Shown here piece by piece: positions 1 to 64,000 of a stretch of 64,000 bases of DNA. The notes beneath the pieces were generated by a model. It was not told where the DNA came from. It worked only from the letters and a program-made list of their open reading frames with translations, and ran no database searches. The stretch's first letter is position 1, and each line of letters opens with the position of its first letter. The position numbers and the translations under genes are program-made. This DNA comes from Agromyces laixinhei (GTDB lineage: Bacteria > Actinomycetota > Actinomycetes > Actinomycetales > Microbacteriaceae): NCBI RefSeq assembly GCF_006337065.1, contig NZ_CP040872.1, positions 2,108,001 to 2,172,000 of the forward strand. The letters run 5' to 3'.

Positions 1-242
1 ACATACCGATCTTCCGCGAGATCGGCGGTGATGCCGCCGTCTACTTCGACCCCGACAACCCCGAATCGCTCGTCGCCGCCCTGTGGTCGCTCGAGCGCCA
101 GGGGGAGTGGGAACGGCGCTCGGAGGCATCCGTCGGCGTCGCCGCCCGCTACAACTGGGCGGCGTCGGCTGAGCGACTGCTCGCGCTCATGCAGTCGACG
201 GTGGTCGGCACTGGGCGACGCCGTCGACGTCGCGCCGGCTGA
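1..242 (+). CDS. Glycosyltransferase, C-terminal fragment (gene starts before the window)
   Basis: Open from the window edge (first full codon at base 3) to TGA at 240-242, so only about 79 C-terminal residues are visible. The fragment reads PIFREIGGDAAVYFDPDNP and then ESLVAALW. This matches the end of the donor-binding Rossmann domain of GT-B (GT4/GT1-like) glycosyltransferases, where a conserved acidic/Gly-Gly-Asp-Ala loop is followed by 'yfdP.dpe.la.al'. The tail is short and basic. Sugar donor and acceptor cannot be inferred. The next gene is convergent and its stop lies 33 bases downstream. Confidence 0.6.
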   Translation, partial: IPIFREIGGDAAVYFDPDNPESLVAALWSLERQGEWERRSEASVGVAARYNWAASAERLLALMQSTVVGTGRRRRRRAG

Positions 243-275
243 GACGCGATTCCCGGGCTCAGCCGGTCGCTGTGG

Positions 276-1122
276 TCAGGAATCGAGCGCGGTGACGATG
301 GCTGCGAGCGTCTCGCTCGCTCCGGCCTCGATCTTGACCGCCGCCCGGACGTCGCCCTTGGTGACGCCGCGATTGACCACGATGATCGGCAGGCGCTTGC
401 GTCGAGCCTGCTCGATGAGCCGCATGCCCGAGTTCACGACGAGCGACGAGCCGGCCACGAGCAGAACGTCGGCGCCCCTGCACGAGCGAGGCGGCCGCCT
501 GGAAGACGTCGGCGGGCACGAACTCGCCGAAGAAGACCACGTCGGGCTTCAGGATGCCGCCGCAGACGGTGCACGCAGGAATCACCATGGCGTCGACGTC
601 GTCGACCTCGACATCGCCGTCGGGTGCCGGCCGGATCGCCGTCTCGAGGTCGATCTCGGGGTTCAGCGTCTCGAGCCGTGCAGCGATCGCCTGACGGGCG
701 AAGCGCTGGCCGCAGGTGAGGCACAGCACACGGTCCATGCTGCCGTGGAGTTCGATGACGTGCTGATTCCCGGCGCGCCGGTGCAGGCCGTCGACGTTCT
801 GCGTGATGACGCCGTTGACGTGGCCGCGCGCTTCGAGTTCGGCGAGGGCGAGGTGGCCGCGGTTGGGCGCCGCGCTCGCGAAGTTGCGCCACCCGAGGTG
901 GCTGCCCGCCCAGTAGCGCTTGCGCGCCCGTTCCGACGCGAGAAAGGACTGGACCGTCATCGGCGTGCGCACGGGAGCACCTTCGCCGCGGTAGTCGGGG
1001 ATGCCGGAATCGGTGCTGACCCCGGCACCGGTGAGCACCGCGATGCGGGTGCCGCGGAGCAGCTCGATCGCCTCGGCGAGCCGCGGTTCGGCCGCGACCG
1101 GCGCCTCGATGCCAGTGCTCAA
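276..1122 (-). pseudogene. Sir2-family NAD-dependent protein deacetylase, frameshifted
   Basis: Sirtuin of about 281 residues once one frameshift is repaired. It has the NAD-binding GAGVSTDSGIPDYRG motif, the TQNVDGLH catalytic stretch with the general-base His (ELHGS) and a CLTC...CTVC zinc knuckle. Family role: NAD-dependent removal of acyl groups from lysine. The start is TTG at 1122 (reading L-STGIEAP), chosen because GGGAGG lies just upstream; in-frame starts further upstream lack this. After AASLVQG the frame is lost at a run of four C (475-478 on the plus strand). Removing one base restores QGADVLL joined to VAGSSLVVNSG, and the frame then runs to the stop at 276. All catalytic motifs are upstream of the break. 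A sequencing error in the homopolymer is as likely as a true pseudogene. Confidence 0.85.
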
Positions 1123-1211
1123 GCGGGCCTCCCTTCGACGATGATCCGAGTCTAGACGGGTCCGTTTTCCGGATTGTTTCGTGCACTGGCAGGCTTGGGG
1201 TGAGGAGACTG

Positions 1212-2039
1212 ATGCACATCGAACGAGTCCGCGACGCGGCATCCGATGCGGTGGCCGATTACGCCCGGCTCACCGACGTCGCACTTCGCAGCGTCAACGA
1301 GCCCGAACAGGGGCTCTACATCGCCGAGTCCGCGAAGGTCATCCGCCGTGCGATCACCGCCGGGCACACGCCGCGCTCGGTGCTCATGGAGGAGAAGTGG
1401 TTCGCGGCGCTCGAACCCGTGCTGGCGCCGTTCGACATTCCGGTGCACCTCGCCGACCCCGACCAGCTCGAGGCGATCACGGGGTATCGAGTGCACCGCG
1501 GTGCACTCGCGGCGTTCGAGCGGCCGGCACTCGCCGACCCGGCGGAACTCCTCGCGCATGCGCGCCGGGTCGTGGTGCTCGAAGACATCGTCGACCATAC
1601 GAACGTGGGCGCGATCTTCCGCAGCGTCGCAGCGCTCGGCGCCGACGCGGTGCTCGTGAGCCCGCGCTGCGCCGACCCGCTCTACCGGCGCAGCGTGCGA
1701 GTGAGCATGGGCACGGTGTTCCAGGTGCCGTGGACCCGGCTGCCGGAATGGCCCGAAGCGGCGCGGATGCTGCACGCACACGACTTCTCGATCGCCGCAC
1801 TCGCCCTCGCCGAGGAAGCGGTCTCGTTGCCGGTGCTCGCGGCCGACCCACCCGAGCGTCTCGCGCTCGTCTTCGGCGCCGAGGGCGACGGCCTCAGCCG
1901 AACCGCCCTCGCCTCGGCTGACACGGTTGTGACGATCCCCATGCGGCTCGGCGTGGACTCCCTGAACGTCGCTGCCGCGGCGGCCGTCGTGCTCTACGCG
2001 GTCGCGCTCGACGAGGAGGCCGCCGATGACCGAGGATGA
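1212..2039 (+). CDS. TrmH/SpoU-family RNA 2'-O-methyltransferase
   Basis: 275-residue SPOUT-superfamily enzyme that transfers methyl from SAM to a ribose 2'-OH of rRNA or tRNA. An N-terminal substrate-binding domain (about residues 10-100, with AESAKVIRRAI) precedes the knotted catalytic domain with the three SpoU motifs: DHTNVGAIFRSVAALGAD (motif 1, with Asn and Arg), LVFGAEGDGLS (motif 2) and IPMRLGVDSLNVAAAAAV (motif 3). Start: ATG at 1212 has GAGGAG at 1202-1207, while the GTG at 1200 has no good ribosome site. The last 14 bases overlap the downstream carboxypeptidase gene, implying co-transcription. The exact RNA target is not visible from sequence. Confidence 0.88.
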   Translation: MHIERVRDAASDAVADYARLTDVALRSVNEPEQGLYIAESAKVIRRAITAGHTPRSVLMEEKWFAALEPVLAPFDIPVHLADPDQLEAITGYRVHRGALAAFERPALADPAELLAHARRVVVLEDIVDHTNVGAIFRSVAALGADAVLVSPRCADPLYRRSVRVSMGTVFQVPWTRLPEWPEAARMLHAHDFSIAALALAEEAVSLPVLAADPPERLALVFGAEGDGLSRTALASADTVVTIPMRLGVDSLNVAAAAAVVLYAVALDEEAADDRG

Positions 2040-3276
2040 GGCGCGTGCCGCGAAGGCGCGCGTGTATCGTCGCCGTCGCATCGTCGTCTTCAGCGCGCTC
2101 GCGATCGTCGTCGCGCTGCTCACGACGGGCGGCGTCTACACGTCCAACGCGCTCGGCGCGGCGGTGCCGGCGGCCGCGCCGCAGATCACCGACCCCGAAC
2201 CGGTCGCCGCGGCTGCGCAACCGCTCGCGCTGCCCGGATTCGGCAGCTACGCCGTCGGCGCCGTCGGGTTCGACGGGCTCATGGCCGCCGGCAACGAGTC
2301 GACGCCGATGGCGATCGCGAGCATCACGAAGATCGTCACGGCGCTCACCGTGCTCGAGGCGAACCCGATCCCCGCCGGCGAGAGCGGTCCCGACATCGAG
2401 TACACCGAGGCCGACGTCGACATCTACTGGGACATGGTGGCCCAGAACGGCTCGGTCGCCCCGGTCGAGGCCGGCGCCGTCCTGAGTCTCAGGGAGAGCC
2501 TCGAAGCACTGCTCGTGCCGTCGGGCAACAACTACGGCATCTCGATCGCGAACTGGGCCTTCGGCTCCGAGCAGGCGCTCGTCGATCGTGCCAACGCCTG
2601 GCTGGCTGCCCACGGGCTCGCGAACACGCACGTCGTCGATTCCAGCGGCATGTCCGATGACAACGTCAGTACCGCGGCCGATCTGGTCGTGCTCGGCCAG
2701 ATCGCGCTCCAAGACCCGACCCTCGCAACCATCGTGGCATCGGCGAGCGTCGAGATCCCCGAGATCGGCGTCCTCACGAACTCCAACAAGATGCTCGGCA
2801 CCCACGGCGTCGACGGCATGAAGACGGGCACGACGGATGACGCGGCGAACCTGCTCTTCACCGCCGACTACGCCGTGGGCTCGTCCACCGTGACCGTGGT
2901 CGGCGTGTTGCTCGGCGGCCAGACGCATGCCGCGGTGAACGAGGCCATCGCGGCCCTGCTCGACTCCGTCGCCCCGGGTTTCCACGAGGTCGCACCGCTC
3001 ACGGCGAACCAGGTGCTCGCCGAGTACTCGACACCGTGGGGCGAGTCCGCACGGGCGCGCACGGCCGAGGGGGCGACGCTCGTCGTGTGGGGCGAGACGC
3101 CCGTCGATGTCGAGGTGCAGGCCGAACCCGTGACGCTCGCCCAGCGCGGCGAGAACGTCGGCGCCGCGATCGTGCGTGCCGGATCTCAGGAGTTCAGCGT
3201 GCCCCTCGTGCTCGACGCGGCGATCGAAGACCCCGGCACCTGGTGGCGCCTCACGAATCCGGGAGCGCTCGACTGA
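2026..3276 (+). CDS. D-alanyl-D-alanine carboxypeptidase (PBP5-type, S11 family)
   Basis: 416-residue low-molecular-mass penicillin-binding protein that trims the terminal D-Ala of peptidoglycan stem peptides outside the membrane. A short basic N-terminus (RRRR) precedes one membrane anchor/signal segment (about residues 20-40), then a Pro/Ala-rich linker. The penicilloyl-serine fold has all three active-site motifs: SITK (catalytic Ser and Lys), SGNN (the SxN motif) and KTGTT. The C-terminal 90 residues form a beta-rich domain typical of PBP5-like proteins. It overlaps the upstream methyltransferase by 14 bases. The stop faces the SGNH hydrolase gene, 28 bases away, with no convincing terminator between them. 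Confidence 0.88.
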   Translation: MTEDEARAAKARVYRRRRIVVFSALAIVVALLTTGGVYTSNALGAAVPAAAPQITDPEPVAAAAQPLALPGFGSYAVGAVGFDGLMAAGNESTPMAIASITKIVTALTVLEANPIPAGESGPDIEYTEADVDIYWDMVAQNGSVAPVEAGAVLSLRESLEALLVPSGNNYGISIANWAFGSEQALVDRANAWLAAHGLANTHVVDSSGMSDDNVSTAADLVVLGQIALQDPTLATIVASASVEIPEIGVLTNSNKMLGTHGVDGMKTGTTDDAANLLFTADYAVGSSTVTVVGVLLGGQTHAAVNEAIAALLDSVAPGFHEVAPLTANQVLAEYSTPWGESARARTAEGATLVVWGETPVDVEVQAEPVTLAQRGENVGAAIVRAGSQEFSVPLVLDAAIEDPGTWWRLTNPGALD

Positions 3277-3304
3277 CGCCGGCGAGCCTCTGACGACAGG
3301 TTGT

Positions 3305-4090
3305 TCACCCGGGAAGCGTGAACGGCCCGGCATCCGGTCGTTTCGCGCTGACGCGGTCGCCCGACGACTGATGGCGAACTCGGCGCAGCACCCACGGCAC
3401 GAGGTATTCGCGCGCCCAGGTGAGGTCTTCGACGCGTGCCTGGCGCCACGTGCTCGACGGTAGCGGCTCGGGCTTCAGCGGTTCGAGCGTGTTCTCGACG
3501 TTGAGCGCGTCGACCACCATGCGCGCGACAGTGTGGTGGCCGAGCGAGTTCAGGTGCAGCCGGTCGGGGGCCCACATCCGCTGGTCCTGAATGGCGGTGA
3601 GCGCCCACTGGTCGGCGACGATGCAGTCGTACTTGGCCGCGATCGAGCGCAGGTTCTCGTTGTAGATCGCGACCTTGCCGCGGATGCCGCGGAAGACGGG
3701 GGAGAACCCGACGTCGACGCCGGTGAAGATGACGATCGTCGCGTGATCGCGGGAGAGGCGTTCGATCGCGTACTCGAATCGCGCCGCGATCTCGTCGGGG
3801 TCGGTGCGAGGTCGGATGACGTCATTGCCGCCGGCCGAGATCGTGATGAGGTCGGGGCGCAGCGCGAGCGCGGGTTCGATCTGCTCGTCGACGATCTGCT
3901 GGATGAGCTTGCCGCGCACGGCGAGGTTCGCGTAGGCGAAGTCCTCGGTGCCCTGCGCCAGCACCTCTGCGACCCGGTCGGCCCATCCGCGGTGCCCGCC
4001 GGGCGTGCCCGGCTCTGGGTCGCCGATGCCCTCCGTGAACGAGTCGCCGAGGGCGACGTAGCGCGACCAGGGATGCTGCGGCGAGACCAT
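3305..4090 (-). CDS. SGNH/GDSL-type lipase-acylhydrolase
   Basis: 261-residue serine esterase of the SGNH fold. Block I is ALGDSFTEG near residue 15 (nucleophile Ser). The block III Asn is in SAGGNDVIRP, and the block V catalytic Asp and His are in DRLHLNSLGHH. The spacing matches cytosolic GDSL hydrolases of about 250-260 residues common in actinobacteria. No signal peptide is visible, so it is probably intracellular; the substrate (acyl ester) is unknown. It is transcribed alone, divergent from the helicase gene whose GTG start is 84 bases away, so both promoters lie in 4091-4174. The start ATG at 4090 (MVSPQHPWSRYVALGDS) leaves the normal short lead before block I. Confidence 0.85.
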   Translation of the reverse strand: MVSPQHPWSRYVALGDSFTEGIGDPEPGTPGGHRGWADRVAEVLAQGTEDFAYANLAVRGKLIQQIVDEQIEPALALRPDLITISAGGNDVIRPRTDPDEIAARFEYAIERLSRDHATIVIFTGVDVGFSPVFRGIRGKVAIYNENLRSIAAKYDCIVADQWALTAIQDQRMWAPDRLHLNSLGHHTVARMVVDALNVENTLEPLKPEPLPSSTWRQARVEDLTWAREYLVPWVLRRVRHQSSGDRVSAKRPDAGPFTLPG

Positions 4091-4174
4091 GCCTCCATTG
4101 TGCCGTGTCTCTCACCGGGTACCTCCCCGCACCGGTTTCGGGGATGTCGTGCCCCTCCGCTACGCTCGGATCCA

Positions 4175-5974
4175 GTGAGCACCGCGATTCCTTTCGGCCC
4201 CCAGCCGGGCACGTCAGCCGCCGAGCACCTCTCACCTTCGTTCCCTGAGCGCGCCGCGTGGGGTACTGCATCGAAGCTCCGGGCGTGGCAGGCCGAGGCA
4301 CTCGAGCAGTACCTCGCTGAACTGCCGCGTGACTTCCTCGCGGCCGCGACGCCGGGCGCCGGCAAGACGACGTTCGCGCTGCGCCTCGCGGCCGAGCTTC
4401 GCGCGCGGCGCATCATCGACCGCATCACCGTCGTGGCCCCGACCGACCACCTGAAGCGGCAGTGGGCGGATGCCGCGGCGCGCGTCGGCATCCGTCTCGA
4501 CCCGGGGTTCCGCAACGCCCACGGCCGCAGCTCCCGGCACTATCACGGCGTCGCCGTCACGTACGCGCAGGTCGCGATGCGGCCCGCGCTGCACCGCGAA
4601 CTGACGCTGTCGGGCAAGACCCTCGTGATCCTCGACGAGGTGCACCACGGCGGCGACGCGCTCTCGTGGGGCGACGCGATCCGTGAGGCGTTCGAACGCG
4701 CAGAGAAGCGGCTCTCGCTGACCGGCACGCCGTTCCGCTCAGACACCGCGCCCATCCCGTTCGTGCAGTACGTGCCCGATGCCCAGGGCGTGCGGCTGTC
4801 GAAGACCGACTACGACTACGGGTACGGCCGAGCCCTCGCCGACGGCGTCGTGCGCCCGGTGCTCTTCATGGTCTACGCGGGCCACATGCGCTGGCGCACG
4901 AAGGCGGGCGACGAGATGGAGGCGAGGCTCGGCGAAGACAACACGAAAGACATCACGTCCTCGGCGTGGCGCACCGCGCTCGAGCCGACTGGCGAGTGGA
5001 TTCCCGCGGTGCTCGCCGCCGCTGACCGGCGCCTCACCGAAGTGCGCCACGGCATTCCCGACGCCGGCGGACTCGTCATCGCCACCGATCAGACCGTCGC
5101 CCGCGCCTACGCGCAGATCCTCGAGCAGATCTGCGGCGAGAAGGTCACGATCGTGCTCTCCGACGAGAAGGAGGCGAGCGCGCGCATCGAGGAGTTCTCG
5201 GCGAGCACCACTCGGTGGATGGTCGCGGTGCGCATGGTCTCCGAGGGGGTCGACGTGCCGCGCCTGGCCGTGGGCGTCTACGCCACGAGCGCATCGACAC
5301 CGCTCTTCTTCGCCCAGGCGATCGGACGCTTCGTGCGAGCGCGTCGCCGCGGTGAGACGGCCTCCGTCTTCCTGCCGAACGTGCCGGGCCTCATGGCGCT
5401 CGCCGGCCAGCTCGAGCTCGAACGCGATCACGCGCTCGATCGGCGCGGCGGTGATGCCGACGACGACGGGCTCGACGACAGCCTGCTCGAGTCGGCCAAT
5501 CGCGAGGAACGGGCTTCAGACGAGGAGATGGGGCTCGGCACCTGGGAGGCGATCGGGTCGGATGCCTCGTTCGACCGAGTGCTCTACGACGGCACCGAGT
5601 TCGGCACGCTCGCCGAGCCCGGCAGTGACGAGGAGCACGACTTCATCGGCATCCCCGGCATCCTCGAGCCCGAGCAGGTCTCCGAGCTGCTGCGGCATCG
5701 CCAGGCGCGTCAGGCCCGGCGGGCGGGCGAGCGGCACAAGCAGGTGGTCGCCGACGGAGACCCGGAACCCGTCGCCCTCTTCCGCACCTTGAAAGAACAG
5801 CGTTCATTGCTCAACAGCCTCGTGGGGCTGTGGGCGCGGCACACCGGCGAGGCGCACTCACTGGTGCACGGCGAGCTCCGCCGCGTCTGCGGCGGCCCAG
5901 CGGTCGCACAGGCGACGGTGACCCAGTTGCAGGCGCGCATCGAGTTCCTGCGCAAACGTCTCGGCAGCCGCTGA
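4175..5974 (+). CDS. DEAD/DEAH-box helicase (superfamily 2)
   Basis: 599-residue SF2 helicase. Motif I is ATPGAGKT (about residue 60), motif II LDEVHHGGD, motif III-like SLTGTPFR, and a C-terminal helicase domain ends in motif VI QAIGRFVRARR. A 170-residue C-terminal extension is rich in acidic and Arg residues and has no recognised domain. Family role: ATP-dependent unwinding or translocation on nucleic acid; conserved in actinobacteria without a defined cellular role. The start is GTG at 4175, preceded by TACGCT (4161-4166) eight bases upstream and no Shine-Dalgarno sequence, as for a leaderless message. The reading frame stays open upstream to 3533, but that part is antisense to the SGNH gene and lacks helicase similarity. 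Confidence 0.85.
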   Translation: MSTAIPFGPQPGTSAAEHLSPSFPERAAWGTASKLRAWQAEALEQYLAELPRDFLAAATPGAGKTTFALRLAAELRARRIIDRITVVAPTDHLKRQWADAAARVGIRLDPGFRNAHGRSSRHYHGVAVTYAQVAMRPALHRELTLSGKTLVILDEVHHGGDALSWGDAIREAFERAEKRLSLTGTPFRSDTAPIPFVQYVPDAQGVRLSKTDYDYGYGRALADGVVRPVLFMVYAGHMRWRTKAGDEMEARLGEDNTKDITSSAWRTALEPTGEWIPAVLAAADRRLTEVRHGIPDAGGLVIATDQTVARAYAQILEQICGEKVTIVLSDEKEASARIEEFSASTTRWMVAVRMVSEGVDVPRLAVGVYATSASTPLFFAQAIGRFVRARRRGETASVFLPNVPGLMALAGQLELERDHALDRRGGDADDDGLDDSLLESANREERASDEEMGLGTWEAIGSDASFDRVLYDGTEFGTLAEPGSDEEHDFIGIPGILEPEQVSELLRHRQARQARRAGERHKQVVADGDPEPVALFRTLKEQRSLLNSLVGLWARHTGEAHSLVHGELRRVCGGPAVAQATVTQLQARIEFLRKRLGSR

Positions 5975-6038
5975 CTGGCGATCTCGCAATCACCGGATGC
6001 CGCGGCCGGCGCCACCCCGGCGGGTCTAGCATTTCCGT

Positions 6039-7421
6039 ATGGACCGTCGTTCGCGGGTGCTCGTCGTCGCCATCGTCGTCTCGTTCATCGCCTTCCTCGA
6101 CGGCGCGGTCATCAACGTCGCGCTTCCGGCGATCGAGTCGGATCTCGGCGGCGGACTCGCGCTGCAGCAGTGGGCGGTCGACGCCTACCTGCTGACGCTC
6201 GGTTCGCTCATCCTCATCGCGGGGTCGTTGTCGGATTCGTTCGGGCGGCTTCGCATCATCCGCATCGGCCTGTACGGGTTCGCGGTCACCTCGGCGATCT
6301 GTGCGCTCGCCCCCGACGGGCTCGTGTTCATCATCGGCCGTGCCCTGCAGGGCGCCGCTGGAGCGCTGCTGGTGCCGAGCTCGCTCGCGCTCATCATTGC
6401 GACGTTTCCGTCGGCGGAGCAGGGCAAGGCGATCGGGCGGTGGACGGCGTGGACGACGGCGGCGTTCCTCGTGGGGCCGCTCCTCGGCGGAGCACTCGTC
6501 GATCTCGTCTCGTGGCGACTCGTCTTCTGGATCAATCTGCTTCCCATCGTCGTCTCCATCGTGCTCATGCGTGCACTCGGTCGCGATGCGCCGAATCCCG
6601 CGCGCGAGCGCATCGACTGGACCGGCGCGGCGCTCGGAGTCGTCGGGCTCGGGGGCACGGTCTTCGCGCTCATCGAACAGGGGCGCCTCGGGTGGTCGTC
6701 ACCTCTCGTCTCCGTGTCGCTCGCGGTCGGGATCGTCGCACTCGTCGGGTTCCTCTGGTGGGAGCACCGGACGCCGCAGCCGATGCTGCCGCTGAGCCTC
6801 TTCCGCGCTCGGAATTTCGCTGCCGGCAACCTCGCCACGTTCTTCATCTACGCATCGTTCGCGCTCGGCCCGTTCGCGATCACGATCTTCCTGCAGGAGT
6901 TCGCCGGATTCCCGGCCACACTCGCCGGTCTTGCGACGCTGCCGCCGATGATCCTGCTCGTTCTGCTCGGCGCGTGGTTCGGCGGGCTCTCGTCGCGGTT
7001 CGGCCCGAGGATCTTCATGAGCCTCGGCCCGATCACCGTCGCGATCGGCTACCTGCTGATGCTGACCGTGAACGACGACGTGAACTACTGGACCCAGCTT
7101 CTGCCCGGCATCATCGTGACCGGGCTCGGCATGGCGATGACCGTCGCACCGCTCACGGCGACCATTCTCGGCGCGGTCGATCCAGCACGGGCGGGCATCG
7201 GTTCGGCCGTGAACAACGCCGTCGCACGAATCGCCGGACTCGTCGCGATCGCCGCGATCGGCGTCATCGTGGGCAGTCAGCTCGATGTCACGGGCTTCCA
7301 CCGTGCTGCACTCGCGACGGCGGTCCTCCTGATCGTCGGCGGGCTCGTGTCATGGATCGGCATTCGCAATCCCGATCTCGCACCGGCGTCGCCTCCGTCG
7401 CCGGAGTCGGCGCGTGACTGA
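6039..7421 (+). CDS. MFS drug-export-type transporter (DHA2/EmrB-QacA group)
   Basis: 460-residue inner-membrane major facilitator with about 14 hydrophobic segments, the number typical of the DHA2 drug:proton antiporters. It shows the helix-1 motif D1-like FLDGAVINVALP, motif A-like GSLSDSFGRLRIIRIG after helix 2, and a motif C-like GPLLGGALVD in helix 5. Likely role: proton-driven efflux of small molecules; substrate unknown. ATG at 6039 is preceded by TAGCAT (6027-6032) with six bases between, a leaderless arrangement. It stands alone between the helicase and the flavohaemoprotein genes. Confidence 0.85.
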   Translation: MDRRSRVLVVAIVVSFIAFLDGAVINVALPAIESDLGGGLALQQWAVDAYLLTLGSLILIAGSLSDSFGRLRIIRIGLYGFAVTSAICALAPDGLVFIIGRALQGAAGALLVPSSLALIIATFPSAEQGKAIGRWTAWTTAAFLVGPLLGGALVDLVSWRLVFWINLLPIVVSIVLMRALGRDAPNPARERIDWTGAALGVVGLGGTVFALIEQGRLGWSSPLVSVSLAVGIVALVGFLWWEHRTPQPMLPLSLFRARNFAAGNLATFFIYASFALGPFAITIFLQEFAGFPATLAGLATLPPMILLVLLGAWFGGLSSRFGPRIFMSLGPITVAIGYLLMLTVNDDVNYWTQLLPGIIVTGLGMAMTVAPLTATILGAVDPARAGIGSAVNNAVARIAGLVAIAAIGVIVGSQLDVTGFHRAALATAVLLIVGGLVSWIGIRNPDLAPASPPSPESARD

Positions 7422-7455
7422 CGGGGTACCGCAGCACCTGCGATTTGGCATCAAG

Positions 7456-7472
7456 TTCTACAGCGTGTAGAA
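7456..7472. promoter_or_regulatory. Palindromic operator upstream of the flavohaemoprotein gene
   Basis: TTCTACA-GCG-TGTAGAA is a perfect inverted repeat with 7-bp arms and a 3-bp spacer, ending 51 bases before the hmp ATG. It is AT-rich against its surroundings and sits where a repressor would block the promoter. It does not resemble the NsrR sites I know; the TACA...TGTA core is closer to BlaI/CopY-type operators. The binding protein is unknown. Confidence 0.5.
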
Positions 7473-7523
7473 ATGACGTGAATCCGGCCGTCAGGTCGAG
7501 ATACGACGCTCGAAGGAGAAACG

Positions 7524-8696
7524 ATGCTGTCCGAGAAGTCCCGCCCCGTCATCGAAGCCACGCTGCCCGTCATTGCGGGACGCATCGCCGAGATCACGCC
7601 GAAGTTCTACGACCGTCTCTTCACGGCGCACCCGGAACTGCTCGACGGGATGTTCAGCCGTGCCAACCAGAACAACGGCACGCAGCAGCGGGCACTCGCC
7701 GGCAGCATCGCCGCCTTCGCATCGCACCTGATCGCGAACCCGGGCACCCTGCCCGAGGCGGTGCTGTCGCGGATCGCGCACAAGCACGCCGCGCTCGGCA
7801 TCCCGGAATCCGGATACCCGATCGTCTACGAGCACCTGTTCGCGGCGATCGCGGAGGATCTGGGCGATGCCGGCACACCCGAGGTCGTCGAGGCCTGGAC
7901 CGAGGTGTACTGGCTGATGGCCGACGCCCTCATCAAGATCGAGCGGGGCCTCTACGCGCGGCAGGCGAACGACGAGATGTGGACTCCGTGGCGAGTCACC
8001 GCCAAAGAGGCCGCAGGAGTCGGCTCCATCACCTTCCGGCTGACGCCGGCGAACGACACTCCGGTCACCCGTGCAACTCCGGGGCAGTACGTCTCCGTGC
8101 GTGTGCGGCTCGACGACGGTCTGAGCCAAGCTCGCCAGTACTCGCTGTCGGATCTCGTGGATTCGCTCACCGACCGGGTGTTCACCACCAAGCTCGACGA
8201 AGGCGGAGAAGTCTCCCCGCACCTGCACCGATCCGTGATGGTCGGCGACGTCGTCGAACTGTCCAACCCGTACGGCGACATCGAATTCGATGACTCCGAC
8301 GGACCGATCGTGCTCGCAACGGCAGGCATCGGCTGCACTCCGAGCGCATCGATCCTGCAGTCCCTCGCGCAACGGGCATCGGACCGCCGGGTGCTCGTGC
8401 TCCACGCAGAGCAGCGCGCCGAGAACTGGGCGCTCGGGCACCAGATGCGCTCAGCGGTCGAGCAGTTGCCGAACGCCGACCTGCAGTTGTGGCTGGAGGA
8501 GGCCGCGACCGAGACGGGCGCCGAGTCCGGCTTCATGGACCTGGAAGGCGTCGCACTGCCGACCGGCGCGAAGCTCTTCCTGTGCGGGCCGGTGCCGTTC
8601 ATGCGGTCCATCCGGTCGCAGGCCATCAGTGCAGGCATCCCCGCCACCGACATCCACTACGAGGTGTTCGGTCCAGACGTCTGGCTGGCGGCGTAA
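7524..8696 (+). CDS. hmp: Flavohaemoprotein (nitric oxide dioxygenase)
   Basis: 390 residues with the three-domain layout of Hmp: a haem-binding globin (1-140, proximal His in RIAHKHAALGI), an FAD-binding ferredoxin-reductase domain (about 150-255, RQYSLSD flavin motif) and an NAD(P)-binding domain (about 260-390, GIGCTPSASIL and the final FGPDVWL). It oxidises NO to nitrate with O2 and NAD(P)H in the cytoplasm. The ATG at 7524 has an AAGGAG ribosome site at 7513-7518 (cgaaggagaaacg). A perfect palindrome at 7456-7472 lies upstream, implying repression. A strong hairpin at 8710-8749 separates it from the convergent PLP enzyme gene. Confidence 0.92.
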   Translation: MLSEKSRPVIEATLPVIAGRIAEITPKFYDRLFTAHPELLDGMFSRANQNNGTQQRALAGSIAAFASHLIANPGTLPEAVLSRIAHKHAALGIPESGYPIVYEHLFAAIAEDLGDAGTPEVVEAWTEVYWLMADALIKIERGLYARQANDEMWTPWRVTAKEAAGVGSITFRLTPANDTPVTRATPGQYVSVRVRLDDGLSQARQYSLSDLVDSLTDRVFTTKLDEGGEVSPHLHRSVMVGDVVELSNPYGDIEFDDSDGPIVLATAGIGCTPSASILQSLAQRASDRRVLVLHAEQRAENWALGHQMRSAVEQLPNADLQLWLEEAATETGAESGFMDLEGVALPTGAKLFLCGPVPFMRSIRSQAISAGIPATDIHYEVFGPDVWLAA

Positions 8697-8709
8697 CCAG
8701 GCGGCGATC

Positions 8710-8749
8710 CGGAGGGCGGTGGTGGCGGGACCGTCACCAGCGCCCTCCG
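8710..8749. terminator. Bidirectional hairpin between hmp and the PLP enzyme gene
   Basis: Two 15-base arms (8710-8724 and 8735-8749) pair at 14 of 15 positions around a 10-base loop. It lies between the two convergent stops and can serve both strands. There is no T-tract, as is common in high-GC actinobacteria. Confidence 0.6.
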
Positions 8750-8750
8750 C

Positions 8751-9986
8751 TCAGTCTGCGGCCATCGTCATCGATGCCGTCGCGATGACGCGATCGAGCC
8801 CGCCGAGTTCGGCAGCGGCGTCGAGCGCGGCCATGAGGTCGTTCGTGAGGTCGTCGACGTGCTCGAGGCCGATCGCGAGTCGCACGATGCCCGCGCCGGG
8901 TTTCGCCTCGCCGGCGACCGGCCGGTGGGTGAGCGAGGCCGGATGCTGCACGAGCGAGTCGACGCCGCCGAGCGAGACGGCGTGCGTGACGAGTTCGCAC
9001 GACTTCGTGAACCGTGCCGCCGCGTCGTAGCCGCCGACGAGGTCGAGCGCGATGATCGAGCCGGGGCCTTCCAACTGACGGCCGAGCAGGCCGGTCGGGT
9101 CCTGGCCGGGCAGGCCCGGGTAGTGCACGGCCGCCACCGCCGGGTGGGAGCGGAGGCGTTCGGCGAGCGCTGCCGCAGTCGCCTGCTGTGCACGGACGCG
9201 CAGCGGCAGGGTGCGGAGACCGCGATGCAGGAGGTAGGCGGCCATCGGATGCAACAGGCCGCCGGTGAGGGCGCGAACCTGCCGCAGCCGCTCGACCCAG
9301 GCCCGGTCGGCGGCGACGACGCCGCCCATGACGTCGCCGTGCCCGCCGAGGTACTTGGTGGCGCTGTGCAGCACGAGCGTCGCCCCATGCTCGGCGGGGC
9401 GCTGCAACACCGGCGTGGCGAAGGTGTTGTCGACGAGCACCGGCACTTCGCCCGCAGTATCCGCGATCGCCCGGATGTCGAGCAGTTCGAGCGTCGGGTT
9501 CGCGGGCGTCTCGATGACGATGAGCCCGGTGTCGGGGCGGATGGCAGCCGAGATGCCGTCGGCATCCGTCCACGTGACCTCGGTGCCGAGCAGCCCGCTC
9601 GCGAGCACGTGGTCGGTGCCGCCGTACAGCGGGCGCACCGCGACGACGTGGGGCCGGCCCGACGAGGCCGTGGCGATGAGCGTCGCGGCGAGTGCCGCCA
9701 TGCCGCTTGCGAACGCCACCGCGCCCTCGGTGCCCTCGAGCCCGGCGAGCGACTCCTCGAATCGGGCGACCCCTGGCTGCCAGAGCCGCTGGTACACTGC
9801 CGAGCTGCCCTCGCCGAGGTCGTGTCCGGTCGCGAGTTCCTCGTAGGAGGCACCACCGGTCTCGACGTCGCCGAGGGGGTTCGTGGTCGAGAAGTCGATG
9901 ACGGGCACATGGGATCCGCTCTCTCGAACACCCGTCATGCCGCCGTGGACGGCGCGGGTCTCGAGGTGCGACGACGATGTCTGCAT
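8751..9986 (-). CDS. Cys/Met-metabolism PLP enzyme (cystathionine gamma-synthase/lyase-like)
   Basis: 411-residue fold-type I PLP enzyme of the trans-sulfuration family. It has PLYGGTDHVLASG (phosphate/substrate loop), the aldimine aspartate region VLVDNTFATPVLQRP, and the PLP lysine in SATKYLGGHGD. The C-terminal domain carries SLGGVDSLVQHPASLTH and the substrate-carboxylate Arg in RLAIGLE. The loop is YGGT, not YGCT, so the active-site Cys of true methionine gamma-lyases is absent, favouring a cystathionine synthase/lyase role. The start is ATG at 9986 (MQTSSSHLETR); an in-frame TTG at 9998 is possible. It is divergent from an Lrp/AsnC gene 109 bases away, a pairing that suggests amino-acid-responsive control. 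Confidence 0.82.
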   Translation of the reverse strand: MQTSSSHLETRAVHGGMTGVRESGSHVPVIDFSTTNPLGDVETGGASYEELATGHDLGEGSSAVYQRLWQPGVARFEESLAGLEGTEGAVAFASGMAALAATLIATASSGRPHVVAVRPLYGGTDHVLASGLLGTEVTWTDADGISAAIRPDTGLIVIETPANPTLELLDIRAIADTAGEVPVLVDNTFATPVLQRPAEHGATLVLHSATKYLGGHGDVMGGVVAADRAWVERLRQVRALTGGLLHPMAAYLLHRGLRTLPLRVRAQQATAAALAERLRSHPAVAAVHYPGLPGQDPTGLLGRQLEGPGSIIALDLVGGYDAAARFTKSCELVTHAVSLGGVDSLVQHPASLTHRPVAGEAKPGAGIVRLAIGLEHVDDLTNDLMAALDAAAELGGLDRVIATASMTMAAD

Positions 9987-10033
9987 GACTCGAATCAAGC
10001 AGAATCTGTCACCATCGGCAACTCGGCATGAAG

Positions 10034-10063
10034 GTTCGATGCGATAAGCTGGAAATCTCGAAC
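10034..10063. promoter_or_regulatory. Inverted repeat in the PLP enzyme/Lrp divergent promoter
   Basis: GTTCGA (10034-10039) and TCGAAC (10058-10063) form a 6-bp inverted repeat in the 109-base divergent spacer. It overlaps the likely promoter of the Lrp gene (GATAAG at 10043-10048). Placement suits an Lrp-type autoregulatory site, but the arms are short. Confidence 0.3.
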
Positions 10064-10095
10064 ATCCTGCAATTCAGACCGTTGAGGAGCTCATC

Positions 10096-10572
10096 GTGGC
10101 GCAGAAGCCGGAACTCGACCGCGTCGACCGGGCACTGCTGCAGGCCCTCTCGACGAACGCACGTGCCTCGGGTGCGGCTCTCGCCGCCGAGGTGGGCGTC
10201 GCGGAGTCCACCGTATCGCTCAGACTGCGTCGGCTGCAGACGCTCGGCACGGTGCGCGGGTACCGAGTCGAGGTCGATCTCGCCTCGCTCGGGGTTTCTC
10301 TGCAGGCCCTCATCGCGATCCGGCTCGTCAAGCACGACCGCAACGAGATCGACGCGTTCCGCCAGGCGGTGCCGCATCTGCCCGGCGTGATCGGCGTCTT
10401 CCACATGGCGGGTGCCGAAGATTACCTGATCCACGTCGCGGCACGCGATGCCGAAGAGCTGCGGGAGTTCGTGCTCGCCTACCTCACGGGGCATCCGGCC
10501 GTCGCGCACACCGAGACCAACCTCATCTTCGAGCACGCCGACGGCGACGGCTGGAACAAGCTCGTCGGCTGA
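10096..10572 (+). CDS. Lrp/AsnC-family transcriptional regulator
   Basis: 158 residues. An N-terminal winged helix-turn-helix (about 8-60; LDRVDRALLQALSTNAR, then AEVGVAESTVSLRLRRLQ) is followed by an AsnC/RAM ligand-binding domain (about 70-150; GVIGVFHMAGAEDYLIHVAA). Family role: amino-acid-sensing regulator working as an octamer or hexadecamer. GTG at 10096 has GAGGAG at 10083-10088. The divergent PLP enzyme gene is the obvious target, similar to MdeR beside methionine gamma-lyase; this link is inference. Confidence 0.88.
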   Translation: MAQKPELDRVDRALLQALSTNARASGAALAAEVGVAESTVSLRLRRLQTLGTVRGYRVEVDLASLGVSLQALIAIRLVKHDRNEIDAFRQAVPHLPGVIGVFHMAGAEDYLIHVAARDAEELREFVLAYLTGHPAVAHTETNLIFEHADGDGWNKLVG

Positions 10573-10733
10573 CGTCTGGTTCGGCGCTCCGAAATCCTGC
10601 CAATCAGGGTGAATCCGGCGATCGCGACGGCATCGCCCGGTAGCTTGGCTGAGGCCGCGCGACGGCCGATTGCGATGGCGCGGGACGAACTCGGCACGCG
10701 AACGGTCGGGCACCCGCGATGGACGGGAGCAGC

Positions 10734-11834
10734 ATGAACGACGTAGCTTCGGCGGGTACGGCCGCCGACCGGGCGAGATGGCGGCGATACCTCGCCGACG
10801 AACGTGCGGAAGCCGCCGTCTACCGCGAACTCGCCGCACGACGCGACGGCGAGGAGCGCGACATCCTCCTCGCCCTCGCTGCGGCAGAGGGCCGCCACGA
10901 AGCACATTGGTTCACGCTGCTCGGCGGCGATGACGATGCAGTGCCGCGTGCCGATGTGCGCACGCGTCTCCTCGGAGCGCTCGCCCGCCGCTTCGGCTCG
11001 ATCTTCGTGCTCGCGCTCGCGCAGCGCGCCGAGGCGCGTTCTCCGTACGCCACCGACCCCGACGCAACGGCCGCCATGGCGGCCGACGAACGCATCCATG
11101 GCGAGGTGGTGCGCGGACTCGCCTCGCGCGGCCGCCGGCGACTCGCAGGCACCTTCCGCGCTGCGGTGTTCGGCGCAAACGACGGACTCGTCTCGAATCT
11201 CGCACTCGTACTCGGCATCGGCGCCACCGGCGTGCCCGCAGCGGTCGTGCTCTTCACCGGGCTCGCGGGCCTCCTCGCCGGCGCACTGTCGATGGGTGCG
11301 GGGGAGTACGTCTCGGTGCGGTCGCAGCGAGAGCTGCTCGAGGCATCCGCCCCCGACCCCTCTGCGCGCGAAGCGCTGCCCGACCTCGACATCGACGCCA
11401 ACGAGCTCGCGCTCGTCTACCGGGCGCGCGGAATGGACGAGCGAGAGTCCGTCGAACACGCCGCCCTCGTCGTCGCACGGGTGCACGCCGCCGAACAGGT
11501 GCAGGCGCCGACCGATGCGCTGAGCGTGGTCGAGCACGACGACGAGGCCGTCGGCACCGGGCTCTCGGCTGCGATCTCGAGCTTCTGCTTCTTCGCCTCG
11601 GGCGCACTGATTCCCGTGCTGCCCTACCTCTTCGGCATGACCGGGCTTCCGGCGATCCTGACGGCCACGGTGCTCGTGGGCATCGCCCTGCTCGCCACCG
11701 GCGCGATCGTCGGCCTGCTCTCCGGCGCGTCGCCGCTGAAGCGTGCGCTTCGTCAGCTCGGCATCGGACTCGGCGCCGCAGCGGTCACCTACCTCCTCGG
11801 CCTCGCCTTCGGCACGACCATCGTCGAGAACTGA
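10734..11834 (+). CDS. Ferritin-like/VIT1 iron(manganese) transporter (MbfA/erythrin-VIT type)
   Basis: 366 residues fusing a rubrerythrin/ferritin-like helical domain (about 10-130) to a VIT1/CCC1 transporter (about 135-366). The first domain has carboxylate-His pairs suited to a di-iron site (EGRHEAHW and DERIHGE). The second begins AVFGANDGLVSNLALVLG, includes LSMGAGEYVSVRSQ and has five hydrophobic segments. Family knowledge: MbfA-type proteins export iron or manganese across the inner membrane, with the ferritin domain sensing or loading the metal. Start: ATG at 10734 has GGGAG just upstream, unlike the ATG at 10719. No iron-regulator box was seen in the 161-base upstream gap. Confidence 0.85.
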   Translation: MNDVASAGTAADRARWRRYLADERAEAAVYRELAARRDGEERDILLALAAAEGRHEAHWFTLLGGDDDAVPRADVRTRLLGALARRFGSIFVLALAQRAEARSPYATDPDATAAMAADERIHGEVVRGLASRGRRRLAGTFRAAVFGANDGLVSNLALVLGIGATGVPAAVVLFTGLAGLLAGALSMGAGEYVSVRSQRELLEASAPDPSAREALPDLDIDANELALVYRARGMDERESVEHAALVVARVHAAEQVQAPTDALSVVEHDDEAVGTGLSAAISSFCFFASGALIPVLPYLFGMTGLPAILTATVLVGIALLATGAIVGLLSGASPLKRALRQLGIGLGAAAVTYLLGLAFGTTIVEN

Positions 11835-11885
11835 CGCGCGGCGGCGCAGATCCGACCGCGCGAGTCGGAGTGCTAGTTTGCGAGC

Positions 11886-12452
11886 ATGAACCGCGCCGAG
11901 GTTGCTCCGGAGACGATGTCGGCCGCCCCGTCCCCGGTCGCGACCGGGGTGATCATGATCGCGATGGCGATCGCGGTCTGGTGGCCGGCGTTCACGCTCG
12001 GCGCCTGGGGCGAACTCTTCTTCGATCAGATCCTCACCGTCTGGGCGGCTTCGACGGCGGCGTTCTTCTTCATCGTCTTCGATCGCCGGCCGCAACGCCG
12101 ACGAGTCGTCAAGGCCATCGCACTGCTGCTCCCGAGCGTATGGCTGGTGCTCGAGTTCATCGCGGCGAACACCGACGACCCGTTGACACTGCTCGGCGAT
12201 GCCGTCGGGTTCATCGCGGTCTTCTTCGCCATCCCGTTCACGATCTGGATCCTGGTTCGCGTGATGTGGCCGGAGTTCGGGAACGACATCCCGGTCGTCG
12301 GGCGATGGATGATCGTCGTCTCCATCGCCGTGATCGCGACCGCTTCGTTCCTGCTCGGCGTCAACCACCCGCACTTCCTCACGTGCGAGGACTTCGCGGT
12401 CAGCGGCAACTCGGAGCCCGCCGGGTGCACCCACCTCGACGAGCTTCCGTAG
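11886..12452 (+). CDS. Four-helix membrane protein of unknown function
   Basis: 188 residues with four hydrophobic segments (about 20-42, 48-66, 75-92 plus 103-125, and 135-158). A basic cytoplasmic loop DRRPQRRRVVK follows the second segment, and the tail carries two Cys (FLTCEDF and AGCTHLDE). I recognise no family; similar small membrane proteins are common in Microbacteriaceae. Start ATG at 11886 follows TAGTTT (11874-11879) by six bases, a leaderless signature. Its TAG stop abuts the stop of the convergent DUF3097 gene with no base between, so any terminator would lie inside coding sequence. Confidence 0.65.
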   Translation: MNRAEVAPETMSAAPSPVATGVIMIAMAIAVWWPAFTLGAWGELFFDQILTVWAASTAAFFFIVFDRRPQRRRVVKAIALLLPSVWLVLEFIAANTDDPLTLLGDAVGFIAVFFAIPFTIWILVRVMWPEFGNDIPVVGRWMIVVSIAVIATASFLLGVNHPHFLTCEDFAVSGNSEPAGCTHLDELP

Positions 12453-13322
12453 TCAGCCGGTCGGTGCGGTCACGAAGTCGATGAGCTCCTCGACCCGGCC
12501 GAGCAGTGCCGGTTCGAGGTCGCCGTACCCGCGCACGCGCCCGAGGATGTGCTGCCAGGCCCTCGCGATGTCGGCCTGTTCGGCGTGCGGCCAGCCGAAG
12601 GCCTCGCACACTCCGTGCTTCCACTCCGTGCCCCGTGGGATCACGGGCCACGCCGCCTTGCCGAGGCGGGCCGGCTTCACGCCCTGCCAGATGTCGATGA
12701 ACGGGTGCCCGACGACGAGCACGTTCGCGCCGTGGGGGCCTCGCATGACGGCGTCGGCGATGCGCTGCTCCTTCGACCGGGGTACGAGGTGGTCGACGAG
12801 CACTCCGGCCTTGCGCCCCGGGCCGGGGCGGAAGTCGGCCAGCGCGTCTGCGAGCACGTCGACGCCCTCGAGGTACTCGACGACGACGCCCTCGATCCGA
12901 AGGTCGGCTCCCCAGACCTTCTCGACGAGTTCGGCGTCGTGACGTCCCTCGACGAACATCCGGCTCGGCAGGGCGACCCGCGCCGGTGAGGACTCCACGG
13001 CGAACGACCCCGACGCCGTGCGCAACCGTCCGCTGGTCGCCTCGGCCTTCGGAGCGGTGAGCTGCACCGCCTCGCCGTCGACCAGGAAGCCGTGGCCGAG
13101 CGGGAACATGCGCTTCGCGCCGAAGCGGTCTTCGAGTACGACGATGTTCTTCTCGATGCCGACCACGGCGCCGCAGAAGCCGTTGTCCGCGAGCTCGACG
13201 ACGAGGTCGCGTTCGGCCTCGACCGTGGGAATCACCCGGCGCCCGCGCGCCTTCCAATCGCCGGCGAGCACGTCGCCGCCGTATCGGTCATTCGGGTCGT
13301 TGCGGAGGGGGTCGTGGGGCAT
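12453..13322 (-). CDS. DUF3097-family protein
   Basis: 289 residues of an actinobacteria-specific family recognised from YGGDVLAGDWKARGRRVIP near the N-terminus, the central MFVEGRHDAELVEKVWG and the C-terminal AWPVIPRGTEWKHGVCEAFG. The central part looks like a TOPRIM-type nucleotide fold (hydrophobic strand, Glu, then GVDVLADALADF), but this is my reading and no activity is established. ATG at 13322 is taken as start; an in-frame GTG at 13331 adds three residues. It is transcribed from the repeat-bearing gap 13323-13432 downstream of the MFS gene. Confidence 0.75.
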   Translation of the reverse strand: MPHDPLRNDPNDRYGGDVLAGDWKARGRRVIPTVEAERDLVVELADNGFCGAVVGIEKNIVVLEDRFGAKRMFPLGHGFLVDGEAVQLTAPKAEATSGRLRTASGSFAVESSPARVALPSRMFVEGRHDAELVEKVWGADLRIEGVVVEYLEGVDVLADALADFRPGPGRKAGVLVDHLVPRSKEQRIADAVMRGPHGANVLVVGHPFIDIWQGVKPARLGKAAWPVIPRGTEWKHGVCEAFGWPHAEQADIARAWQHILGRVRGYGDLEPALLGRVEELIDFVTAPTG

Positions 13323-13346
13323 CGCGGGCACCGGTCGAGGCTATCC

Positions 13347-13378
13347 GACGCCGCGTGATCGGTGCGGCGCCGACACGG
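13347..13378. repeat. Direct repeat copy 1: duplicated fragment of the dnaE2 3' end
   Basis: A 32-base segment matches 14701-14732 at 29 positions, including 22 identical bases (13357-13378). On the minus strand it reads VSAPHRSR before diverging, which is the DnaE2 C-terminus. It lies downstream of the MFS gene, so the two copies bracket that gene. Confidence 0.75.
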
Positions 13379-13432
13379 CGACGCCCGGAACCGGCGGCCG
13401 GCCGCATTCGGTGCCCGAACCGGAGAGCGGGA

Positions 13433-14611
13433 TCAGGAGGCCACTCGTCGTGCAGGCGACGTGCTGCTTCGTCGCAGCGTGAGCGTCCAGACCGCGCCCG
13501 CGACGGCCACGGCGGCCCCGACGCCGAACGCCCACGGGATGCCGGCGGCGTCGGCGACGAATCCGAGCATGATCGGGCCGATCCCGAGGCCGAGATCGAT
13601 CGCCGCGCTTGCGGTGCCCGATGCCACGCCGCGCTGCGCAGGCGATGCGGTGGCGAAGATCGCCGCGAAGAATGCCGGTGTGCTGAATGCCACCCCGACC
13701 GCGGTGACTGCTGCACCGGCGATGAGTCCCGCGGGTGACGACCACGAGGCGGCGATCACGAGGCCCAAGCCGATCGTCGCGAGCGCGGCAGCCCCCAGCG
13801 CGAGCGGCGGCAGCCGGTCGGGGACCCGTGCGAACACGATGCGACAGACGACCACGACGCCGCCGTAGCTGAACAACGCCAGACTCGGTGTCTCGAGACC
13901 CACCTGCACGGCGTGGAGCGATGCGAAGGCCAGAAACCCGCCCATCGCGACGAGCGAGGTGAGGAATCCCAGTGCGATCGGGAGCGCAGGCCGGTGAATC
14001 AGATGGCGGACGGATTCGGCGGGTGCGGCCCGTTCCCGCGTCTCTCCGACGAGGAACGCGAGCGCCGCCGCGAGCGCGGCGAGTGCGGCGCCGCCGACCC
14101 AGGCCGCTGCGTACCCGCCGATGGCGACGAGCGCGTCGCCCGACAGCGGGCCGAGCGCGATGCCGAGATAGAGCCCGAGGGAGTTGTACGACAACGCCTC
14201 GCCGAGTCGCTCTTCAGGTGCGAGGTCGGCGAGCGCGGCGAATACGGCCACGAAGAAGGCTGCTTCGGCGACGCCCGCGAGGAGCCTCAGCACGATGACC
14301 GTGATGAGGTCGTCGGCGACAGCGGTCAGCCCCAGGCTGACCGCAGCGATCACGGCTCCACCGATGAGGAGGGGGCGGCGACCGATGTCGTCGGCGAGTC
14401 GTCCAGCGAGCGGTCGCAGCACGAGTGCCGTCAGCGCGAAGGCACCGAACGTCAACCCGGCCCATGCCACGTCGCCGCCGATCGGGCCGGTGACGTAGAG
14501 CGGGAGCACGAAGATCGCGATGCCGTCTGCCGTGAAGTAGCAGAGCTCGGCGACTCCCAGCGCGACGAACGCGCGCGTGAACAGTTTCGGCCTCGCCGGG
14601 CGACGGGTCAT
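13433..14611 (-). CDS. MFS transporter (12-helix)
   Basis: 392-residue inner-membrane transporter with 12 predicted helices in two halves. A motif A-like loop is RLADDIGRRPLLIGG after helix 2, and a second-half equivalent ARVPDRLPPLALG. Helix 5 reads GIALGPLSGDALVAIGG. Likely a proton-coupled exporter; substrate unknown. The start ATG at 14611 gives MTRRPARPKLFTRAF. The gene lies between two imperfect 32-base copies of the dnaE2 3' end (13347-13378 and 14701-14732), evidence that it was inserted or duplicated into this place. It has no obvious functional link to the mutagenesis genes upstream. Confidence 0.83.
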   Translation of the reverse strand: MTRRPARPKLFTRAFVALGVAELCYFTADGIAIFVLPLYVTGPIGGDVAWAGLTFGAFALTALVLRPLAGRLADDIGRRPLLIGGAVIAAVSLGLTAVADDLITVIVLRLLAGVAEAAFFVAVFAALADLAPEERLGEALSYNSLGLYLGIALGPLSGDALVAIGGYAAAWVGGAALAALAAALAFLVGETRERAAPAESVRHLIHRPALPIALGFLTSLVAMGGFLAFASLHAVQVGLETPSLALFSYGGVVVVCRIVFARVPDRLPPLALGAAALATIGLGLVIAASWSSPAGLIAGAAVTAVGVAFSTPAFFAAIFATASPAQRGVASGTASAAIDLGLGIGPIMLGFVADAAGIPWAFGVGAAVAVAGAVWTLTLRRSSTSPARRVAS

Positions 14612-14694
14612 CTCCTGCCGCCTCGCACCGAAGGTCGTGGAGCTCGGCTGTCCACGACCTCAGGGTATGCCCGGCGAGCGGCATCCGACAGACG

Positions 14695-17600
14695 TCAGCG
14701 GAAGTCGCGCGATCGGTGCGGCGCCGACACGGTGAGGGGCTCGAATCGATCGGCGACGAGATTGGTGACTCCCTCGTGCGAGCGTTCGAGCATGCCCCGC
14801 ACGATCATCGCCGGAGCCTCGCGAGCGATGCGGCGATAGCGGTTCCAGACCCCGACGCCCGCAATGACGTTCAACGTGCCGGATTCGTCTTCGAGGTTGA
14901 GGAAGGTGATGCCGCTCGCCGTCGCGGGCCGTTGCCGGTGCGTGACCACCCCGCCCACTTCGATGCGCCGCCCCGACTCCGCCTGCTGCAGCAGGTCGAT
15001 GCGGATGACCCCGCGCTCGTCGAGCCGTTCGCGCACATGCCGGATCGGGTGGTCGTCGGGCGAGATGCCCGTGGCCCAGAGGTCGTAGACGACCTGCTCG
15101 GCCGGGCTCAGCATCGGCAGCAGCGGCGGCTGCACGACCACGACCGACCCCGCGAGGTACTCCTCGCGGTCGAGCGCTGCCTCACCCGCCATCCAGAGCG
15201 CCTCGCGCCGTTCGAGCCCGAAGCCGTCGAACGCGCCCGCCGCGGCGAGCGCCTCGAGCTGGGCGGCATCGAGCGCTCCGCGGCGCGAGACGTCGGCCAT
15301 GTCGCGGTACGGCCCGTGGGCCTCGCGTTCGGCGACGAGTCGTTCGGCGACGGCCCGGCCGATGGAGGAGACCTCGGCGAGCCCGAGCCGCACCGCGAAC
15401 GCGCCGTCACGGCGATGCTCGGCCCCTCGGTCGGGTTCGCGGCGATCGAAGGGGCCGACGGGCGGTTGCACGGGGTCGGCGCACGTCGCGAGGCCGGTGG
15501 GCGCGCGGCATCCGTCATCGTGGCCCGAGCCGGCACCTGCGTCGTCTGCGGCCTCGAGGCCCGCGTGCACTCCCGACCGCAGGATGTCGGGTCGCAGTAC
15601 TTCCACCCCATGTCGCCGCGCATCGGCGGTGAGCGTCTGCGGCGAGTAGAACCCCATGGGCTGGGCACGGAGCAGCGCCGCGAGGAACGCCGCCGGGTAG
15701 TGCAGTTTCAGCCACGAGCTCGCATAGACGAGCAGCCCGAAGCTGAGTGCATGGCTCTCGGCGAAGCCGAAGTTCGCGAAGGCCTCGATCTTCTCGTAGA
15801 TCGAGTCGGCCACTTCGCCCGTGATGCAGTTGCCGGCCATGCCCGTGTAGAGCTTCGCCTTCAGCCGCTCGATCTTCTCGATGCCGCGCTTGGAGCCCAT
15901 TGCCCGTCGCAGCAGATCGGCGTCGGCGGCACTGCAGTCGCCGACCGCGACCGCCATCTGCATGAGCTGTTCTTGGAAGAGCGGCACGCCGAGCGTGCGT
16001 TCGAGCACCGGTTCGAGCTTCGGATGCAGGTAGCTGACGGCCTCTTCGCCGGTGCGCCGGCGGATGTACGGATGCACCGCACCGCCCTGCACCGGGCCGG
16101 GGCGGATGAGCGCGATCTCGACGACGAGGTCGTAGAAGCACCGGGGCTTCAGTCGGGGGAGCGTGCCCATCTGCGCCCGGCTCTCGACCTGGAACACGCC
16201 GATCGAGTCGGCACGGCAGAGCATGTCGTAGACCGCCGCCTCCTCTTTCGGCAGGCTCGCGAGTTCCCACACCTCGCCCGTCGACTCGCGTACGAGGTCG
16301 AAGGTGTACTGCAGGGCAGCGAGCATGCCGAGGCCGAGCAGGTCGAACTTCACGAGACCCATCCATGCGCAGTCGTCTTTGTCCCACTGCACCACGGTGC
16401 GCTGTTCTTTGCGAGCGTGCTCGATCGGCACCACCTCGCCGACGGGCCGATCGGTGAGCACCATGCCGCCCGAGTGGATGCCGAGGTGACGCGGAAAGGT
16501 GAGGACCTGCCCAGCGAGCTCGACGACGGCGTCGGGGATGTCGTGGTCGTCGGTCTCGACGACGGCGCCCCAGCGCTCGACCTGCCGCGACCAGGCGTCT
16601 TGCTGACCGGTGGAGTAGCCGAGCGCCTTCGCCATGTCGCGCACCGCGACCTTCGGCCGGTAGCTGATGACGTTCGCGACCTGCGCCGCATTCTGGCGGC
16701 CGTACTTCGCGTAGACGTACTGGATGATCTCCTCCCGGCGATCGGAGTCGAAGTCGACATCGATATCGGGCTCCTCATCACGCAGCGCCGAGAGGAACCG
16801 CTCGAAGGGCAGCCGGTATCCGATCGAGTCGACCGCGGTGATGCGCAGTGCGTAGCAGACCGCCGAGTTCGCCGCCGAGCCACGACCCTGGCACAGGATG
16901 CCGCGACGCCGAGCCTCGGCCACGATGTCGTGGACGATCAGGAAGTAGCCCGGGAAGTCCTTCAGCTCGATGACGTCGAGCTCGCGTTCGAGTCGTTCGC
17001 GCACATGCTGCGGCACGCCGGGGTAGAGCTCCTCAGCCCCCTGCCAGACGAGCACCCGCAGCCAGCTCATCGGCGTGTGCCCCGCCGGCACCTCTTGCTT
17101 GGGCAACTTCGGGCGGGCGCTGCGCAGGGTGAAGGCGAGTTCATCGGCGAGTGCCACCGAGCGGGCGACGGCGCCCGGGTAGCGGGCGAACCGGGCGGCC
17201 ATCTCGGCACCGCTGCGCAGATGCAGCTGATCGGATGCCGGCAACCATCCGTCGAGCTCGTCGAGGCTGCGGCGGGCCCGCACCGCGGCGAGGGCAGCGG
17301 CGAGACGGTGCTCGGGCGGTGTGGCGTAATGCACGGCGTTCGTTGCGAGGAGCGGCAGGCCGGCGTGCTCGGCGAGCCCGGCGAGCACGTCGTTCGCCTG
17401 CTGGTCGAACGGATGCCCGTGGTCGAAGAGCTCGACGACGACGTTCTCGCGGCCGAAGAGCGCCGTGAGACGGTCGAGCTCCCGTGCAGCCGCATGCGCC
17501 CCGCCCTCGGCGAGCGCACGGCGCACGGCGCCCTTGCGGCACCCGGTCGGCACGACCCACTCGCCGTCGGCCCGTTCGGCGAGCTCTTCGATGGCGTACA

Positions 17601-18135
17601 CCGGTCGCCCCTTCTCGCCGCCCGCGAGCTGGCCGGCGGTGATCGCACCGGCCAGCCGGTGGTAACCCGCCTCGCGCCGGGCGAGCACGAGGAGGTGCTC
17701 GCCCTCGGGATCGGCGAAGCCGTTCTGCGGGCCCTGCAGTCCGAGTGAGAGTTCGGCGCCGAAGACCGTCTGCAGTTGGGGAAAGCTCTCTGCGGCCTCG
17801 GCGAAGTGCACGATGCCGTAGAAGCCGTCGTGGTCGGTGACGGCGAGCCCGGTGAGCCCGAGGCGCTGCGCCTCCTCGACGAGCTGTTCGGGCGAGGACG
17901 CACCGTCGAGGAAGCTGAAGTTCGAGTGCGCGTGCAGCTCGGCGTAGGGCACGATCGGCCCGGTCGGGGCCACGAGTCCCGCCGACGGGCGGTACGGATG
18001 GCGCTTCCGGCTCCACGCGGGCGAGTCGCCGCCGTCGCCGATGGTCTTCGGCGCGCCGGGCGCACCCGGCCGGCGCTCGTCGGAGAGCTTGCGTTCGAGT
18101 TCCGACCACGGGATGCCCGGATTGTTCCAGCCCAT
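14695..18135 (-). CDS. dnaE2: Error-prone DNA polymerase III alpha subunit DnaE2 (ImuC)
   Basis: 1,146-residue C-family polymerase. The PHP domain starts at about residue 60 (ELHAHSNFSFLDG). The catalytic palm has PDIDVDFDSDRREEI, with the two-Asp metal site, and the fingers follow with FQEQLMQMAVAVGDCS. Towards the C-terminus are a helix-hairpin-helix region (LDAAQLEALAAAGAFDGFG) and an OB fold (GITFLNLEDESG), ending SRDFR. Role: the polymerase that extends past lesions in SOS mutagenesis with ImuB and ImuA'. ATG at 18135 lies 16 bases after the imuB stop. The slightly short PHP/N-terminal lead (MGWNNPGIPWSELE) is typical of DnaE2. The last nine codons are part of a direct repeat. Confidence 0.93.
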   Translation of the reverse strand: MGWNNPGIPWSELERKLSDERRPGAPGAPKTIGDGGDSPAWSRKRHPYRPSAGLVAPTGPIVPYAELHAHSNFSFLDGASSPEQLVEEAQRLGLTGLAVTDHDGFYGIVHFAEAAESFPQLQTVFGAELSLGLQGPQNGFADPEGEHLLVLARREAGYHRLAGAITAGQLAGGEKGRPVYAIEELAERADGEWVVPTGCRKGAVRRALAEGGAHAAARELDRLTALFGRENVVVELFDHGHPFDQQANDVLAGLAEHAGLPLLATNAVHYATPPEHRLAAALAAVRARRSLDELDGWLPASDQLHLRSGAEMAARFARYPGAVARSVALADELAFTLRSARPKLPKQEVPAGHTPMSWLRVLVWQGAEELYPGVPQHVRERLERELDVIELKDFPGYFLIVHDIVAEARRRGILCQGRGSAANSAVCYALRITAVDSIGYRLPFERFLSALRDEEPDIDVDFDSDRREEIIQYVYAKYGRQNAAQVANVISYRPKVAVRDMAKALGYSTGQQDAWSRQVERWGAVVETDDHDIPDAVVELAGQVLTFPRHLGIHSGGMVLTDRPVGEVVPIEHARKEQRTVVQWDKDDCAWMGLVKFDLLGLGMLAALQYTFDLVRESTGEVWELASLPKEEAAVYDMLCRADSIGVFQVESRAQMGTLPRLKPRCFYDLVVEIALIRPGPVQGGAVHPYIRRRTGEEAVSYLHPKLEPVLERTLGVPLFQEQLMQMAVAVGDCSAADADLLRRAMGSKRGIEKIERLKAKLYTGMAGNCITGEVADSIYEKIEAFANFGFAESHALSFGLLVYASSWLKLHYPAAFLAALLRAQPMGFYSPQTLTADARRHGVEVLRPDILRSGVHAGLEAADDAGAGSGHDDGCRAPTGLATCADPVQPPVGPFDRREPDRGAEHRRDGAFAVRLGLAEVSSIGRAVAERLVAEREAHGPYRDMADVSRRGALDAAQLEALAAAGAFDGFGLERREALWMAGEAALDREEYLAGSVVVVQPPLLPMLSPAEQVVYDLWATGISPDDHPIRHVRERLDERGVIRIDLLQQAESGRRIEVGGVVTHRQRPATASGITFLNLEDESGTLNVIAGVGVWNRYRRIAREAPAMIVRGMLERSHEGVTNLVADRFEPLTVSAPHRSRDFR
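14701..14732. repeat. Direct repeat copy 2: authentic dnaE2 3' end
   Basis: These bases encode the end of DnaE2 (VSAPHRSRDF). They match 13347-13378 at 29 of 32 positions. With copy 1 they enclose a 1.35-kb segment holding only the MFS gene. Confidence 0.75.
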
Positions 18136-18151
18136 CAGCCCCGCCCCGCCA

Positions 18152-19741
18152 TCAGTCGTACCTCGCCTCTGCCCACCAGCCTTCGTCGTCGCGCACGAGG
18201 AGCCACGCGCAGCCCTCGTCGTCGACGATCTGGAAGCGGTGCACGCGCCTCGCGTGCTCGGCGTCCCACCAGCGTTCGACGACCGGCCAAGGGCCCGCCC
18301 AGGCCCGCACGGGCGTGGGGGCGGCGCCCGCGAGCGCGAAACGTTCGGGCTTCGCCGAGATCGCACCGCGGGCGTCGATCGTGACGACGGCACCGCCGGC
18401 GTCGAGCAGCCCGACCGGCCGGCGCTCGCGGAACACGCTCGCCGGGGCGAGCGCGGGCAGGCTGCCGGGCCACGGCGCGCTCTCGTCGCCGCGTTCGGGA
18501 GCCCGATCACCCCAGGGCACGAGCACCTGCCGGTCGGCGAGCATTCGCCCGCCGCCGATCACCGCAGTGACGACCGCGTCGTGGCCGAGCATGCTCTGCA
18601 CCCGGGTGAGCCCGTGATGCACGCGCTCGTCGGGCCCGCCGCCCCAGAGCCCCTCTTCATGGTTGCCGGTGGAGTCGATGCGCTCGGGCACGACGCGCAG
18701 TCGCACGATCGGCGAGGTGAGCGCCCTGTCGGCGGTGCCTGTGCCCTGCAGCTGCCAACGCACGCGATCGACGACGTCGGCGGGGGTGAACCAGCGCGGG
18801 TGCAACCAGCCGCGGCTCGAGTGCCCGCCTGCTTCGTCGTCGATCTCGATGCGGATGCCGGTGCACACGAGCCGCTTCGCCCGCATGCGCTCGATGAACT
18901 CGGAGGCATGCACCCGGAAGGCGAAGGCGAGCTGGTCGATGCGGTCGAGCGGCGGTTCGAACTCCTGCGCGACCTCGAACTCGGGCGGCGGGGTGCGTGC
19001 GAGCACCCTCGCCTGCTCGCGCCCGGCCGCCCGATCGTGCGCGAAGGCGCCCGCCGCGCCGAATCGGCGGCGCACGTCGGCCTCGGGCAGGGCCGCGAAC
19101 TCGCCGAGGGTGTGCACCCCGAGGCGGTTCAGCAGGGTTCGGGTACGGGCATCGACGACGAGTCCCACCGGCAGCGGGGCGATGAACGCAGCGGATGCCC
19201 CGGGCTCGACGATGCCCACCGGCGACTCGCCCGCAGCGTCGGCGATACCCGCAGCTCCGATCGCCCGGGCCGCCTGCTCGGCGGCGAACGGCCCGTCGGC
19301 GACTCCGACCCGCGCCCCGATCACCCCGAGTGCGGCGACGGTGCCGAGCAGGGCGCGTGCCGCGGCATCTTCACCGCCGTAGTAGCGGGCCGGACCCCGC
19401 GCCCGCATGGCGAGCGTGCCGGGGCGGACGAGCTGCACACCGGGCACCGTCTCTTCGACCCGCCGCACGACCGGCTCGAAGACGCGCACGTCGAGCGAGG
19501 CGTCGTAGTCGAGCAGGGTGAGTGCGGGGGAGCGGTACTGCGCTTCGCGGAGCTTCAGCCCGCGAACCACGCCGTCGCTGCGAGCCGCGGCCGAGCAGGC
19601 GAAGATCTGGCCGCCCTCGGTGAGGGCGACGGGTGCGGCCGGGTCGAGGCCCGATTCGCGGCACGCCGCGAACACGGGCCAGTCGGGGCACCAGAGCACG
19701 ATCGTGCGGGTGGGGTCGACGTGTACCGGGTCGACGGCCAT
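18152..19741 (-). CDS. imuB: ImuB, Y-family polymerase-like mutasome adaptor
   Basis: 529-residue Y-family-like protein without a full polymerase active site. In the SOS mutasome ImuB links DnaE2 and ImuA' to the beta clamp and does not itself polymerise. The N-terminus has TIVLWCPDWPVFAACRESG. A palm-like region (LKLREAQYRSPALTLLDYD) and a thumb/HhH region (LLNRLGVHTLGEFAALP) follow, then a little-finger-like part (QLAFAFRVHASEFIERM). The C-terminal 120 residues contain RAWAGPWPVVERWWD and RFQIVDDEG, characteristic of actinobacterial ImuB. The ATG at 19741 overlaps the imuA' stop by one base (TGATG), so the two are translationally coupled. Confidence 0.9.
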   Translation of the reverse strand: MAVDPVHVDPTRTIVLWCPDWPVFAACRESGLDPAAPVALTEGGQIFACSAAARSDGVVRGLKLREAQYRSPALTLLDYDASLDVRVFEPVVRRVEETVPGVQLVRPGTLAMRARGPARYYGGEDAAARALLGTVAALGVIGARVGVADGPFAAEQAARAIGAAGIADAAGESPVGIVEPGASAAFIAPLPVGLVVDARTRTLLNRLGVHTLGEFAALPEADVRRRFGAAGAFAHDRAAGREQARVLARTPPPEFEVAQEFEPPLDRIDQLAFAFRVHASEFIERMRAKRLVCTGIRIEIDDEAGGHSSRGWLHPRWFTPADVVDRVRWQLQGTGTADRALTSPIVRLRVVPERIDSTGNHEEGLWGGGPDERVHHGLTRVQSMLGHDAVVTAVIGGGRMLADRQVLVPWGDRAPERGDESAPWPGSLPALAPASVFRERRPVGLLDAGGAVVTIDARGAISAKPERFALAGAAPTPVRAWAGPWPVVERWWDAEHARRVHRFQIVDDEGCAWLLVRDDEGWWAEARYD

Positions 19742-20478
19742 CAGACGGCCCGCCGCACGTACTCGTCGAGTCGTACCGGCGCGTTCAGGGGCGCCGATGC
19801 GCCCTGGGGAACCGCTTCATCGGCAGCGACCCGGAACTCGAGGGAGCGCCCAGGCAACTGGAGCCGGGAGCGGCCGCGACGGCCGAACTCACCGCGACCG
19901 CCGGCCGAGACGACGACATCGCGGTCGCTGAGGTGCCCGTGCCCGAGTTCGAGCCCGTGCCACTGGCTCGCCTCGACGCCGACGCTCGCGTCGCTGCCCG
20001 GCCACCGACCGGCCACGAGCAGCACGGTGCCGCGCTGCCGGAGCCGTGCGGTCAACCGCGACGCCTCGGCGGGGGAGACCTGACCGACCGGGCGCACCGC
20101 GACCACCGGAATGACGTCGGCGAGTGCCGCGACCACGGTGAGCCATTGCCGCCCGGGGTCGGGCACGAGCGCGAGCCGTTCGAGGTCGATGCCGAACCGC
20201 GAGGCGGCCTCGACGCCGAACTCGGGCATGCCGGCGACCGCGACCCAGCGCCCGCTCGCCGAGGGGCCGGCCAGAAGCGCCATGAGCAGGGTCGTCGACC
20301 CCTCGACCGAGACGATCGTGCCCTCGCGGAGGCTGCCGCCGCCGGGCAGTACCTGCTCGAAGGCCGGATGCGTGGGCACGGTCTTCGAATCGAGCCGCGT
20401 CGCCTGCATGCCCCGAATGCGGGCCTGCAGTTCTTCGACCCGCGCCGGCACTTCGGCGGGGGTGAGGGGAGCGGTCAT
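19741..20478 (-). CDS. imuA': ImuA' , RecA-like component of the SOS mutasome
   Basis: 245-residue RecA-fold protein, the first gene of imuA'-imuB-dnaE2. The core has HPAFEQVLPGGGSLREGTIV, a degenerate P-loop-like VEGSTTLLMALLAG, then GRWVAVAGMPEFGVEAASRFG. It ends with a basic strand-rich tail (GRGEFGRRGRSRLQLPGR). Family role: accessory mutagenesis factor binding ImuB. ATG at 20478 is chosen because GAGGG lies just upstream; an in-frame ATG at 20490 is the alternative. A LexA box at 20495-20510 is 17 bases upstream. Beyond it the native promoter region is replaced by an IS1595-family insertion, so induction may be altered. Confidence 0.87.
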   Translation of the reverse strand: MTAPLTPAEVPARVEELQARIRGMQATRLDSKTVPTHPAFEQVLPGGGSLREGTIVSVEGSTTLLMALLAGPSASGRWVAVAGMPEFGVEAASRFGIDLERLALVPDPGRQWLTVVAALADVIPVVAVRPVGQVSPAEASRLTARLRQRGTVLLVAGRWPGSDASVGVEASQWHGLELGHGHLSDRDVVVSAGGRGEFGRRGRSRLQLPGRSLEFRVAADEAVPQGASAPLNAPVRLDEYVRRAV

Positions 20479-20494
20479 CGTCACCCTCATAGTT

Positions 20495-20510
20495 TCGAAC
20501 ACATGTTCTA
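20495..20510. promoter_or_regulatory. LexA/SOS box of imuA', truncated by an insertion
   Basis: TCGAACACATGTTCTA matches the actinobacterial SOS box TCGAAC-N4-GTTCGA at 11 of 12 specified positions. The mismatch is at the edge where the mobile element begins. Joining 20495-20508 to the bases after the insertion (22957 on) gives TCGAACACATGTTCGA, a perfect box, so the insertion split it. Confidence 0.8.
20502..20508. repeat. Target-site duplication, left copy (CATGTTC)
   Basis: CATGTTC here is repeated at 22950-22956 on the far side of the mobile unit. Extending to 8 bp gives one mismatch (A versus C). IS1595-family elements duplicate 8 bp. Confidence 0.6.
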
Positions 20511-20533
20511 GGTATCTGTCTAACTGAAGTAGG
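20507..20533. repeat. Left terminal inverted repeat of the IS
   Basis: 27 bases pairing with 21559-21585 at 25 positions. It abuts the LexA box and shares its last four bases with it. Confidence 0.8.
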
Positions 20534-20542
20534 CTTGGACTC

Positions 20543-21505
20543 ATGGCCGAGTCTGCGCATCCGGTGGGTGGTGTCGACTATCCGCGGACGTTCCAAGAGC
20601 TCCGCGAGTGGTTCCCGGATGATGCGGCGTGCCTGGCGTACCTCGCACGGTTGCGCTGGCCGGACGGGTTCGTCTGCCCGGAATGCAAGGGTCGCGAGTT
20701 CTGGCTCACCGGCGTTGGCCTGTGGATGTGCAGTGGCTGCTCGCGGCGCACATCGGTGACCGCGGGGACGATTTTCCATCGGACGCGGACCCCGCTGTCG
20801 ACGTGGTTCGCGGCGGTCTGGTTCGTCACGTCGCAGAAGAACGGGATGTCCGCACAGAGCCTGCAGCGGGTGCTCGGCTTGAAGTCTTACGAGACCGCGT
20901 GGGCGTGGATGCACAAGCTCCGCCGGGCGATGGTGCGGCCCGAACGGGACCTGCTCCACGGCGTCGTCGAAGTGGACGAGACCTTCGTCGGCGGCGTCAG
21001 TGGCGGGCACGCCGGGGCGAGCTCTGGCAAAGCCGTCGTAATGGTCGCGGTCGAAAAGCCCGGCCCGGGCCGCAAGCTCGGTCGGATCCGGCTCGGACTC
21101 GCCGACCGACCCGGCACTCTCGGACTCGTCACGTTCGCGCAGAACACCGTCGCGCAAGGCTCGACGATCCACACCGACGGCGCCCGGATGATGCGCCGGC
21201 TCGGCGAGCTTGGCTACACCCACGAGTACGCCACCGGCTACAACGCCCCCGACCCGACCGCAGTGCTGCCCGGCGTGCACCTGACCGCGTCTCTCCTGAG
21301 GCGGTGGCTGACGGGCACACTCCACTACGGCGTTGCCGAGCACCAGCTGCCCTACTACCTCGACGAGTTCACGTTCCGATTCAATCGTCGCGACGCGACC
21401 AGCCGGGGGCTGCTCTTCTACCGGCTGCTCCAGCAGGCTGTGCAGACCGACCCCCACCCACTCCAGGATCTCCTCGACCCCGATTCGAACCCCTACTTCA
21501 CCTAG
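20543..21505 (+). CDS. IS1595-family transposase (ISXO2-like)
   Basis: 320-residue transposase. An N-terminal zinc ribbon (CPEC about residue 50, CSGC about 70) is followed by a helix-turn-helix region (SAQSLQRVLGLKSYETAWAW). The ISXO2-like DDE-type domain has VVEVDETFVGG (first Asp), IHTDGAR (second Asp) and YYLDEFTFRFNRR (third acidic/Asn motif), all hallmark IS1595 motifs. No frameshift or stop is seen, so it may be active. Its last codons plus stop (CCTACTTCACCTAG) repeat exactly inside the right TIR 67 bases further on. It probably also acts, or acted, on the ends of the adjacent cassette, which are similar in sequence. Confidence 0.9.
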   Translation: MAESAHPVGGVDYPRTFQELREWFPDDAACLAYLARLRWPDGFVCPECKGREFWLTGVGLWMCSGCSRRTSVTAGTIFHRTRTPLSTWFAAVWFVTSQKNGMSAQSLQRVLGLKSYETAWAWMHKLRRAMVRPERDLLHGVVEVDETFVGGVSGGHAGASSGKAVVMVAVEKPGPGRKLGRIRLGLADRPGTLGLVTFAQNTVAQGSTIHTDGARMMRRLGELGYTHEYATGYNAPDPTAVLPGVHLTASLLRRWLTGTLHYGVAEHQLPYYLDEFTFRFNRRDATSRGLLFYRLLQQAVQTDPHPLQDLLDPDSNPYFT

Positions 21506-21558
21506 GCTCGCGAGACCGGCGTTGACGAGGGTCTGAACCGATGAAAAGCCAGTCAATC

Positions 21559-21585
21559 CCTACTTCACCTAGACAGATACCTAGA
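21559..21585. repeat. Right terminal inverted repeat of the IS
   Basis: Complement of 20507-20533 with two mismatches. The inner 15 bases (from 21558) are an exact direct repeat of 21491-21505, the end of the transposase gene. Confidence 0.8.
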
Positions 21586-21849
21586 CCACAAGTTCTGGGT
21601 ATTTGCTTGAGTGAAGCCCGGCGGGCGCATGGCGCAGAATTCCATCCGAACGGCGAGTTCCGGCACGCGATATTCGAACTGCGAACCAGGCTCGAACCCA
21701 AGGATCGGCTTGCGGGCGCCGCAATATACGTCGTGAAGGAAGTCGCAGTGCACGCGGTGGTAGAACTCGCTCCTCTGTGCGTCGTGGACGTGGCAGGCGT
21801 GCAGCCGGTACCCTTCTGCCTGTGAAGTAGGACCCGAGAACCGCCACAG
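21565..21849 (-). other. Open antisense frame, possible gene remnant at the cassette left end
   Basis: The minus-strand frame is open for 95 codons between a TAA at 21850-21852 and the stop at 21565. It reads like protein in its middle (HACHVHDAQRSEFYHR, then CDFLHDVYCGARKPILGFEP), with six Cys/His clusters that could bind metal. There is no ATG near its beginning, and its 3' end runs into the IS ends. I recognise no family. It may be the truncated tail of a former passenger gene, or chance. The 423 bases between the transposase and nucleotidyltransferase genes otherwise hold only the IS ends. Confidence 0.25.
21595..21616. repeat. Left terminal repeat of the cassette
   Basis: 18 of 22 matches to the complement of 22927-22948. 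The stretch from 21587 also aligns directly with the outer left end of the complete IS (20500 onward), so it is a second, diverged left end. Confidence 0.6.
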
Positions 21850-21928
21850 TTATGCCGTTGAGCCCCCGCTCCGGCATTTCCTGACAAGCCCGCTCTCGCC
21901 CGACCTCACTCACCAGGAGCCGAACTTC

Positions 21929-22687
21929 ATGCTCGAATCGGACACCGCCTTCCTCGACGCCATCGCCGATGCCCTCGCAGCCCTGCCGGGCGTGCACGCC
22001 GTGACACTCGGCGGCTCTCGTGCGCTGGGGACGAACACCCCGGACAGCGATTGGGATCTGTCCGTCTACTACCGCGACGGGTTCACTCCCGACCATCTCC
22101 GTGCCGTCGGCTGGACCGGAGAAGTCTCTGAGCTCGGAGCCTGGGGCGGAGGCGTCTTCAATGGAGGGGCATGGCTTCAGATCGACGGGCGGAAGGTCGA
22201 CATCCACTACCGCGACCTGGCGGTCGTCAACCGAGAGCTGGCCGAGGCCGTGCAGGGCCGGTTCCATTGGGAGCCACTGATGTTCCACCTCGCCGGCATC
22301 CCCAGCTACCTGCTGCTGGCCGAACTCGCGTCGAGCCGACAGCTGCGCGGCGACGCACTCCCGCGCCCGGCGTTCCCGGAACCGTTGCGAGACTCCGCAT
22401 CACGCATGTGGCGGTCGAACGCCGCCCTCACTCTGAATTACGCACAGAACGGTTATGCCGACCGCAGCCAGCTGACGGAGACCGCTGGCGCCCTGGCGAC
22501 CGCGGCGATGCAGACCGCGCACGCGGTCCTCGCCGAGCGCGGCGAATGGGTCACCAACGAGAAGCGCCTCCTTGCCCGCGCAGGGCTGCGCCGGATGGAC
22601 GAGATCATCGCGAACCTCAGCACAAGCGCCACGTCACTGACCGAAGGCGTCCGTGCCGCACGAGAGCTATGCCAGTACACCCGATGA
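21929..22687 (+). CDS. Nucleotidyltransferase-domain protein (cassette passenger)
   Basis: 252 residues. The N-terminal polymerase-beta-like nucleotidyltransferase fold has GGSRALGTNTPDSDWDL near residue 28, that is GSxA with the DxD metal pair. A third strand Asp is in QIDGRKVDIHYRDL. The C-terminal half is helical (ALTLNYAQNGYADRSQL; EKRLLARAGLRRMDEII), as in antibiotic nucleotidyltransferases and related substrate-binding domains. It may transfer AMP to a small molecule such as an aminoglycoside or lincosamide, but the substrate cannot be read from sequence. CAGGAG at 21911-21916 serves the ATG at 21929. As the only clear gene in a transposase-less IS-ended cassette, it is the likely selected cargo. 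Confidence 0.75.
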   Translation: MLESDTAFLDAIADALAALPGVHAVTLGGSRALGTNTPDSDWDLSVYYRDGFTPDHLRAVGWTGEVSELGAWGGGVFNGGAWLQIDGRKVDIHYRDLAVVNRELAEAVQGRFHWEPLMFHLAGIPSYLLLAELASSRQLRGDALPRPAFPEPLRDSASRMWRSNAALTLNYAQNGYADRSQLTETAGALATAAMQTAHAVLAERGEWVTNEKRLLARAGLRRMDEIIANLSTSATSLTEGVRAARELCQYTR

Positions 22688-22748
22688 CTTGATCATGGGT
22701 GGGGTCCCTGGCAGTCGGTGGGGCACCGGCTGAGATCGGTGAGGGTCG

Positions 22749-22799
22749 AGCACCGGCCACCTCGGTGCTGCTGAGAGCCGGTCTCGGGAGGACCGAGAC
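22749..22799. terminator. Two tandem stem-loops after the nucleotidyltransferase gene
   Basis: AGCACCG and CGGTGCT (22749-22769) pair perfectly around 7 bases. GTCTCGG and CCGAGAC (22781-22799) pair around 5 bases, extendable by CCGG with one bulge. They start 62 bases after the stop and could terminate the cassette transcript. No gene is seen in 22688-22926. Confidence 0.4.
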
Positions 22800-22926
22800 G
22801 CCGGCCCTGCCGGATTCCCGTATGCCCCGCCCGATAACTGCTCGGTGAAGGCCACTAAACGCTACGCTCAGCCCCTCACCCACCCCGCGGGTCAGGCAGC
22901 CCTCTACGGCGACGATTGGGCGACGG

Positions 22927-22948
22927 CTACACCTAAGCAGATACCCAG
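22927..22948. repeat. Right terminal repeat of the cassette
   Basis: Inverted relative to 21595-21616 (18/22). It is followed by GC-CATGTTC, the second copy of the target sequence. Confidence 0.6.
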
Positions 22949-22949
22949 C

Positions 22950-22956
22950 CATGTTC
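22950..22956. repeat. Target-site duplication, right copy (CATGTTC)
   Basis: Matches 20502-20508. The following GAAT completes the native LexA box when the insertion is removed. Confidence 0.6.
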
Positions 22957-23039
22957 GAATATGCAAGTCGGCCGTGCCGACCGTCCGCAACATCCGATGG
23001 GCGTCGAGGCGCTCGTCGGATGAGCCCCTGAACAGCGAA

Positions 23040-23068
23040 AAGGCCGGATCAGAAACTGATCCGGCCTT
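23040..23068. terminator. Terminator of tRNA-Leu
   Basis: AAGGCCGGATCAG-AAA-CTGATCCGGCCTT is a perfect 13-bp stem with a 3-base loop, 14 bases past the tRNA 3' end on the minus strand. It can also stop plus-strand transcription leaving the mobile unit. Confidence 0.8.
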
Positions 23069-23081
23069 CTCGACACCAGCG

Positions 23082-23165
23082 TGCGCGAGGGGGGACTTGA
23101 ACCCCCACGCCCGTTAGGGCACTAGCACCTCAAGCTAGCGCGTCTGCCATTTCCGCCACCCGCGC
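23082..23165 (-). tRNA. tRNA-Leu (anticodon GAG)
   Basis: 84 bases on the minus strand fold as a class II tRNA. The acceptor stem GCGCGGG/CTCGCGC has one G-T pair. The anticodon stem CTAGC/GCTAG encloses loop TTGAGGT (anticodon GAG). The variable arm is long (TGCCCTAACGGGC), and the T arm is GGGGGTTCAAGTCCCCC. The discriminator is A, as required for leucine. CCA is not encoded. It reads CUC (and CUU). A possible -10 TAATGT lies about 42 bases upstream of the 5' end. Confidence 0.93.
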
Positions 23166-23276
23166 TCGTGTCAGGCCGTTCCGATCACTCGGTGGCCCGA
23201 GAGAAGACATTAGCACGCTTTGAGAGGCGCCTTCGACATGATGGCCAACCACGGATGCCCCGGCTAGCGTGAGGGC

Positions 23277-24602
23277 ATGGCCCAGTCTTCCACCGAGATC
23301 ACTCCCGACATCGAGCTCGAGGAGACGGCGATCGTCGCACGCGACCTGATCCGATTCGACACCTCGAACTACGGCGAGGGCAGGGCCAACGGCGAGCGCG
23401 AGGCCGCCGAGTACGTCGAGGCCCGCCTGGCGGGGCTCGGGCTCGCGCCGCAGCTCTTCGAACCCGAGCCGCGACGCACGAGCGTCGTCGCACGAGTGCC
23501 CGGCCGCGACTCCTCCAAGCCCGCCCTCGTCGTGCACGGTCACCTCGACGTCGTGCCCGCCGACGCCCGCAATTGGAGCGTCGACCCGTTCGCGGGCGAG
23601 GTGCAGGGCGGCATGCTCTGGGGGCGTGGCGCGGTCGACATGAAAGACATGGACGCGATGATGCTGACCGCCCTCGGCGACATCATCGGCTCGGGGTCGC
23701 AGCCCGCGCGCGACCTCGTCGTCGCCTTCTTCGCCGACGAGGAGGCCGGGGGAGGAGCCGGCTCGAGCTGGCTCGTCGACCATCATCCCGAGCTCTTCGA
23801 CGGTGCCGCCGAGGCCATCAGCGAGGTCGGCGGCTACTCCATCACGGTCGGCGGCCGCCGTGCCTACCTGCTGCAGACCGGTGAGAAGTCGCTGCTCTGG
23901 GTCCGTCTCGTCGCCAAGGGCACCGCGGCCCACGGGTCGCGGCTCATCCGCGACAACGCCATCACGAAGCTCGCCCAGGCGATCGCGACCCTCGGGCGCG
24001 CCGAGTGGCCGGTCCGGCTCACAGACACCACCCGCGAACTGCTCAGCGAGATCGCGGGAGTGCTCGGCGTCGACCCCGAGCAGGTCTCGCCCGACGAACT
24101 CGCCCTGGCCACGGGCTCGGCCTCGGGTTTCATCACGGCGACCCTGCGCACGACGACGAACCCGACGCTCCTCACCGCCGGCTACAAGCACAACGTCATC
24201 CCCGACCGGGCCGAAGCGCTCGTCGACATCCGCACCCTGCCCGGCGAAGAGGAGGCGGTGCTCGCCGAGGTGCGAGCACTCGTCGGCGACGAGGTCGAGG
24301 TCGAGATCGTGCACCGCGACGTCGGGCTCGAGGCCGCGACATCCGGAGCGCTCGTCGATGCCGTGAAGCGCACGCTCGGCGTGCACGATCCCGGTGCCCC
24401 GGTCTTCCCGTACCTGCTCTCGGGCGGCACCGACAACAAGGCGCTCAGCCGGCTCGGCATCGCCGGCTACGGCTTCGCGCCGCTGAGGCTGCCCGAAGGC
24501 TTGGACTTCCCTGCGATGTTCCACGGCGTTGACGAACGGGTGCCGCTCGACGCACTAGTCTTCGGAAGGCAGGTTCTGCGCGACCTCCTCCTCGACTACT
24601 GA
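23277..24602 (+). CDS. M20-family metallopeptidase
   Basis: 441-residue zinc peptidase of the M20/M25/M40 group. Metal and catalytic motifs are in order: [11 protein letters not shown] (His ligand, Asp), [11 protein letters not shown] (bridging Asp) and [13 protein letters not shown] (catalytic Glu and Glu ligand). A dimerisation domain (about 185-300) is followed by [11 protein letters not shown] near the C-terminus and FHGVDERVP (His ligand). It hydrolyses peptides or acylated amino acids in the cytoplasm; the exact substrate is unknown. ATG at 23277 follows TAGCGT (23265-23270) by six bases, so it is probably leaderless. The stop is 40 bases before uppP. Confidence 0.87.
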
Positions 24603-24642
24603 ACGAACCCACTCCTCCTGCATCCGCGGAGGCGGAAGGCGG

Positions 24643-25470
24643 ATGCACCACGTGATCGAAGCGCTCATCCTCGGCCTCGTTCAAGGCCTGACCGAGTTCC
24701 TGCCGATCTCCTCGAGCGCACACCTGCGCATCCTGGGGGAGTTCCTTCCTGGAGCGCAGGACCCGGGCGCCGCCTTCACCGCGATCACGCAGCTGGGTAC
24801 CGAGGCCGCCGTCGTGGTGTTCTTCTGGCGTGACATCGTGCGCATCGTCTCGCACTGGTTCGGCTCCTTCACGGGCAGGGTCGCCCGGAACGATCCCGAT
24901 GCCCGCATGGGCTGGCTCATCATCATCGGTTCGGTGCCGATCGTCGTGCTCGGCCTGCTCTTCCAGGACCAGATCGAGACGAGCCTGCGCTCGCTCTGGA
25001 TCGTCGCCACGATGCTCATCGTGTTCGGCCTCATCCTCGGGCTCGCCGACTGGGCCGGGGCGAAGCGCCGAAAGCTCGAAGACCTCACGGTGCCGCACGG
25101 CATCTTCTTCGGCCTGGCGCAGTCGCTCTCGCTGATTCCCGGTGTCTCACGCTCGGGCGGCACGATCACCATCGGTCTCTTCCTCGGCTACGAGCGTGCG
25201 GCCGCGGCGCGGTACGCATTCCTGCTCGCGATCCCGGCGGTCTTCGGCAGCGGCTTCTTCCAGCTCTTCAAGAGCCTCGACGAGCCCGGTGTGTACGGCC
25301 CGATCGAGACGGCCGCGGCAACGCTCGTCGCATTCGTCGTCGCGCTGCTCGTGATCGCGTTCTTCATGAGCTACATCTCGAAGCACAGCTTCCTGCCGTT
25401 CGTCATCTACCGGGTGCTCCTCGGCGGAACGATCCTCGTGCTGCTGAGCACCGGCGTGCTGAGCGCGTGA
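24643..25470 (+). CDS. uppP: Undecaprenyl-diphosphatase UppP (BacA)
   Basis: 275-residue polytopic membrane enzyme recycling undecaprenyl pyrophosphate to the monophosphate carrier for cell-wall synthesis; it also gives basal bacitracin tolerance. Both conserved motifs are present: [16 protein letters not shown] (Glu and SSSAH) near residue 17 and [11 protein letters not shown] (catalytic Arg/Ser) near residue 172. About eight hydrophobic segments are visible and the length is normal. ATG at 24643 follows a GGAGGC stretch. The gene is convergent with the PAC2 gene, whose stop is 45 bases away; a weak GTGCC/GGCAC hairpin lies between them. Confidence 0.93.
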
Positions 25471-25515
25471 CGGAACAGCGGTGTGCCTGAAACGGCACGC
25501 ACCCGACGGAACGCC

Positions 25516-26433
25516 TCAGCGCGGCCCGTCGCCACGGCCGTCGGCGCGGCCGCCGGGCTCTTCTCCGCGTCGACGCAGGTAGCGCTCGAACTCCTGCGCG
25601 ATCGCCTCGCCGCTCGCCTCGGGGGCGTCGACCGCATCGCGCGCCTGCTCGAGCTGCCCGATGTAGCCCGCCATCTCCTCGTCTTCGGCGGCGAGGGCGT
25701 CGACTCCCGCCTCCCACGCCTTCGCGTCGACCTCGAGGCTGCCGCGGGGGATCGAGAGCCCCGTGAGCTCCTCGACCTTGCCGAGCAGTGCCAGCACCGC
25801 CTTCGGTGACGGCGCGTTGTGCACGTAGTGCGGCACCGATGCCCACAGCGAGACCGTCGGAATGCCGACGCGCTCGGCCTGATCGGCGATGACGCTGAGA
25901 ATACCGACCGGTCCCTCGTAGTTGGAGCGCTCGACGCCGAGCGCCGAGCGCATCTCGGGGTTCTCACTCGATGCGAAGACCGAGAGCGGCCGGGTGTGCG
26001 GTGCATCGGCGAGCATCGCGCCGAGCAGTACGATGCCCTCGATGTCGGCGGCGAGCGCCGCGTCGATGAGTTCGGCGGCGAAGCCCTTCCAGCTGCGGGC
26101 GGGCTCGGCGCCGAGCAGCACGTGCAGGCGGTCGGCACCCGGCCCGGTGACCCGGTCATCGGCGGTGTCGTCATCGGCGGGCACGGTGGCCGGGCCCATG
26201 ATCGCCGCGCCCGGCCACTCGAGCCGGCGTGCCCCGTCGTCATCGACCACGATCGTGGGCCGCGTGAACTGGTAGTCGAAGTAGAGTTCGGGATCGACCG
26301 CGGCGACTTCGACGAGGCCGAGACGATCGACGAGGAGCTTCGCAGCTCCGGATGCCGCTTCTCCGGCGTCGTTCCATCCTTCGAATGCGACGACGAGCAG
26401 CCTTCCGCCCTCGAAACCGGCCGGCTGATTCAC
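25516..26433 (-). CDS. PAC2-family protein
   Basis: 305 residues of the PAC2 (proteasome assembly chaperone 2-like) fold, recognised by VVAFEGWNDAGEAASGAA at the start, the Asp-Tyr pair in ELYFDYQFTRPTI, and SVPHYVHNAPSPKA. Family members in actinobacteria are conserved ATP-grasp-neighbour-like proteins without assigned activity. The C-terminal 30 residues are charged and disordered (RRRGEEPGGRADGRGDGPR). The start ATG at 26433 is the usual MNQPAGFEGGRLLVVAFEGWN. The gene is divergent from the HAD gene; the 75-base gap holds both promoters. Confidence 0.85.
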   Translation of the reverse strand: MNQPAGFEGGRLLVVAFEGWNDAGEAASGAAKLLVDRLGLVEVAAVDPELYFDYQFTRPTIVVDDDGARRLEWPGAAIMGPATVPADDDTADDRVTGPGADRLHVLLGAEPARSWKGFAAELIDAALAADIEGIVLLGAMLADAPHTRPLSVFASSENPEMRSALGVERSNYEGPVGILSVIADQAERVGIPTVSLWASVPHYVHNAPSPKAVLALLGKVEELTGLSIPRGSLEVDAKAWEAGVDALAAEDEEMAGYIGQLEQARDAVDAPEASGEAIAQEFERYLRRRGEEPGGRADGRGDGPR

Positions 26434-26508
26434 TCCTGGTGCCCCGCTTTCCGCCCCGGATCTCCGGGTTCATCTCCACAATAGGCCGTGCCCGTAGACT
26501 TGGCGGCT

Positions 26509-27183
26509 GTGACCACTCGCCTCCCCGCCGCAGTCCTCTGGGATATGGACGGCACCCTCGTCGACACCGAACGCTATTGGATGGCCGCTGAAGAGGAACT
26601 CGTCGGGTCGTTCGGGGGCTCGTGGGGCCACGACGATGCGATCGCGCTCGTCGGCAGCGGACTCTGGGAGGCGGCCGCCTACTTCCAGGCCAAGGGCGTC
26701 GATCTCGACGCCGATGAGATCGTGAGCCGCCTCACGGCTCGCGTGCGGGAGCAACTCGACGAGCACGGCGTCCCGTGGCGACCGGGCGCCCGCGAGCTGT
26801 TGCAGGCGCTCCGAGAGGCATCCGTGCCCACCGCCCTCGTCACCATGTCGATCCGCTCAATGGCCGACGACATCGTCGGTGCCATTCCGTTCGAGGCGTT
26901 CGACGTCATCGTCACGGGTGACAGCGTCGACAACGCCAAGCCGCATCCCGAGCCCTACCTCTCGGCGGCCGCCGAGCTCGGGGTCGACATCGCCGACTGC
27001 GTCGCCATCGAGGATTCACCGACGGGCCTCGCCTCGGCGCATGCATCCGGTGCGATCGCCCTGGCCGTGCCCAACTTCATTCCGCTCGACGGCCTTCCCG
27101 CCGGCGCACTGTGGCCGACCCTCGACGGGATGACCGTCGACGACGTCGCGGCACTCCTGACGGCTCGCGAGGTGACCGCATGA
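26509..27183 (+). CDS. HAD-superfamily phosphatase (beta-phosphoglucomutase-like)
   Basis: 224-residue HAD hydrolase, subclass I cap. Motif I is WDMDGTLVDTE (nucleophile Asp and acid/base Asp), motif II VTMS, motif III the Lys in NAKPHPEPY, and motif IV VAIEDSPTG. It probably dephosphorylates a small sugar or nucleotide phosphate; the substrate is unknown. GTG at 26509 is chosen over the in-frame GTG at 26488 because TAGACT (26495-26500) lies eight bases before it, the leaderless pattern seen across the window. It overlaps trmI by four bases (ATGA), so the two are coupled. Confidence 0.82.
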   Translation: MTTRLPAAVLWDMDGTLVDTERYWMAAEEELVGSFGGSWGHDDAIALVGSGLWEAAAYFQAKGVDLDADEIVSRLTARVREQLDEHGVPWRPGARELLQALREASVPTALVTMSIRSMADDIVGAIPFEAFDVIVTGDSVDNAKPHPEPYLSAAAELGVDIADCVAIEDSPTGLASAHASGAIALAVPNFIPLDGLPAGALWPTLDGMTVDDVAALLTAREVTA

Positions 27184-28208
27184 CGCTCAGCCGGGGCGAG
27201 CAGAGCGGCCCGTTCCGCGTCGGCGACCGGGTGCAGTTGACCGGTCCGAAAGGCCGCCTGCACACGATCACCCTCCAGGCGGGCGCGCACTTCCACTCGC
27301 ACAAGGGCCTGCTCGCGCACGACGACCTGATCGGCCGGCCCGACGGCTCCGTCGTCGCCAACCAGGCGGGCGTCGAGTACCTCGCCCTTCGCCCGCTGCT
27401 CACCGACTTCGTCATGTCGATGCCGCGCGGTGCCGCGATCGTCTACCCGAAAGACGCCGCGCAGATCCTCGCGCAGGCCGACATCTTCCCCGGTGCCCGC
27501 GTGGTCGAGGCCGGCGTCGGCTCCGGTGCGCTCTCGCTCTGGCTGCTCCGGGCGATCGGTGCGGCCGGCCGCCTGTACTCCTTCGAGCGTCGCGATGACT
27601 TCGCGAGCGTCGCGCGCGCCAACGTCGCGACCTTCCACGGCGCCGACCCCGAGAACTGGTCGATCACGCTCGGTGATCTGGCAGAGGTGCTGCCCGAGAC
27701 GGTCGATGAGGCATCCGTCGACCGTGTCGTACTCGACATGCTCGCGCCGTGGGAGTGCCTCGAATCCGTCTCGGTCGCACTGAAGCCCGGCGGCGTGCTG
27801 CTCTGCTACATCGCCACCGCCACCCAGCTCTCGAGGGTCGCCGAGGCGATCCGTGCCACCGGGGAGTACACCGAACCGCAATCGTCCGAGACGATGGTGC
27901 GCGGCTGGCACGTGCAGGGTCTCGCCGTGCGCCCCGACCATCGCATGATCGCCCACACCGGGTTCCTCATCACCGCCCGGCGGCTCGCGCCGGGCACCAT
28001 CCTGCCCGAACTGAAGCGTCGCCCGTCGAAGACCGAGTTCAGCGACGAAGACGTCGAGGCGTGGACCCCCGGGGCACTCGGCGAGCGCTCGGTCAGCGAC
28101 AAGAGCCTGCGCAAGCGCGTCAGGCAGGCGGATGCCGCGGCCACACGTTCGCGCGCCGAGCCCGCTGAACCCGCTGAACCCGCTGAACCCGCCGGTCCGG
28201 CCGGGTAG
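27180..28208 (+). CDS. trmI: tRNA (adenine-58-N1)-methyltransferase TrmI
   Basis: 342-residue class I SAM methyltransferase that makes m1A58 in the T-loop of tRNA as a homotetramer. An N-terminal beta-barrel domain (about 1-75) is followed by the Rossmann domain with motif I VVEAGVGSGALSLWL, the acidic motif II end SFERRDD, and VVLDMLAPWE (motif IV). C-terminally there are about 35 extra residues, with a run of Ala-Glu-Pro units encoded by a nearly perfect 9-base tandem repeat. ATG at 27180 overlaps the HAD stop (ATGA). In actinobacteria trmI is often near proteasome genes; here the nearest is the PAC2 gene. Confidence 0.92.
   Translation: MTLSRGEQSGPFRVGDRVQLTGPKGRLHTITLQAGAHFHSHKGLLAHDDLIGRPDGSVVANQAGVEYLALRPLLTDFVMSMPRGAAIVYPKDAAQILAQADIFPGARVVEAGVGSGALSLWLLRAIGAAGRLYSFERRDDFASVARANVATFHGADPENWSITLGDLAEVLPETVDEASVDRVVLDMLAPWECLESVSVALKPGGVLLCYIATATQLSRVAEAIRATGEYTEPQSSETMVRGWHVQGLAVRPDHRMIAHTGFLITARRLAPGTILPELKRRPSKTEFSDEDVEAWTPGALGERSVSDKSLRKRVRQADAAATRSRAEPAEPAEPAEPAGPAG
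28155..28190 (+). repeat. 9-base tandem repeat in trmI (about four units)
   Basis: GAGCCCGCT is followed by three exact GAACCCGCT-type units, encoding repeated Glu-Pro-Ala near the TrmI C-terminus. In-frame gain or loss would only change tail length. Confidence 0.6.
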
Positions 28209-28250
28209 GCTTTCAACGCCCCTCACCGCTCACCCAAGAATCGAGGATCA

Positions 28251-29198
28251 GTGCGCTCGTCATTCGCGCTCATCGCCACGGCCGGCATCATCGCCCTGAC
28301 GTTGTCGGGGTGCGCCTCGGCGCCCGCTCCGGAAGCGGAACCCGGCAACTCCTCCAGCGCCGTCACGGTGAAGGGCGAATTCGGCGAAGCGCCACGCGTG
28401 ACGTTCCCGACCCCGCTCGCGCCCGAAGAGACGCAGTGCACCGAGATCATCACAGGCGACGACGAGCACCTCGCCGCCGGACAGATGGCCCTCGTCGGTC
28501 TCGCCGTGTACAACGGCGCAACGGGCGAAGAGCTGCAGGTCACCGGATTCGGCGGCGACACCGGTGAGCCCGTGCCGCTCGCAAGCTCCGAGACCACGCT
28601 GCCCGGGCTCGCCAAGGCGCTCTCGTGCGGCTCGGTCGGCTCGCGCGTCGCCGCCGTCGTTCCCGAGAAAGACGGGTTCGGCCCCAACGGCAACCAGCAG
28701 CTCGGCATCGCCCCCGGCGAGAGCCTCGTGTTCGTGCTCGACATCCAACGTGCTTTCCTGCCGCGTGCCAATGGAGCGGTGCGCCTCACCCGCGACGGCT
28801 TCCCGGCCGTGGTACTCGCTCCCGACGGGCGGCCCGGCATCACGGTGCCGAAGTCCGACCCGTTCGAGACCACCGAGGTCGAGGTGCTGAAGGAGGGTTC
28901 GGGGCAGGTCGTCGAGTCCGGAGATTCGGTCGTCGTGCACTACACGGGGGTGACGTGGGCCGACGGCGAGGTGTTCGACTCCAGCTGGGAGAAGGGCGCG
29001 CCGACCATCATGACCGTCTCCGACGGCGCCGACAGCCAGGCGATCCCCGGATTCTCGAAGGCGATCGTCGGCCAGAAGGTCGGCTCTCAGGTCGCGGTCG
29101 TGATCCCGCCGAGCGACGGCTACGGCGATCAGGCGAGCGGACCGATCCCTGCGAACTCGACGCTGTTCTTCGTGATCGACATTCTGGGCGTGGTCTGA
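28251..29198 (+). CDS. FKBP-type peptidyl-prolyl cis-trans isomerase, lipoprotein
   Basis: 315 residues. Signal peptide 1-20 ends in the lipobox LSGC (Cys about residue 21), so it is predicted membrane-anchored outside the cell. The C-terminal FKBP domain (about 215-315) has VVVHYTGVTWADGEVFDSSW, IPGFSKAIVGQKVGSQV and IPPSDGYGD, matching the FK506-binding pocket. The middle part (about 45-195) looks like a second, degenerate FKBP copy (GSRVAAVVPEKDGFGP). Role: folding of exported proteins. GTG at 28251 has GAGGA at 28241-28246. A TAGGCT promoter element lies at 28206-28211, giving a leadered message. Confidence 0.87.
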   Translation: MRSSFALIATAGIIALTLSGCASAPAPEAEPGNSSSAVTVKGEFGEAPRVTFPTPLAPEETQCTEIITGDDEHLAAGQMALVGLAVYNGATGEELQVTGFGGDTGEPVPLASSETTLPGLAKALSCGSVGSRVAAVVPEKDGFGPNGNQQLGIAPGESLVFVLDIQRAFLPRANGAVRLTRDGFPAVVLAPDGRPGITVPKSDPFETTEVEVLKEGSGQVVESGDSVVVHYTGVTWADGEVFDSSWEKGAPTIMTVSDGADSQAIPGFSKAIVGQKVGSQVAVVIPPSDGYGDQASGPIPANSTLFFVIDILGVV

Positions 29199-29248
29199 GC
29201 ACCCCGGCGCGTCCGGCGCCGTCGCCGCAGTTCAGTAAGATCGCAGCT

Positions 29249-30289
29249 GTGGCAAGCGGCGAGAGCAAGGGTGAGGCGAAGATCCCCGTCGAGGATCGCC
29301 TGTTCAGTCTCGTCCTGGCGCTGCTCGCCACAGAGACCGGCCTGCTGAAGTCCGAAATCCTCTCGACGGTGCGCGGCTACGCAGAACGCTTCGATTCCGC
29401 GGGTCGCAACGCGAATCTCGAGCGACAGTTCGAGCGCGACAAAGACGACATCCGTGAGCTCGGCATCCCGCTCGAGACCGTCGAGTCGCCCGATCGCCCG
29501 GGCGACAACCAGGCGCTGCGCTACCGCATCCCCAAGGGCCAGTACGATCTGCCCGACGAGGTGCGCTTCACGCCCGACGAACTCGCACTGCTCGGCCTCG
29601 CGGCTGAGGTCTGGCGCGAAGCGTCGCTCTCGGCCGACTCCCAGCGGGCACTCACGAAGCTCCGTTCGCTCGGCATCGAGCCCCGCGAGCCCGTGATCGG
29701 CTACGCCCCTCGCCTGCGCGTGCGCGATGCCGCGTTCGAGCCGCTGCGGCAGGCCCTCGATCGCCGCCAGGCCGTGCGCTTCAAGTACTTCAAGCCCGGC
29801 GAGGCCGAACCGCGCGAACGCACGGTCGACCCGCTCGCGGTGGTGCTGCACGACGGCCGGTGGCACCTGCACGCCAACGACCACGATGCCGGGGGCGCCC
29901 GCACGTTCCTGCTCTCGCGCATCATCGGCGAGGTGATACCGGTGCCCGGCTCGAGCTTCGAAGCGCCGCCGCTCGGCGTGCAAGACCGTATCATCGCCGA
30001 ACTGCAGCAGCTTCACGAGCGGAACGTCGCCGATCTCGCGGTCAGCGGCGGCAGCGATGCCGAGGTTCGGCTCGGCAAGCGCGCCATCGACGGCGACGAA
30101 GACGCCGGAGTCATCCGTCTGCACTACACGGATGCCGCCGTGTTCGCCGACGAGCTCGCCTCATACGGGCCCGAGGTGCGGGTGCTGTCGCCGGAGTCGC
30201 TGCGCGACGCAGTGCGCGATCGGCTCCGCGCGGTGGTCGCCGTGCACCGTGATTCGGCGACCGATGCAGCGGGGGAGGAGCAGCGATGA
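29249..30289 (+). CDS. pafB: WYL-domain transcriptional regulator PafB
   Basis: 346-residue regulator. An N-terminal winged helix (about 15-80; LLKSEILSTVRGYAERF, FERDKDDIRELGIPLE) is followed by a WYL domain (about 150-235; FKYFKPGEAEPRERTVDPLAV, then GRWHLHANDHDAGGARTF) and a WCX-like extension. PafB pairs with PafC. In mycobacteria the PafBC heterodimer activates the LexA-independent DNA-damage regulon, apparently sensing ssDNA or damage. GTG at 29249 follows TAAGAT (29236-29241) by seven bases, a leaderless start. Its stop overlaps pafC by four bases. The Pup ligase pafA is not in view. Confidence 0.88.
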   Translation: MASGESKGEAKIPVEDRLFSLVLALLATETGLLKSEILSTVRGYAERFDSAGRNANLERQFERDKDDIRELGIPLETVESPDRPGDNQALRYRIPKGQYDLPDEVRFTPDELALLGLAAEVWREASLSADSQRALTKLRSLGIEPREPVIGYAPRLRVRDAAFEPLRQALDRRQAVRFKYFKPGEAEPRERTVDPLAVVLHDGRWHLHANDHDAGGARTFLLSRIIGEVIPVPGSSFEAPPLGVQDRIIAELQQLHERNVADLAVSGGSDAEVRLGKRAIDGDEDAGVIRLHYTDAAVFADELASYGPEVRVLSPESLRDAVRDRLRAVVAVHRDSATDAAGEEQR

Positions 30290-31308
30290 CCGCCGGCAGA
30301 TCGAAACAGCTGAAGGCGCCCGACAAACTCGTCTTCCTCCTCTCCTTCGTGCCGTACCTGCTCGAGCAGCGGGTGGTCGACGTCGATGAGGCAGCGGCCC
30401 ACTTCGGGCTCTCCGAAGACGAGATCAGGCACGCCGTGCGACTCATCGCGACGTCGGGACTGCCCGGCGAGACCGGCACGTACCAGCCGAACGACCTCTT
30501 CGACATCGACTGGGACGCCTTCGAAGAAGACGATGTCATCGTCATCGTGCACCACGTCGCGATCGACGACGCTCCGCGGTTGTCGGCTCGCGAGGCGTCT
30601 GCACTCATCGCCGGCCTGCAGTACCTCTCGGCCTCACCCGAGAACGCCGGCAGCGCCTCGCTCGCGGCGCTCATGGCGAAGCTCACGGCCGGAGCATCCG
30701 CAGCGCCCAGCCGGCTGGCTGTGGCCGAATCCGTCGCGGATGCCTCGCTCGCACGCATTCGGGAGGCCGTCGCGGGCGAGCGCCAACTCGAGTTCGACTA
30801 CCGCAACGCACTCGGTGTCGCCGGCCGTCGAAGGGCCGACCCGCTTCGCATCCTCTCGCAGGACGCCGACTGGTACTTGCAGGCGTACTGCCACACCCGC
30901 GAAGACGTGCGCAACTTCCGGGTCGACCGCATGAGCGATCTCGTCGTCTCCGACGCCCCGGTCGAGGACCATTCCGACCGCACGGTGCCCGACACGCTCT
31001 TCCAGAGTTCCGACTCCGACCTCGACGTGGTCGTCGACGTGGCGCCCGAGACGCTCCCGCTGTTGGCCGACTATCTCGCCGACTCCCGCACCGAACAGGT
31101 CGACGGGCGGCTGCGGGTCACGTTGCGTCTCGCGCACGTGCACGGACTCAAGCGTCTGGTCGCGGGTCTGCCGGGTCTCATCACGGTCGTCACCCCGGCC
31201 GAGGCGCGCGCCGTGGTCGCCGAATGGGCGGCAGCGGGTCTCGCCGGCTATGCCGAGTCCCCGGCCCCCGATGCCGCGCGGAGGCAGCCCGACGTCGACG
31301 ACAGGTAG
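30286..31308 (+). CDS. pafC: WYL-domain transcriptional regulator PafC
   Basis: 340 residues with an N-terminal winged helix (about 10-65; LVFLLSFVPYLLEQRVVDVD), a WYL domain (about 165-235; ADWYLQAYCHTREDVRNFRV) and a C-terminal WCX-like domain. Partner of PafB. The gene starts inside the pafB stop (ATGA), giving 1:1 translation of the heterodimer. It lies immediately upstream of tatA, the conserved actinobacterial order pafB-pafC-tatA-tatC-helY. Confidence 0.88.
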   Translation: MTAGRSKQLKAPDKLVFLLSFVPYLLEQRVVDVDEAAAHFGLSEDEIRHAVRLIATSGLPGETGTYQPNDLFDIDWDAFEEDDVIVIVHHVAIDDAPRLSAREASALIAGLQYLSASPENAGSASLAALMAKLTAGASAAPSRLAVAESVADASLARIREAVAGERQLEFDYRNALGVAGRRRADPLRILSQDADWYLQAYCHTREDVRNFRVDRMSDLVVSDAPVEDHSDRTVPDTLFQSSDSDLDVVVDVAPETLPLLADYLADSRTEQVDGRLRVTLRLAHVHGLKRLVAGLPGLITVVTPAEARAVVAEWAAAGLAGYAESPAPDAARRQPDVDDR

Positions 31309-31346
31309 ACTGACGTCACCCTCACCGACGAACGGACGAACTTCCC

Positions 31347-31559
31347 ATGTGGCAAGGCTTCACTGGTTGGCACGCGCTGATCATCCTCGTGGTCATCCTG
31401 TTGCTCTTCGGAGCTCCCAAGCTTCCCGCGCTCGCTCGCAGCCTCGGACAGTCGATGAAGATCCTCAAGTCCGAAGTTCGCACCGACAAGACCGATCCCG
31501 ACGCGCCGGGCGATGAGACGCCCAAGCCCGACGGACCGGATTCCGGCAAGAGCGCCTGA
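31347..31559 (+). CDS. tatA: Twin-arginine translocase subunit TatA
   Basis: 70 residues: one N-terminal membrane helix (about 8-24, HALIILVVILLLFGAPKLP), the FG-x-P hinge, then an amphipathic helix (ARSLGQSMKILKSEV) and a charged Pro/Asp-rich tail. It forms the protein-conducting oligomer of the Tat system. It stands 5 bases before tatC. No tatB is seen in the cluster, so this may be a TatA/TatC-type minimal system or tatB lies elsewhere. A TAGACT element at 31307-31312 may be its promoter. Confidence 0.92.
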   Translation: MWQGFTGWHALIILVVILLLFGAPKLPALARSLGQSMKILKSEVRTDKTDPDAPGDETPKPDGPDSGKSA

Positions 31560-31564
31560 CCAAG

Positions 31565-32362
31565 ATGACCGCGGTGAGAGATCGCGGCGCGAAGGACCGC
31601 GAGAAGCGGATGTCGCTCGGTCAGCATCTGATCGAACTCCGCAAGCGCCTGTTCATCTCGGCGATCGCGATCGTCGTCGGCACCGGTCTCGGGTGGTGGC
31701 TGACCGACCTGTTCGTGTGGGATGCGATCCAGGAGCCTGTGCAGCGCGTCGCCGAGGCACGGGCCAACGAGACGTCGATCATCTTCCCGACGATCTCCAG
31801 TGGATTCGACCTGTACCTGCAGATCGCGTTCACCCTCGGCATCGTGCTCTCGAGCCCGGTCTGGCTCTACCAGATCTTCGCGTTCCTCGTTCCGGGTCTC
31901 AACAAGAAGGAGCGCCGGTTCACCTTCGCCTTCTTCGTGACCGCGATTCCGTTGTTCTTCGCGGGCTGCGCGGCGGGTTGGTTCGTGCTTCCGAACATCG
32001 TGAAGCTCATGACGGGGTTCGTTCCCGAAGGTTCTCTGTCGCTGCTCACGGCGAAGGAGTACATCGACTTCGTGCTGAAGCTCGTCGTCGCGATCGGCAT
32101 CGCGTTCGTGGTGCCGGTCTTCATCGTGCTGCTGAATTTCGCGGGGGTGCTCAGCGCCGCGGCGATCATCAAGTCGTGGCGGGTCGCGATCCTCGTGATC
32201 GTGCTCTTCACCGCCATCGCGACCCCCTCTGCCGACGTCGTGTCGATGTTCATGCTCGCGATCCCGATGATCGGGCTGTACTTCCTCGCCTGGTTCCTGG
32301 CACACCTGCACGATCGACGAATCGAGCGGCGCAACCTGCGCGAGTTCGGGGAGCCGGTCTAG
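31565..32362 (+). CDS. tatC: Twin-arginine translocase subunit TatC
   Basis: 265-residue, six-helix membrane protein that recognises Tat signal peptides. It has the conserved N-terminal LGQHLIELRKRL and the first periplasmic loop FVWDAIQEP. FLVPGLNKKERRFTFAFF follows (conserved cytoplasmic loop with the Glu that contacts the signal peptide), and the helix-5/6 region has ATPSADVVSMFMLAIPM. The length is normal. ATG at 31565 follows tatA closely. Rieske protein QcrA, encoded later in the window, is a usual Tat client. Confidence 0.94.
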   Translation: MTAVRDRGAKDREKRMSLGQHLIELRKRLFISAIAIVVGTGLGWWLTDLFVWDAIQEPVQRVAEARANETSIIFPTISSGFDLYLQIAFTLGIVLSSPVWLYQIFAFLVPGLNKKERRFTFAFFVTAIPLFFAGCAAGWFVLPNIVKLMTGFVPEGSLSLLTAKEYIDFVLKLVVAIGIAFVVPVFIVLLNFAGVLSAAAIIKSWRVAILVIVLFTAIATPSADVVSMFMLAIPMIGLYFLAWFLAHLHDRRIERRNLREFGEPV

Positions 32363-32393
32363 GAGTTCGTCGGCCCCTGTCTAGTCTGGAGGG

Positions 32394-34829
32394 GTGATGA
32401 GCCTCTCGCCGGCAGAACGTTATTCGCTTTCTCGCCGGCAACGCCGCCAGCCGCGTCTTGTCGACTTCGTTGCGGGGCAGCGATTCGACCTCGACCCGTT
32501 CCAGCTCGCCGCGTGCGGTGCGCTCGATGAGGGCCGCAGCGTGCTCGTGGCGGCCCCGACCGGTGCAGGAAAGACGGTCGTCGCCGAGTTCGCGGTGTTC
32601 CTCGCGATGCAGGAGCGCGGCGCGAAGGTGTTCTACACGACTCCGATCAAGGCGCTCTCGAACCAGAAGTACCAGGAGTTCGTCGACGCCTGGGGCGCAG
32701 ACTCGGTCGGGCTGCTCACGGGTGACACGAACGTGAACTCAGGCGCGCGCATCGTCGTGATGACGACCGAGGTGCTCCGCAACATGCTGTACGCCGACTC
32801 GCCGCTCCTCGACCGGCTCGCGTACGTGGTCATGGACGAGGTGCACTACCTCGCCGATCGTTTCCGCGGGGCGGTGTGGGAAGAGGTCATCATCCACCTG
32901 CCCGAAGCGGTGCGGCTCGTCTCCCTGTCGGCCACCGTGTCGAACGCCGAGGAGTTCGGAGACTGGCTGCACGCCGTGCGCGGCGACACCGATGTCATCG
33001 TCTCCGAGGAGCGTCCGGTGCCGCTCGAGCAGCACGTCATCGTGAAGTCGAAGATGCTCGATCTCTTCGACTCCTCGGGGCAGGCCGCGACGAATCGCGT
33101 GAACCCCGAACTCAAGCAGCTCGCCCGAGCCGGCGGGCGTTCGATCTCAGGCCGCTCGACTCGCGGGCAACGAGGCGGCGACCGTGGCCGCTACCACCGC
33201 GACGCGCGCGCCGGCAGCGGCCGCGCAGACCGGCCAGAGGTCGTCGCGATGCTGCAGGGCAAGAACCTGCTGCCGGCCATCGTGTTCATCTTCTCGCGCG
33301 CCGGGTGCGACCAGGCCGTGCGTCAAGTGCTGCGCAGTGGCATCCGTCTCACCGAGTCGGCGGAGCGCGCCGAAATCCGGCAGATCGTCGAAGCGCGCGC
33401 CCGCATGCTCCGCGACGAGGACCTCGCGGTGCTCGGCTATTGGGAGTGGCTCGAGGGCCTCGAACGCGGGGTCGCCGCGCACCATGCCGGCATGCTCCCG
33501 GCGTTCAAGGAGATCGTGGAAGAGCTCTTCCAGCTGAAGCTCCTGAAGGTCGTGTTCGCGACCGAGACGCTCGCGCTCGGCGTCAACATGCCGGCGCGGT
33601 CGGTGGTGCTCGAGAAGCTCGAGAAGTTCAACGGCGAGGCGCGGGTGCCCATCACGCCGGGGGAGTACACCCAGTTGACGGGCCGGGCGGGCCGACGCGG
33701 CATCGACGTCGAGGGGCACTCGGTCATCCAGTGGGTCGACGGGCTCGATCCCGAAGCGGTCGCCGCGCTCGCCTCTCGACGCAGCTACCCGATGAACTCG
33801 AGCTTCCGGCCGACCTACAACATGGCCGTCAACCTCATCGACCAGTTCGGGCGTGAGCGCACCCGGCAGATCCTCGAGCTCTCCTTCGCACAGTTCCAGG
33901 CAGACCGCGCGGTCGTCGACCTCGCTCGCACCCTGCGCAAGCAGGAGGAGTCGATGGCGGGCTTCGAGCAGGCCATGAGCTGCCACCTCGGCGACTTCGG
34001 CGAGTACGCCGCCCTCAGGCGGCGTATCGGCGAGATCGAACGGCAGTCGTCGAAGGGCAACCCCACCCACGCGCAACGCGATCGGATGCAGCGTGAACTC
34101 GCGTCTGCCCGCAAGGCCATGCGCGCCCACCCGTGTCATGGCTGCGCCGAGCGGGAGTCGCATGCCCGTTGGGCCGAGCGCTGGTGGCGTCTCAAGCAGG
34201 AGCACGAGCAGCTCTCCCGGCAGATCCGAACCCGCACCGGCCAGGTGGCCAAGCGGTTCGACCGGGTCACCGAGGTGCTCGAGTCGCTCGGCTACCTCGA
34301 GCGCGATGCGTCCGGCGCCCTCGTGTCGACCTCGGCCGGGCGCATCCTGAAGCGCATCTACGGCGAGCGTGACCTGCTCGTGGCGGAGTGCCTGCGACGC
34401 GGTATCTGGGGCGGGCTCGACGAGGCCGGCATCGCCGCCATGGCGGCAACGCTCGTGTACGAACCCCGTCGTGACGACAGCGGCGTCGACTATCGCTTGC
34501 CGCGCGGCCGGTTCCGTGAGGCGTTCGAGCGCACGACCGACACGTGGAGTGTGCTCGACGACCTCGAACGCGACCATCGGCTGCCGGGGAGCGACGTTCC
34601 CTCGCCGGCCCTCGCCTCGGCGATGCACGCCTGGGCACGCGGCGCCGGTCTCGGCACTGTGCTCGCCGATACCGAGCTCGCCGCCGGCGACTTCGTGCGC
34701 CTCACGAAGCAGGTGGTCGACCTGCTCGACCAGGTGTCGCTCGTGGCCGATGCAGAGCTCGGCTCGACCGCGCGGGCCGCGATCGACGCCGTGCGGCGCG
34801 GGGTCGTCGCCTATGGCGCACTCGCGTGA
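32394..34829 (+). CDS. helY: Ski2-like RNA helicase HelY
   Basis: 811-residue SF2 helicase of the Ski2/Mtr4 group found in all actinobacteria. Motif I APTGAGKT (about residue 55), motif II VMDEVHYLAD, SLSATVSN (motif III), then a Gly/Arg-rich insertion (about 240-285) and GVNMPARS and QLTGRAGRRG (motif VI). The C-terminal third is the helical Ski2-type domain with a CHGCAE cysteine pair. Likely role: RNA remodelling or decay. GTG at 32394, immediately followed by ATG, is preceded by TAGTCT (32382-32387) at a six-base spacing. Confidence 0.9.
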   Translation: MMSLSPAERYSLSRRQRRQPRLVDFVAGQRFDLDPFQLAACGALDEGRSVLVAAPTGAGKTVVAEFAVFLAMQERGAKVFYTTPIKALSNQKYQEFVDAWGADSVGLLTGDTNVNSGARIVVMTTEVLRNMLYADSPLLDRLAYVVMDEVHYLADRFRGAVWEEVIIHLPEAVRLVSLSATVSNAEEFGDWLHAVRGDTDVIVSEERPVPLEQHVIVKSKMLDLFDSSGQAATNRVNPELKQLARAGGRSISGRSTRGQRGGDRGRYHRDARAGSGRADRPEVVAMLQGKNLLPAIVFIFSRAGCDQAVRQVLRSGIRLTESAERAEIRQIVEARARMLRDEDLAVLGYWEWLEGLERGVAAHHAGMLPAFKEIVEELFQLKLLKVVFATETLALGVNMPARSVVLEKLEKFNGEARVPITPGEYTQLTGRAGRRGIDVEGHSVIQWVDGLDPEAVAALASRRSYPMNSSFRPTYNMAVNLIDQFGRERTRQILELSFAQFQADRAVVDLARTLRKQEESMAGFEQAMSCHLGDFGEYAALRRRIGEIERQSSKGNPTHAQRDRMQRELASARKAMRAHPCHGCAERESHARWAERWWRLKQEHEQLSRQIRTRTGQVAKRFDRVTEVLESLGYLERDASGALVSTSAGRILKRIYGERDLLVAECLRRGIWGGLDEAGIAAMAATLVYEPRRDDSGVDYRLPRGRFREAFERTTDTWSVLDDLERDHRLPGSDVPSPALASAMHAWARGAGLGTVLADTELAAGDFVRLTKQVVDLLDQVSLVADAELGSTARAAIDAVRRGVVAYGALA

Positions 34830-34859
34830 CCGGCCGTCGCGGTCGCTTAGGCTGATCTG

Positions 34860-36424
34860 GTGCCCGAGAAGTCCCATCGCCCCCTGCTGCCGCTCTGGGG
34901 CGGCGTGCTGGCCGCTGCAGCCGGAGGGTTCGCCTATGATCTCGGGTTTCCGGGCGCGAGCATCTGGCCGCTCGCGTTCGCCGGCATCGCCCTCGCGCTG
35001 ATCAGCCTCATCGGGCGCTCGTCATGGGGTGCAGCGCTCGTCGGCCTCGTCTTCGGGCTCTCGTTCTACCTGCTGCAGGTCTCGTGGACCTCGCTCTACC
35101 TCGGCCCCGTGCCGTGGCTCGCGCTCTCCACGCTCGAATCGCTCTTCGTCGCCGGCGGCGGCGTGCTCATCGCACTCGCGTACCGGTGGCTGCCCCGTTC
35201 GAGCGATTCGCAGTGGGTCAGGCTCATCGCGCTGCCGCTGATCGTCGCTGGCCTCTGGTGCGTGCGCGAGTTCGCCACCGGCAGCATTCCCTACGGCGGG
35301 TTTCCATGGGGGAGGGCCGCGCTCAGCCAGTCCGAGAGCCCGTTCGCCCAGGTCGTGTCGTGGGCCGGTTCGACAGGTCTCAGCTTCGTGATGGTCGCGC
35401 TCGTGGCGGGCGTCATCGAGTGGGTGCGGCTCTCGGGGTGGCGGCGCCCCTTCACCGTGCTGCCGGTCACGGGCCTTCTCGTGGTCGCCATGCTCGTGCC
35501 CGCCTGGCAGACGGCGCCTGCCGGCGAGCTCCGGGTCGCGAGTGTGCAGGGCAACGGCCCGACCGGCTACTTCGACGAACGCGAGCCCGGCGACGTGCTC
35601 GCCGCGCAGCTCGCCGCGACCGAGCCCATCCTCGACGAGTCGGGCATCGACGTGCTGCTCTGGCGAGGGCGGCTCCGACATCGACCCGACGCGGAGCGAA
35701 GCGGTCGCTCGCACCTTCGATCGGCTGAGCGAGCAACTGGATGCCCCGCTCGTGCTCAACACGGTGACGACTCGAGACGACGAGTTCTTCAACACGTCCA
35801 TGCTGTGGCGGGCGGGGGGAGGGCGCCGTCGACACGTACGACAAGCGACACCCGGTTCCCTTCGGCGAGTACATCCCCGACCGGGACTTCTGGTACTCGC
35901 TCGCGCCCGACCTGATCGGTCTCGTGCAGCGCGAGTACACCCCGGGAACCAATGCGCCGGTGTTCGACCTCGGAGATGCGGTCACGGGGCTCGCGATCTG
36001 CTTCGACGTGATCTATGACGATGTCATCTGGGAGGCGGCGCACGACGGCGCGCAACTCTACATGTTCCAGACGAACAACGCCGATTTCCGCGGCACCGAC
36101 GAGAACCTGCAGCAGCTCGCGATCGCCCGTCTTCGTGCGATCGAGACCGGGCGATCGGTCGTGAACATCTCGACCGTCGGCACGAGTCAGGTGATCGATC
36201 CGGCGGGTCGCACGATCGACGCCCTGCCATCGGATGTACGCGGCGCGATGGTCACCGATGTCGAGCTGCGCGACGGACTGACACTGGCGGTCGTGCTGGG
36301 CCCGAGCGTGCCGTTCATCGTCGTGATCGGCTCACTGGCCGCGCTGATCTCCGCAGGCATCATCGCCCGCCGCCGATCTCGTGACCCGCGCGATGATGCC
36401 GCCGTCGAAACGGATGCGGGCTAA
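34860..36424 (+). pseudogene. lnt: Apolipoprotein N-acyltransferase Lnt, two frameshifts
   Basis: About 521 residues when repaired. The N-terminal membrane half has several helices (from MPEKSHRPLLPLWGGVLAAAAGG to about residue 225). The nitrilase-like domain catalyses the third acylation of lipoproteins. Break 1 is near 35664: after DVLLW the frame is lost and resumes as EGGSDIDPTRSE, as if two bases of a W-P-E codon string were missing, removing the catalytic Glu context. Break 2 is a run of six G at 35814-35819; dropping one G restores RAGEGAVDTYDKRHPVPFGEY (catalytic Lys), then AICFDVIYDD (catalytic Cys). GTG at 34860 follows TAGGCT (34848-34853) by six bases. Its stop overlaps the rbpA stop. 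Indel errors are likely. Confidence 0.85.
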
Positions 36425-36783
36425 GCGCCGACCTTCTGGCCGCGACGGGCCCGCAGATAGCTGAGTCGCTCCTCGAGCAGCTCTTCGAGTTCGGCGCGCG
36501 TTCGGCGCTCGAGCAGCATGTCCCAGTGCGTGCGAGCGACCTTCTCGCCCGAGCGATCGATCTCGACGGGCTTCGAGTCGACGAGCAGTACCGCGGATGC
36601 GCCGCAGTGCTTGCACTCCCACGACTCGGGCAGTTCCGCCTCGGTCGAGAACGTCATCACCGTCTCGCGGCTGCAGGTCTCGCAGCGGTAGACGTACTCG
36701 GCACGCTCGGCGAAAATCACGCCATCTTCACTCTGCAGGCTCTGTGCGCCGATGCGCATGCCTCGTAGGCTCCTGTCCGCCAT
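36421..36783 (-). CDS. rbpA: RNA polymerase-binding protein RbpA
   Basis: 120-residue actinobacterial transcription factor that binds principal sigma factor and RNA polymerase to stabilise open complexes. It begins with the sigma/DNA-contacting arm MADRSLRGMRIGAQS, then a Zn-type core with CETC and CKHC, and ends with the sigma-interaction domain ARTHWDMLLERRTRAELEELL. The length is typical. AAAGGAG lies a few bases upstream of ATG at 36783. The stop overlaps that of lnt by 2 bases (convergent). The 83-base upstream gap has a GGGAAT element, but no correctly spaced sigma-R-type -10. Confidence 0.93.
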   Translation of the reverse strand: MADRSLRGMRIGAQSLQSEDGVIFAERAEYVYRCETCSRETVMTFSTEAELPESWECKHCGASAVLLVDSKPVEIDRSGEKVARTHWDMLLERRTRAELEELLEERLSYLRARRGQKVGA

Positions 36784-36866
36784 GGCGTACTCCTTTCGCT
36801 CGTCTCCTGTCTAAACGATCAAGCTGGGCATTCCCTTTCCGGAGCCTGAGGTTTGGCGGGGAATTC

Positions 36867-37632
<766 letters not shown>

Positions 37633-37658
<26 letters not shown>

Positions 37659-38571
37659 CCGGCGCCGACAGACCAGACCCGGTCGGGAAGTTCGGAGTGA
37701 ATGCACTGCCGAAGCCCTTCAGCGCCTCGGTGAGCTCGCTCGGTACGATCCAGAGCTTGTTCGCCTCGCCCTTGGCGATCTCGGGGAGCATCTGCAGGTA
37801 CTGGTACCCGAGCAGGCTCGGGTCGGGGTCGCCCTTGTGGATGGCATCGAAGACCGTGAGGATCGCCTCGGCCTCACCCTGGGCACGGAGCACCGCAGCC
37901 TTCGCCTCGCCCTCGGCCTCGAGGATGGCCGCCTGGCGCGCGCCTTCGGCAGTGAGAATGGCCGACTGCTTGGTGCCCTCGGCGGTGAGGATGAGTGCGC
38001 GCCGATCACGCTCGGCGCGCATCTGCTTCTCCATCGAGTCTTGAATGGAGTGAGGCGGATCGATCGCCTTGAGCTCGACGCGTCCGACGCGGATGCCCCA
38101 CTTGCCGGTCGCCTCATCGAGCACGATGCGCAGCTGCCCGTTGATGTTGTCGCGCGAGGTGAGCGCCTCTTCGAGGTTCAGGCCGCCGACGACGTTGCGG
38201 AGCGTCGTGGTGGTGAGCTGCTCGACGGCGCCCAGGTAGTTCGCGATCTCGTACGTCGCCGCTCTCGCATCGGTCACCTGGAAGTAGACGACCGTATCGA
38301 TCGAGACCACGAGGTTGTCTTCGGTGATCACCGGCTGCGGGGGGAAGGAGACGACGGTCTCGCGCATGTCGACGAGGGGGCGCAACCGGTCGATGAAGGG
38401 CACGAGGATGTTCAGTCCGGGGCTGAGGGTCTTGTGATACCGGCCGAGTCGCTCGACCACGCCCGAGTACGCCTGCGGGATGATTCGGATCGACTTCGCC
38501 AAGACGACGATGACGAAGATGACGATCGCGACGACGACGATCGTCGTGATGATTCCGGAAACGTCCATCAA
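37633..38571 (-). CDS. SPFH/band-7 (stomatin/paraslipin-like) membrane protein
   Basis: 312 residues. One N-terminal membrane helix (about 5-25) is followed by the band-7 domain (about 30-190; IIPQAYSGVVERLGRYHKTL, ALTSRDNINGQLRIVLDEAT), then a long Ala/Glu-rich coiled coil (about 195-265, EGTKQSAILTAEGARQAAIL) and a short disordered tail. These proteins oligomerise into membrane microdomain scaffolds. The start overlaps the NfeD stop by four bases (ATGA), the classic NfeD-SPFH pair. Confidence 0.9.
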
Positions 38572-39041
38572 GCTCCAGTGCTCCTCTCAACCGGGACGAC
38601 GACGGCCGTCGCCCCGTCGATACCGGTGACGAGCACACGCTCGCCGACCGCGACATCCGCCTGCTCGGTGATGGGCGACAACCGTGCCGTCCATACGTCA
38701 CCGTTCTGCAGTCGGACCTGACCGCCCGCAGGGGTCACGGTGCGCACGACCTGGCCGTCGGCGCCGATGAGTGCGTCGATATTGCTTCGCGTCGGATCAC
38801 CGCCGCGACGCAGCATCCGCAGCAGCGACGGTCTGAGCGTCAGGATCAGTGTGACCGCGACGAGCGCGGCGACGATGAACTGCGCCCACCATGGAATGCC
38901 GAAGAGGCCCGAGAGGAGACCAGCCACGCTGCCGAGCGCGAGCATGAGAAACGTCATCTCGAGCGTGAAGACCTCGATGGTCGCGAACGCCAGTATCAAC
39001 ACGAGCCACACGATCCACGCGTACTGGGTCAGTACATCCAA
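38568..39041 (-). CDS. NfeD-like membrane protein
   Basis: 157 residues: three closely packed hydrophobic segments (about 5-75), then a C-terminal OB-fold domain (about 95-157; LIGADGQVVRTVTPAGGQV, VGERVLVTGIDGATAVV). NfeD proteins partner SPFH proteins in microdomain organisation. TTG at 39041 is taken as start because AAGGAG lies nine bases upstream; the in-frame position at 39086 has no ribosome site. First gene of the minus-strand nfeD-SPFH-GDPD operon. Confidence 0.85.
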   Translation of the reverse strand: MDVLTQYAWIVWLVLILAFATIEVFTLEMTFLMLALGSVAGLLSGLFGIPWWAQFIVAALVAVTLILTLRPSLLRMLRRGGDPTRSNIDALIGADGQVVRTVTPAGGQVRLQNGDVWTARLSPITEQADVAVGERVLVTGIDGATAVVVPVERSTGA

Positions 39042-39175
39042 TTCGTTCTCCTTCGCACGGCCTGTACTGAAACTATCAGGGCGCATAGTCCAGCGGATGA
39101 CCCGTTCGGACTTGATAGTCTCGGTTCGCCTGTTGTGTGCGGGCCGCCGACCGTCAAGTTTCGAGGAGTTCCACT

Positions 39176-39949
39176 GTGACCAACCCGCTCGCCTCCGGAT
39201 CGCTCGAGGGCCGCGTCGCCCTCGTCACCGGCTCCTCACGTGGAATCGGCGCCGACACGGCTCGCCTTCTCGCGCGCGCCGGGGCATCCGTCGTCATCAA
39301 CTACCGCAGCAAGGCGCCCCGCGCCGAGAAGGTGGTGGGCGAGATCATGGCCGACGGCGGCACTGCCATCGCGGTCGGAGCAGACCTCACCGACGCGGCA
39401 TCCGTCGCCGCGATGTTCGAGCGCACCGCCGCCGAACTGGGTCCCATCGACATCCTCGTGCTCAACGCCTCCGGTGGCATGGAGACCGGCATGGGCGACG
39501 ACTATGCGATGCGCCTGAACCGCGACGCACAGGTCAATGTCGTCGACGGCGCCCTGCCGCATCTCGCCCCGGGCGCCCGCATCGTGTTCGTCACGAGTCA
39601 CCAGGCGCACTTCATCCGCACGGTGCCGACGATGCCCGAGTACGAGGCCGTCGCCCTCTCGAAGCGAGCCGGCGAAGACGCGCTCCGCGCGAAGCTCCCC
39701 GAACTCGAGGCAGCCGGGTTCGAGTTCGTCGTGGTCTCGGGCGACATGATCGAGGGCACCATCACCGCCACCCTGCTCGAGCGCGCGAACCCCGGGGCGA
39801 TCGAGGCCCGCAAGCACGATGCCGGGCGGTTGTTCAACGTCGCGGAGTTCGCAGCCGAGGTCGCCTCGGCCGCGGTCGACGCGGTGCCGGCCGAGAACAC
39901 CCGCTACGTCGGCGACACTTCGGGCTTCGATCGTGGAGAGAAGGCCTGA
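39176..39949 (+). CDS. SDR-family oxidoreductase
   Basis: 257-residue short-chain dehydrogenase. The NAD(P) motif is LVTGSSRGIGADTA and the central motif LNASGG takes the place of NNAG. The catalytic region reads TSHQAHFIRTVPTMPEYEAVALSKRA (shown in parts: Tyr of PEY, then SK seven residues on), so the usual YxxxK spacing is not kept; actinobacterial relatives with the same SKRAGEDAL motif exist. Substrate unknown. GTG at 39176 has GAGGAG at 39163-39168. A strong terminator follows at 39979-40016. Confidence 0.82.
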   Translation: MTNPLASGSLEGRVALVTGSSRGIGADTARLLARAGASVVINYRSKAPRAEKVVGEIMADGGTAIAVGADLTDAASVAAMFERTAAELGPIDILVLNASGGMETGMGDDYAMRLNRDAQVNVVDGALPHLAPGARIVFVTSHQAHFIRTVPTMPEYEAVALSKRAGEDALRAKLPELEAAGFEFVVVSGDMIEGTITATLLERANPGAIEARKHDAGRLFNVAEFAAEVASAAVDAVPAENTRYVGDTSGFDRGEKA

Positions 39950-39978
39950 GGCACTGCGCCGACTCGTTCCCAGATGAC

Positions 39979-40016
39979 GGAAGGCCGGCCGAAGCGAGAG
40001 CTTCGGCCGGCCTTCC
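39979..40016. terminator. Bidirectional terminator
   Basis: A 17-bp perfect stem (39979-39995 with 40000-40016) around GAGA lies between the SDR gene and the convergent DUF308 gene. Confidence 0.85.
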
Positions 40017-40028
40017 GCGTTCGTTCGG

Positions 40029-40640
40029 CTAGGCGGCCGCGTGGGTGACGCCGCGTCCGAAGGTGAACGCGCGCACGATCTGCACGATGCCGAGCACGAC
40101 CAGGCTGATGCCCGCGAACCAGAATAGGAATACCGCGCCCCAGAGCGGCGAGAACAGCAGCACGATTCCGGCGACGAGGCTCAGGATGCCGAAGAAGATC
40201 GCCCACCCCTTGGAGCCGGCGTCACTCGACTGGGCGAGTGCGACGATGCCCTCGACGATCCAGAGGATGCCGACGAGGATGCCGAGGAAGATGCCGAGGA
40301 AGACGGCGGACTCATTCGGGTTGGAGAGCACGATGACGCCGCCGACCACGAACAGCAGCCCGAGGATGATGTCGAGCGTGCGGGCGCCGCCTGAGATGCC
40401 CTTCGAGAAGATGCCGAGGCCGAGGTAGGCGATTCCGGCGATCAGGAAGTAGAGGCCGAACAGCCACGCGATCGCGATCGCGGACTTCTCGGGCGCGAAC
40501 GTGATGAACAGGCCGATGATGAGCGCGACGGCCCCGCTGATGCCGAGCGTCGCACGAACGGTGTTGATCGCCGATTTCGTCAGCGACGAGGCGTCGAGCG
40601 TGAATGACGCGAAGACCCCGGTGGGCTGCGACGTGGTCAT
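40029..40640 (-). CDS. HdeD/DUF308-family membrane protein
   Basis: 203 residues with six hydrophobic helices in the repeated HdeD pattern (GISGAVALIIGLFITFAP; YLGLGIFSKGISGGARTLDI; LGIFLGILVGILWIVEGIV). It belongs to DUF308 acid-stress-type membrane proteins. Exact function unknown. ATG at 40640 (MTTSQPTG) is chosen because the similarity and the GGGACTC upstream region start there; the frame stays open much further upstream without protein-like sequence. Expressed alone; the terminator at 39979-40016 ends it. Confidence 0.82.
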   Translation of the reverse strand: MTTSQPTGVFASFTLDASSLTKSAINTVRATLGISGAVALIIGLFITFAPEKSAIAIAWLFGLYFLIAGIAYLGLGIFSKGISGGARTLDIILGLLFVVGGVIVLSNPNESAVFLGIFLGILVGILWIVEGIVALAQSSDAGSKGWAIFFGILSLVAGIVLLFSPLWGAVFLFWFAGISLVVLGIVQIVRAFTFGRGVTHAAA

Positions 40641-40832
40641 GATGAGTCCCTTCCGGCGGCAGGCACCGCGCAACGTCAGGGTAGGGCCGGTGCGCACCTG
40701 AGTGTTGGATGTGAAACGGCGAGTCGCGGCATGGCGCGACGCGAGTGTATGGATGAGCTGAGCCCGTTTCCGTCGCCCGGGCTGCGCAGGAATCGAGAAG
40801 CGGGGGAGCGCGCGGGCGACTAGCGTTCCGTC

Positions 40833-41243
40833 ATGGACATCACGATTCACTCCAGCTTCCTGCCGCACACCGACCCCGATGCATCCGTCGCGTTCTACCG
40901 GGACGCCCTCGGCTTCGAGGTCAGAGACGATGTCGAGTACGAGGGCATGCGCTGGGTGACCGTCGGTCCTGCCGGCCAACCCGGTATCTCCATCGTGCTG
41001 GAACCGCCGGCAGCCGACCCCGGCATCACCGACGACGAGCGCGACCTCATCGTCGAGATGATGGCGAAGGGCACATATGCAGGCATCCTCCTCGCCACCC
41101 CTGACCTCGACGTCGCGTTCGCGGAGCTTCAGTCGGCGGGTGCCGAGATCGTCCAGGAGCCGATCGATCAGGGCTATGGGGTCCGCGACTGCGCGGTGCG
41201 CGACCCGGCGGGAAACATGATCCGCATTCAGGAGGTGCGCTGA
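40833..41243 (+). CDS. VOC-family (glyoxalase/bleomycin-resistance-like) protein
   Basis: 136 residues with paired beta-alpha-beta-beta-beta modules: ITIHSSFLPHTDPDASVAFY at the start and RDPAGNMIRIQE at the end, where Glu is the usual metal ligand. Members are metal-dependent isomerases, dioxygenases or binding proteins; the substrate is not predictable. ATG at 40833 follows TAGCGT (40821-40826) by six bases, so it is probably leaderless. A YCII-family gene follows 130 bases later. Confidence 0.82.
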   Translation: MDITIHSSFLPHTDPDASVAFYRDALGFEVRDDVEYEGMRWVTVGPAGQPGISIVLEPPAADPGITDDERDLIVEMMAKGTYAGILLATPDLDVAFAELQSAGAEIVQEPIDQGYGVRDCAVRDPAGNMIRIQEVR

Positions 41244-41373
41244 ATGCTGCCGCCGCCGAGATCGATCGTGCGGTCGGTCCTGACTCCGCACGTCAGTGTG
41301 TCGATCTCGGCGCTCGCCGTTCGACGCAACAGTGAAGGGGCGCATACGGCGCCCGCTGAGGAGAGGATTCACG

Positions 41374-41748
41374 ATGCAGTACTTTCTGACCGTTCCGCAC
41401 GACTCGGCTGAAGAACCCACCATGGAGTCGATGCAGGAGATCGACCCGGCAGAGCTCGAGGCTGTGCTGAAGGCCGTCGATGCGTTCAACACCGCGCTGA
41501 AAGACGCCGGCGCGTTCCGATTCGCGGCCGGCCTGCAGCCGCCGTCGACGGCGAAGACGGTGGATGCCAGCGGGGGAGACGTTCTCGTTCTCGACGAACC
41601 GTTCGTCGAAGCGGCATCCTACGTCGGCGGATTCTGGGTGATCGAGGCCGCCGATGAAGCGGAAGCGCTGCGTTGGACGACGATGGCAGCGCAGGCGCTC
41701 GGGGGCCGGATCGAGGTTCGAGCGCTTCAGGAGGCGCCGAGCGAGTGA
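41374..41748 (+). CDS. YCII-family protein
   Basis: 124 residues of the YCII/DGPF ferredoxin-like fold, with MQYFLTVPHDSAEEP at the N-terminus, GGDVLVLDEPFVEAASYVGG and ALGGRIEVRAL at the end. Such proteins are often encoded beside ECF sigma factors or extradiol/VOC enzymes; here a VOC gene precedes it. Function unknown. ATG at 41374 has GAGGAGAGG at 41359-41367. Its stop faces the transporter gene 18 bases away. Confidence 0.8.
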   Translation: MQYFLTVPHDSAEEPTMESMQEIDPAELEAVLKAVDAFNTALKDAGAFRFAAGLQPPSTAKTVDASGGDVLVLDEPFVEAASYVGGFWVIEAADEAEALRWTTMAAQALGGRIEVRALQEAPSE

Positions 41749-41766
41749 GTTCGCCCCGCCGGCGTG

Positions 41767-42729
41767 TCAACGGTCGGGTGCGACCTTCGGCACGAGCCGC
41801 ACGAACACGACCATGCCCAGCAACTCGACGAGCGTCTGCGTCACGACCGCGAGCGGGGCGATGGAGAGGTCGGCGGGGAGGGCGAGCGCGAGGGGGAGCA
41901 CGACGAGTGAGTTTCGTGTGGCTCCGCTGAAGATCACGGCGCGGGATTCAGGTGCGTCGAGCCGGCCGAGACGGCTCGCGGCGAGACCGGCGACGAGCAT
42001 GACCATGAGGAATACGACGTAGAGCGGGATGACGCGCAGAAGCGTGAGCACCTCGCCGCCGACCGCGGCGATCTGGGACCCGATCACAACGGCGAGGGTC
42101 AGCATCATGAGCGGCACCGTCGCGCCGGCCATCGCTTGCTCGATCGCTCGCCCGACCTGCTGGCGGCGCGCAACGGACTGGACCGCCGCGGCCGCGATCA
42201 GCGGGAGGACGATGATGACGACGAACGCCTCGATGAACGGCCCGATCTCGATGTGCTCGACGGCGTCACCGCCGGCGAACAACCAGAGGTACGCGGGAAG
42301 GAGGAGGATCTGCAGCAGCATCAATAGCGGCGTCGCCCCGAGCAGGCGGGCTTTCGCACCGCCGGCGAGCCCTGTGAACACGACCACGTAGTCCACGCAC
42401 GGAGTGAGCAGCACGAGGAGCACGCCGATCAGCAGGCCGCGGTCATCGGCCACGAATCGGGAGAGTACCCAGACCAGGAGCGGCACGAAGGCGAAGTTCA
42501 CGAGGAGCACGACGCGGAGGAAGCGAACGTCCGTGAGCGATCGACCGATCTCGACGAGAGGCACGCCGAGGAACGTGGCGAACAACAGGAGTGCGAGCAC
42601 CGGGTTGGTCGCAGCTGTGAGTGTCGGTGCCGTTCCGGGGGCGAGCACGCCGACGAGTCCGCCGATGATCATCGCCGCGAGGTACAACGCGATCTGATGC
42701 GTGTTCCACCAGACCACGAATCGCTGCAC
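41767..42729 (-). CDS. BASS-superfamily transporter (arsenite/ACR3-like or bile-acid-symporter-like)
   Basis: 320-residue membrane protein with about ten helices in the bile acid:sodium symporter superfamily. The helix-4 motif LLTPCVDYVVVFTGLAGGAKA resembles the ACR3 arsenite permease signature (aPC..mv), including a Pro-Cys pair. The symmetrical motif near the C-terminus is FSGATRNSLVVLPLALA. An arsenite or related oxyanion efflux role is possible, but no ArsR or arsenate reductase gene is nearby. It is divergent from a TetR gene (42860) across a palindromic operator region, which might control it. Confidence 0.7.
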   Translation of the reverse strand: MQRFVVWWNTHQIALYLAAMIIGGLVGVLAPGTAPTLTAATNPVLALLLFATFLGVPLVEIGRSLTDVRFLRVVLLVNFAFVPLLVWVLSRFVADDRGLLIGVLLVLLTPCVDYVVVFTGLAGGAKARLLGATPLLMLLQILLLPAYLWLFAGGDAVEHIEIGPFIEAFVVIIVLPLIAAAAVQSVARRQQVGRAIEQAMAGATVPLMMLTLAVVIGSQIAAVGGEVLTLLRVIPLYVVFLMVMLVAGLAASRLGRLDAPESRAVIFSGATRNSLVVLPLALALPADLSIAPLAVVTQTLVELLGMVVFVRLVPKVAPDR

Positions 42730-42830
42730 GAGTTCAGCCTAGGGAAACGCCGGGTCGGCACGGCCGGGCGGGGTTGCCGCACGACGTATTCGATCGGCGC
42801 CCGAGAACTGCCGCATCGTGATATCGTTCG

Positions 42831-42846
42831 ATGAACATCGGTTCAT
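42831..42846. promoter_or_regulatory. TetR operator palindrome
   Basis: ATGAAC-ATCG-GTTCAT is a perfect inverted repeat (6-bp arms) ending 13 bases before the TetR ATG at 42860 and about 100 bases from the divergent transporter start. Placement implies autoregulation. Confidence 0.6.
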
Positions 42847-42859
42847 TGAAAGGATGCGA

Positions 42860-43468
42860 ATGCCACGCACAGCCGAGCAGAACGAGGTGCTGAGGAACGA
42901 GACTCGTCAGGCGGTCGAGACGGCGGCCGTGCGCGTCTTCGCGCGGCACGGGTTCGCGGCGTCGAGCATCCGGCAGATCGCTGACGAGGCGGGGCTCAGC
43001 ATTGGATCGATCTATCGGCACTACGCGAGCAAGGAAGAGCTGTTCGACGAGCTGCTCGAGCAGGCATCGGCGGGCCTTGAAGCCGCAGCGGCTCAGCTGG
43101 CGAGCGGGGGAGATCCGCGCGACCTGATCCGTGGATTCACCCGGGCGTACGTATCCGATCTCACCAGACCGAATGGCGCAGGCGAGTTCTTCATGGTGAT
43201 CAACCAGGGTTTCACGACCGATACGCCCGTCGGAACTGCCATCCGGCTCGCCGCGACGCAACAGACGCTCTGGCGGACGTTCGCTGCACTCGTTCACCGC
43301 GGTCAGCTCGACGGGCAGTTCGCCGAAGGCGACCCGGCACAGATGACCGGATATTACTTCGCCATGCTCTCCGGATTGACGACACTGCGTCTTGCCCTGC
43401 GCGACGAACTCGCCGAACCCGACATCGACCTCATATTGCGAACACTCACCGGAGGAATCAAGGGATGA
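42860..43468 (+). CDS. TetR-family transcriptional regulator
   Basis: 202 residues. The N-terminal HTH is strong: AAVRVFARHGFAASSIRQIADEAGLSIGSIYRHYASKEELF (in parts, residues about 17-57). The helical ligand-binding half is about 65-200. ATG at 42860 (MPRTAEQ) is favoured by AGGA six bases upstream; the ATG at 42854 is the alternative. A palindrome at 42831-42846 is its likely operator. The stop overlaps the GNAT gene by four bases (ATGA), so regulator and acetyltransferase form one operon. Targets may also include the divergent BASS transporter. Confidence 0.87.
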   Translation: MPRTAEQNEVLRNETRQAVETAAVRVFARHGFAASSIRQIADEAGLSIGSIYRHYASKEELFDELLEQASAGLEAAAAQLASGGDPRDLIRGFTRAYVSDLTRPNGAGEFFMVINQGFTTDTPVGTAIRLAATQQTLWRTFAALVHRGQLDGQFAEGDPAQMTGYYFAMLSGLTTLRLALRDELAEPDIDLILRTLTGGIKG

Positions 43469-44052
43469 TCGAGACCACACGCGCCGTCGAACTCGGTGAG
43501 GAATACCGGTACAGGGTCACCGAAGTGCTCGTGCGTGGCTTCGCCGAGGACTTCGAGTACTTCTCCAAAGACCCGAAGGTGCTTGCGGACGCATTCGAAC
43601 ACATGATCCTTCTCGATCGCTTCCACGTTGCGCTGGTCGACGGAGAACCCGCTGCCGTTGCGGTCGTCACCGAGGGAGCGCAGGAGTGCTTCGCGCCCGA
43701 CCGACGCCAACTGCAGCGAGTGCTCGGGAGGATGCACGGCGCCATCACCGATCGCATCATCCGAAGCCAGTTCATGGGCGCCGACGACGGGGCTCGTGAG
43801 GGCCTCGCGGAGATCGGATTCGTGACGACAGCACCGCTCCATCAGGGCAAGGGAGTGGCGACCGCTCTCATGCGTGACATCCTGGAGCTCCCGTATGACG
43901 AGTTCGTGCTTCGCGACATCAAGAACACGAACGTCGCCGCGCTGGGGCTCTATGCCAAACTCGGATTCATCGAGACTCGGCGGCGCCCGGTCAGGTTCGC
44001 GAAGCGTGCTGGCTTCTCCACCTATGTGTCGATGGGGCTCAGTCGGACATGA
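43465..44052 (+). CDS. GNAT-family N-acetyltransferase
   Basis: 195 residues with the acetyl-CoA-binding motif A TTAPLHQGKGVATALMRDIL (Q/RxxGxG/A) and motif B NTNVAALGLYAKLGFIETRR. It is translationally coupled to the upstream TetR gene, so TetR ligand and GNAT substrate may be the same small molecule; detoxification is possible but unproven. The stop lies in a 17-base tandem duplication (44048-44081), which also places a second ATGAGCAACGCG start-like sequence over the stop. Confidence 0.78.
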   Translation: MIETTRAVELGEEYRYRVTEVLVRGFAEDFEYFSKDPKVLADAFEHMILLDRFHVALVDGEPAAVAVVTEGAQECFAPDRRQLQRVLGRMHGAITDRIIRSQFMGADDGAREGLAEIGFVTTAPLHQGKGVATALMRDILELPYDEFVLRDIKNTNVAALGLYAKLGFIETRRRPVRFAKRAGFSTYVSMGLSRT

Positions 44053-44081
44053 GCAACGCGTCTGCATGAGTAACGCGTCTG
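44048..44081 (+). repeat. 17-base tandem duplication over the GNAT stop codon
   Basis: CATGAGCAACGCGTCTG is followed directly by CATGAGTAACGCGTCTG (one mismatch). The TGA stop of the GNAT gene lies in the first copy. Confidence 0.7.
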
Positions 44082-44128
44082 GTATTCGAGCCACGTGTCG
44101 ATGTCGTCGCCGAATCCGCAGAGCGCCG

Positions 44129-44142
44129 ATAATGCACATTAT
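44129..44142. promoter_or_regulatory. Orphan AT-rich palindrome
   Basis: ATAATG-CA-CATTAT is a perfect 6-bp-arm palindrome, unusually AT-rich here. It lies 11 bases before the 252-bp repeat. No gene starts within 100 bases in either direction, so it may be a relic operator. Confidence 0.3.
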
Positions 44143-44152
44143 GTCGGACAGG

Positions 44153-44404
44153 GCTGATGAAAGGAAGATCGAGCAGTCTCACCCGCTCCCCGCGGCATCG
44201 ATTAGACGGCGAGTCGCCACCCACGCACTAGCGTGGCATCAATCGACGTTCCGACGCACGGATAGAGCGCCCTTCAGGTGGCTCTGGGGCTGTCGGCAGG
44301 TACGGAGCCTCAGTGTTCCAGAACGATCTTTCCTGTGGTGCTGCGCGACTCGAGGGCGCGAAACGCTTCCGCGACCTCCCCGATGCGGTAGCGAGCGCCG
44401 ATCG
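44153..44404. repeat. 252-bp direct repeat, copy 1
   Basis: Matches 46210-46461 with only two differences noticed (T/C in the GATCTTTCC region and C/T in GAGGGCGCG). It covers the 157 bases after the quinone oxidoreductase stop plus its last 95 coding bases. It contains the hairpin CCACGC-ACTA-GCGTGG (44221-44236). Confidence 0.9.
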
Positions 44405-45287
44405 AAACACTGATCGCCCCCGAAACAGCCCACTCGAAGATGTCATAGGCCCGGCGCTGCAGCTCCTCGGCGGTGCGAATGTGATGCATCACGGTGGGCC
44501 TGGTAAGGAAGAGGGATCCACCCGTATTGAGCGTATTCACGTCGAACGGCGGCACTGGGCCGCTCGCATTGCCGATCAACACGAGGGTGCCGCGGACCCG
44601 AAGGGCTCGCAAACTGTCGGCGAATGTGTCAGCGCCCACACCGTCGTACACGACCGAGGCGCCAATGCCACCGGTGACCTCTCGCGTCCACTCGGCGAAG
44701 TCGTCGTAGCCGAAAACGTGATCTGCGCCGTTCCTTCGCGCGATCTCGGCCTTCTCCAGTGTCGACGTCGTGCCGATCACCGTCGCGCCCTTGAGCTTCG
44801 CGATCTGGGTGAGCAACTGCCCGACGCCGCCGGCCGCGGCGTGCACAAGCACCACGTCTCCTGCCTTGATTGGGAAGGTATCCGTGGTCAGGTAGTGCGC
44901 GGTGACGCCTTGCATGAGCAGTGACACGGCGGCATCGTCATCGATGCGCTCCGGGATCGCAACCAGCTTTGCAACGTCGACCACTGCGTAGTCGGAAAAG
45001 CTGCCCTGTCCTCCGGCCAGCCAGCCCACTCGCTGGCCGATGCTGAAACCGTCGACGCCCGCGCCAAGTGCTGAAACGACGCCCACCCCCTCCACGCCTG
45101 CCGGGAACGGCGCCTCGACCGGGGTGGCACCAATGCGCTGAGCGACATCGAGGAAGTTCACCCCCGAAACGCTGAGCTTCACGAGGGTCTGGCCTTTATC
45201 GGGAACCGGAATGTCAACCTGTTCGGCCGAGTACATTTCGGGGCCTCCGAACTCTGGCACAACCACTGTCGTGATCTGCTCCTTCAT
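44310..45287 (-). CDS. Zinc-independent quinone oxidoreductase / MDR-type alcohol dehydrogenase
   Basis: 325-residue medium-chain dehydrogenase of the QOR type. An N-terminal GroES-like domain (VSGVNFLDVAQRIGATPV, PFPAGVEGVGVV) is followed by an NADPH-binding Rossmann fold (VLVHAAAGGVGQLLTQIAKL). It lacks the cysteine zinc ligands of true alcohol dehydrogenases. Likely NADPH:quinone or enone reduction. ATG at 45287 (MKEQITTVVVPEFGGPE) has GAGGGGA upstream. It is divergent from a TetR gene with a palindrome between them, the usual quinone-stress arrangement. Its 3' end is part of a 252-bp repeat whose second copy lies at 46210-46461. Confidence 0.87.
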   Translation of the reverse strand: MKEQITTVVVPEFGGPEMYSAEQVDIPVPDKGQTLVKLSVSGVNFLDVAQRIGATPVEAPFPAGVEGVGVVSALGAGVDGFSIGQRVGWLAGGQGSFSDYAVVDVAKLVAIPERIDDDAAVSLLMQGVTAHYLTTDTFPIKAGDVVLVHAAAGGVGQLLTQIAKLKGATVIGTTSTLEKAEIARRNGADHVFGYDDFAEWTREVTGGIGASVVYDGVGADTFADSLRALRVRGTLVLIGNASGPVPPFDVNTLNTGGSLFLTRPTVMHHIRTAEELQRRAYDIFEWAVSGAISVSIGARYRIGEVAEAFRALESRSTTGKIVLEH

Positions 45288-45348
45288 GTGCACGTCCCCT
45301 CTTGGTGATCGCTGGTGCGCGATTCGGGCGGCTCGCCCTCGCATTGAC

Positions 45349-45364
45349 TATACAGGGCTGTTTA
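45349..45364. promoter_or_regulatory. Operator between quinone oxidoreductase and TetR genes
   Basis: TATACAG-GG-CTGTTTA is an inverted repeat (6 of 7 pairs) 20 bases before the TetR ATG and 61 from the divergent oxidoreductase start. It overlaps a TTGACT -35-like element (45344-45349). Confidence 0.45.
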
Positions 45365-45384
45365 CCTCGTGCTAGAGATGTTTC

Positions 45385-46002
45385 ATGACCCGCGCGCATG
45401 ACTCCCTCGGACAGCTCACCCCAGCGGCTGAGAAGATCCTGGCGACGGCATCTGGTCTCTTCTACGCGTATGGGCTGCACGCTGTCGGTGTAGATCGGAT
45501 CGCCGAGGAATCCGGGGTGACGAAGAAGACTCTGTATGAGCGCTTCGGGTCAAAGGAGGGACTGGTGCTCGCCTACCTGCGGCGGCGTGAGGATCAGTGG
45601 CGAAACGCCCTGGAGCAGCACCTCCTGCAGCACCCCGAGCCCGACGTGGAGCGCGTGCTTGCCGTGTTCGATGCGGCAGACCTCTGGTATTCCGGGCGAT
45701 CGACCAAGGGGTGCAGCGCGGTCAATGCTCGAGCCGAAGCAAGCCCAGAACCAGAGGATCAGTCGATCCCGCGAGAGGTCACCGAGCAGAAGACATGGAT
45801 GCTCGACAGGTTCCGCGAGCTATGTGCGGAGGCCGGGTACGTCGATCCGGATTCGTTGTCACGATCGCTGTTGCTACTGCTGGAAGGTGCCCTCGTCACG
45901 CTCGGGACCCGATCATTCCCCGAGCCGATGCGGGTCGCCAGGGACACCGCGCACCTGTACCTGCTCCATTGCCAGCCACCCTCGAGCGGCCACTCGGCCT
46001 AG
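45385..46002 (+). CDS. TetR-family transcriptional regulator
   Basis: 205 residues. The HTH is LFYAYGLHAVGVDRIAEESG followed by VTKKTLYERFGSKEGLVLAY (about residues 25-65). The C-terminal TetR_C domain contains FRELCAEAGYVDPDSLSRSLLLLLEG. It is probably the repressor of the divergent quinone oxidoreductase gene via 45349-45364. ATG at 45385 (MTRAHDSLGQLTPAAEKIL). The stop at 46000-46002 overlaps the TAGAGT element of a following short ORF. Confidence 0.86.
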   Translation: MTRAHDSLGQLTPAAEKILATASGLFYAYGLHAVGVDRIAEESGVTKKTLYERFGSKEGLVLAYLRRREDQWRNALEQHLLQHPEPDVERVLAVFDAADLWYSGRSTKGCSAVNARAEASPEPEDQSIPREVTEQKTWMLDRFRELCAEAGYVDPDSLSRSLLLLLEGALVTLGTRSFPEPMRVARDTAHLYLLHCQPPSSGHSA

Positions 46003-46011
46003 AGTCGAAGC

Positions 46012-46173
46012 ATGCGCGCGATCGGCTCCCTCTCCGGCGTTTCGCAGATGCAGGCACGCGACTCTCATTCCGTGACCAGGCGGGCCGTCATCGAGTTCCT
46101 TGCCCGAACAGCCGATACAGCTGGCCCGACATGGAACAGCCAGCCAGCTGCACGCCCCTGCAATCCAAGCTGA
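46012..46173 (+). CDS. Short ORF, probable 5' remnant of a gene
   Basis: 53 codons, MRAIGSLSGVSQMQARDSHS... to TGA at 46171-46173. ATG at 46012 is six bases after TAGAGT (46000-46005), the leaderless promoter pattern of real genes in this window. It runs into the repeat mosaic (63-base repeat from 46149), so I read it as the surviving start of a gene truncated by rearrangement. No family recognised. Confidence 0.3.
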   Translation: MRAIGSLSGVSQMQARDSHSVTRRAVIEFLARTADTAGPTWNSQPAARPCNPS

Positions 46174-46211
46174 CTACCGCCAAGACGAATATGACTCGTC
46201 ACCGGTAGAGC
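46149..46211. repeat. 63-base direct repeat, copy a
   Basis: TGCACGCCCCTGCAATCC onward matches 46468-46529 with one indel and about three mismatches, ending ACCGGTAGAGC in both. Copies a and b bracket the second copy of the 252-bp repeat. Confidence 0.75.
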
Positions 46212-46461
46212 TGATGAAAGGAAGATCGAGCAGTCTCACCCGCTCCCCGCGGCATCGATTAGACGGCGAGTCGCCACCCACGCACTAGCGTGGCATCAAT
46301 CGACGTTCCGACGCACGGATAGAGCGCCCTTCAGGTGGCTCTGGGGCTGTCGGCAGGTACGGAGCCTCAGTGTTCCAGAACGATCCTTCCTGTGGTGCTG
46401 CGCGACTCGAGGGTGCGAAACGCTTCCGCGACCTCCCCGATGCGGTAGCGAGCGCCGATCG
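46210..46461. repeat. 252-bp direct repeat, copy 2
   Basis: Near-identical to 44153-44404, exactly 2,057 bases away and in the same orientation. Homologous recombination between the copies would delete the oxidoreductase and TetR genes. Confidence 0.9.
46367..46461 (-). pseudogene. 3' fragment of the quinone oxidoreductase gene
   Basis: The last 31 codons of the 44310-45287 gene (RYRIGEVAEAF... IVLEH and stop) are duplicated here with two silent or conservative changes. The copy has no start and no upstream domain, so it is a non-coding relic. The 590-base stretch 46003-46593 holds only this relic, the repeats and the short ORF at 46012. Confidence 0.8.
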
Positions 46462-46467
46462 GCCGGT

Positions 46468-46529
46468 TGCACGCCCTGCAATCCAAGCTGAATACCGCCA
46501 GCACGAATATGACTCGTCACCGGTAGAGC
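46468..46529. repeat. 62-base direct repeat, copy b
   Basis: Partner of 46149-46211. It directly follows copy 2 of the 252-bp repeat and precedes the promoter of the next gene. Confidence 0.75.
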
Positions 46530-46593
46530 GCGCACGGGCCTCGCCCGCCTTGCAGAATCCGCCCGGTGCGGGCCCTGTTTGTAGGCTGTGGGC

Positions 46594-46917
46594 GTGCAAG
46601 CCTTCGAAACTGTTCATGCTGAACCCCGCGATTCTGTCGAATCTCCCGGATTCCGGGTGAACTTCTGGCAGCGCCCGTCACCCGAAACCGCGTGGAGTCT
46701 GGACGCATACTTTCTCTCAGGCGCCCAGGACGTAGATGAGGTGCTCCGCTGGGTAGACGAGCATGCACAGGGGCGTCGATTCGAGGTATTCGCAGAAATG
46801 GAGGTGGAACAGGTGAAGGCATTCGCAGAACCGCGGACGACTCCCCTGCTCCGTCTGCTCGGAGAAGATCCGAATGCCGGCGAATCTGCAGAGATCGGCC
46901 GGTTCGTAGAGGTCTAG
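46594..46917 (+). CDS. Small conserved-looking protein of unknown function
   Basis: 107 residues, soluble and acidic, with PGFRVNFWQRPSPETAWSLD, then AYFLSGAQDVDEVLRWVDEH, and a C-terminal half LLRLLGEDPNAGESAEIGRF. It looks like a folded alpha/beta protein; I recognise no family. GTG at 46594 follows TAGGCT (46582-46587) by six bases, a leaderless start; an in-frame GTG at 46588 is less likely. Its stop is 7 bases from that of the convergent reductase gene. Confidence 0.65.
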   Translation: MQAFETVHAEPRDSVESPGFRVNFWQRPSPETAWSLDAYFLSGAQDVDEVLRWVDEHAQGRRFEVFAEMEVEQVKAFAEPRTTPLLRLLGEDPNAGESAEIGRFVEV

Positions 46918-46924
46918 TTGGCCA

Positions 46925-47467
46925 TCAGGAAAGGACGCGGTAGCGAAGGTGGGTCTCGCTGGCGAACGCAGTCGTTTCCAAGCGTTCCAGATCAATACGT
47001 TGCCCGAGTCCTTCGAACAATGAGATCCCATCTCCGAGCAGAATCGGGACGATGTCCAGGTGAATCTCGTCGACGATTCCGAGCTGCAGGCACTGCCTCG
47101 AGATGCTGCCGCCCAGCAGACTGACCCACTTCTCCCCCGCTGCCTGCCTGGCGGTTTCGACCGCCATCCGGATGTCGTCGACCACGAAGGTGTAGGTGAC
47201 GCCGTCTCGTTCTATCGGCTCATGATCAGTGTGCGTCATCAGGTACACCGGAACGTCGAGCATCCCGCCATAGGGAATCTCGCCATCTTCGATCGTTTGC
47301 GTCGAGTTCGCCCCGCCCACCACCGCGCCGATCTCGGCCAAGACCCTCTTCACGACGTCTTCGTCCTCCTGAACGGTTGCGACGTCGAACATCCAGTCGA
47401 CCCCGCCCTCCCGATCGGCCATGAATCCGTCGAGCGTCACTGTCGCGTGAATGAATACCGTTGCCAT
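46925..47467 (-). CDS. Dihydrofolate reductase-family protein (RibD C-terminal-like)
   Basis: 180 residues of the RibD_C/DHFR-like fold: TVFIHATVTLDGFMADREGG at the start, EIGAVVGGANSTQTI and SLLGGSISRQCLQLGIVDEI (NADPH-binding glycine motif), and HLDIVPILLGDGISLFEGL. It probably acts as an NADPH-dependent reductase on an unknown substrate; it is not the folate enzyme. ATG at 47467 is divergent from a TetR gene, and two palindromes lie between them (47487-47510 and 47537-47552), so it is likely under that repressor. Confidence 0.82.
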   Translation of the reverse strand: MATVFIHATVTLDGFMADREGGVDWMFDVATVQEDEDVVKRVLAEIGAVVGGANSTQTIEDGEIPYGGMLDVPVYLMTHTDHEPIERDGVTYTFVVDDIRMAVETARQAAGEKWVSLLGGSISRQCLQLGIVDEIHLDIVPILLGDGISLFEGLGQRIDLERLETTAFASETHLRYRVLS

Positions 47468-47486
47468 CGGGTCGTCTCCCTTGATT

Positions 47487-47510
47487 GAGGTGAGTCGACC
47501 GGCTCACCTC
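47487..47510. promoter_or_regulatory. TetR operator 1 (reductase side)
   Basis: GAGGTGAG and CTCACCTC form a perfect inverted repeat with 8-bp arms and an 8-base spacer, 20 bases upstream of the reductase ATG. The right arm CTCACCTCAA recurs as a direct repeat at 47549-47558. Confidence 0.55.
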
Positions 47511-47536
47511 AAGTAAACATACCGATCGACCGGTCA

Positions 47537-47552
47537 TGAGTCAAGTGACTCA
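47537..47552. promoter_or_regulatory. TetR operator 2 (regulator side)
   Basis: TGAGTCA-AG-TGACTCA is a perfect palindrome with 7-bp arms, 23 bases before the TetR start at 47575. Confidence 0.55.
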
Positions 47553-47574
47553 CCTCAATGTCATACTGGGAATC

Positions 47575-48237
47575 ATGCCACGCGAACTCTCTGCGTACCA
47601 TCGGCAGGTCGCTGCCGCGAACCGTTCGGCGATCCTCGAGGCGGCGACAACGCTGTTCCTCGAATCCGGCTACGATCGGACCTCCCTGGCGCGTGTCGCC
47701 GAAAATGCGGGGGTCTCGAAGGCGACGCTGTTCAAGCAGTTTCCGACGAAGGCCGAACTGTTCGAATCAACGGTGCTTTCGGCAGGTGACGCGCCGAACA
47801 GCGAGTTCGCGGTCCCGCCGCCCGGAGACTTCCACGCTGGGCTGGTCGCCTTGGGCATCGCGTACGCGGAACTCCTGACTCGCCCTCGCATGGCTGACCT
47901 GATCCGGGCGGTGATCGCCGAATCCCCGAAGTTCCCCGAACTGCGCGAGCGGACCTTCGATTTCGGCACACTGCCGGTGCTCGCGGCGCTCGGTCGCTAT
48001 TTCCGCGCGGAGAACGCTGCCGGAACCGCCGAGGTCGATGACCCGGACGTGGCGGCGGCACAGTTCCTCGGCATGATCGCGACCGTCGTCTTCTGGCCTC
48101 GACTCGTACACGGCAACTGGTCGCTCAGCGAAGACGAGACCCGCCGAGTGGTCGAAGACGCAGCCAGGACGATCGTCGCACGCTACGGCGCGATCGCGAT
48201 CAGCGCGACGAAGCCGCCGCCCGGCGGTCGTGCATGA
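47575..48237 (+). CDS. TetR-family transcriptional regulator
   Basis: 220 residues. HTH: ILEAATTLFLESGYDRTSLA, then RVAENAGVSKATLFKQFPTKAELF (about residues 18-62). The C-terminal domain (about 85-205, TetR_C of the AefR type) has YAELLTRPRMADLIRAVIAE. ATG at 47575 (MPRELSAYHRQVAAANR) is preferred; the in-frame ATG at 47536 lies in a palindrome (47537-47552) that should be regulatory DNA. Divergent from the RibD-like reductase gene, its probable target. Confidence 0.85.
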   Translation: MPRELSAYHRQVAAANRSAILEAATTLFLESGYDRTSLARVAENAGVSKATLFKQFPTKAELFESTVLSAGDAPNSEFAVPPPGDFHAGLVALGIAYAELLTRPRMADLIRAVIAESPKFPELRERTFDFGTLPVLAALGRYFRAENAAGTAEVDDPDVAAAQFLGMIATVVFWPRLVHGNWSLSEDETRRVVEDAARTIVARYGAIAISATKPPPGGRA

Positions 48238-48280
48238 CGAGCGCAAGGAGCGTGAAGGCGAGCGAGACCAGCACAGGCAC
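48200..48280 (-). CDS. Possible small membrane peptide
   Basis: A minus-strand frame ends at 48200 after a clear hydrophobic segment (GLVPVLVSLAFTLLALVMHD) and a basic tail (RRAAASSR). The open frame continues upstream (ATKDRLAALGVRRAP), but the only in-frame standard start near it is GTG at 48280, which would cut into the helix. It follows the zinc-ribbon gene (stop 48339) and overlaps the TetR 3' end. It may be a real 26-45 residue membrane peptide with an unusual start. Confidence 0.3.
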   Translation of the reverse strand: MPVLVSLAFTLLALVMHDRRAAASSR

Positions 48281-48338
48281 AAGACCCGGCGCACGACGAA
48301 CCCCCAGCGCCGCGAGCCGATCTTTCGTCGCCCCTCGC

Positions 48339-48668
48339 TCAGTCGTTCGCGTGGCGTTCGGTGTACTTCTCGAGGCGGCGGCCCGTTGCCGGCATCCCGA
48401 GTTCGTTGTACGGTCCGGTGACCTCGTGCTCTGGCAGCCGTTCGTCGGTGGGGCACACGAGCACCGTGTTCGCCGTCGAATGATCGATGAAGTGCTCGAA
48501 CATCGGATGCCCGCAGATCGGGCACGCCTTGCCATCGGTCGGTTCGGGGGCCGCCTCGTCCACGGGGCCGGGCGGGCTGCCGAACACGGGCCCCAACGCC
48601 CGGTCGACCCGGTCGAAGAAATGGGTGAATGCGTTGCCGTCGTCTCGGCTCGCTTCGTCACGTGCCAT
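48339..48668 (-). CDS. Small zinc-ribbon-like conserved protein
   Basis: 109 residues. The acidic N-terminal helix (NAFTHFFDRVDRALGPVFG) is followed by ACPICGHPMFEHFIDH (CxxC) and a further Cys in TVLVCPTDERLP, giving a three-Cys/His zinc-ribbon-like cluster. The C-terminus RRLEKYTERHAND is charged. Related small proteins are widespread in Microbacteriaceae without function. ATG at 48668 or the adjacent ATG at 48671 is the start. It is divergent from the SDR gene at 48768. Confidence 0.65.
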   Translation of the reverse strand: MARDEASRDDGNAFTHFFDRVDRALGPVFGSPPGPVDEAAPEPTDGKACPICGHPMFEHFIDHSTANTVLVCPTDERLPEHEVTGPYNELGMPATGRRLEKYTERHAND

Positions 48669-48767
48669 CATGCGCCCGATGGTACGCCCGCGGAACGCTC
48701 CCCCGCCACTGTTCGTTCGCGGGTCGAGTCCTCAGCACGCCGGCGCCACCGTGCATAGGCTGAACGT

Positions 48768-49532
48768 ATGACGGATGCCTCATCGACACGCCAGGTCACG
48801 ATCATCACGGGCGCGAGCCGCGGAATCGGCGCGGCGATCGCCGAGCGTCTTGCTGCCGACGGACACGACCTCCTGCTGACGTACCGAGAGCGGCGCGACG
48901 AAGCCGATGCGGTCGCACGTCGGTGCGCAGCATCCGGAGCCCGGGTGTTGCTGCTGCAACTCGACCTCGCCGACCTCGAGGCGACGGCCGCGTTGGTCCC
49001 CGCTGCGATCGCCGAGTTCGGCCGCGTCACCGGCCTCGTGAACAACGCCGGCATCACGGGGCGAATCGGAGGCTTCCTCGACGCCGCCATCGAAGAGAGC
49101 GAGGAGTTGTTCCGGGTCAACGCGCTCGCCCCCATCGTGCTGACGCGCATGGCGATCGCGCACATGGCGACCGATCGCGGCGGCGAAGGAGGATGCGTCG
49201 TGAACATCTCCTCGGGTGCCGCCCGCAGCGGCGCCCCGAACACGTACATCCCCTACGCCATGAGCAAGGCGGCGCTCAACGCGCTCACGACGGGCACGTC
49301 GAAGGAGTTCGGCCCGGTCGGTGTGCGCGTCAACACGGTCTCCCCCGGCACCACGCACACCGAGATCCACGCAGCAGCGGGTCGACCCGACGCTCCCGCG
49401 GAACGCAGCCCGAACATCCCGATGCGTCGCGCCGGGCAGCCGCACGAGATCGCCGGTGCGGTCGCCTACCTCTTCTCAGCGGATGCCGCGTACACCTCGG
49501 GTGCCGACATCCGCGTCGCCGGGGGCAACTGA
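48768..49532 (+). CDS. SDR-family oxidoreductase (FabG-like)
   Basis: 254-residue classical SDR: IITGASRGIGAAIAERL (TGxxxGIG), LVNNAGITG (NNAG), NISSGAARSG (catalytic Ser) and YIPYAMSKAALNALT (Tyr and Lys), with PGTTHTEIH after. NAD(P)H-dependent, substrate unknown; relatives are annotated as sugar or 3-oxoacyl reductases. ATG at 48768 follows TAGGCT (48756-48761) by six bases, a leaderless start. The stop is 27 bases from the convergent dhaM stop. Confidence 0.87.
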   Translation: MTDASSTRQVTIITGASRGIGAAIAERLAADGHDLLLTYRERRDEADAVARRCAASGARVLLLQLDLADLEATAALVPAAIAEFGRVTGLVNNAGITGRIGGFLDAAIEESEELFRVNALAPIVLTRMAIAHMATDRGGEGGCVVNISSGAARSGAPNTYIPYAMSKAALNALTTGTSKEFGPVGVRVNTVSPGTTHTEIHAAAGRPDAPAERSPNIPMRRAGQPHEIAGAVAYLFSADAAYTSGADIRVAGGN

Positions 49533-49558
49533 CCGGCGCCGGTGATCCCGAGCAGCGC

Positions 49559-50266
49559 TCAGGCCTCCCCGAAGCCGGACTCGGCAAGCGCGGCCAGCGC
49601 ATCGACGGCCGGCATGCCGCCGGGGTCCTCGCTCGCGATGTCCACTTGGGCGCCCTTGGTGAGGCCGAGCGACATGATGCCCAACAGGCTCTTGGCATCG
49701 GTGCCGTTCACGGTCACCTTCTGCGTGAACGTGCTCGCGAGCTTGACGAGTTCGGCTGCCGGTCGCGCGTGCAGGCCGTCGGAGTTCACGAGGCGGACGC
49801 TTCGCACATAGCCGGATGCTGCACGGCCGGCGGCATCTGACGTGCCTGCGCTCGCGCCCAGGCCCGCATCTGCGGGCGCCCGCGCCGATTCGGCGGCCGC
49901 AACCACCACGTCGAGCGGATCTCCCGCTTCTGCGGCGACCGCTGCTGCCACTCCGCCCTCGACAAGCGGTGCATCGACGATGCGTACGCGCTCGCGCACG
50001 TCATCGTCGAGGAACTCGAGGGCGGTCTCGGCCGTGAGGATCGCCGATCCGAGATCGCATAGTACGACGACGCCCGCGCCCGAGTCGGCTTCGGCGATGC
50101 CGGCGGTCACGAGGTCGAAGCTCGTGCCGATGCGGCCGTCGTCGGTGCCGCCGGCCGCAACGAGGCTGGCCGTCGTGGCCATCTGGCGTGCGAGTTCGAC
50201 GAGCCCGGCGGCGATACCAGCCGAGTGGGAGACGAAGACGATTCCGATCTTTCCGGACGTTCCCAC
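49559..50266 (-). CDS. dhaM: DhaM: EIIA(Man)-HPr phosphocarrier of dihydroxyacetone kinase
   Basis: 235 residues. The N-terminal EIIA-mannose-type domain (about 1-130) has GIVFVSHSAGIAAGLVELA with the phosphorylatable His and VVLCDLGSAILTAETALEFL. The C-terminal HPr domain (about 150-235) has LVNSDGLHARPAAELVKLA (active His) and SLLGIMSLGL. It relays phosphate from PEP via EI to DhaL-bound ADP. The EI-like third domain of E. coli DhaM is absent. GTG at 50266 starts one base after the dhaL stop. Last gene of dhaKLM. Confidence 0.9.
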   Translation of the reverse strand: MGTSGKIGIVFVSHSAGIAAGLVELARQMATTASLVAAGGTDDGRIGTSFDLVTAGIAEADSGAGVVVLCDLGSAILTAETALEFLDDDVRERVRIVDAPLVEGGVAAAVAAEAGDPLDVVVAAAESARAPADAGLGASAGTSDAAGRAASGYVRSVRLVNSDGLHARPAAELVKLASTFTQKVTVNGTDAKSLLGIMSLGLTKGAQVDIASEDPGGMPAVDALAALAESGFGEA

Positions 50267-50267
50267 G

Positions 50268-50915
50268 TCAGGCCCCCGCTGCTGCTGCCGCCGCATCTGC
50301 GGCCGCTCTCAGCAGCAACGCACTCGATTCCGCCCCCGGATCGCGATGCCCCGCCGACCGCTCCCCGAGGTAGCTCGCCCGCCCCTTGCGCGCGACGAGC
50401 GGCTCGGTTGCCACCGCGCCGGCCTCCGCGGCGTCGGCGGCGGCCGCGAGCACACCGGCCGCGTCGGTTCCGGATTCGGCTGCAGCGTCGGCGGCATCGA
50501 CGGCCGGCGTCCAGGCGTCGACCATCGTCTTGTCGCCGGCCTCGGCCTTGCCGCGGGCAACCACACCGTCGCGCGCTGCGGTGAGCATCGCGGCGATGGC
50601 CGGCCCGTCGAGCGAGACGGCGCTGCCCACCGCCGTGGCGGCCTTGAGGTAGGCGGTGCCGTACAGCGGTCCGGCCGCGCCGCCGACCGTCGAGATGAGC
50701 GTCGTTGCGACGAGCTTCAGCACATCACCGGGCGTCGAACCGGCGGCGAGGTCGTCGAGCTTCGGCAGCACCGCCTGAAAGCCCCGATCCATGTTCTCGC
50801 CGTGGTCGCCGTCGCCGATCTCCCGATCGAGCGTGATCAACTCGACGCGGTGCTCCGAGACGACCTGTGCGGTCCGCCTGACCCAGTCCACAGCCCAGGT
50901 GATGTCCAATCCCAC
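50268..50915 (-). CDS. dhaL: DhaL: ADP-binding subunit of PTS-dependent dihydroxyacetone kinase
   Basis: 215-residue helical barrel with LDREIGDGDHGENMDRGF, the two-Mg Asp/His site holding permanently bound ADP, and TTLISTVGGAAGPLYGTAYL (nucleotide loop). It also has EAGDKTMVDAWTPAVDAA. It phosphorylates dihydroxyacetone covalently held by DhaK and is recharged by DhaM. The C-terminus is Ala-rich and ends one base before dhaM. Upstream dhaK stops 24 bases before the ATG at 50915. Confidence 0.92.
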   Translation of the reverse strand: MGLDITWAVDWVRRTAQVVSEHRVELITLDREIGDGDHGENMDRGFQAVLPKLDDLAAGSTPGDVLKLVATTLISTVGGAAGPLYGTAYLKAATAVGSAVSLDGPAIAAMLTAARDGVVARGKAEAGDKTMVDAWTPAVDAADAAAESGTDAAGVLAAAADAAEAGAVATEPLVARKGRASYLGERSAGHRDPGAESSALLLRAAADAAAAAAGA

Positions 50916-50939
50916 CGAGATTCCCCCTTCGATCTTCCT

Positions 50940-51941
<1,002 letters not shown>

Positions 51942-52150
51942 GACATGCCTTCCCCTCAGCTGCCGAACGCCGTACGGCCGTGCATCGACGCAGACGCAGC
52001 ACTCCCCCGCCAACTTAGCCCGGAGGCGCCGTCGACCGTAAGGGGCCACCAACAAATCCACGCGCGCTCTATCCGCGTCGCGTCCCGTCTGAGTATCGTG
52101 GGCAGTGTTCCGCCCCTGGGCGAGGCCCAACGGGCTAGCGAAAAGGATGG

Positions 52151-52936
52151 ATGGTCAAGGTGGACAATCTCGGAGTGTTGTTCCTGAGCGAGCTCGTCGG
52201 CACGGCGATGCTCGTGCTCCTCGGCTGTGGCGTGGTCGCGAACGTGGCTCTCGCCAAGACGAAGGGTTTCAATGGCGGATTCCTGATGGTGACGATCGGG
52301 TGGGGCCTTGCGGTCTTCGCCGGTGTGATCGTCTCGTATGCGTCGGGTGCGCACATCAATCCGGCGGTCACGCTCGGTCTGGTCGCCAACGGTGCGACCG
52401 AGTTCGGCAATACTGCCGCCGGGGTCACCGTGCCGGTCGATTTCGTGTCGGTGAGTGCCTACATCGGTGCGCAGTTGATCGGTGCGATCCTCGGTGCGGT
52501 GTTCGTGTGGCTCGCGTACAAGCAGCACTTCGATGAGGAGCCGCAGGCTGCCTCGAAGCTCGGTGTCTTCTCGACGGGTCCTGGGATCCGTGCCTACGGG
52601 TGGAACCTCGTGACCGAGATCATCGGCACCTTCGTGCTCGTGTTCGTCGTCATCGGGTTCGGGGGCGGCCGGCAGGGCGATGGCGGTCTCGCCGCGCTCG
52701 GCGCACTGCCCGTGGCCCTCCTCGTGATCGGTATCGGCGTCTCCCTCGGTGGCCCGACGGGGTATGCGATCAACCCGGCGCGTGACCTCGGGCCGCGTAT
52801 CGCCCACGCCGTGCTGCCGATCAAGGGCAAGGGCGGCAGCGACTGGTCGTACTCGTGGGTGCCGGTGTTCGGTCCGATCATCGGCGGCCTGATCGCGGGA
52901 TGGTTGGCCATCCCGTTGCTGCCCATCATCACCTGA
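52151..52936 (+). CDS. glpF: Glycerol facilitator (aquaglyceroporin)
   Basis: 261-residue MIP-family channel with six helices and both half-helix pore motifs, [10 protein letters not shown] and [12 protein letters not shown]. The Asp after the second NPAR is the glycerol-type marker that widens the pore relative to aquaporins. It admits glycerol by facilitated diffusion. ATG at 52151 has AAAGGA upstream. Its codons favour GGT/CGT/GGC more than neighbours, consistent with high expression. It is followed by glpK after 94 bases and is divergent from dhaKLM. Confidence 0.92.
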
Positions 52937-53030
52937 TCGCTTCGCGGGGTCGGCCCGTACCGGCCGGCCCCGCGTGTCATTCGCTGAACGTGTGCCGGTC
53001 TCGGCCGGCCGAGCAGATTGAGAGAACGCA

Positions 53031-54544
53031 ATGCCCGATTTCATCCTCGCTATCGATCAGGGCACGACGTCGTCGCGTGCGATCGTCTTCGATAAGGCCG
53101 GGTCGATTGTCTCGACCGGGCAGTTGGAGCATGAGCAGATCTTTCCCAAGGCGGGTTGGGTCGAGCATGATCCGGTCGAGATCTGGCGCAATACGCGTGA
53201 GGTGATCGGTCAGGCTCTTGGGAAGGCTGATATCACTCGGCACGATATCGCTGCGGTGGGTATCACGAATCAGCGTGAGACGGCGGTCGTGTGGGAGAGG
53301 AACACGGGTCGGCCGGTGTACAACGCGATCGTGTGGCAGGACACCCGTACTCAGCCGATCGTGGATCGGCTCGCGGCCGATGGTGGGGTGGAACGCTTCA
53401 AGGCCACGGTGGGTCTGCCGTTGGCGACGTATTTCTCGGCACGAAGATCGTGTGGATCCTGGAGAACGTGCCGGGTGCGCGTGAGCAGGCCGAGGCCGGT
53501 GACCTGCTCTTCGGCACGACGGACACGTGGGTGTTGTGGAACCTGACCGGCGGGGTCGATGGCGGGGTGCACGCGACGGATGTGACCAACGCGAGCCGCA
53601 CCATGTTCATGGATCTCGAGACCCTCGCCTGGGACGAGGACATCCTCGCCGCGTTCGGGGTGCCGCGTTCGATGCTGCCCGAGATCAAGTCCTCGTCCGA
53701 GGTCTATGGCACGGTGGAGTCCTCGAGCCTGCTGCGAGAGGTCCCGGTCGCGGGGATCCTCGGTGACCAGCAGGCCGCCACGTTCGGTCAGGCCGCGTTC
53801 GATACCGGTGAGTCGAAGAACACGTACGGCACGGGCAACTTCTTGATCTTCAACACCGGTGAGGAGATCGTCCACTCCAAGAACGGTCTGCTCACGACCC
53901 TCGGTTACCAGCTCGGCGATGCCGCCCCGCACTACGCGTTGGAAGGCTCGATCGCGGTCACGGGGTCCCTGATCCAGTGGTTGCGTGACAACCTCGGCCT
54001 GATCTCGGACGCACCAGCGGTCGAAGAACTCGCCAAGACGGTCGATGACAACGGCGGCGCGTACTTCGTGCCCGCGTTCTCGGGACTGTTCGCCCCGTAC
54101 TGGCGGCCCGATGCCCGCGGCGCGCTCGTCGGCCTGACCCGGTACGTGAACAAGGGCCACATCGCCCGTGCCGCGCTCGAGGCCACCGCGTTCCAGACCC
54201 GCGAGGTCCTCGACGCGGTCAACGCCGACTCCGGGGTCGAGCTCACCGAACTCAAGGTCGATGGCGGCATGATCGCCAACAACACGCTCATGCAGTTCCA
54301 AGCCGACATCCTCGGCGTACCCGTCGTGCGGCCCGTCGTGGCCGAGACCACCGCGCTCGGCGCCGCGTACGCCGCCGGCCTCGCGGTCGGCTTCTGGTCC
54401 AGCCTCGACGAACTCCGCGCGAACTGGCAGGAAGACTCCCGCTGGGAACCCACCATGGACCAGGCCGAACGCGACCGCCAGATCCGACTCTGGAAGAAAG
54501 CCGTCACCAAAACCTTCGACTGGATCGACGACGACGTCAACTGA
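53031..54544 (+). pseudogene. glpK: Glycerol kinase GlpK, one frameshift
   Basis: About 505 residues when repaired. FGGY-family kinase: N-terminal ATPase motif [36 protein letters not shown], later [14 protein letters not shown] and [18 protein letters not shown]. Near 53438 the frame breaks after LPLATYFS. Adding one G to the GG pair (TCGG-CACG) restores [15 protein letters not shown], the normal sequence, which then runs to [13 protein letters not shown] and the stop. It makes glycerol-3-phosphate from the glycerol admitted by GlpF. As the gene is otherwise perfectly conserved, a missed base in a G run is likelier than real inactivation. Confidence 0.9.
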
Positions 54545-54561
54545 CCTTCAGAGTCTCGACC

Positions 54562-54593
54562 GAGCCTGTCGGAGGATTCCCTCCGACAGGCTC
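54562..54593. terminator. Bidirectional terminator between glpK and trpD
   Basis: Perfect 14-bp stem (GAGCCTGTCGGAGG with its complement) around ATTC, between the convergent glpK and trpD stops. Confidence 0.85.
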
Positions 54594-54623
54594 AGCCGTG
54601 CAGCGGACCGACCAGGGAGGCCG

Positions 54624-55676
54624 TCAGGCCTTCGTCGCCGTGATCCACTGATCGAGTTTGCGGGCCGCAGCGCCGCTGTCGATGGCGGCCTCGGCGATGG
54701 TGATCTTCTCGGCGAACCTGTCGACGATCGCGCGCTGCAACTGACTCGCGTCATTCGCAAGTTCGAACGAGACGAGCCCGGCGGCGGCATTCAGCACGAC
54801 GATGTCGCGAACGGGCCCCGGGGCGCCTGCGAGCACGTCATGCACGACACGCGCGTTGTGACTCGCGTCGCCACCCGAGAGCTGATCGATGCTCGCTCGG
54901 GCGATACCGAGATCGCGCGGATCGAGGTCGTGTTCCTTGACGGTGCCGAGCGATACCTCCCACATGTGGCTGTGACCCGTCGTGGTGAGTTCGTCGAGGC
55001 CGTCGTCGCCACGGAAGACGAGCGCGGTCGCCCCGCGGGTCTGGAAGACGCCGACGATGAGCGGCACGCGGTCGAGGTGCGCCACCCCGACGGCAGACGC
55101 CTCAGGCCTGGCCGGGTTCACGAGCGGCCCCAGGAAGTTGAAGACGGTCGGCACTCCCAGTTCGGCGCGCACGCGGCCGGCATGCCGGAATCCGGGATGG
55201 AACGCCGGGGCGTAGGCGAAGGTGATGCCGGCTTCGGCGAGCACGCCGGCCACCCGATCGGCCGGCAGCTCGAGGTCGAGGCCGAGTGCTGCGAGCACGT
55301 CCGACGAACCCGACGACGAGCTCGCGGCGCGATTGCCGTGCTTGATCACCGGCACTCCGGATGCCGCTGCGACGATCGATGCCATCGTCGAGACGTTCAC
55401 CGTGCCGAAACGATCGCCGCCCGTACCGACGATGTCGAGCGCCATCGGGTCGACCGGGAGCGCCACCGCGTGGTCGAGGATGGCGTCGCGGAAGCCGACG
55501 ATCTCGTCGACGGTCTCCCCCTTCACCCGCAGCGCGATGAGGAATCCGGCCAGCTGCGCCTCACTGATCGCACCCGTCATGACCTGTTCCATGCACCACG
55601 CGGCATCCGAAACACTGAGATCGGACCCTTCGAGAAGGGAATTCAAGATGTCTGGCCAATTCTGTCCTGCGGGCAT
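54624..55676 (-). CDS. trpD: Anthranilate phosphoribosyltransferase
   Basis: 350 residues, second enzyme of tryptophan synthesis, joining PRPP to anthranilate. The PRPP loop is DIVGTGGDRFGTVNVST, KHGNRAASSSSGSSDVLAALG is given here as key residues (KHGN, then the Ser-rich loop), and FLGPLVNPARP and HSHMWEVSLG complete the site. The length is normal. It is alone here, away from other trp genes, as in many Microbacteriaceae. ATG at 55676 is divergent from ctaE; a possible iron-box lies in the gap at 55733-55751. Confidence 0.93.
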   Translation of the reverse strand: MPAGQNWPDILNSLLEGSDLSVSDAAWCMEQVMTGAISEAQLAGFLIALRVKGETVDEIVGFRDAILDHAVALPVDPMALDIVGTGGDRFGTVNVSTMASIVAAASGVPVIKHGNRAASSSSGSSDVLAALGLDLELPADRVAGVLAEAGITFAYAPAFHPGFRHAGRVRAELGVPTVFNFLGPLVNPARPEASAVGVAHLDRVPLIVGVFQTRGATALVFRGDDGLDELTTTGHSHMWEVSLGTVKEHDLDPRDLGIARASIDQLSGGDASHNARVVHDVLAGAPGPVRDIVVLNAAAGLVSFELANDASQLQRAIVDRFAEKITIAEAAIDSGAAARKLDQWITATKA

Positions 55677-55732
55677 GCGTCGATCCTATCTGCGGGATTC
55701 ACGGCGAATTCGCGGTCTTCGTACAGCGCAAC

Positions 55733-55751
55733 TTAGGGTTGCCTTACCCGA
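55733..55751. promoter_or_regulatory. Possible DtxR/IdeR iron box upstream of ctaE
   Basis: TTAGGGTTGCCTTACCCGA matches the 19-bp iron-box consensus (TTAGGTTAGGCTAACCTAA) at about 14 positions, counting A/T as equal in the W positions. It lies 64 bases upstream of ctaE. Iron control of a haem-rich operon would make sense. Confidence 0.35.
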
Positions 55752-55814
55752 TGAGAACGACACGACTCCCCCGGATGACGAAAACTCAGCCCTCGTTTCG
55801 GCCATAATGGGAGG

Positions 55815-56444
55815 GTGACGAGCACTTCAATCACCTATCAGGCGAGCGCGCCCCTGATCAAACGACCCAACACCGTCGCGGTGGGAACGATCGTCTGGCT
55901 CGGCAGCGAGGTCATGTTCTTCGCGGGGCTCTTCGCGATCTACTTCACGCTGCGGTCGACATCACCCGAACTCTGGACCTTCGAGGCCGGCCGGCTGAAC
56001 GTGCCGTTCGCAGCGGTGAACACGCTGATTCTGGTGCTGTCGTCGGTCACCTGCCAGTTCGGAGTCTTCGCGGCGGAGCGTCTTCAGCCCTACGCCACGG
56101 GCTGGAAGCCGACCCAATGGGGCGTGGTGGAGTGGTTCTTCCTCACCTATGCCATGGGCTCGGTCTTCGTCGCCGGTCAGGTCTGGGAGTACGCGACGCT
56201 GGTGTCAGAGGGCATTGCGATCGATTCGAACGCCTACGGTTCGGCCTTCTATCTCACGACAGGCTTCCACGCCCTGCACGTGACCGGCGGTCTGATCGCC
56301 TTCCTCTTCGTGATCGGCCGAGTCTTCGCGGTCAAGAACTTCGGTCACCGCGAAGCGACCAGCGCCATCTCCATCTCGTACTACTGGCACTTCGTCGACG
56401 TCGTCTGGATCGGCCTGTTCTTCGTCATCTACGTCCTCAAGTAA
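55815..56444 (+). CDS. ctaE: Cytochrome c oxidase subunit III
   Basis: 209-residue, five-helix subunit of the aa3 oxidase ([20 protein letters not shown] at the start, [19 protein letters not shown] in the middle, [16 protein letters not shown] at the end, with the conserved Glu and His residues). The short form without helices I-II is usual in actinobacteria. GTG at 55815 with CATAAT (55803-55808) six bases ahead suggests a leaderless start. First gene of ctaE-qcrC-qcrA-qcrB; the other oxidase genes (ctaCDF) are on the opposite strand at 61-64 kb. Confidence 0.92.
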
Positions 56445-56467
56445 GCCGCATCAGGAGCGTCAGCAGC

Positions 56468-57286
56468 ATGACTGTGAACAGGAAGATACCCATGATCCGC
56501 CAGAAGCGACGCACCGGACGCCGGCACCCGCTCGCCACCGTCGCGCTGCTCGCGCTCGGCCTGCTCTTCACGGGTGGTGCATACGCGGCGCTCAGCAGCG
56601 GCACCATCGCACAGGCCGAGGTCGACCCGAACTCGCAGCAGACCATCGAAGAGGGCAAGAAGCTCTTCCAGGCGAACTGCGCCACGTGTCACGGGCTCTC
56701 CGCCCAGGGCACCGGTGAGGGCCCGAGCCTCATCGGCGTCGGCGCCGCCGCCGTCGACTTCCAGGTCGGTACCGGCCGCATGCCCATGCAGATGCAGGGC
56801 CCGCAGGCGCAGCAGAAGCCGGTGCAGTTCACCGACGAGCAGATCAAGCAGATGGCCTACTATGTCGCCTCGCTCGGCCCCGGCCCCGACATCCCCAGCG
56901 ATCACCTCGTCAACGGCGGCGGCGATGCAGCGAACGGCGCAGAGCTCTTCCGCATCAACTGCGCGATGTGCCACAACGTGGCCGGCGCCGGCGGTGCGCT
57001 CACCCAAGGCAAGTTCGCTCCCCCGCTGACGGATGTCTCGGGCGTGCACATCTACGAGGCGATGGTCACCGGCCCGCAGAACATGCCGGTCTTCAACGAC
57101 CTGAACATCTCGCCCGAAGACAAGCGCGATGTCATCACGTACCTCCAGTACCTCCAAGACAATCGCTCGCCCGGCGGGTTCGAGCTCGGCTCACTCGGGC
57201 CGGTCGCAGAGGGTCTGTTCATCTGGATCTTCGGTCTCGGCGCGATCGTCGCGATCACGGTATGGATAACGGCGAAGTCCAACTAG
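56468..57286 (+). CDS. qcrC: Dihaem cytochrome c subunit of the bcc complex
   Basis: 272 residues. The N-terminal basic segment and membrane anchor (about 20-42; ATVALLALGLLFTGGAYAA) are followed by two c-type haem domains with CATCH (about 71-75) and CAMCH (about 170), each with a Met ligand region (RMPMQMQGPQ; MVTGPQNMPVF). A C-terminal membrane helix (IWIFGLGAIVAITVWI) anchors it. It passes electrons directly from the Rieske centre to CuA, replacing soluble cytochrome c. ATG at 56468 has AGGAG 10 bases upstream; the ATG at 56492 with AGGAAG is a plausible alternative. Confidence 0.92.
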   Translation: MTVNRKIPMIRQKRRTGRRHPLATVALLALGLLFTGGAYAALSSGTIAQAEVDPNSQQTIEEGKKLFQANCATCHGLSAQGTGEGPSLIGVGAAAVDFQVGTGRMPMQMQGPQAQQKPVQFTDEQIKQMAYYVASLGPGPDIPSDHLVNGGGDAANGAELFRINCAMCHNVAGAGGALTQGKFAPPLTDVSGVHIYEAMVTGPQNMPVFNDLNISPEDKRDVITYLQYLQDNRSPGGFELGSLGPVAEGLFIWIFGLGAIVAITVWITAKSN

Positions 57287-57324
57287 CGACGCCCCGGCAC
57301 AGAAGTAGCTGAAGAAGGAGAACC

Positions 57325-58401
57325 ATGGCACAGGACGACCACAGCGGCGCAGAGCTCGCCGCTGCCGACTCGTCGCACGCCGCGCACGATTTCGCCGGAG
57401 AGCCCGGCACAGCGGTCATCCAGCACGACGGATTCGAGAATCCCGGGCTCGAGCCGCATCGCCCTCGTGTCACCGACGAAGACCCCAAGCGCGAGAATCG
57501 GGCCCAGCGCACCGTCTACACGCTGTTCTACCTGTCGATCCTGGGCAGTGTGTGGGCGATCGCCGCCTACATGCTCTTCCCCATCGAGTCGAACGACGTC
57601 GGAGCCGTTCGCTTGAACAACATGTTCATCGGGCTCGGAGCGACCCTCGCGCTGCTCGGTCTCGGATTCGGCGCGGTGCACTGGGGCAAGTCCCTGATGA
57701 CGTCCGCCGAGTCCATCGACACCCGCCACCCCATCGGCGCGAGCGAAGCCACCAGGCAGGGAGCCGTCGAGGTATTCCGCCAGGCCGACGAGGAGTCGGG
57801 GTTCTCTCGCCGCACCGTCATTCGCAACAGCCTGATCGGCGCACTCCTCGTCTTCCCGCTGCCGGCCGTCGTTCTCTTCCGCGGGTTCGCGCCCCAAGAC
57901 CAGATGCCGGTGGAGCTGCTCAGTCACACGATGTGGAAGAAGGGCACGCGCCTCGCACTCGACCCGTCGGGCGTGCCCATCAAGGCCGCCGACGTCACGG
58001 TCGGCAGCGCGTTCCACGTCATTCCCGAGGGCCTGCAAGACCTCGAGCACGGCAAGCTCGAAGAGAAGGCAAAGGCAGCGGTGCTGCTCATGCGCCTCGA
58101 ACCGAGCGAGTTGAACGAGGCACCCGACCGGGAGAACTGGTCGTACGAAGGCATCGTCGCGTACTCCAAGATCTGCACCCACGTCGGCTGCCCGGTCGCT
58201 CTGTACGAGCAGCACACGCACCACCTGCTGTGCCCGTGCCACCAGTCGCAGTTCGACGTCGCGAACCACTGCGAGGTCATCTTCGGCCCGGCCGCGCGTC
58301 CACTGCCGCAGCTTGCGATCGCCGTTGACGACGAGGGGTACCTCATCGCGCAGCACGACTTCACCGAACCCGTCGGCCCGAGCTTCTGGGAGCGCAATTG
58401 A
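57325..58401 (+). CDS. qcrA: Rieske iron-sulfur subunit of the bcc complex
   Basis: 358 residues: an acidic N-terminal cytoplasmic tail (about 1-60), three membrane helices (actinobacterial type) and the Rieske domain. The [2Fe-2S] ligands are in CTHVGCPVALYEQ (Cys, His) and HHLLCPCHQSQFD (Cys, His), with the disulfide Cys in each loop. The signal region RRTVIRNSLIG before helix 3 resembles the Tat-type motif known to insert this helix. ATG at 57325 has AAGGAGAA upstream. TTGA overlap with qcrB. Confidence 0.94.
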   Translation: MAQDDHSGAELAAADSSHAAHDFAGEPGTAVIQHDGFENPGLEPHRPRVTDEDPKRENRAQRTVYTLFYLSILGSVWAIAAYMLFPIESNDVGAVRLNNMFIGLGATLALLGLGFGAVHWGKSLMTSAESIDTRHPIGASEATRQGAVEVFRQADEESGFSRRTVIRNSLIGALLVFPLPAVVLFRGFAPQDQMPVELLSHTMWKKGTRLALDPSGVPIKAADVTVGSAFHVIPEGLQDLEHGKLEEKAKAAVLLMRLEPSELNEAPDRENWSYEGIVAYSKICTHVGCPVALYEQHTHHLLCPCHQSQFDVANHCEVIFGPAARPLPQLAIAVDDEGYLIAQHDFTEPVGPSFWERN

Positions 58402-60008
58402 CCACCGCACCGACTCAATCCCCCGCGCCCGTCAAGCGCTCGATCACCGCGTCGGCCTCCGAGTACATCAATGACCGCACGGGAATCGCCGTCGCGATCA
58501 AGGGGCTCGGCCGCAAGGCCTTCCCCGACCACTGGTCGTTCCTCCTCGGCGAAGTCGCGCTCTTCAGCTTCATCGTCGTGCTCGTGTCGGGTACCTTCCT
58601 GACCTTCTTCTTCCAGGCCTCGATGGTCGAGGTGCACTACGACGGTTCATACGTGCCGCTCAAGGGCGTCGAGATGTCGGTCGCGATGGCGTCGACCCTC
58701 GACATCTCGTTCGACATCCGCGGCGGACTGTTCGTGCGCCAGATGCACCACTGGGCGGCGCTGCTGTTCGTTGCCGCCATCGGCCTGCACATGCTGCGCG
58801 TCTTCTTCACGGGTGCGTTCCGCAAGCCGCGCGAGATCAACTGGGTGTTCGGCTTCGTGCTGTTCATCCTCGCGATGGCCGAGGGCTTCACGGGCTACTC
58901 CCTTCCCGATGACCTGCTCTCGGGCAACGGCCTCCGCATCATCGACGGAATGGTCAAGGGCATTCCGCTGATCGGCACGTGGACCTCGTTCCTGATCTTC
59001 GGCGGAGAGTTCCCCGGCACCGACATCGTCGGCCGCCTGTACACCCTGCATATCCTGCTGCTGCCTGCGCTCGTCGTCGCGCTCATCGGGGTCCACGTCG
59101 TGTACGTGTTCATCCACAAGCACACCCAGTTCGCCGGCCCGGGCCGCGAGCCCACGAACTCCGTCGGCCCACCCATCCTGCCGATCTACGCGGCGAAGGC
59201 CGGCGGCTTCATGTTCATCGTCTGGGGCGTGATCGCCGTCATCGCGGCGCTCTTCACGATCAACCCGATCTGGAACTACGGCCCGTACGACCCGTCGCCC
59301 GTTTCGGCCGGCACCCAACCCGACTGGTACATCGGCTTCGCCGACGGCGCCCTGCGCTTGATTCCGCCGGGCTGGGAGTTCGTGTGGCTCGACCGCACCT
59401 GGTCGTTCAACATCCTCGTGCCGCTGATCGTGATCGGCATCTTCATCGTGACCGTGTTGATCTACCCGTTCATCGAGGCCTGGGTGAAGGGCGACAAGCG
59501 CGAGCACCACATCGCCGACCGACCCCGCAACGCGCCGACCCGCACGGCGATCGGTGCCGCGGGCGTGACGTTCTACGCGGGCCTCTGGGCGGCGGCGAGC
59601 TCCGACATCCTGGCGACGCACTTCTGGCTCACGATGGAGGGCGTGATCCATGCGCTGCAGGCGTTCGTGATCGTCGGCCCGTTCATCGCGTACTTCATCA
59701 CGAAGCGCGTCTGCCTCGCGCTGCAGAAGAAGGACCGCGAGATCGTGCTGCACGGGTACGAGTCCGGGCGCATCGTGAAGTTGCCCGGTGGTGAGTTCAT
59801 CGAGGTGCACCAGCCGCTCGACGAGTACGACCGCTGGAGGCTCGTCAGCTTCGAGTCGTACGAGCCGCTCATGATCCGCCCGAACGCCCGCGGCAAGATC
59901 ACGGTCGGGCAACGAGTGCGTGCGTCGGTCTCGCGTTGGTTCTTCGACGACCGCATTGCGCCGGTCACGAAGGGTGAGCTCGAGTCCGGCCACGACACCC
60001 ACCACTGA
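58398..60008 (+). CDS. qcrB: Cytochrome b subunit of the bcc complex
   Basis: 536 residues with eight to nine membrane helices. Haem ligands are in RQMHHWAALLFVAAIGLHML and HILLLPALVVALIGVHVVYV. The Qo-site region is the PDWYIGFADGALRLIPPGWE stretch (the actinobacterial PDWY in place of PEWY). A C-terminal extension of over 100 residues (about 430-536) is typical of high-GC Gram-positives. It oxidises menaquinol. The start is TTG at 58398, overlapping the qcrA stop (TTGA). Last gene of the operon. Confidence 0.93.
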   Translation: MTTAPTQSPAPVKRSITASASEYINDRTGIAVAIKGLGRKAFPDHWSFLLGEVALFSFIVVLVSGTFLTFFFQASMVEVHYDGSYVPLKGVEMSVAMASTLDISFDIRGGLFVRQMHHWAALLFVAAIGLHMLRVFFTGAFRKPREINWVFGFVLFILAMAEGFTGYSLPDDLLSGNGLRIIDGMVKGIPLIGTWTSFLIFGGEFPGTDIVGRLYTLHILLLPALVVALIGVHVVYVFIHKHTQFAGPGREPTNSVGPPILPIYAAKAGGFMFIVWGVIAVIAALFTINPIWNYGPYDPSPVSAGTQPDWYIGFADGALRLIPPGWEFVWLDRTWSFNILVPLIVIGIFIVTVLIYPFIEAWVKGDKREHHIADRPRNAPTRTAIGAAGVTFYAGLWAAASSDILATHFWLTMEGVIHALQAFVIVGPFIAYFITKRVCLALQKKDREIVLHGYESGRIVKLPGGEFIEVHQPLDEYDRWRLVSFESYEPLMIRPNARGKITVGQRVRASVSRWFFDDRIAPVTKGELESGHDTHH

Positions 60009-60040
60009 CCATTCGGGCAGAGAGTCTCGGGCACCGCGCC

Positions 60041-60880
60041 ATGTCGATCGATTCGACCTGGCTGCGGTGCCCGAACTGCTTTCACGACCTCGAACAGATC
60101 AGTGATCGCGTGCTCGGCTGCGCGCTCGGCCACCGATTCGACCTGGCCAAATCGGGCGGCGTCACCCTGCTGCCGCCACGAGCACCGCGCACGCTCGGTG
60201 ATGATCGGCGAATGCTCGAGGCGCGATCCGACCTTCTGGAATCCGGCGCCTATGCACCGATCGTCGATACACTCGCGGAGGCAGGCGGCCGGCGTGTCCT
60301 GAGCCGCCAGAGTAGCCTCAGAATCGCCGATCTGGGCTGCGGAACCGGCTATTACGCGCGCGAGTTCTCGGCGGCGGTGGATGGCGGCTCGGTGCTGCTC
60401 GCTGACCGATCCGCGACCGCCGTGCGCATGGCTGTCAGGGCCGTGCCCCGTGCGACCGGCGTGGTGCTCGATCTGTGGCGTCCACTCCCCCTCCGGGATG
60501 CGAGTGCCGACATCGCCATCAACGTGTTCGCGCCGCGCAACCCGCCCGAGTTCGCGCGAGTCGTTCGTCCGGGAGGGCTCCTCCTCGTCGTCGTGCCGTC
60601 GGCGTCGCACTTCATCGAGCTTCGACGTATGGGGGCCGCCCTCGACGTGCCCGACGGCAAGGCCGAGCTGGTCACGGCGCAGTTCGCGGGCGTGGGCTTC
60701 GCGGCGTCGCAGACGACGCGCGTGGAGTACCGGCTCACCACCGATGCCCGCATGCGCGAGTTACTCGTGGACATGGGTCCCGCAGCGCGTCATCACGTCG
60801 ACGGCGGCAGCAGGCCCGATGCATCCGGAGAGCTCTTCGTGACCGTTTCGGTCGACGTCGTCGCGCTACGGCGTGCGTGA
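60041..60880 (+). CDS. RlmA/TlrB-like 23S rRNA (guanine-N1)-methyltransferase
   Basis: 279 residues. A zinc finger (LRCPNCFHDLEQI, LGCALGHRFDLAKSG: three Cys and one His) opens the protein, then a short linker PRTLGDDRRMLEARSDLLES (family signature), then a SAM Rossmann domain with IADLGCGTGYYAREF. Members methylate G745 (RlmA-I) or G748 (RlmA-II/TlrB) of 23S rRNA; the latter gives tylosin-type macrolide resistance. Which site is used cannot be told from sequence. It begins 32 bases after qcrB and ends before a terminator at 60897-60931. Confidence 0.85.
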   Translation: MSIDSTWLRCPNCFHDLEQISDRVLGCALGHRFDLAKSGGVTLLPPRAPRTLGDDRRMLEARSDLLESGAYAPIVDTLAEAGGRRVLSRQSSLRIADLGCGTGYYAREFSAAVDGGSVLLADRSATAVRMAVRAVPRATGVVLDLWRPLPLRDASADIAINVFAPRNPPEFARVVRPGGLLLVVVPSASHFIELRRMGAALDVPDGKAELVTAQFAGVGFAASQTTRVEYRLTTDARMRELLVDMGPAARHHVDGGSRPDASGELFVTVSVDVVALRRA

Positions 60881-60896
60881 TCGCCTCGGACGACGA

Positions 60897-60931
60897 AACG
60901 GCCCCGATGCGCCGAGACGCACGGGGCCGTT
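60897..60931. terminator. Bidirectional terminator
   Basis: AACGGCCCCG pairs with CGGGGCCGTT, with an inner TGCG/CGCA stem and one bulged A. It lies between the convergent methyltransferase and ctaF genes. Confidence 0.8.
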
Positions 60932-60947
60932 CGATCAACTGCCGGGC

Positions 60948-61379
60948 TCAGCGGGCGAAGTATCCGCGATAGTACTCGTACACCCAGCCGACGAGCGCGA
61001 CGATGCCGAGCGGGAGGGCGATGAAGGAGATCCAGAACCCGACGGCGAGACCGAGCAACAGGAGTCCTGCCGCTCCGGCGAGCATGATCGGCCACCAGCT
61101 CCAGGGGCTGAAGAATCCGAGCTCGGGGTCGCCATCGTCGATGTTCGCATCGAGCCGGTCTTCGGGCAGTTCAGCGCCTTGCGCCTTGTACACGCGGCTG
61201 AGGTAGAACGCGATGAACGCGCACAGCACCGCGGTCAGTGCGAGTGCGACGGTGCCGGCCCATTCGGGGTGGTACAGGCCGTTCGCCTGGTTGTCGGCCC
61301 AGGACCACCCGCAATAGACGCCCGCGACGATCGCCATGAACACCGTGAGGATCCAGAAGATGTTGGCATTGGCGCGCAT
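60948..61379 (-). CDS. ctaF: Cytochrome c oxidase subunit IV (actinobacterial)
   Basis: 143 residues with four helices: two at the N-terminus (NIFWILTVFMAIVAGVYCGW; ALALTAVLCAFIAFYLSRVY) and two at the C-terminus (WWPIMLAGAAGLLLLGLAVG; ISFIALPLGIVALVGWVYEY). It is specific to actinobacterial aa3 oxidases. ATG at 61379 overlaps the ctaD stop by one base (TAATG), so it is translationally coupled. The terminator at 60897-60931 follows. Confidence 0.9.
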   Translation of the reverse strand: MRANANIFWILTVFMAIVAGVYCGWSWADNQANGLYHPEWAGTVALALTAVLCAFIAFYLSRVYKAQGAELPEDRLDANIDDGDPELGFFSPWSWWPIMLAGAAGLLLLGLAVGFWISFIALPLGIVALVGWVYEYYRGYFAR

Positions 61380-63115
61380 TACTTGATCTCCTCCGAAGCG
61401 GCGTCATACGTCGGTGATTGCGGTGCGTCTTTTGCCGGACCGATGCCGACGGGGATGCCTGCCTCGGGGTGGTTGAGATCGAAGGCGGGACGCTCCGAAC
61501 GGATGCGCGGGATCGACGTGAAGTTGTGTCGCGGCGGCGGGCAGCTGGTCGCCCACTCGAGCGATCCGCCGTAGCCCCATGGATCGTTCACGGTCACCTT
61601 GGGTGCGCGACGAGCCGTGATGTAGACGTTCAGGAAGAACGGGATCATCGAGATCGCCAGGATCGCGGCACCGATGGTCGACAACTGGTTCATCCAGGTG
61701 ACGTTGTCTTCGGGCAGGTACGAGTAGTACCGGCGGGGCATCGCCACGACTCCGAGCCAGTGCTGAATGAGGAAGGTGGTGTGGAAGCCGATGAAGAGCA
61801 ACCAGAAGTGCCACTTGCCGAGCGTCTCGTTCAGCATCTTGCCGGTCCACTTCGGCCACCAGAAGTAGAACCCGGCGAACATCGCGAACACGACCGTGCC
61901 GAAGACGACGTAGTGGAAGTGCGCGACGACGAAGTACGTGTCGGAGACGTGGAAGTCGAGCGGCGGCGACGCCAGGATGACGCCGGTGAGACCGCCGAAC
62001 ACGAAGGTGATGAGGAAGCCGAGCGACCAGATGAGCGGGGTCTCGAAGGTGATCGAACCTCGCCACATCGTGCCGATCCAGTTGAATATCTTCACGCCCG
62101 TCGGCACCGCGATGAGCATCGTCATGAGGGCGAAGAACGGCAACAGCACCGAGCCGGTGACGTACATGTGGTGGGCCCACACCGTGACCGACAGGGCAGC
62201 GATCGCGATCGTCGCGTAGATGAGGGTCTTGTACCCGAAGATCGGTTTGCGGCTGAACACCGGGAAGATCTCGGAGACGATGCCGAAGAACGGCAGCGCA
62301 ATGATGTAGACCTCTGGGTGGCCGAAGAACCAGAAGAGGTGCTGCCACAGAATGACCCCGCCGTTGGCCGGGTCGAACACATGTGCGCCGAACACCCGGT
62401 CGGCGGCCGCGGCCAGGATCGCCGCGGCGAGCACCGGGAAGGCCATGAGCACGAGGATCGAGGTGACGAGGGTGTTCCACGTGAAGATCGGCATCCGGAA
62501 CATCGTCATGCCGGGCGCGCGCATGGTGATGATGGTCGTGATGAAGTTCACCGCGCCGAGGATGGTGCCGAATCCGGACATGCCGAGGCCGAGCATCCAG
62601 AGATTGCCGCCGACCCCTGGTGAGAATGTCGTCGATGCGAGTGGTTGATAGGCGAACCAGCCGAACGATGCCGCACCTTGCGGGGTGAAGAAGCCGGCGA
62701 CGGCGATCAGTGAACCGAAGTTGAAGAGCCAGTACGCGAAGGCGTTCAGGCGCGGGAATGCCACATCGGGAGCACCGATCTGAAGCGGCATCAGCACGTT
62801 CGCGAAACCCGCGAAGAGCGGGGTCGCGAACATGAGCAGCATGATCGTGCCGTGCATCGTGAAGAGCTGGTTGTACTGCTCACGCGTCTGGACGATCTCG
62901 AGACCCGGCTCGAAGAGCTGTGCCCGGATGATCAGCGCCATGACGCCGCCGATGCAGAAGTAGAGGAACGCGGTGATCAGGTACATGTACCCGATCACCT
63001 TGTGGTCGGTGGACGTGATCCACTTCACGAGGATGTTGCCCTTGCGTTCGACCTTGTGAGAGCCGAACGGAGGCATGCTCGCTGAGGGGCGAGCCGGTGC
63101 GGTCGTGGTGCTCAT
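61379..63115 (-). CDS. ctaD: Cytochrome c oxidase subunit I
   Basis: 578 residues, twelve helices, carrying haems a and a3 and CuB. The CuB/cross-linked Tyr motif is [19 protein letters not shown], CuB His-His is in [11 protein letters not shown], and haem ligands are in [14 protein letters not shown] and [14 protein letters not shown]. The proton-channel Lys is in [14 protein letters not shown]. The C-terminus extends about 40 residues beyond the last helix with a Pro-rich tail. ATG at 63115 lies six bases after ctaC. In actinobacteria this oxidase binds the bcc complex directly. Confidence 0.95.
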
Positions 63116-63121
63116 CGCGGC

Positions 63122-64000
63122 TTAGTGCTCCTCTTTCAGTTCGGGCTCGCCCGTTCCGGGCAGGTTCTGGTTGCGGTCGTACTCGTTCGACAGCTGGCCT
63201 TCCTGGCCGGCGTCGCGCAGCGACTCGATGTAGTCGTCGTACTCGCCCTGCGAGACGACCTCGACGTTGAAGAGCATGAGCGAGTGGTACTCGCCGCACA
63301 GCTCTGCGCACTTGCCGGCATAGGTGCCCTCGCGCTCCGGCACGAACGACATGTAATTGGTCTTGCCCGGGTACATGTCTTTCTTGTAGAGGAAGTCCAC
63401 GACCCAGAACGAGTGGATGACATCTCGCGACTCGAGTTCGATCTCGACGTTCGCTCCGACGGGCAGGTACAGGGTCGGCAGTTCCTCCTGCACGAGCGAG
63501 CCGTCTGGCCCCTCCGCGGAGAGCTGGCCCTGGATGCCGGGCGAATACACGTCTTCATTGACGTAGTTGAAGTCCCACGCCCACTGCTTGGCGATGACCT
63601 CGACCTTGACGTCGATGTCCTCTTCGGCGAAGCGCTGCTCGATCGCGGCCTGGTCGCGTGCGGTGAAGGCGAAGAAGCCCAGCACGAGAATCAGCGGGAT
63701 GATCGTGTAGAACACCTCGATCGGCATGTTGTAGCGGAGCTGCACCGGCAGACCCGTCTGGCCCTTGCGGCGACGGTAGGCGATGACGGCCCAGATCGTG
63801 AGGCCCCACGTGATGATGCCGACGATCAGCAGCACGACCCACGAGGTGACCCACAGCCCGGAGACGCGCTCGGTGTGGTTCGTGACCGGCGCCTCCCCTT
63901 CGACGAATCCTGGGAGGAATCCGTTCAACTGAGCCTGCGTGCACCCTGCGAGGACGAGACTGAGCGACGCTGCGATCGGGATAGCAGCCCATCGGAGACG
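63122..64000 (-). CDS. ctaC: Cytochrome c oxidase subunit II (start lies beyond the window)
   Basis: 293 codons visible; the frame is open to base 64000. Reading inward from the edge it shows RLRWAAIPIAASLSLVLAGC, a signal peptide ending in lipobox LAGC, so the mature protein is a lipoprotein and only a few N-terminal residues are missing. A TTG at 63928 is not the start because the signal peptide precedes it. Two helices (about VTSWVVLLIVGIITWGLTIW; EVFYTIIPLILVLGFFAFT) precede the cupredoxin domain with CuA ligands in HSFWVVDF and CAELCGEYHSLM. It receives electrons from QcrC. First of ctaC-ctaD-ctaF. Confidence 0.93.
   Translation of the reverse strand, partial: RLRWAAIPIAASLSLVLAGCTQAQLNGFLPGFVEGEAPVTNHTERVSGLWVTSWVVLLIVGIITWGLTIWAVIAYRRRKGQTGLPVQLRYNMPIEVFYTIIPLILVLGFFAFTARDQAAIEQRFAEEDIDVKVEVIAKQWAWDFNYVNEDVYSPGIQGQLSAEGPDGSLVQEELPTLYLPVGANVEIELESRDVIHSFWVVDFLYKKDMYPGKTNYMSFVPEREGTYAGKCAELCGEYHSLMLFNVEVVSQGEYDDYIESLRDAGQEGQLSNEYDRNQNLPGTGEPELKEEH

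Follow-up and report, generated by a model that had tools for sequence, protein, structure and literature searches.

Probable targeting of LexA operators by a lineage of IS1595-type insertion sequences

The IS1595 family of insertion sequences was reportedly described by Siguier et al. in 2009, and the elements studied here resemble it in their zinc-ribbon and IS1595 DDE transposase domains, inverted ends and 8-bp target duplication. For one family member, ISApl4, an excerpt of its description gives the duplications as preferably A/T-rich (PMC12561309), whereas the lineage examined here appears to use the LexA operator. The binding site of a host protein is likewise targeted by ISAjo2, of the IS1202 family, at dif and pdif; according to the excerpted text, that element has a transposase of another family and a 5-bp duplication and lies 5 bp from the XerC site, whereas the present lineage enters the operator centre (PMC10132070). 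A LexA-controlled transposase promoter, suspected here, has been demonstrated for ISCR elements; operator targeting is not described in the excerpted report, whereas in the present case the target site would itself supply the operator (PMC13393415). One element of the present lineage already has a name: ISCsp2, IS1595-like and so named in plasmid records, is a member of the gamma/beta group treated below, and its copy in a Diaphorobacter plasmid sits in ATACTGT[ACAAATGC]ACAGTAT. Our literature search found no statement on the ISCsp2 target among the titles listed, and no description of LexA-operator targeting by such elements. Here we analyse a 64,000-nucleotide stretch of the Agromyces laixinhei genome (the window), in which one locus is best explained by targeted transposition of an IS1595 lineage into a LexA operator; to this whole explanation, including the regulation proposed, we assign a probability of roughly 0.8.

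An interrupted LexA box upstream of imuA′

A preliminary description of the window had named an imuA′–imuB–dnaE2 operon, and profile matches to all three genes bear this out, the start of imuA′ being picked by comparison with relatives.

14698..18510, minus strand: dnaE2, error-prone DNA polymerase (NCBIfam NF004225, 1434.9 bits)
18152..19741, minus strand: imuB-type Y-family polymerase-like gene (Pfam IMS domain, 33.7 bits)
19741..20478, minus strand: imuA′ (NCBIfam NF058630, 175.8 bits)

Upstream of the operon, the flanks joined across the inserted elements give TCGAACACATGTTCGA, a perfect actinobacterial LexA box. IS1595-type DNA splitting such a box had already been proposed, and the transposase domains, the junction bases on re-reading the window and the count of matching positions in the left remnant all agree with that proposal. 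The features of the interrupted region are as follows.

20495..20510, no strand: what remains of the LexA box on the left, TCGAACACATGTTCTA (match at 11 of the 12 specified positions)
20499..20506, no strand: left copy of the 8-bp target duplication, ACACATGT, the box centre (from the empty site in relatives)
20507..21585, plus strand: element A, IS1595-type insertion sequence with matching inverted ends, TCTAGGTATCTGTCTA
20530..20535, plus strand: TAGGCT, a −10-like TANNNT motif at offset 23 of the left end of element A (putative function)
20543..21505, plus strand: IS1595 transposase of 320 aa in element A (PF12760, 49.5 bits; PF12762, 74.3; NF033547, 173.5; all above cut-offs)
21586..21593, no strand: 8-bp spacer between A and B, CCACAAGT, read from the junction bases as a decayed ACACATGT (6 of 8 bases)
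21594..22948, plus strand: element B, without transposase, its ends related but decayed (end comparison)
21929..22687, plus strand: passenger gene of element B with a nucleotidyltransferase domain (PF01909, 29 bits, cut-off 21)
22949..22954, no strand: right copy of the duplication, shortened, CCATGT (junction bases)
22955..22958, no strand: TCGA, outer right-hand arm of the box before insertion (from the empty site in relatives)
22961..22966, minus strand: TTGCAT, displaced −35-like motif of a putative imuA′ promoter (TTGCC in most relatives)

Element A combines a zinc ribbon and an ISXO2/IS1595 DDE domain with matching inverted ends, as expected of the IS1595 family, and carries the sole transposase match of the genome at E ≤ 1e-3. 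The passenger gene of element B scored far below the cut-off of the MntA model. The preliminary description had read the inserted DNA as a nested unit flanked by a 7-bp CATGTTC duplication. Nesting is ruled out: A and B lie side by side, each with its own ends, and 8 bp, CCACAAGT, separate them. The duplication is instead ACACATGT, the 8 bp at the centre of the box; of its copies, the left one is undecayed, and those in the A–B spacer and on the right are decayed. The tandem would reflect repeated use of a single box, the copy next to the first element having been hit a second time.

Empty sites, suggested earlier as a check, are present in related genomes. A LexA box at 0–1 mismatch is found at each of the 29 same-genus imuA′ loci read (23 perfect, 6 at 1); the tally itself gave 30 rows (23 at 0, 7 at 1), one of the seven being the window's own split copy. 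In the closest relative (G018, imuA′ 94% identical), TCGAACACATGTTCGA is uninterrupted. As background, 1,406 random 320-bp stretches drawn from these imuA′ loci gave none at 0 mismatches and 51 at 1. The empty sites support, at the level of sequence comparison, the view that the LexA operator of imuA′ was entered by transposition.

Target sites across the lineage

The site had first been taken as incidental; comparison with other insertions points to LexA operators as the preferred target of the lineage. In a tree of 90, a branch supported at 99/95 has both the actinobacterial and the gamma/beta group on the same side. Targets of the actinobacterial relatives fit TCGAAC-N4-GTTCGA at no more than 2 of 12 mismatches in 24 of 30 insertions, and those of the sister gamma/beta group fit CTGT-N8-ACAG at no more than 1 of 8 mismatches in 18 of 29, each row being scored with the better-fitting of its two duplication copies. 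When 200,000 random positions were compared with the first pattern, 0.016% were at 2 mismatches and none lower; for the second, 0.02% of random positions were at 1 and none at 0. Control insertions of other relatives gave 0/29 within 4 mismatches of the first pattern and 1/29 within 2 of the second. The poorer fits comprise 6 of the 30 actinobacterial rows (3–5 mismatches, one being the decayed row of the window) and 11 of the 29 gamma/beta rows (2–6 mismatches). An exact 8-bp duplication is present in 22/30 and 27/29 rows, respectively, and absent from 8 and 2.

Genomes with several copies differ in their fidelity. In G609, of the Shewanella family, five copies with 100% identical transposases all occupy different sites, three of them perfect boxes, one at 1 mismatch and one at 2. 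G552 is less exact: of its 11 readable copies only 2 reach ≤1 mismatch, and no perfect box is among them. G753, whose long branch adjoins the gamma group, lacks a box at all four of its copies. Where the target was predicted beforehand, the two new copies with both ends readable gave 0 and 1 mismatch; the box is not matched by L157, nor on one side of L218. The kind of target is shared among independent insertions more often than chance would give, as expected of a target-specific insertion sequence. Together, these comparisons support an IS1595 lineage that targets LexA operators, and the support covers target, register and tandem structure. We suggest that the host LexA operator (SOS box) is the preferred insertion site of the lineage and that the 8 bp at its centre are duplicated, the target taking the form TCGA[ACNNNNGT]TCGA in Actinobacteria and CTGT[N8]ACAG in gamma/beta-proteobacteria.

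Among the genes that face outward from the insertions are lexA, dinB, integron integrases, nine DUF222 genes, a umuD-like ORF and two occurrences of imuA′ in opposite orientation. A recognised or likely SOS gene was seen facing only 13/32 and 7/29 insertions, the remainder being other genes, ORFs without a family or flanks left unread; the outward-ORF method is crude in G+C-rich DNA, and several ORFs gave no family.

The target counts omit L025 (contig end); L028, L114, L118 and L029 (shortened element or no ends seen); L157 (a fragment); repeat loci among L134–L155, L159, L160 and L064, L068–L070; L164, L166, L167, L171, L181, L130 and L133 (end missing or unrecognised), the first five having poor target values; and L189, L213, L215 and L216 (one end or duplication altered), whose readable sides carry CTGT or ACAG halves. 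The more distant L115–L117, L119, L156 and L158 were left out of the target scoring. L193 and L195–L197 were moved into the control set, whose 29 rows are 25 loci with readable ends outside both groups plus the four G753 copies; loci beyond the controls and the two groups had no clean ends. One scan of viral contigs found no relative and another found one distant relative. When the Enterobacter element L187, which sits inside the ISL3-type ISPpu12, was compared with plasmids, one of 228 matching records reached 80% coverage, and this was the query's own; of the 60 listed, the remaining 59 matched over 57 bp only and were mostly annotated as ISPpu12. Among 5,426 E. coli genomes, none had a place covering 80% of L187, and 23 had a match, 57 bp long in all 20 matches listed.

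Recognition of the target

On balance, we favour a transposase that reads the operator sequence itself, not bound LexA. Provided that the targeting is real, a serious competitor, though well short of even odds, is a transposase that contacts LexA bound at the operator, so that the target follows the host LexA. Two sister groups use their own hosts' operators in the same register, which would then call for no change of DNA specificity, and a similar proposal exists for dif, where the transposase may make contact with the XerC bound there (PMC10132070). Box-bound LexA, however, would be expected to cover the joining points. LexA needs the C of the half-site, yet the imperfect targets of G552 keep its T (0.86) and G (0.77) and lose the C (0.50), one of them (L180) reading GTGT...ACAC. 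The fuller scenario, in which the lineage follows host LexA, needs no new specificity across phyla, gains LexA control of its transposase and rewires SOS promoters, strikes us as doubtful; if true, jumping would be a DNA-damage response, with lexA, dinB, integron-integrase and mutasome promoters rewired.

It is improbable that the transposase simply prefers a 16-bp palindrome that resembles LexA boxes and hits SOS genes by coincidence. TCGA is common in these genomes (that of the window has 71 sites at ≤1 mismatch, and 3 when the pattern is reversed), and a weakly symmetric edge occurs in control relatives too, but the two groups match two different operators, each its hosts' own, and the sites lie in front of lexA, dinB, integron integrase, imuA′ and DUF222 genes. 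Random insertion that survives only in operators, as harmless places, is very unlikely: intergenic operators are plausible safe sites and G552 also has copies far from any box, but the targets of control relatives are ordinary ones, and in most clean copies the duplication coincides exactly with the box centre, a base-level register that survival alone would not fix. That LexA sites belong to both element ends and not to the target, as boxes flanking both ends of many copies and a palindrome that makes direct and inverted repeats look alike might suggest, is ruled out by the uninterrupted boxes at the imuA′ site of relatives, and copies with identical transposases have different box centres and some duplications are non-palindromic, for example ACATACAT and ATGTATGT.

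Probable promoters beside the operator

The insertions may also affect transcription of the transposase and of imuA′. A −10-like TANNNT lies at left-end offset 23 or 24 in 27/30 actinobacterial elements and 0/29 controls; actinobacterial members probably place the transposase promoter beside the operator, which at this fixed offset would lie next to or over the −35. The terminal TC...GA of many actinobacterial elements rebuilds the GAAC-N4-GTTC core, and LexA could hold the transposase silent until DNA damage. Because that core is intact on the left in the window and in only 9/29 other elements, and gamma element ends do not restore ACAG, LexA control acquired by an element through its own insertion can be expected in part of the lineage at most.

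On the host side, a TTG(C/A)(C/G) motif lies ≤12 bp upstream of the box in 25/29 relatives. Rewired control of imuA′ is plausible because the conserved TTGCC-type −35 region now lies ~2.4 kb from the gene, with the elements between, and this separation would probably lower or re-route induction of the mutagenic polymerase.

Transposons that target a host regulatory operator would link mobile DNA directly to the damage response and would alter the control of lexA, mutagenic polymerases and integron integrases, which set mutability and gene capture under stress. Some elements could time their own movement through the captured operator. Two sister groups that prefer two different operators in the same register would make the origin of target specificity in DDE transposases, a long-standing question, directly testable.

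The split SOS box upstream of imuA′

The left junction of the interrupted operator (positions 20495–20510 of the window) reads TCGAACACATGTTCTA, host DNA restarts at 22955 with TCGAAT, and joining both flanks yields TCGAACACATGTTCGA, a perfect copy of the actinobacterial SOS box TCGAAC-N4-GTTCGA, which ends 16 bp short of the imuA′ start on its upstream side. The imuA′-imuB-dnaE2 operon was confirmed in the window. A motif search of the whole genome (3.44 Mb, one contig) found 0 perfect boxes at present and 71 sites at one mismatch or fewer, versus 3 for a reversed control pattern; the flank-joined imuA′ box would be its sole perfect one. SOS-box-like sites are also over-represented in the window (22 at two mismatches or fewer versus 4.7 expected), for which codon usage is one guess at a possible cause.

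Elements and neighbouring features in the window
20507–21585: element A, with matching ends starting TCTAGGTATCTGTCTA and an IS1595 transposase of 320 aa, the only match in this genome at E ≤ 0.001
21594–22948: element B, with ends related to those of A but decayed
21929–22687: passenger gene of element B for a nucleotidyltransferase-domain protein, ~650 bp of it sharing 72% identity with part of a Nocardia farcinica record
23036–23072: terminator-like inverted repeat of 17 bp (94%) around a 3-bp loop, adjoining the tRNA gene
23081–23165: tRNA-Leu(GAG)

The preliminary description had rightly recognized a perfect SOS box split by insertion, with a left remnant matching at 11 of 12 specified positions, but its single nested unit proved to be two elements side by side, each with its own ends and with 8-mers beside them (ACACATGT, CCACAAGT and a shortened CCATGT), that is, tandem stacking in one target. 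At loci L018 and L026 a second element end also lies directly past an 8-mer. To the left of the transposase element at L026 is a ~150-bp element with matching ends, no transposase gene and the 8-mer ACAGATGT at either edge, which looks like a miniature relative. Other actinobacterial elements (L009, L020, L024, L190 and L017) carry extra genes between the transposase and the right end: a methyltransferase, a rhodanese-domain protein, an EamA transporter with a TetR regulator, an Imm8 immunity protein and a Mutator-family transposase.

A search for imuA′ in 60 genomes, including the window's own, gave a match in 45, and 30 loci were compared: the window's own and 29 from other genomes of the genus. 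All 29 relatives have an uninterrupted box upstream of imuA′ (23 perfect, 6 with one mismatch; the window's own row has one mismatch in the same count), and 25 of them also have a TTG(C/A)(C/G) motif no more than 12 bp upstream of their best box. In the closest relative (G018, 94%), the imuA′ strand carries TCGAACATGTGTTCGA, identical to the joined window box, and the upstream sequence GGACAGTCGGC...CGACTTGCCGTAT has its counterpart in GGACGGTCGGC...CGACTTGCATAT beyond the far end of the elements. Therefore, the box predates the elements, whose 2,442 bp have pushed the putative −35 region away.

LexA operators as probable targets across the lineage

Transposase relatives were collected from genome contigs (the best 80 of 325 kept), and more copies from whole genomes and plasmids. 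In an unrooted tree of 90 transposases, a branch supported at 99/95 set an actinobacterial group (30 rows, one from a MAG labelled Acidobacteria) together with a gamma/beta group (11 rows) apart from the other 49 rows; a second tree of 51 rows gave 100/99 for the side holding both groups. Genome G753, without box use, stood beside the gamma group in the second tree on a very long branch that leaves its placement unsure. Outside both groups, the transposase of a viral contig (L161) was identical in the trees to that of a Sphaerochaeta genome (L059).

Targets were scored on the better-fitting copy of each duplication. The actinobacterial target is TCGA[ACNNNNGT]TCGA, with the bracketed part duplicated; over 12 positions, 5 of the 30 rows had no mismatch, 13 had one, 6 two, 4 three and 2 five, compared with a random background at these loci of two mismatches at 0.016% of 200,000 positions and none lower. 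Decay of its right side accounts for the three mismatches of the window row. Relatives in Shewanella and Vibrio occupy the E. coli-type operator CTGT[N8]ACAG, as do three copies in genomes G823 and G864 (0, 0 and 1 mismatch) and an ISCsp2 copy on a Diaphorobacter plasmid. Over its 8 positions, the 29 gamma/beta rows had no mismatch in 12, one in 6, two in 6, three in 2 and five or six in 3 (random background: one mismatch at 0.02% of positions, zero at none). The duplication was exact in 22/30 actinobacterial and 27/29 gamma/beta rows. Among seven copies in genome G609, five share a 100% identical transposase, of which three lie in perfect boxes and the others at one and two mismatches; the sixth is at six mismatches, and the seventh has no readable right end.

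Among 29 control insertions (25 loci outside both groups plus four G753 copies), none had an actinobacterial box within 4 mismatches and one had a gamma box within 2; in these insertions the edge is A/T, and the duplication has T..A at its ends. Before two further families were searched, the expectation was set that at least 70% of copies would lie at two mismatches or fewer; the two new copies with both ends readable, a small sample, had 0 and 1 mismatch. L218 has a single end whose outer arm does not fit the box, the left side of fragment L157 is not a box, and the script found no ends at L118. Together, these sequence comparisons indicate that the LexA-box target at the window locus is not incidental.

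Among the titles and abstracts listed from a mainly open-access literature, none describes insertion sequences targeting LexA operators, although such a description may have been published earlier elsewhere. The nearest cases are ISCR elements, whose transposases LexA controls (PMC13393415), IS1202-family elements targeting dif (PMC10132070) and ISApl4 of the IS1595 family, whose A/T-rich duplications differ from the LexA operator targeted here (PMC12561309).

Genes facing the insertions

Genes facing outward from the insertions
lexA: L192 (222.7 bits, cut-off 110.95)
dinB: L168 (464.3 bits)
umuD-like ORF of 73 aa: L165 (below cut-off)
Integron integrases: L120, L121, L123, L172
imuA′: window, L008
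DUF222 genes, presumably of the 13E12 kind: L002, L010, L011, L012, L013, L014, L016, L217, L219
HNH gene: L033 (just under cut-off)
AlkB-like 2OG oxygenase: L024

Recognized or likely SOS genes thus face 13/32 actinobacterial and 7/29 gamma/beta insertions. Elsewhere, where searched, the genes were EF-P, a RibD-like gene, a primase-polymerase or of no family. Published work places integron integrases under LexA (PMC3108266) and 13E12-family genes in the M. tuberculosis LexA regulon (PMC5005354, PMC4181829). The element has imuA′ on one side in the window and on the other in L008, which makes these two insertions independent. The flanks of L120 (Vibrio) resemble those of L123 (Shewanella), and this pair may trace to a single event. 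On an Achromobacter plasmid (L216), an ISCsp2 relative adjoins a gene annotated as an SOS response-associated peptidase.

Target reading and possible SOS control

The duplicated 8 bp are the operator centre, which places each joining point 4 bp in from an outer end of the operator. Recruitment of the transposase through LexA would more simply explain why the sister groups differ in target. In genome G552 (thirteen copies; of eleven scored, two at one mismatch and the rest at 2–6), the poorer targets keep the half-site T (0.86) and G (0.77) and lose C (0.50), a pattern suggesting that the transposase itself does the reading. We consider it somewhat probable (roughly 0.6) that the transposase reads operator DNA directly.

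A TANNNT motif stands at a fixed left-end offset in 27/30 actinobacterial elements (23 in 23 elements, 24 in 4), a short way ahead of the start codon in the elements inspected for this, and at that offset in none of the 29 controls. Promoters carry a −35 at the usual spacing from the −10; such a partner of TANNNT would fall at the element/host junction, so that box-bound LexA could repress transposase expression. The left-side core GAAC-N4-GTTC is intact in the window and in 9/29 other elements, 14/29 elements start with TC and thereby rebuild the half-site, and the gamma ends AAGG, ATGG and ACGG do not restore ACAG. Given how rarely the core is intact, and these gamma ends, we infer that self-installed SOS control of the transposase could apply to part of the lineage only. 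At imuA′, the left remnant may still bind LexA, and we expect induction to be reduced or altered because the −35 is displaced. The duplication copy next to imuA′ is intact and the other two are decayed, which, at this one locus, would fit selection on the operator.
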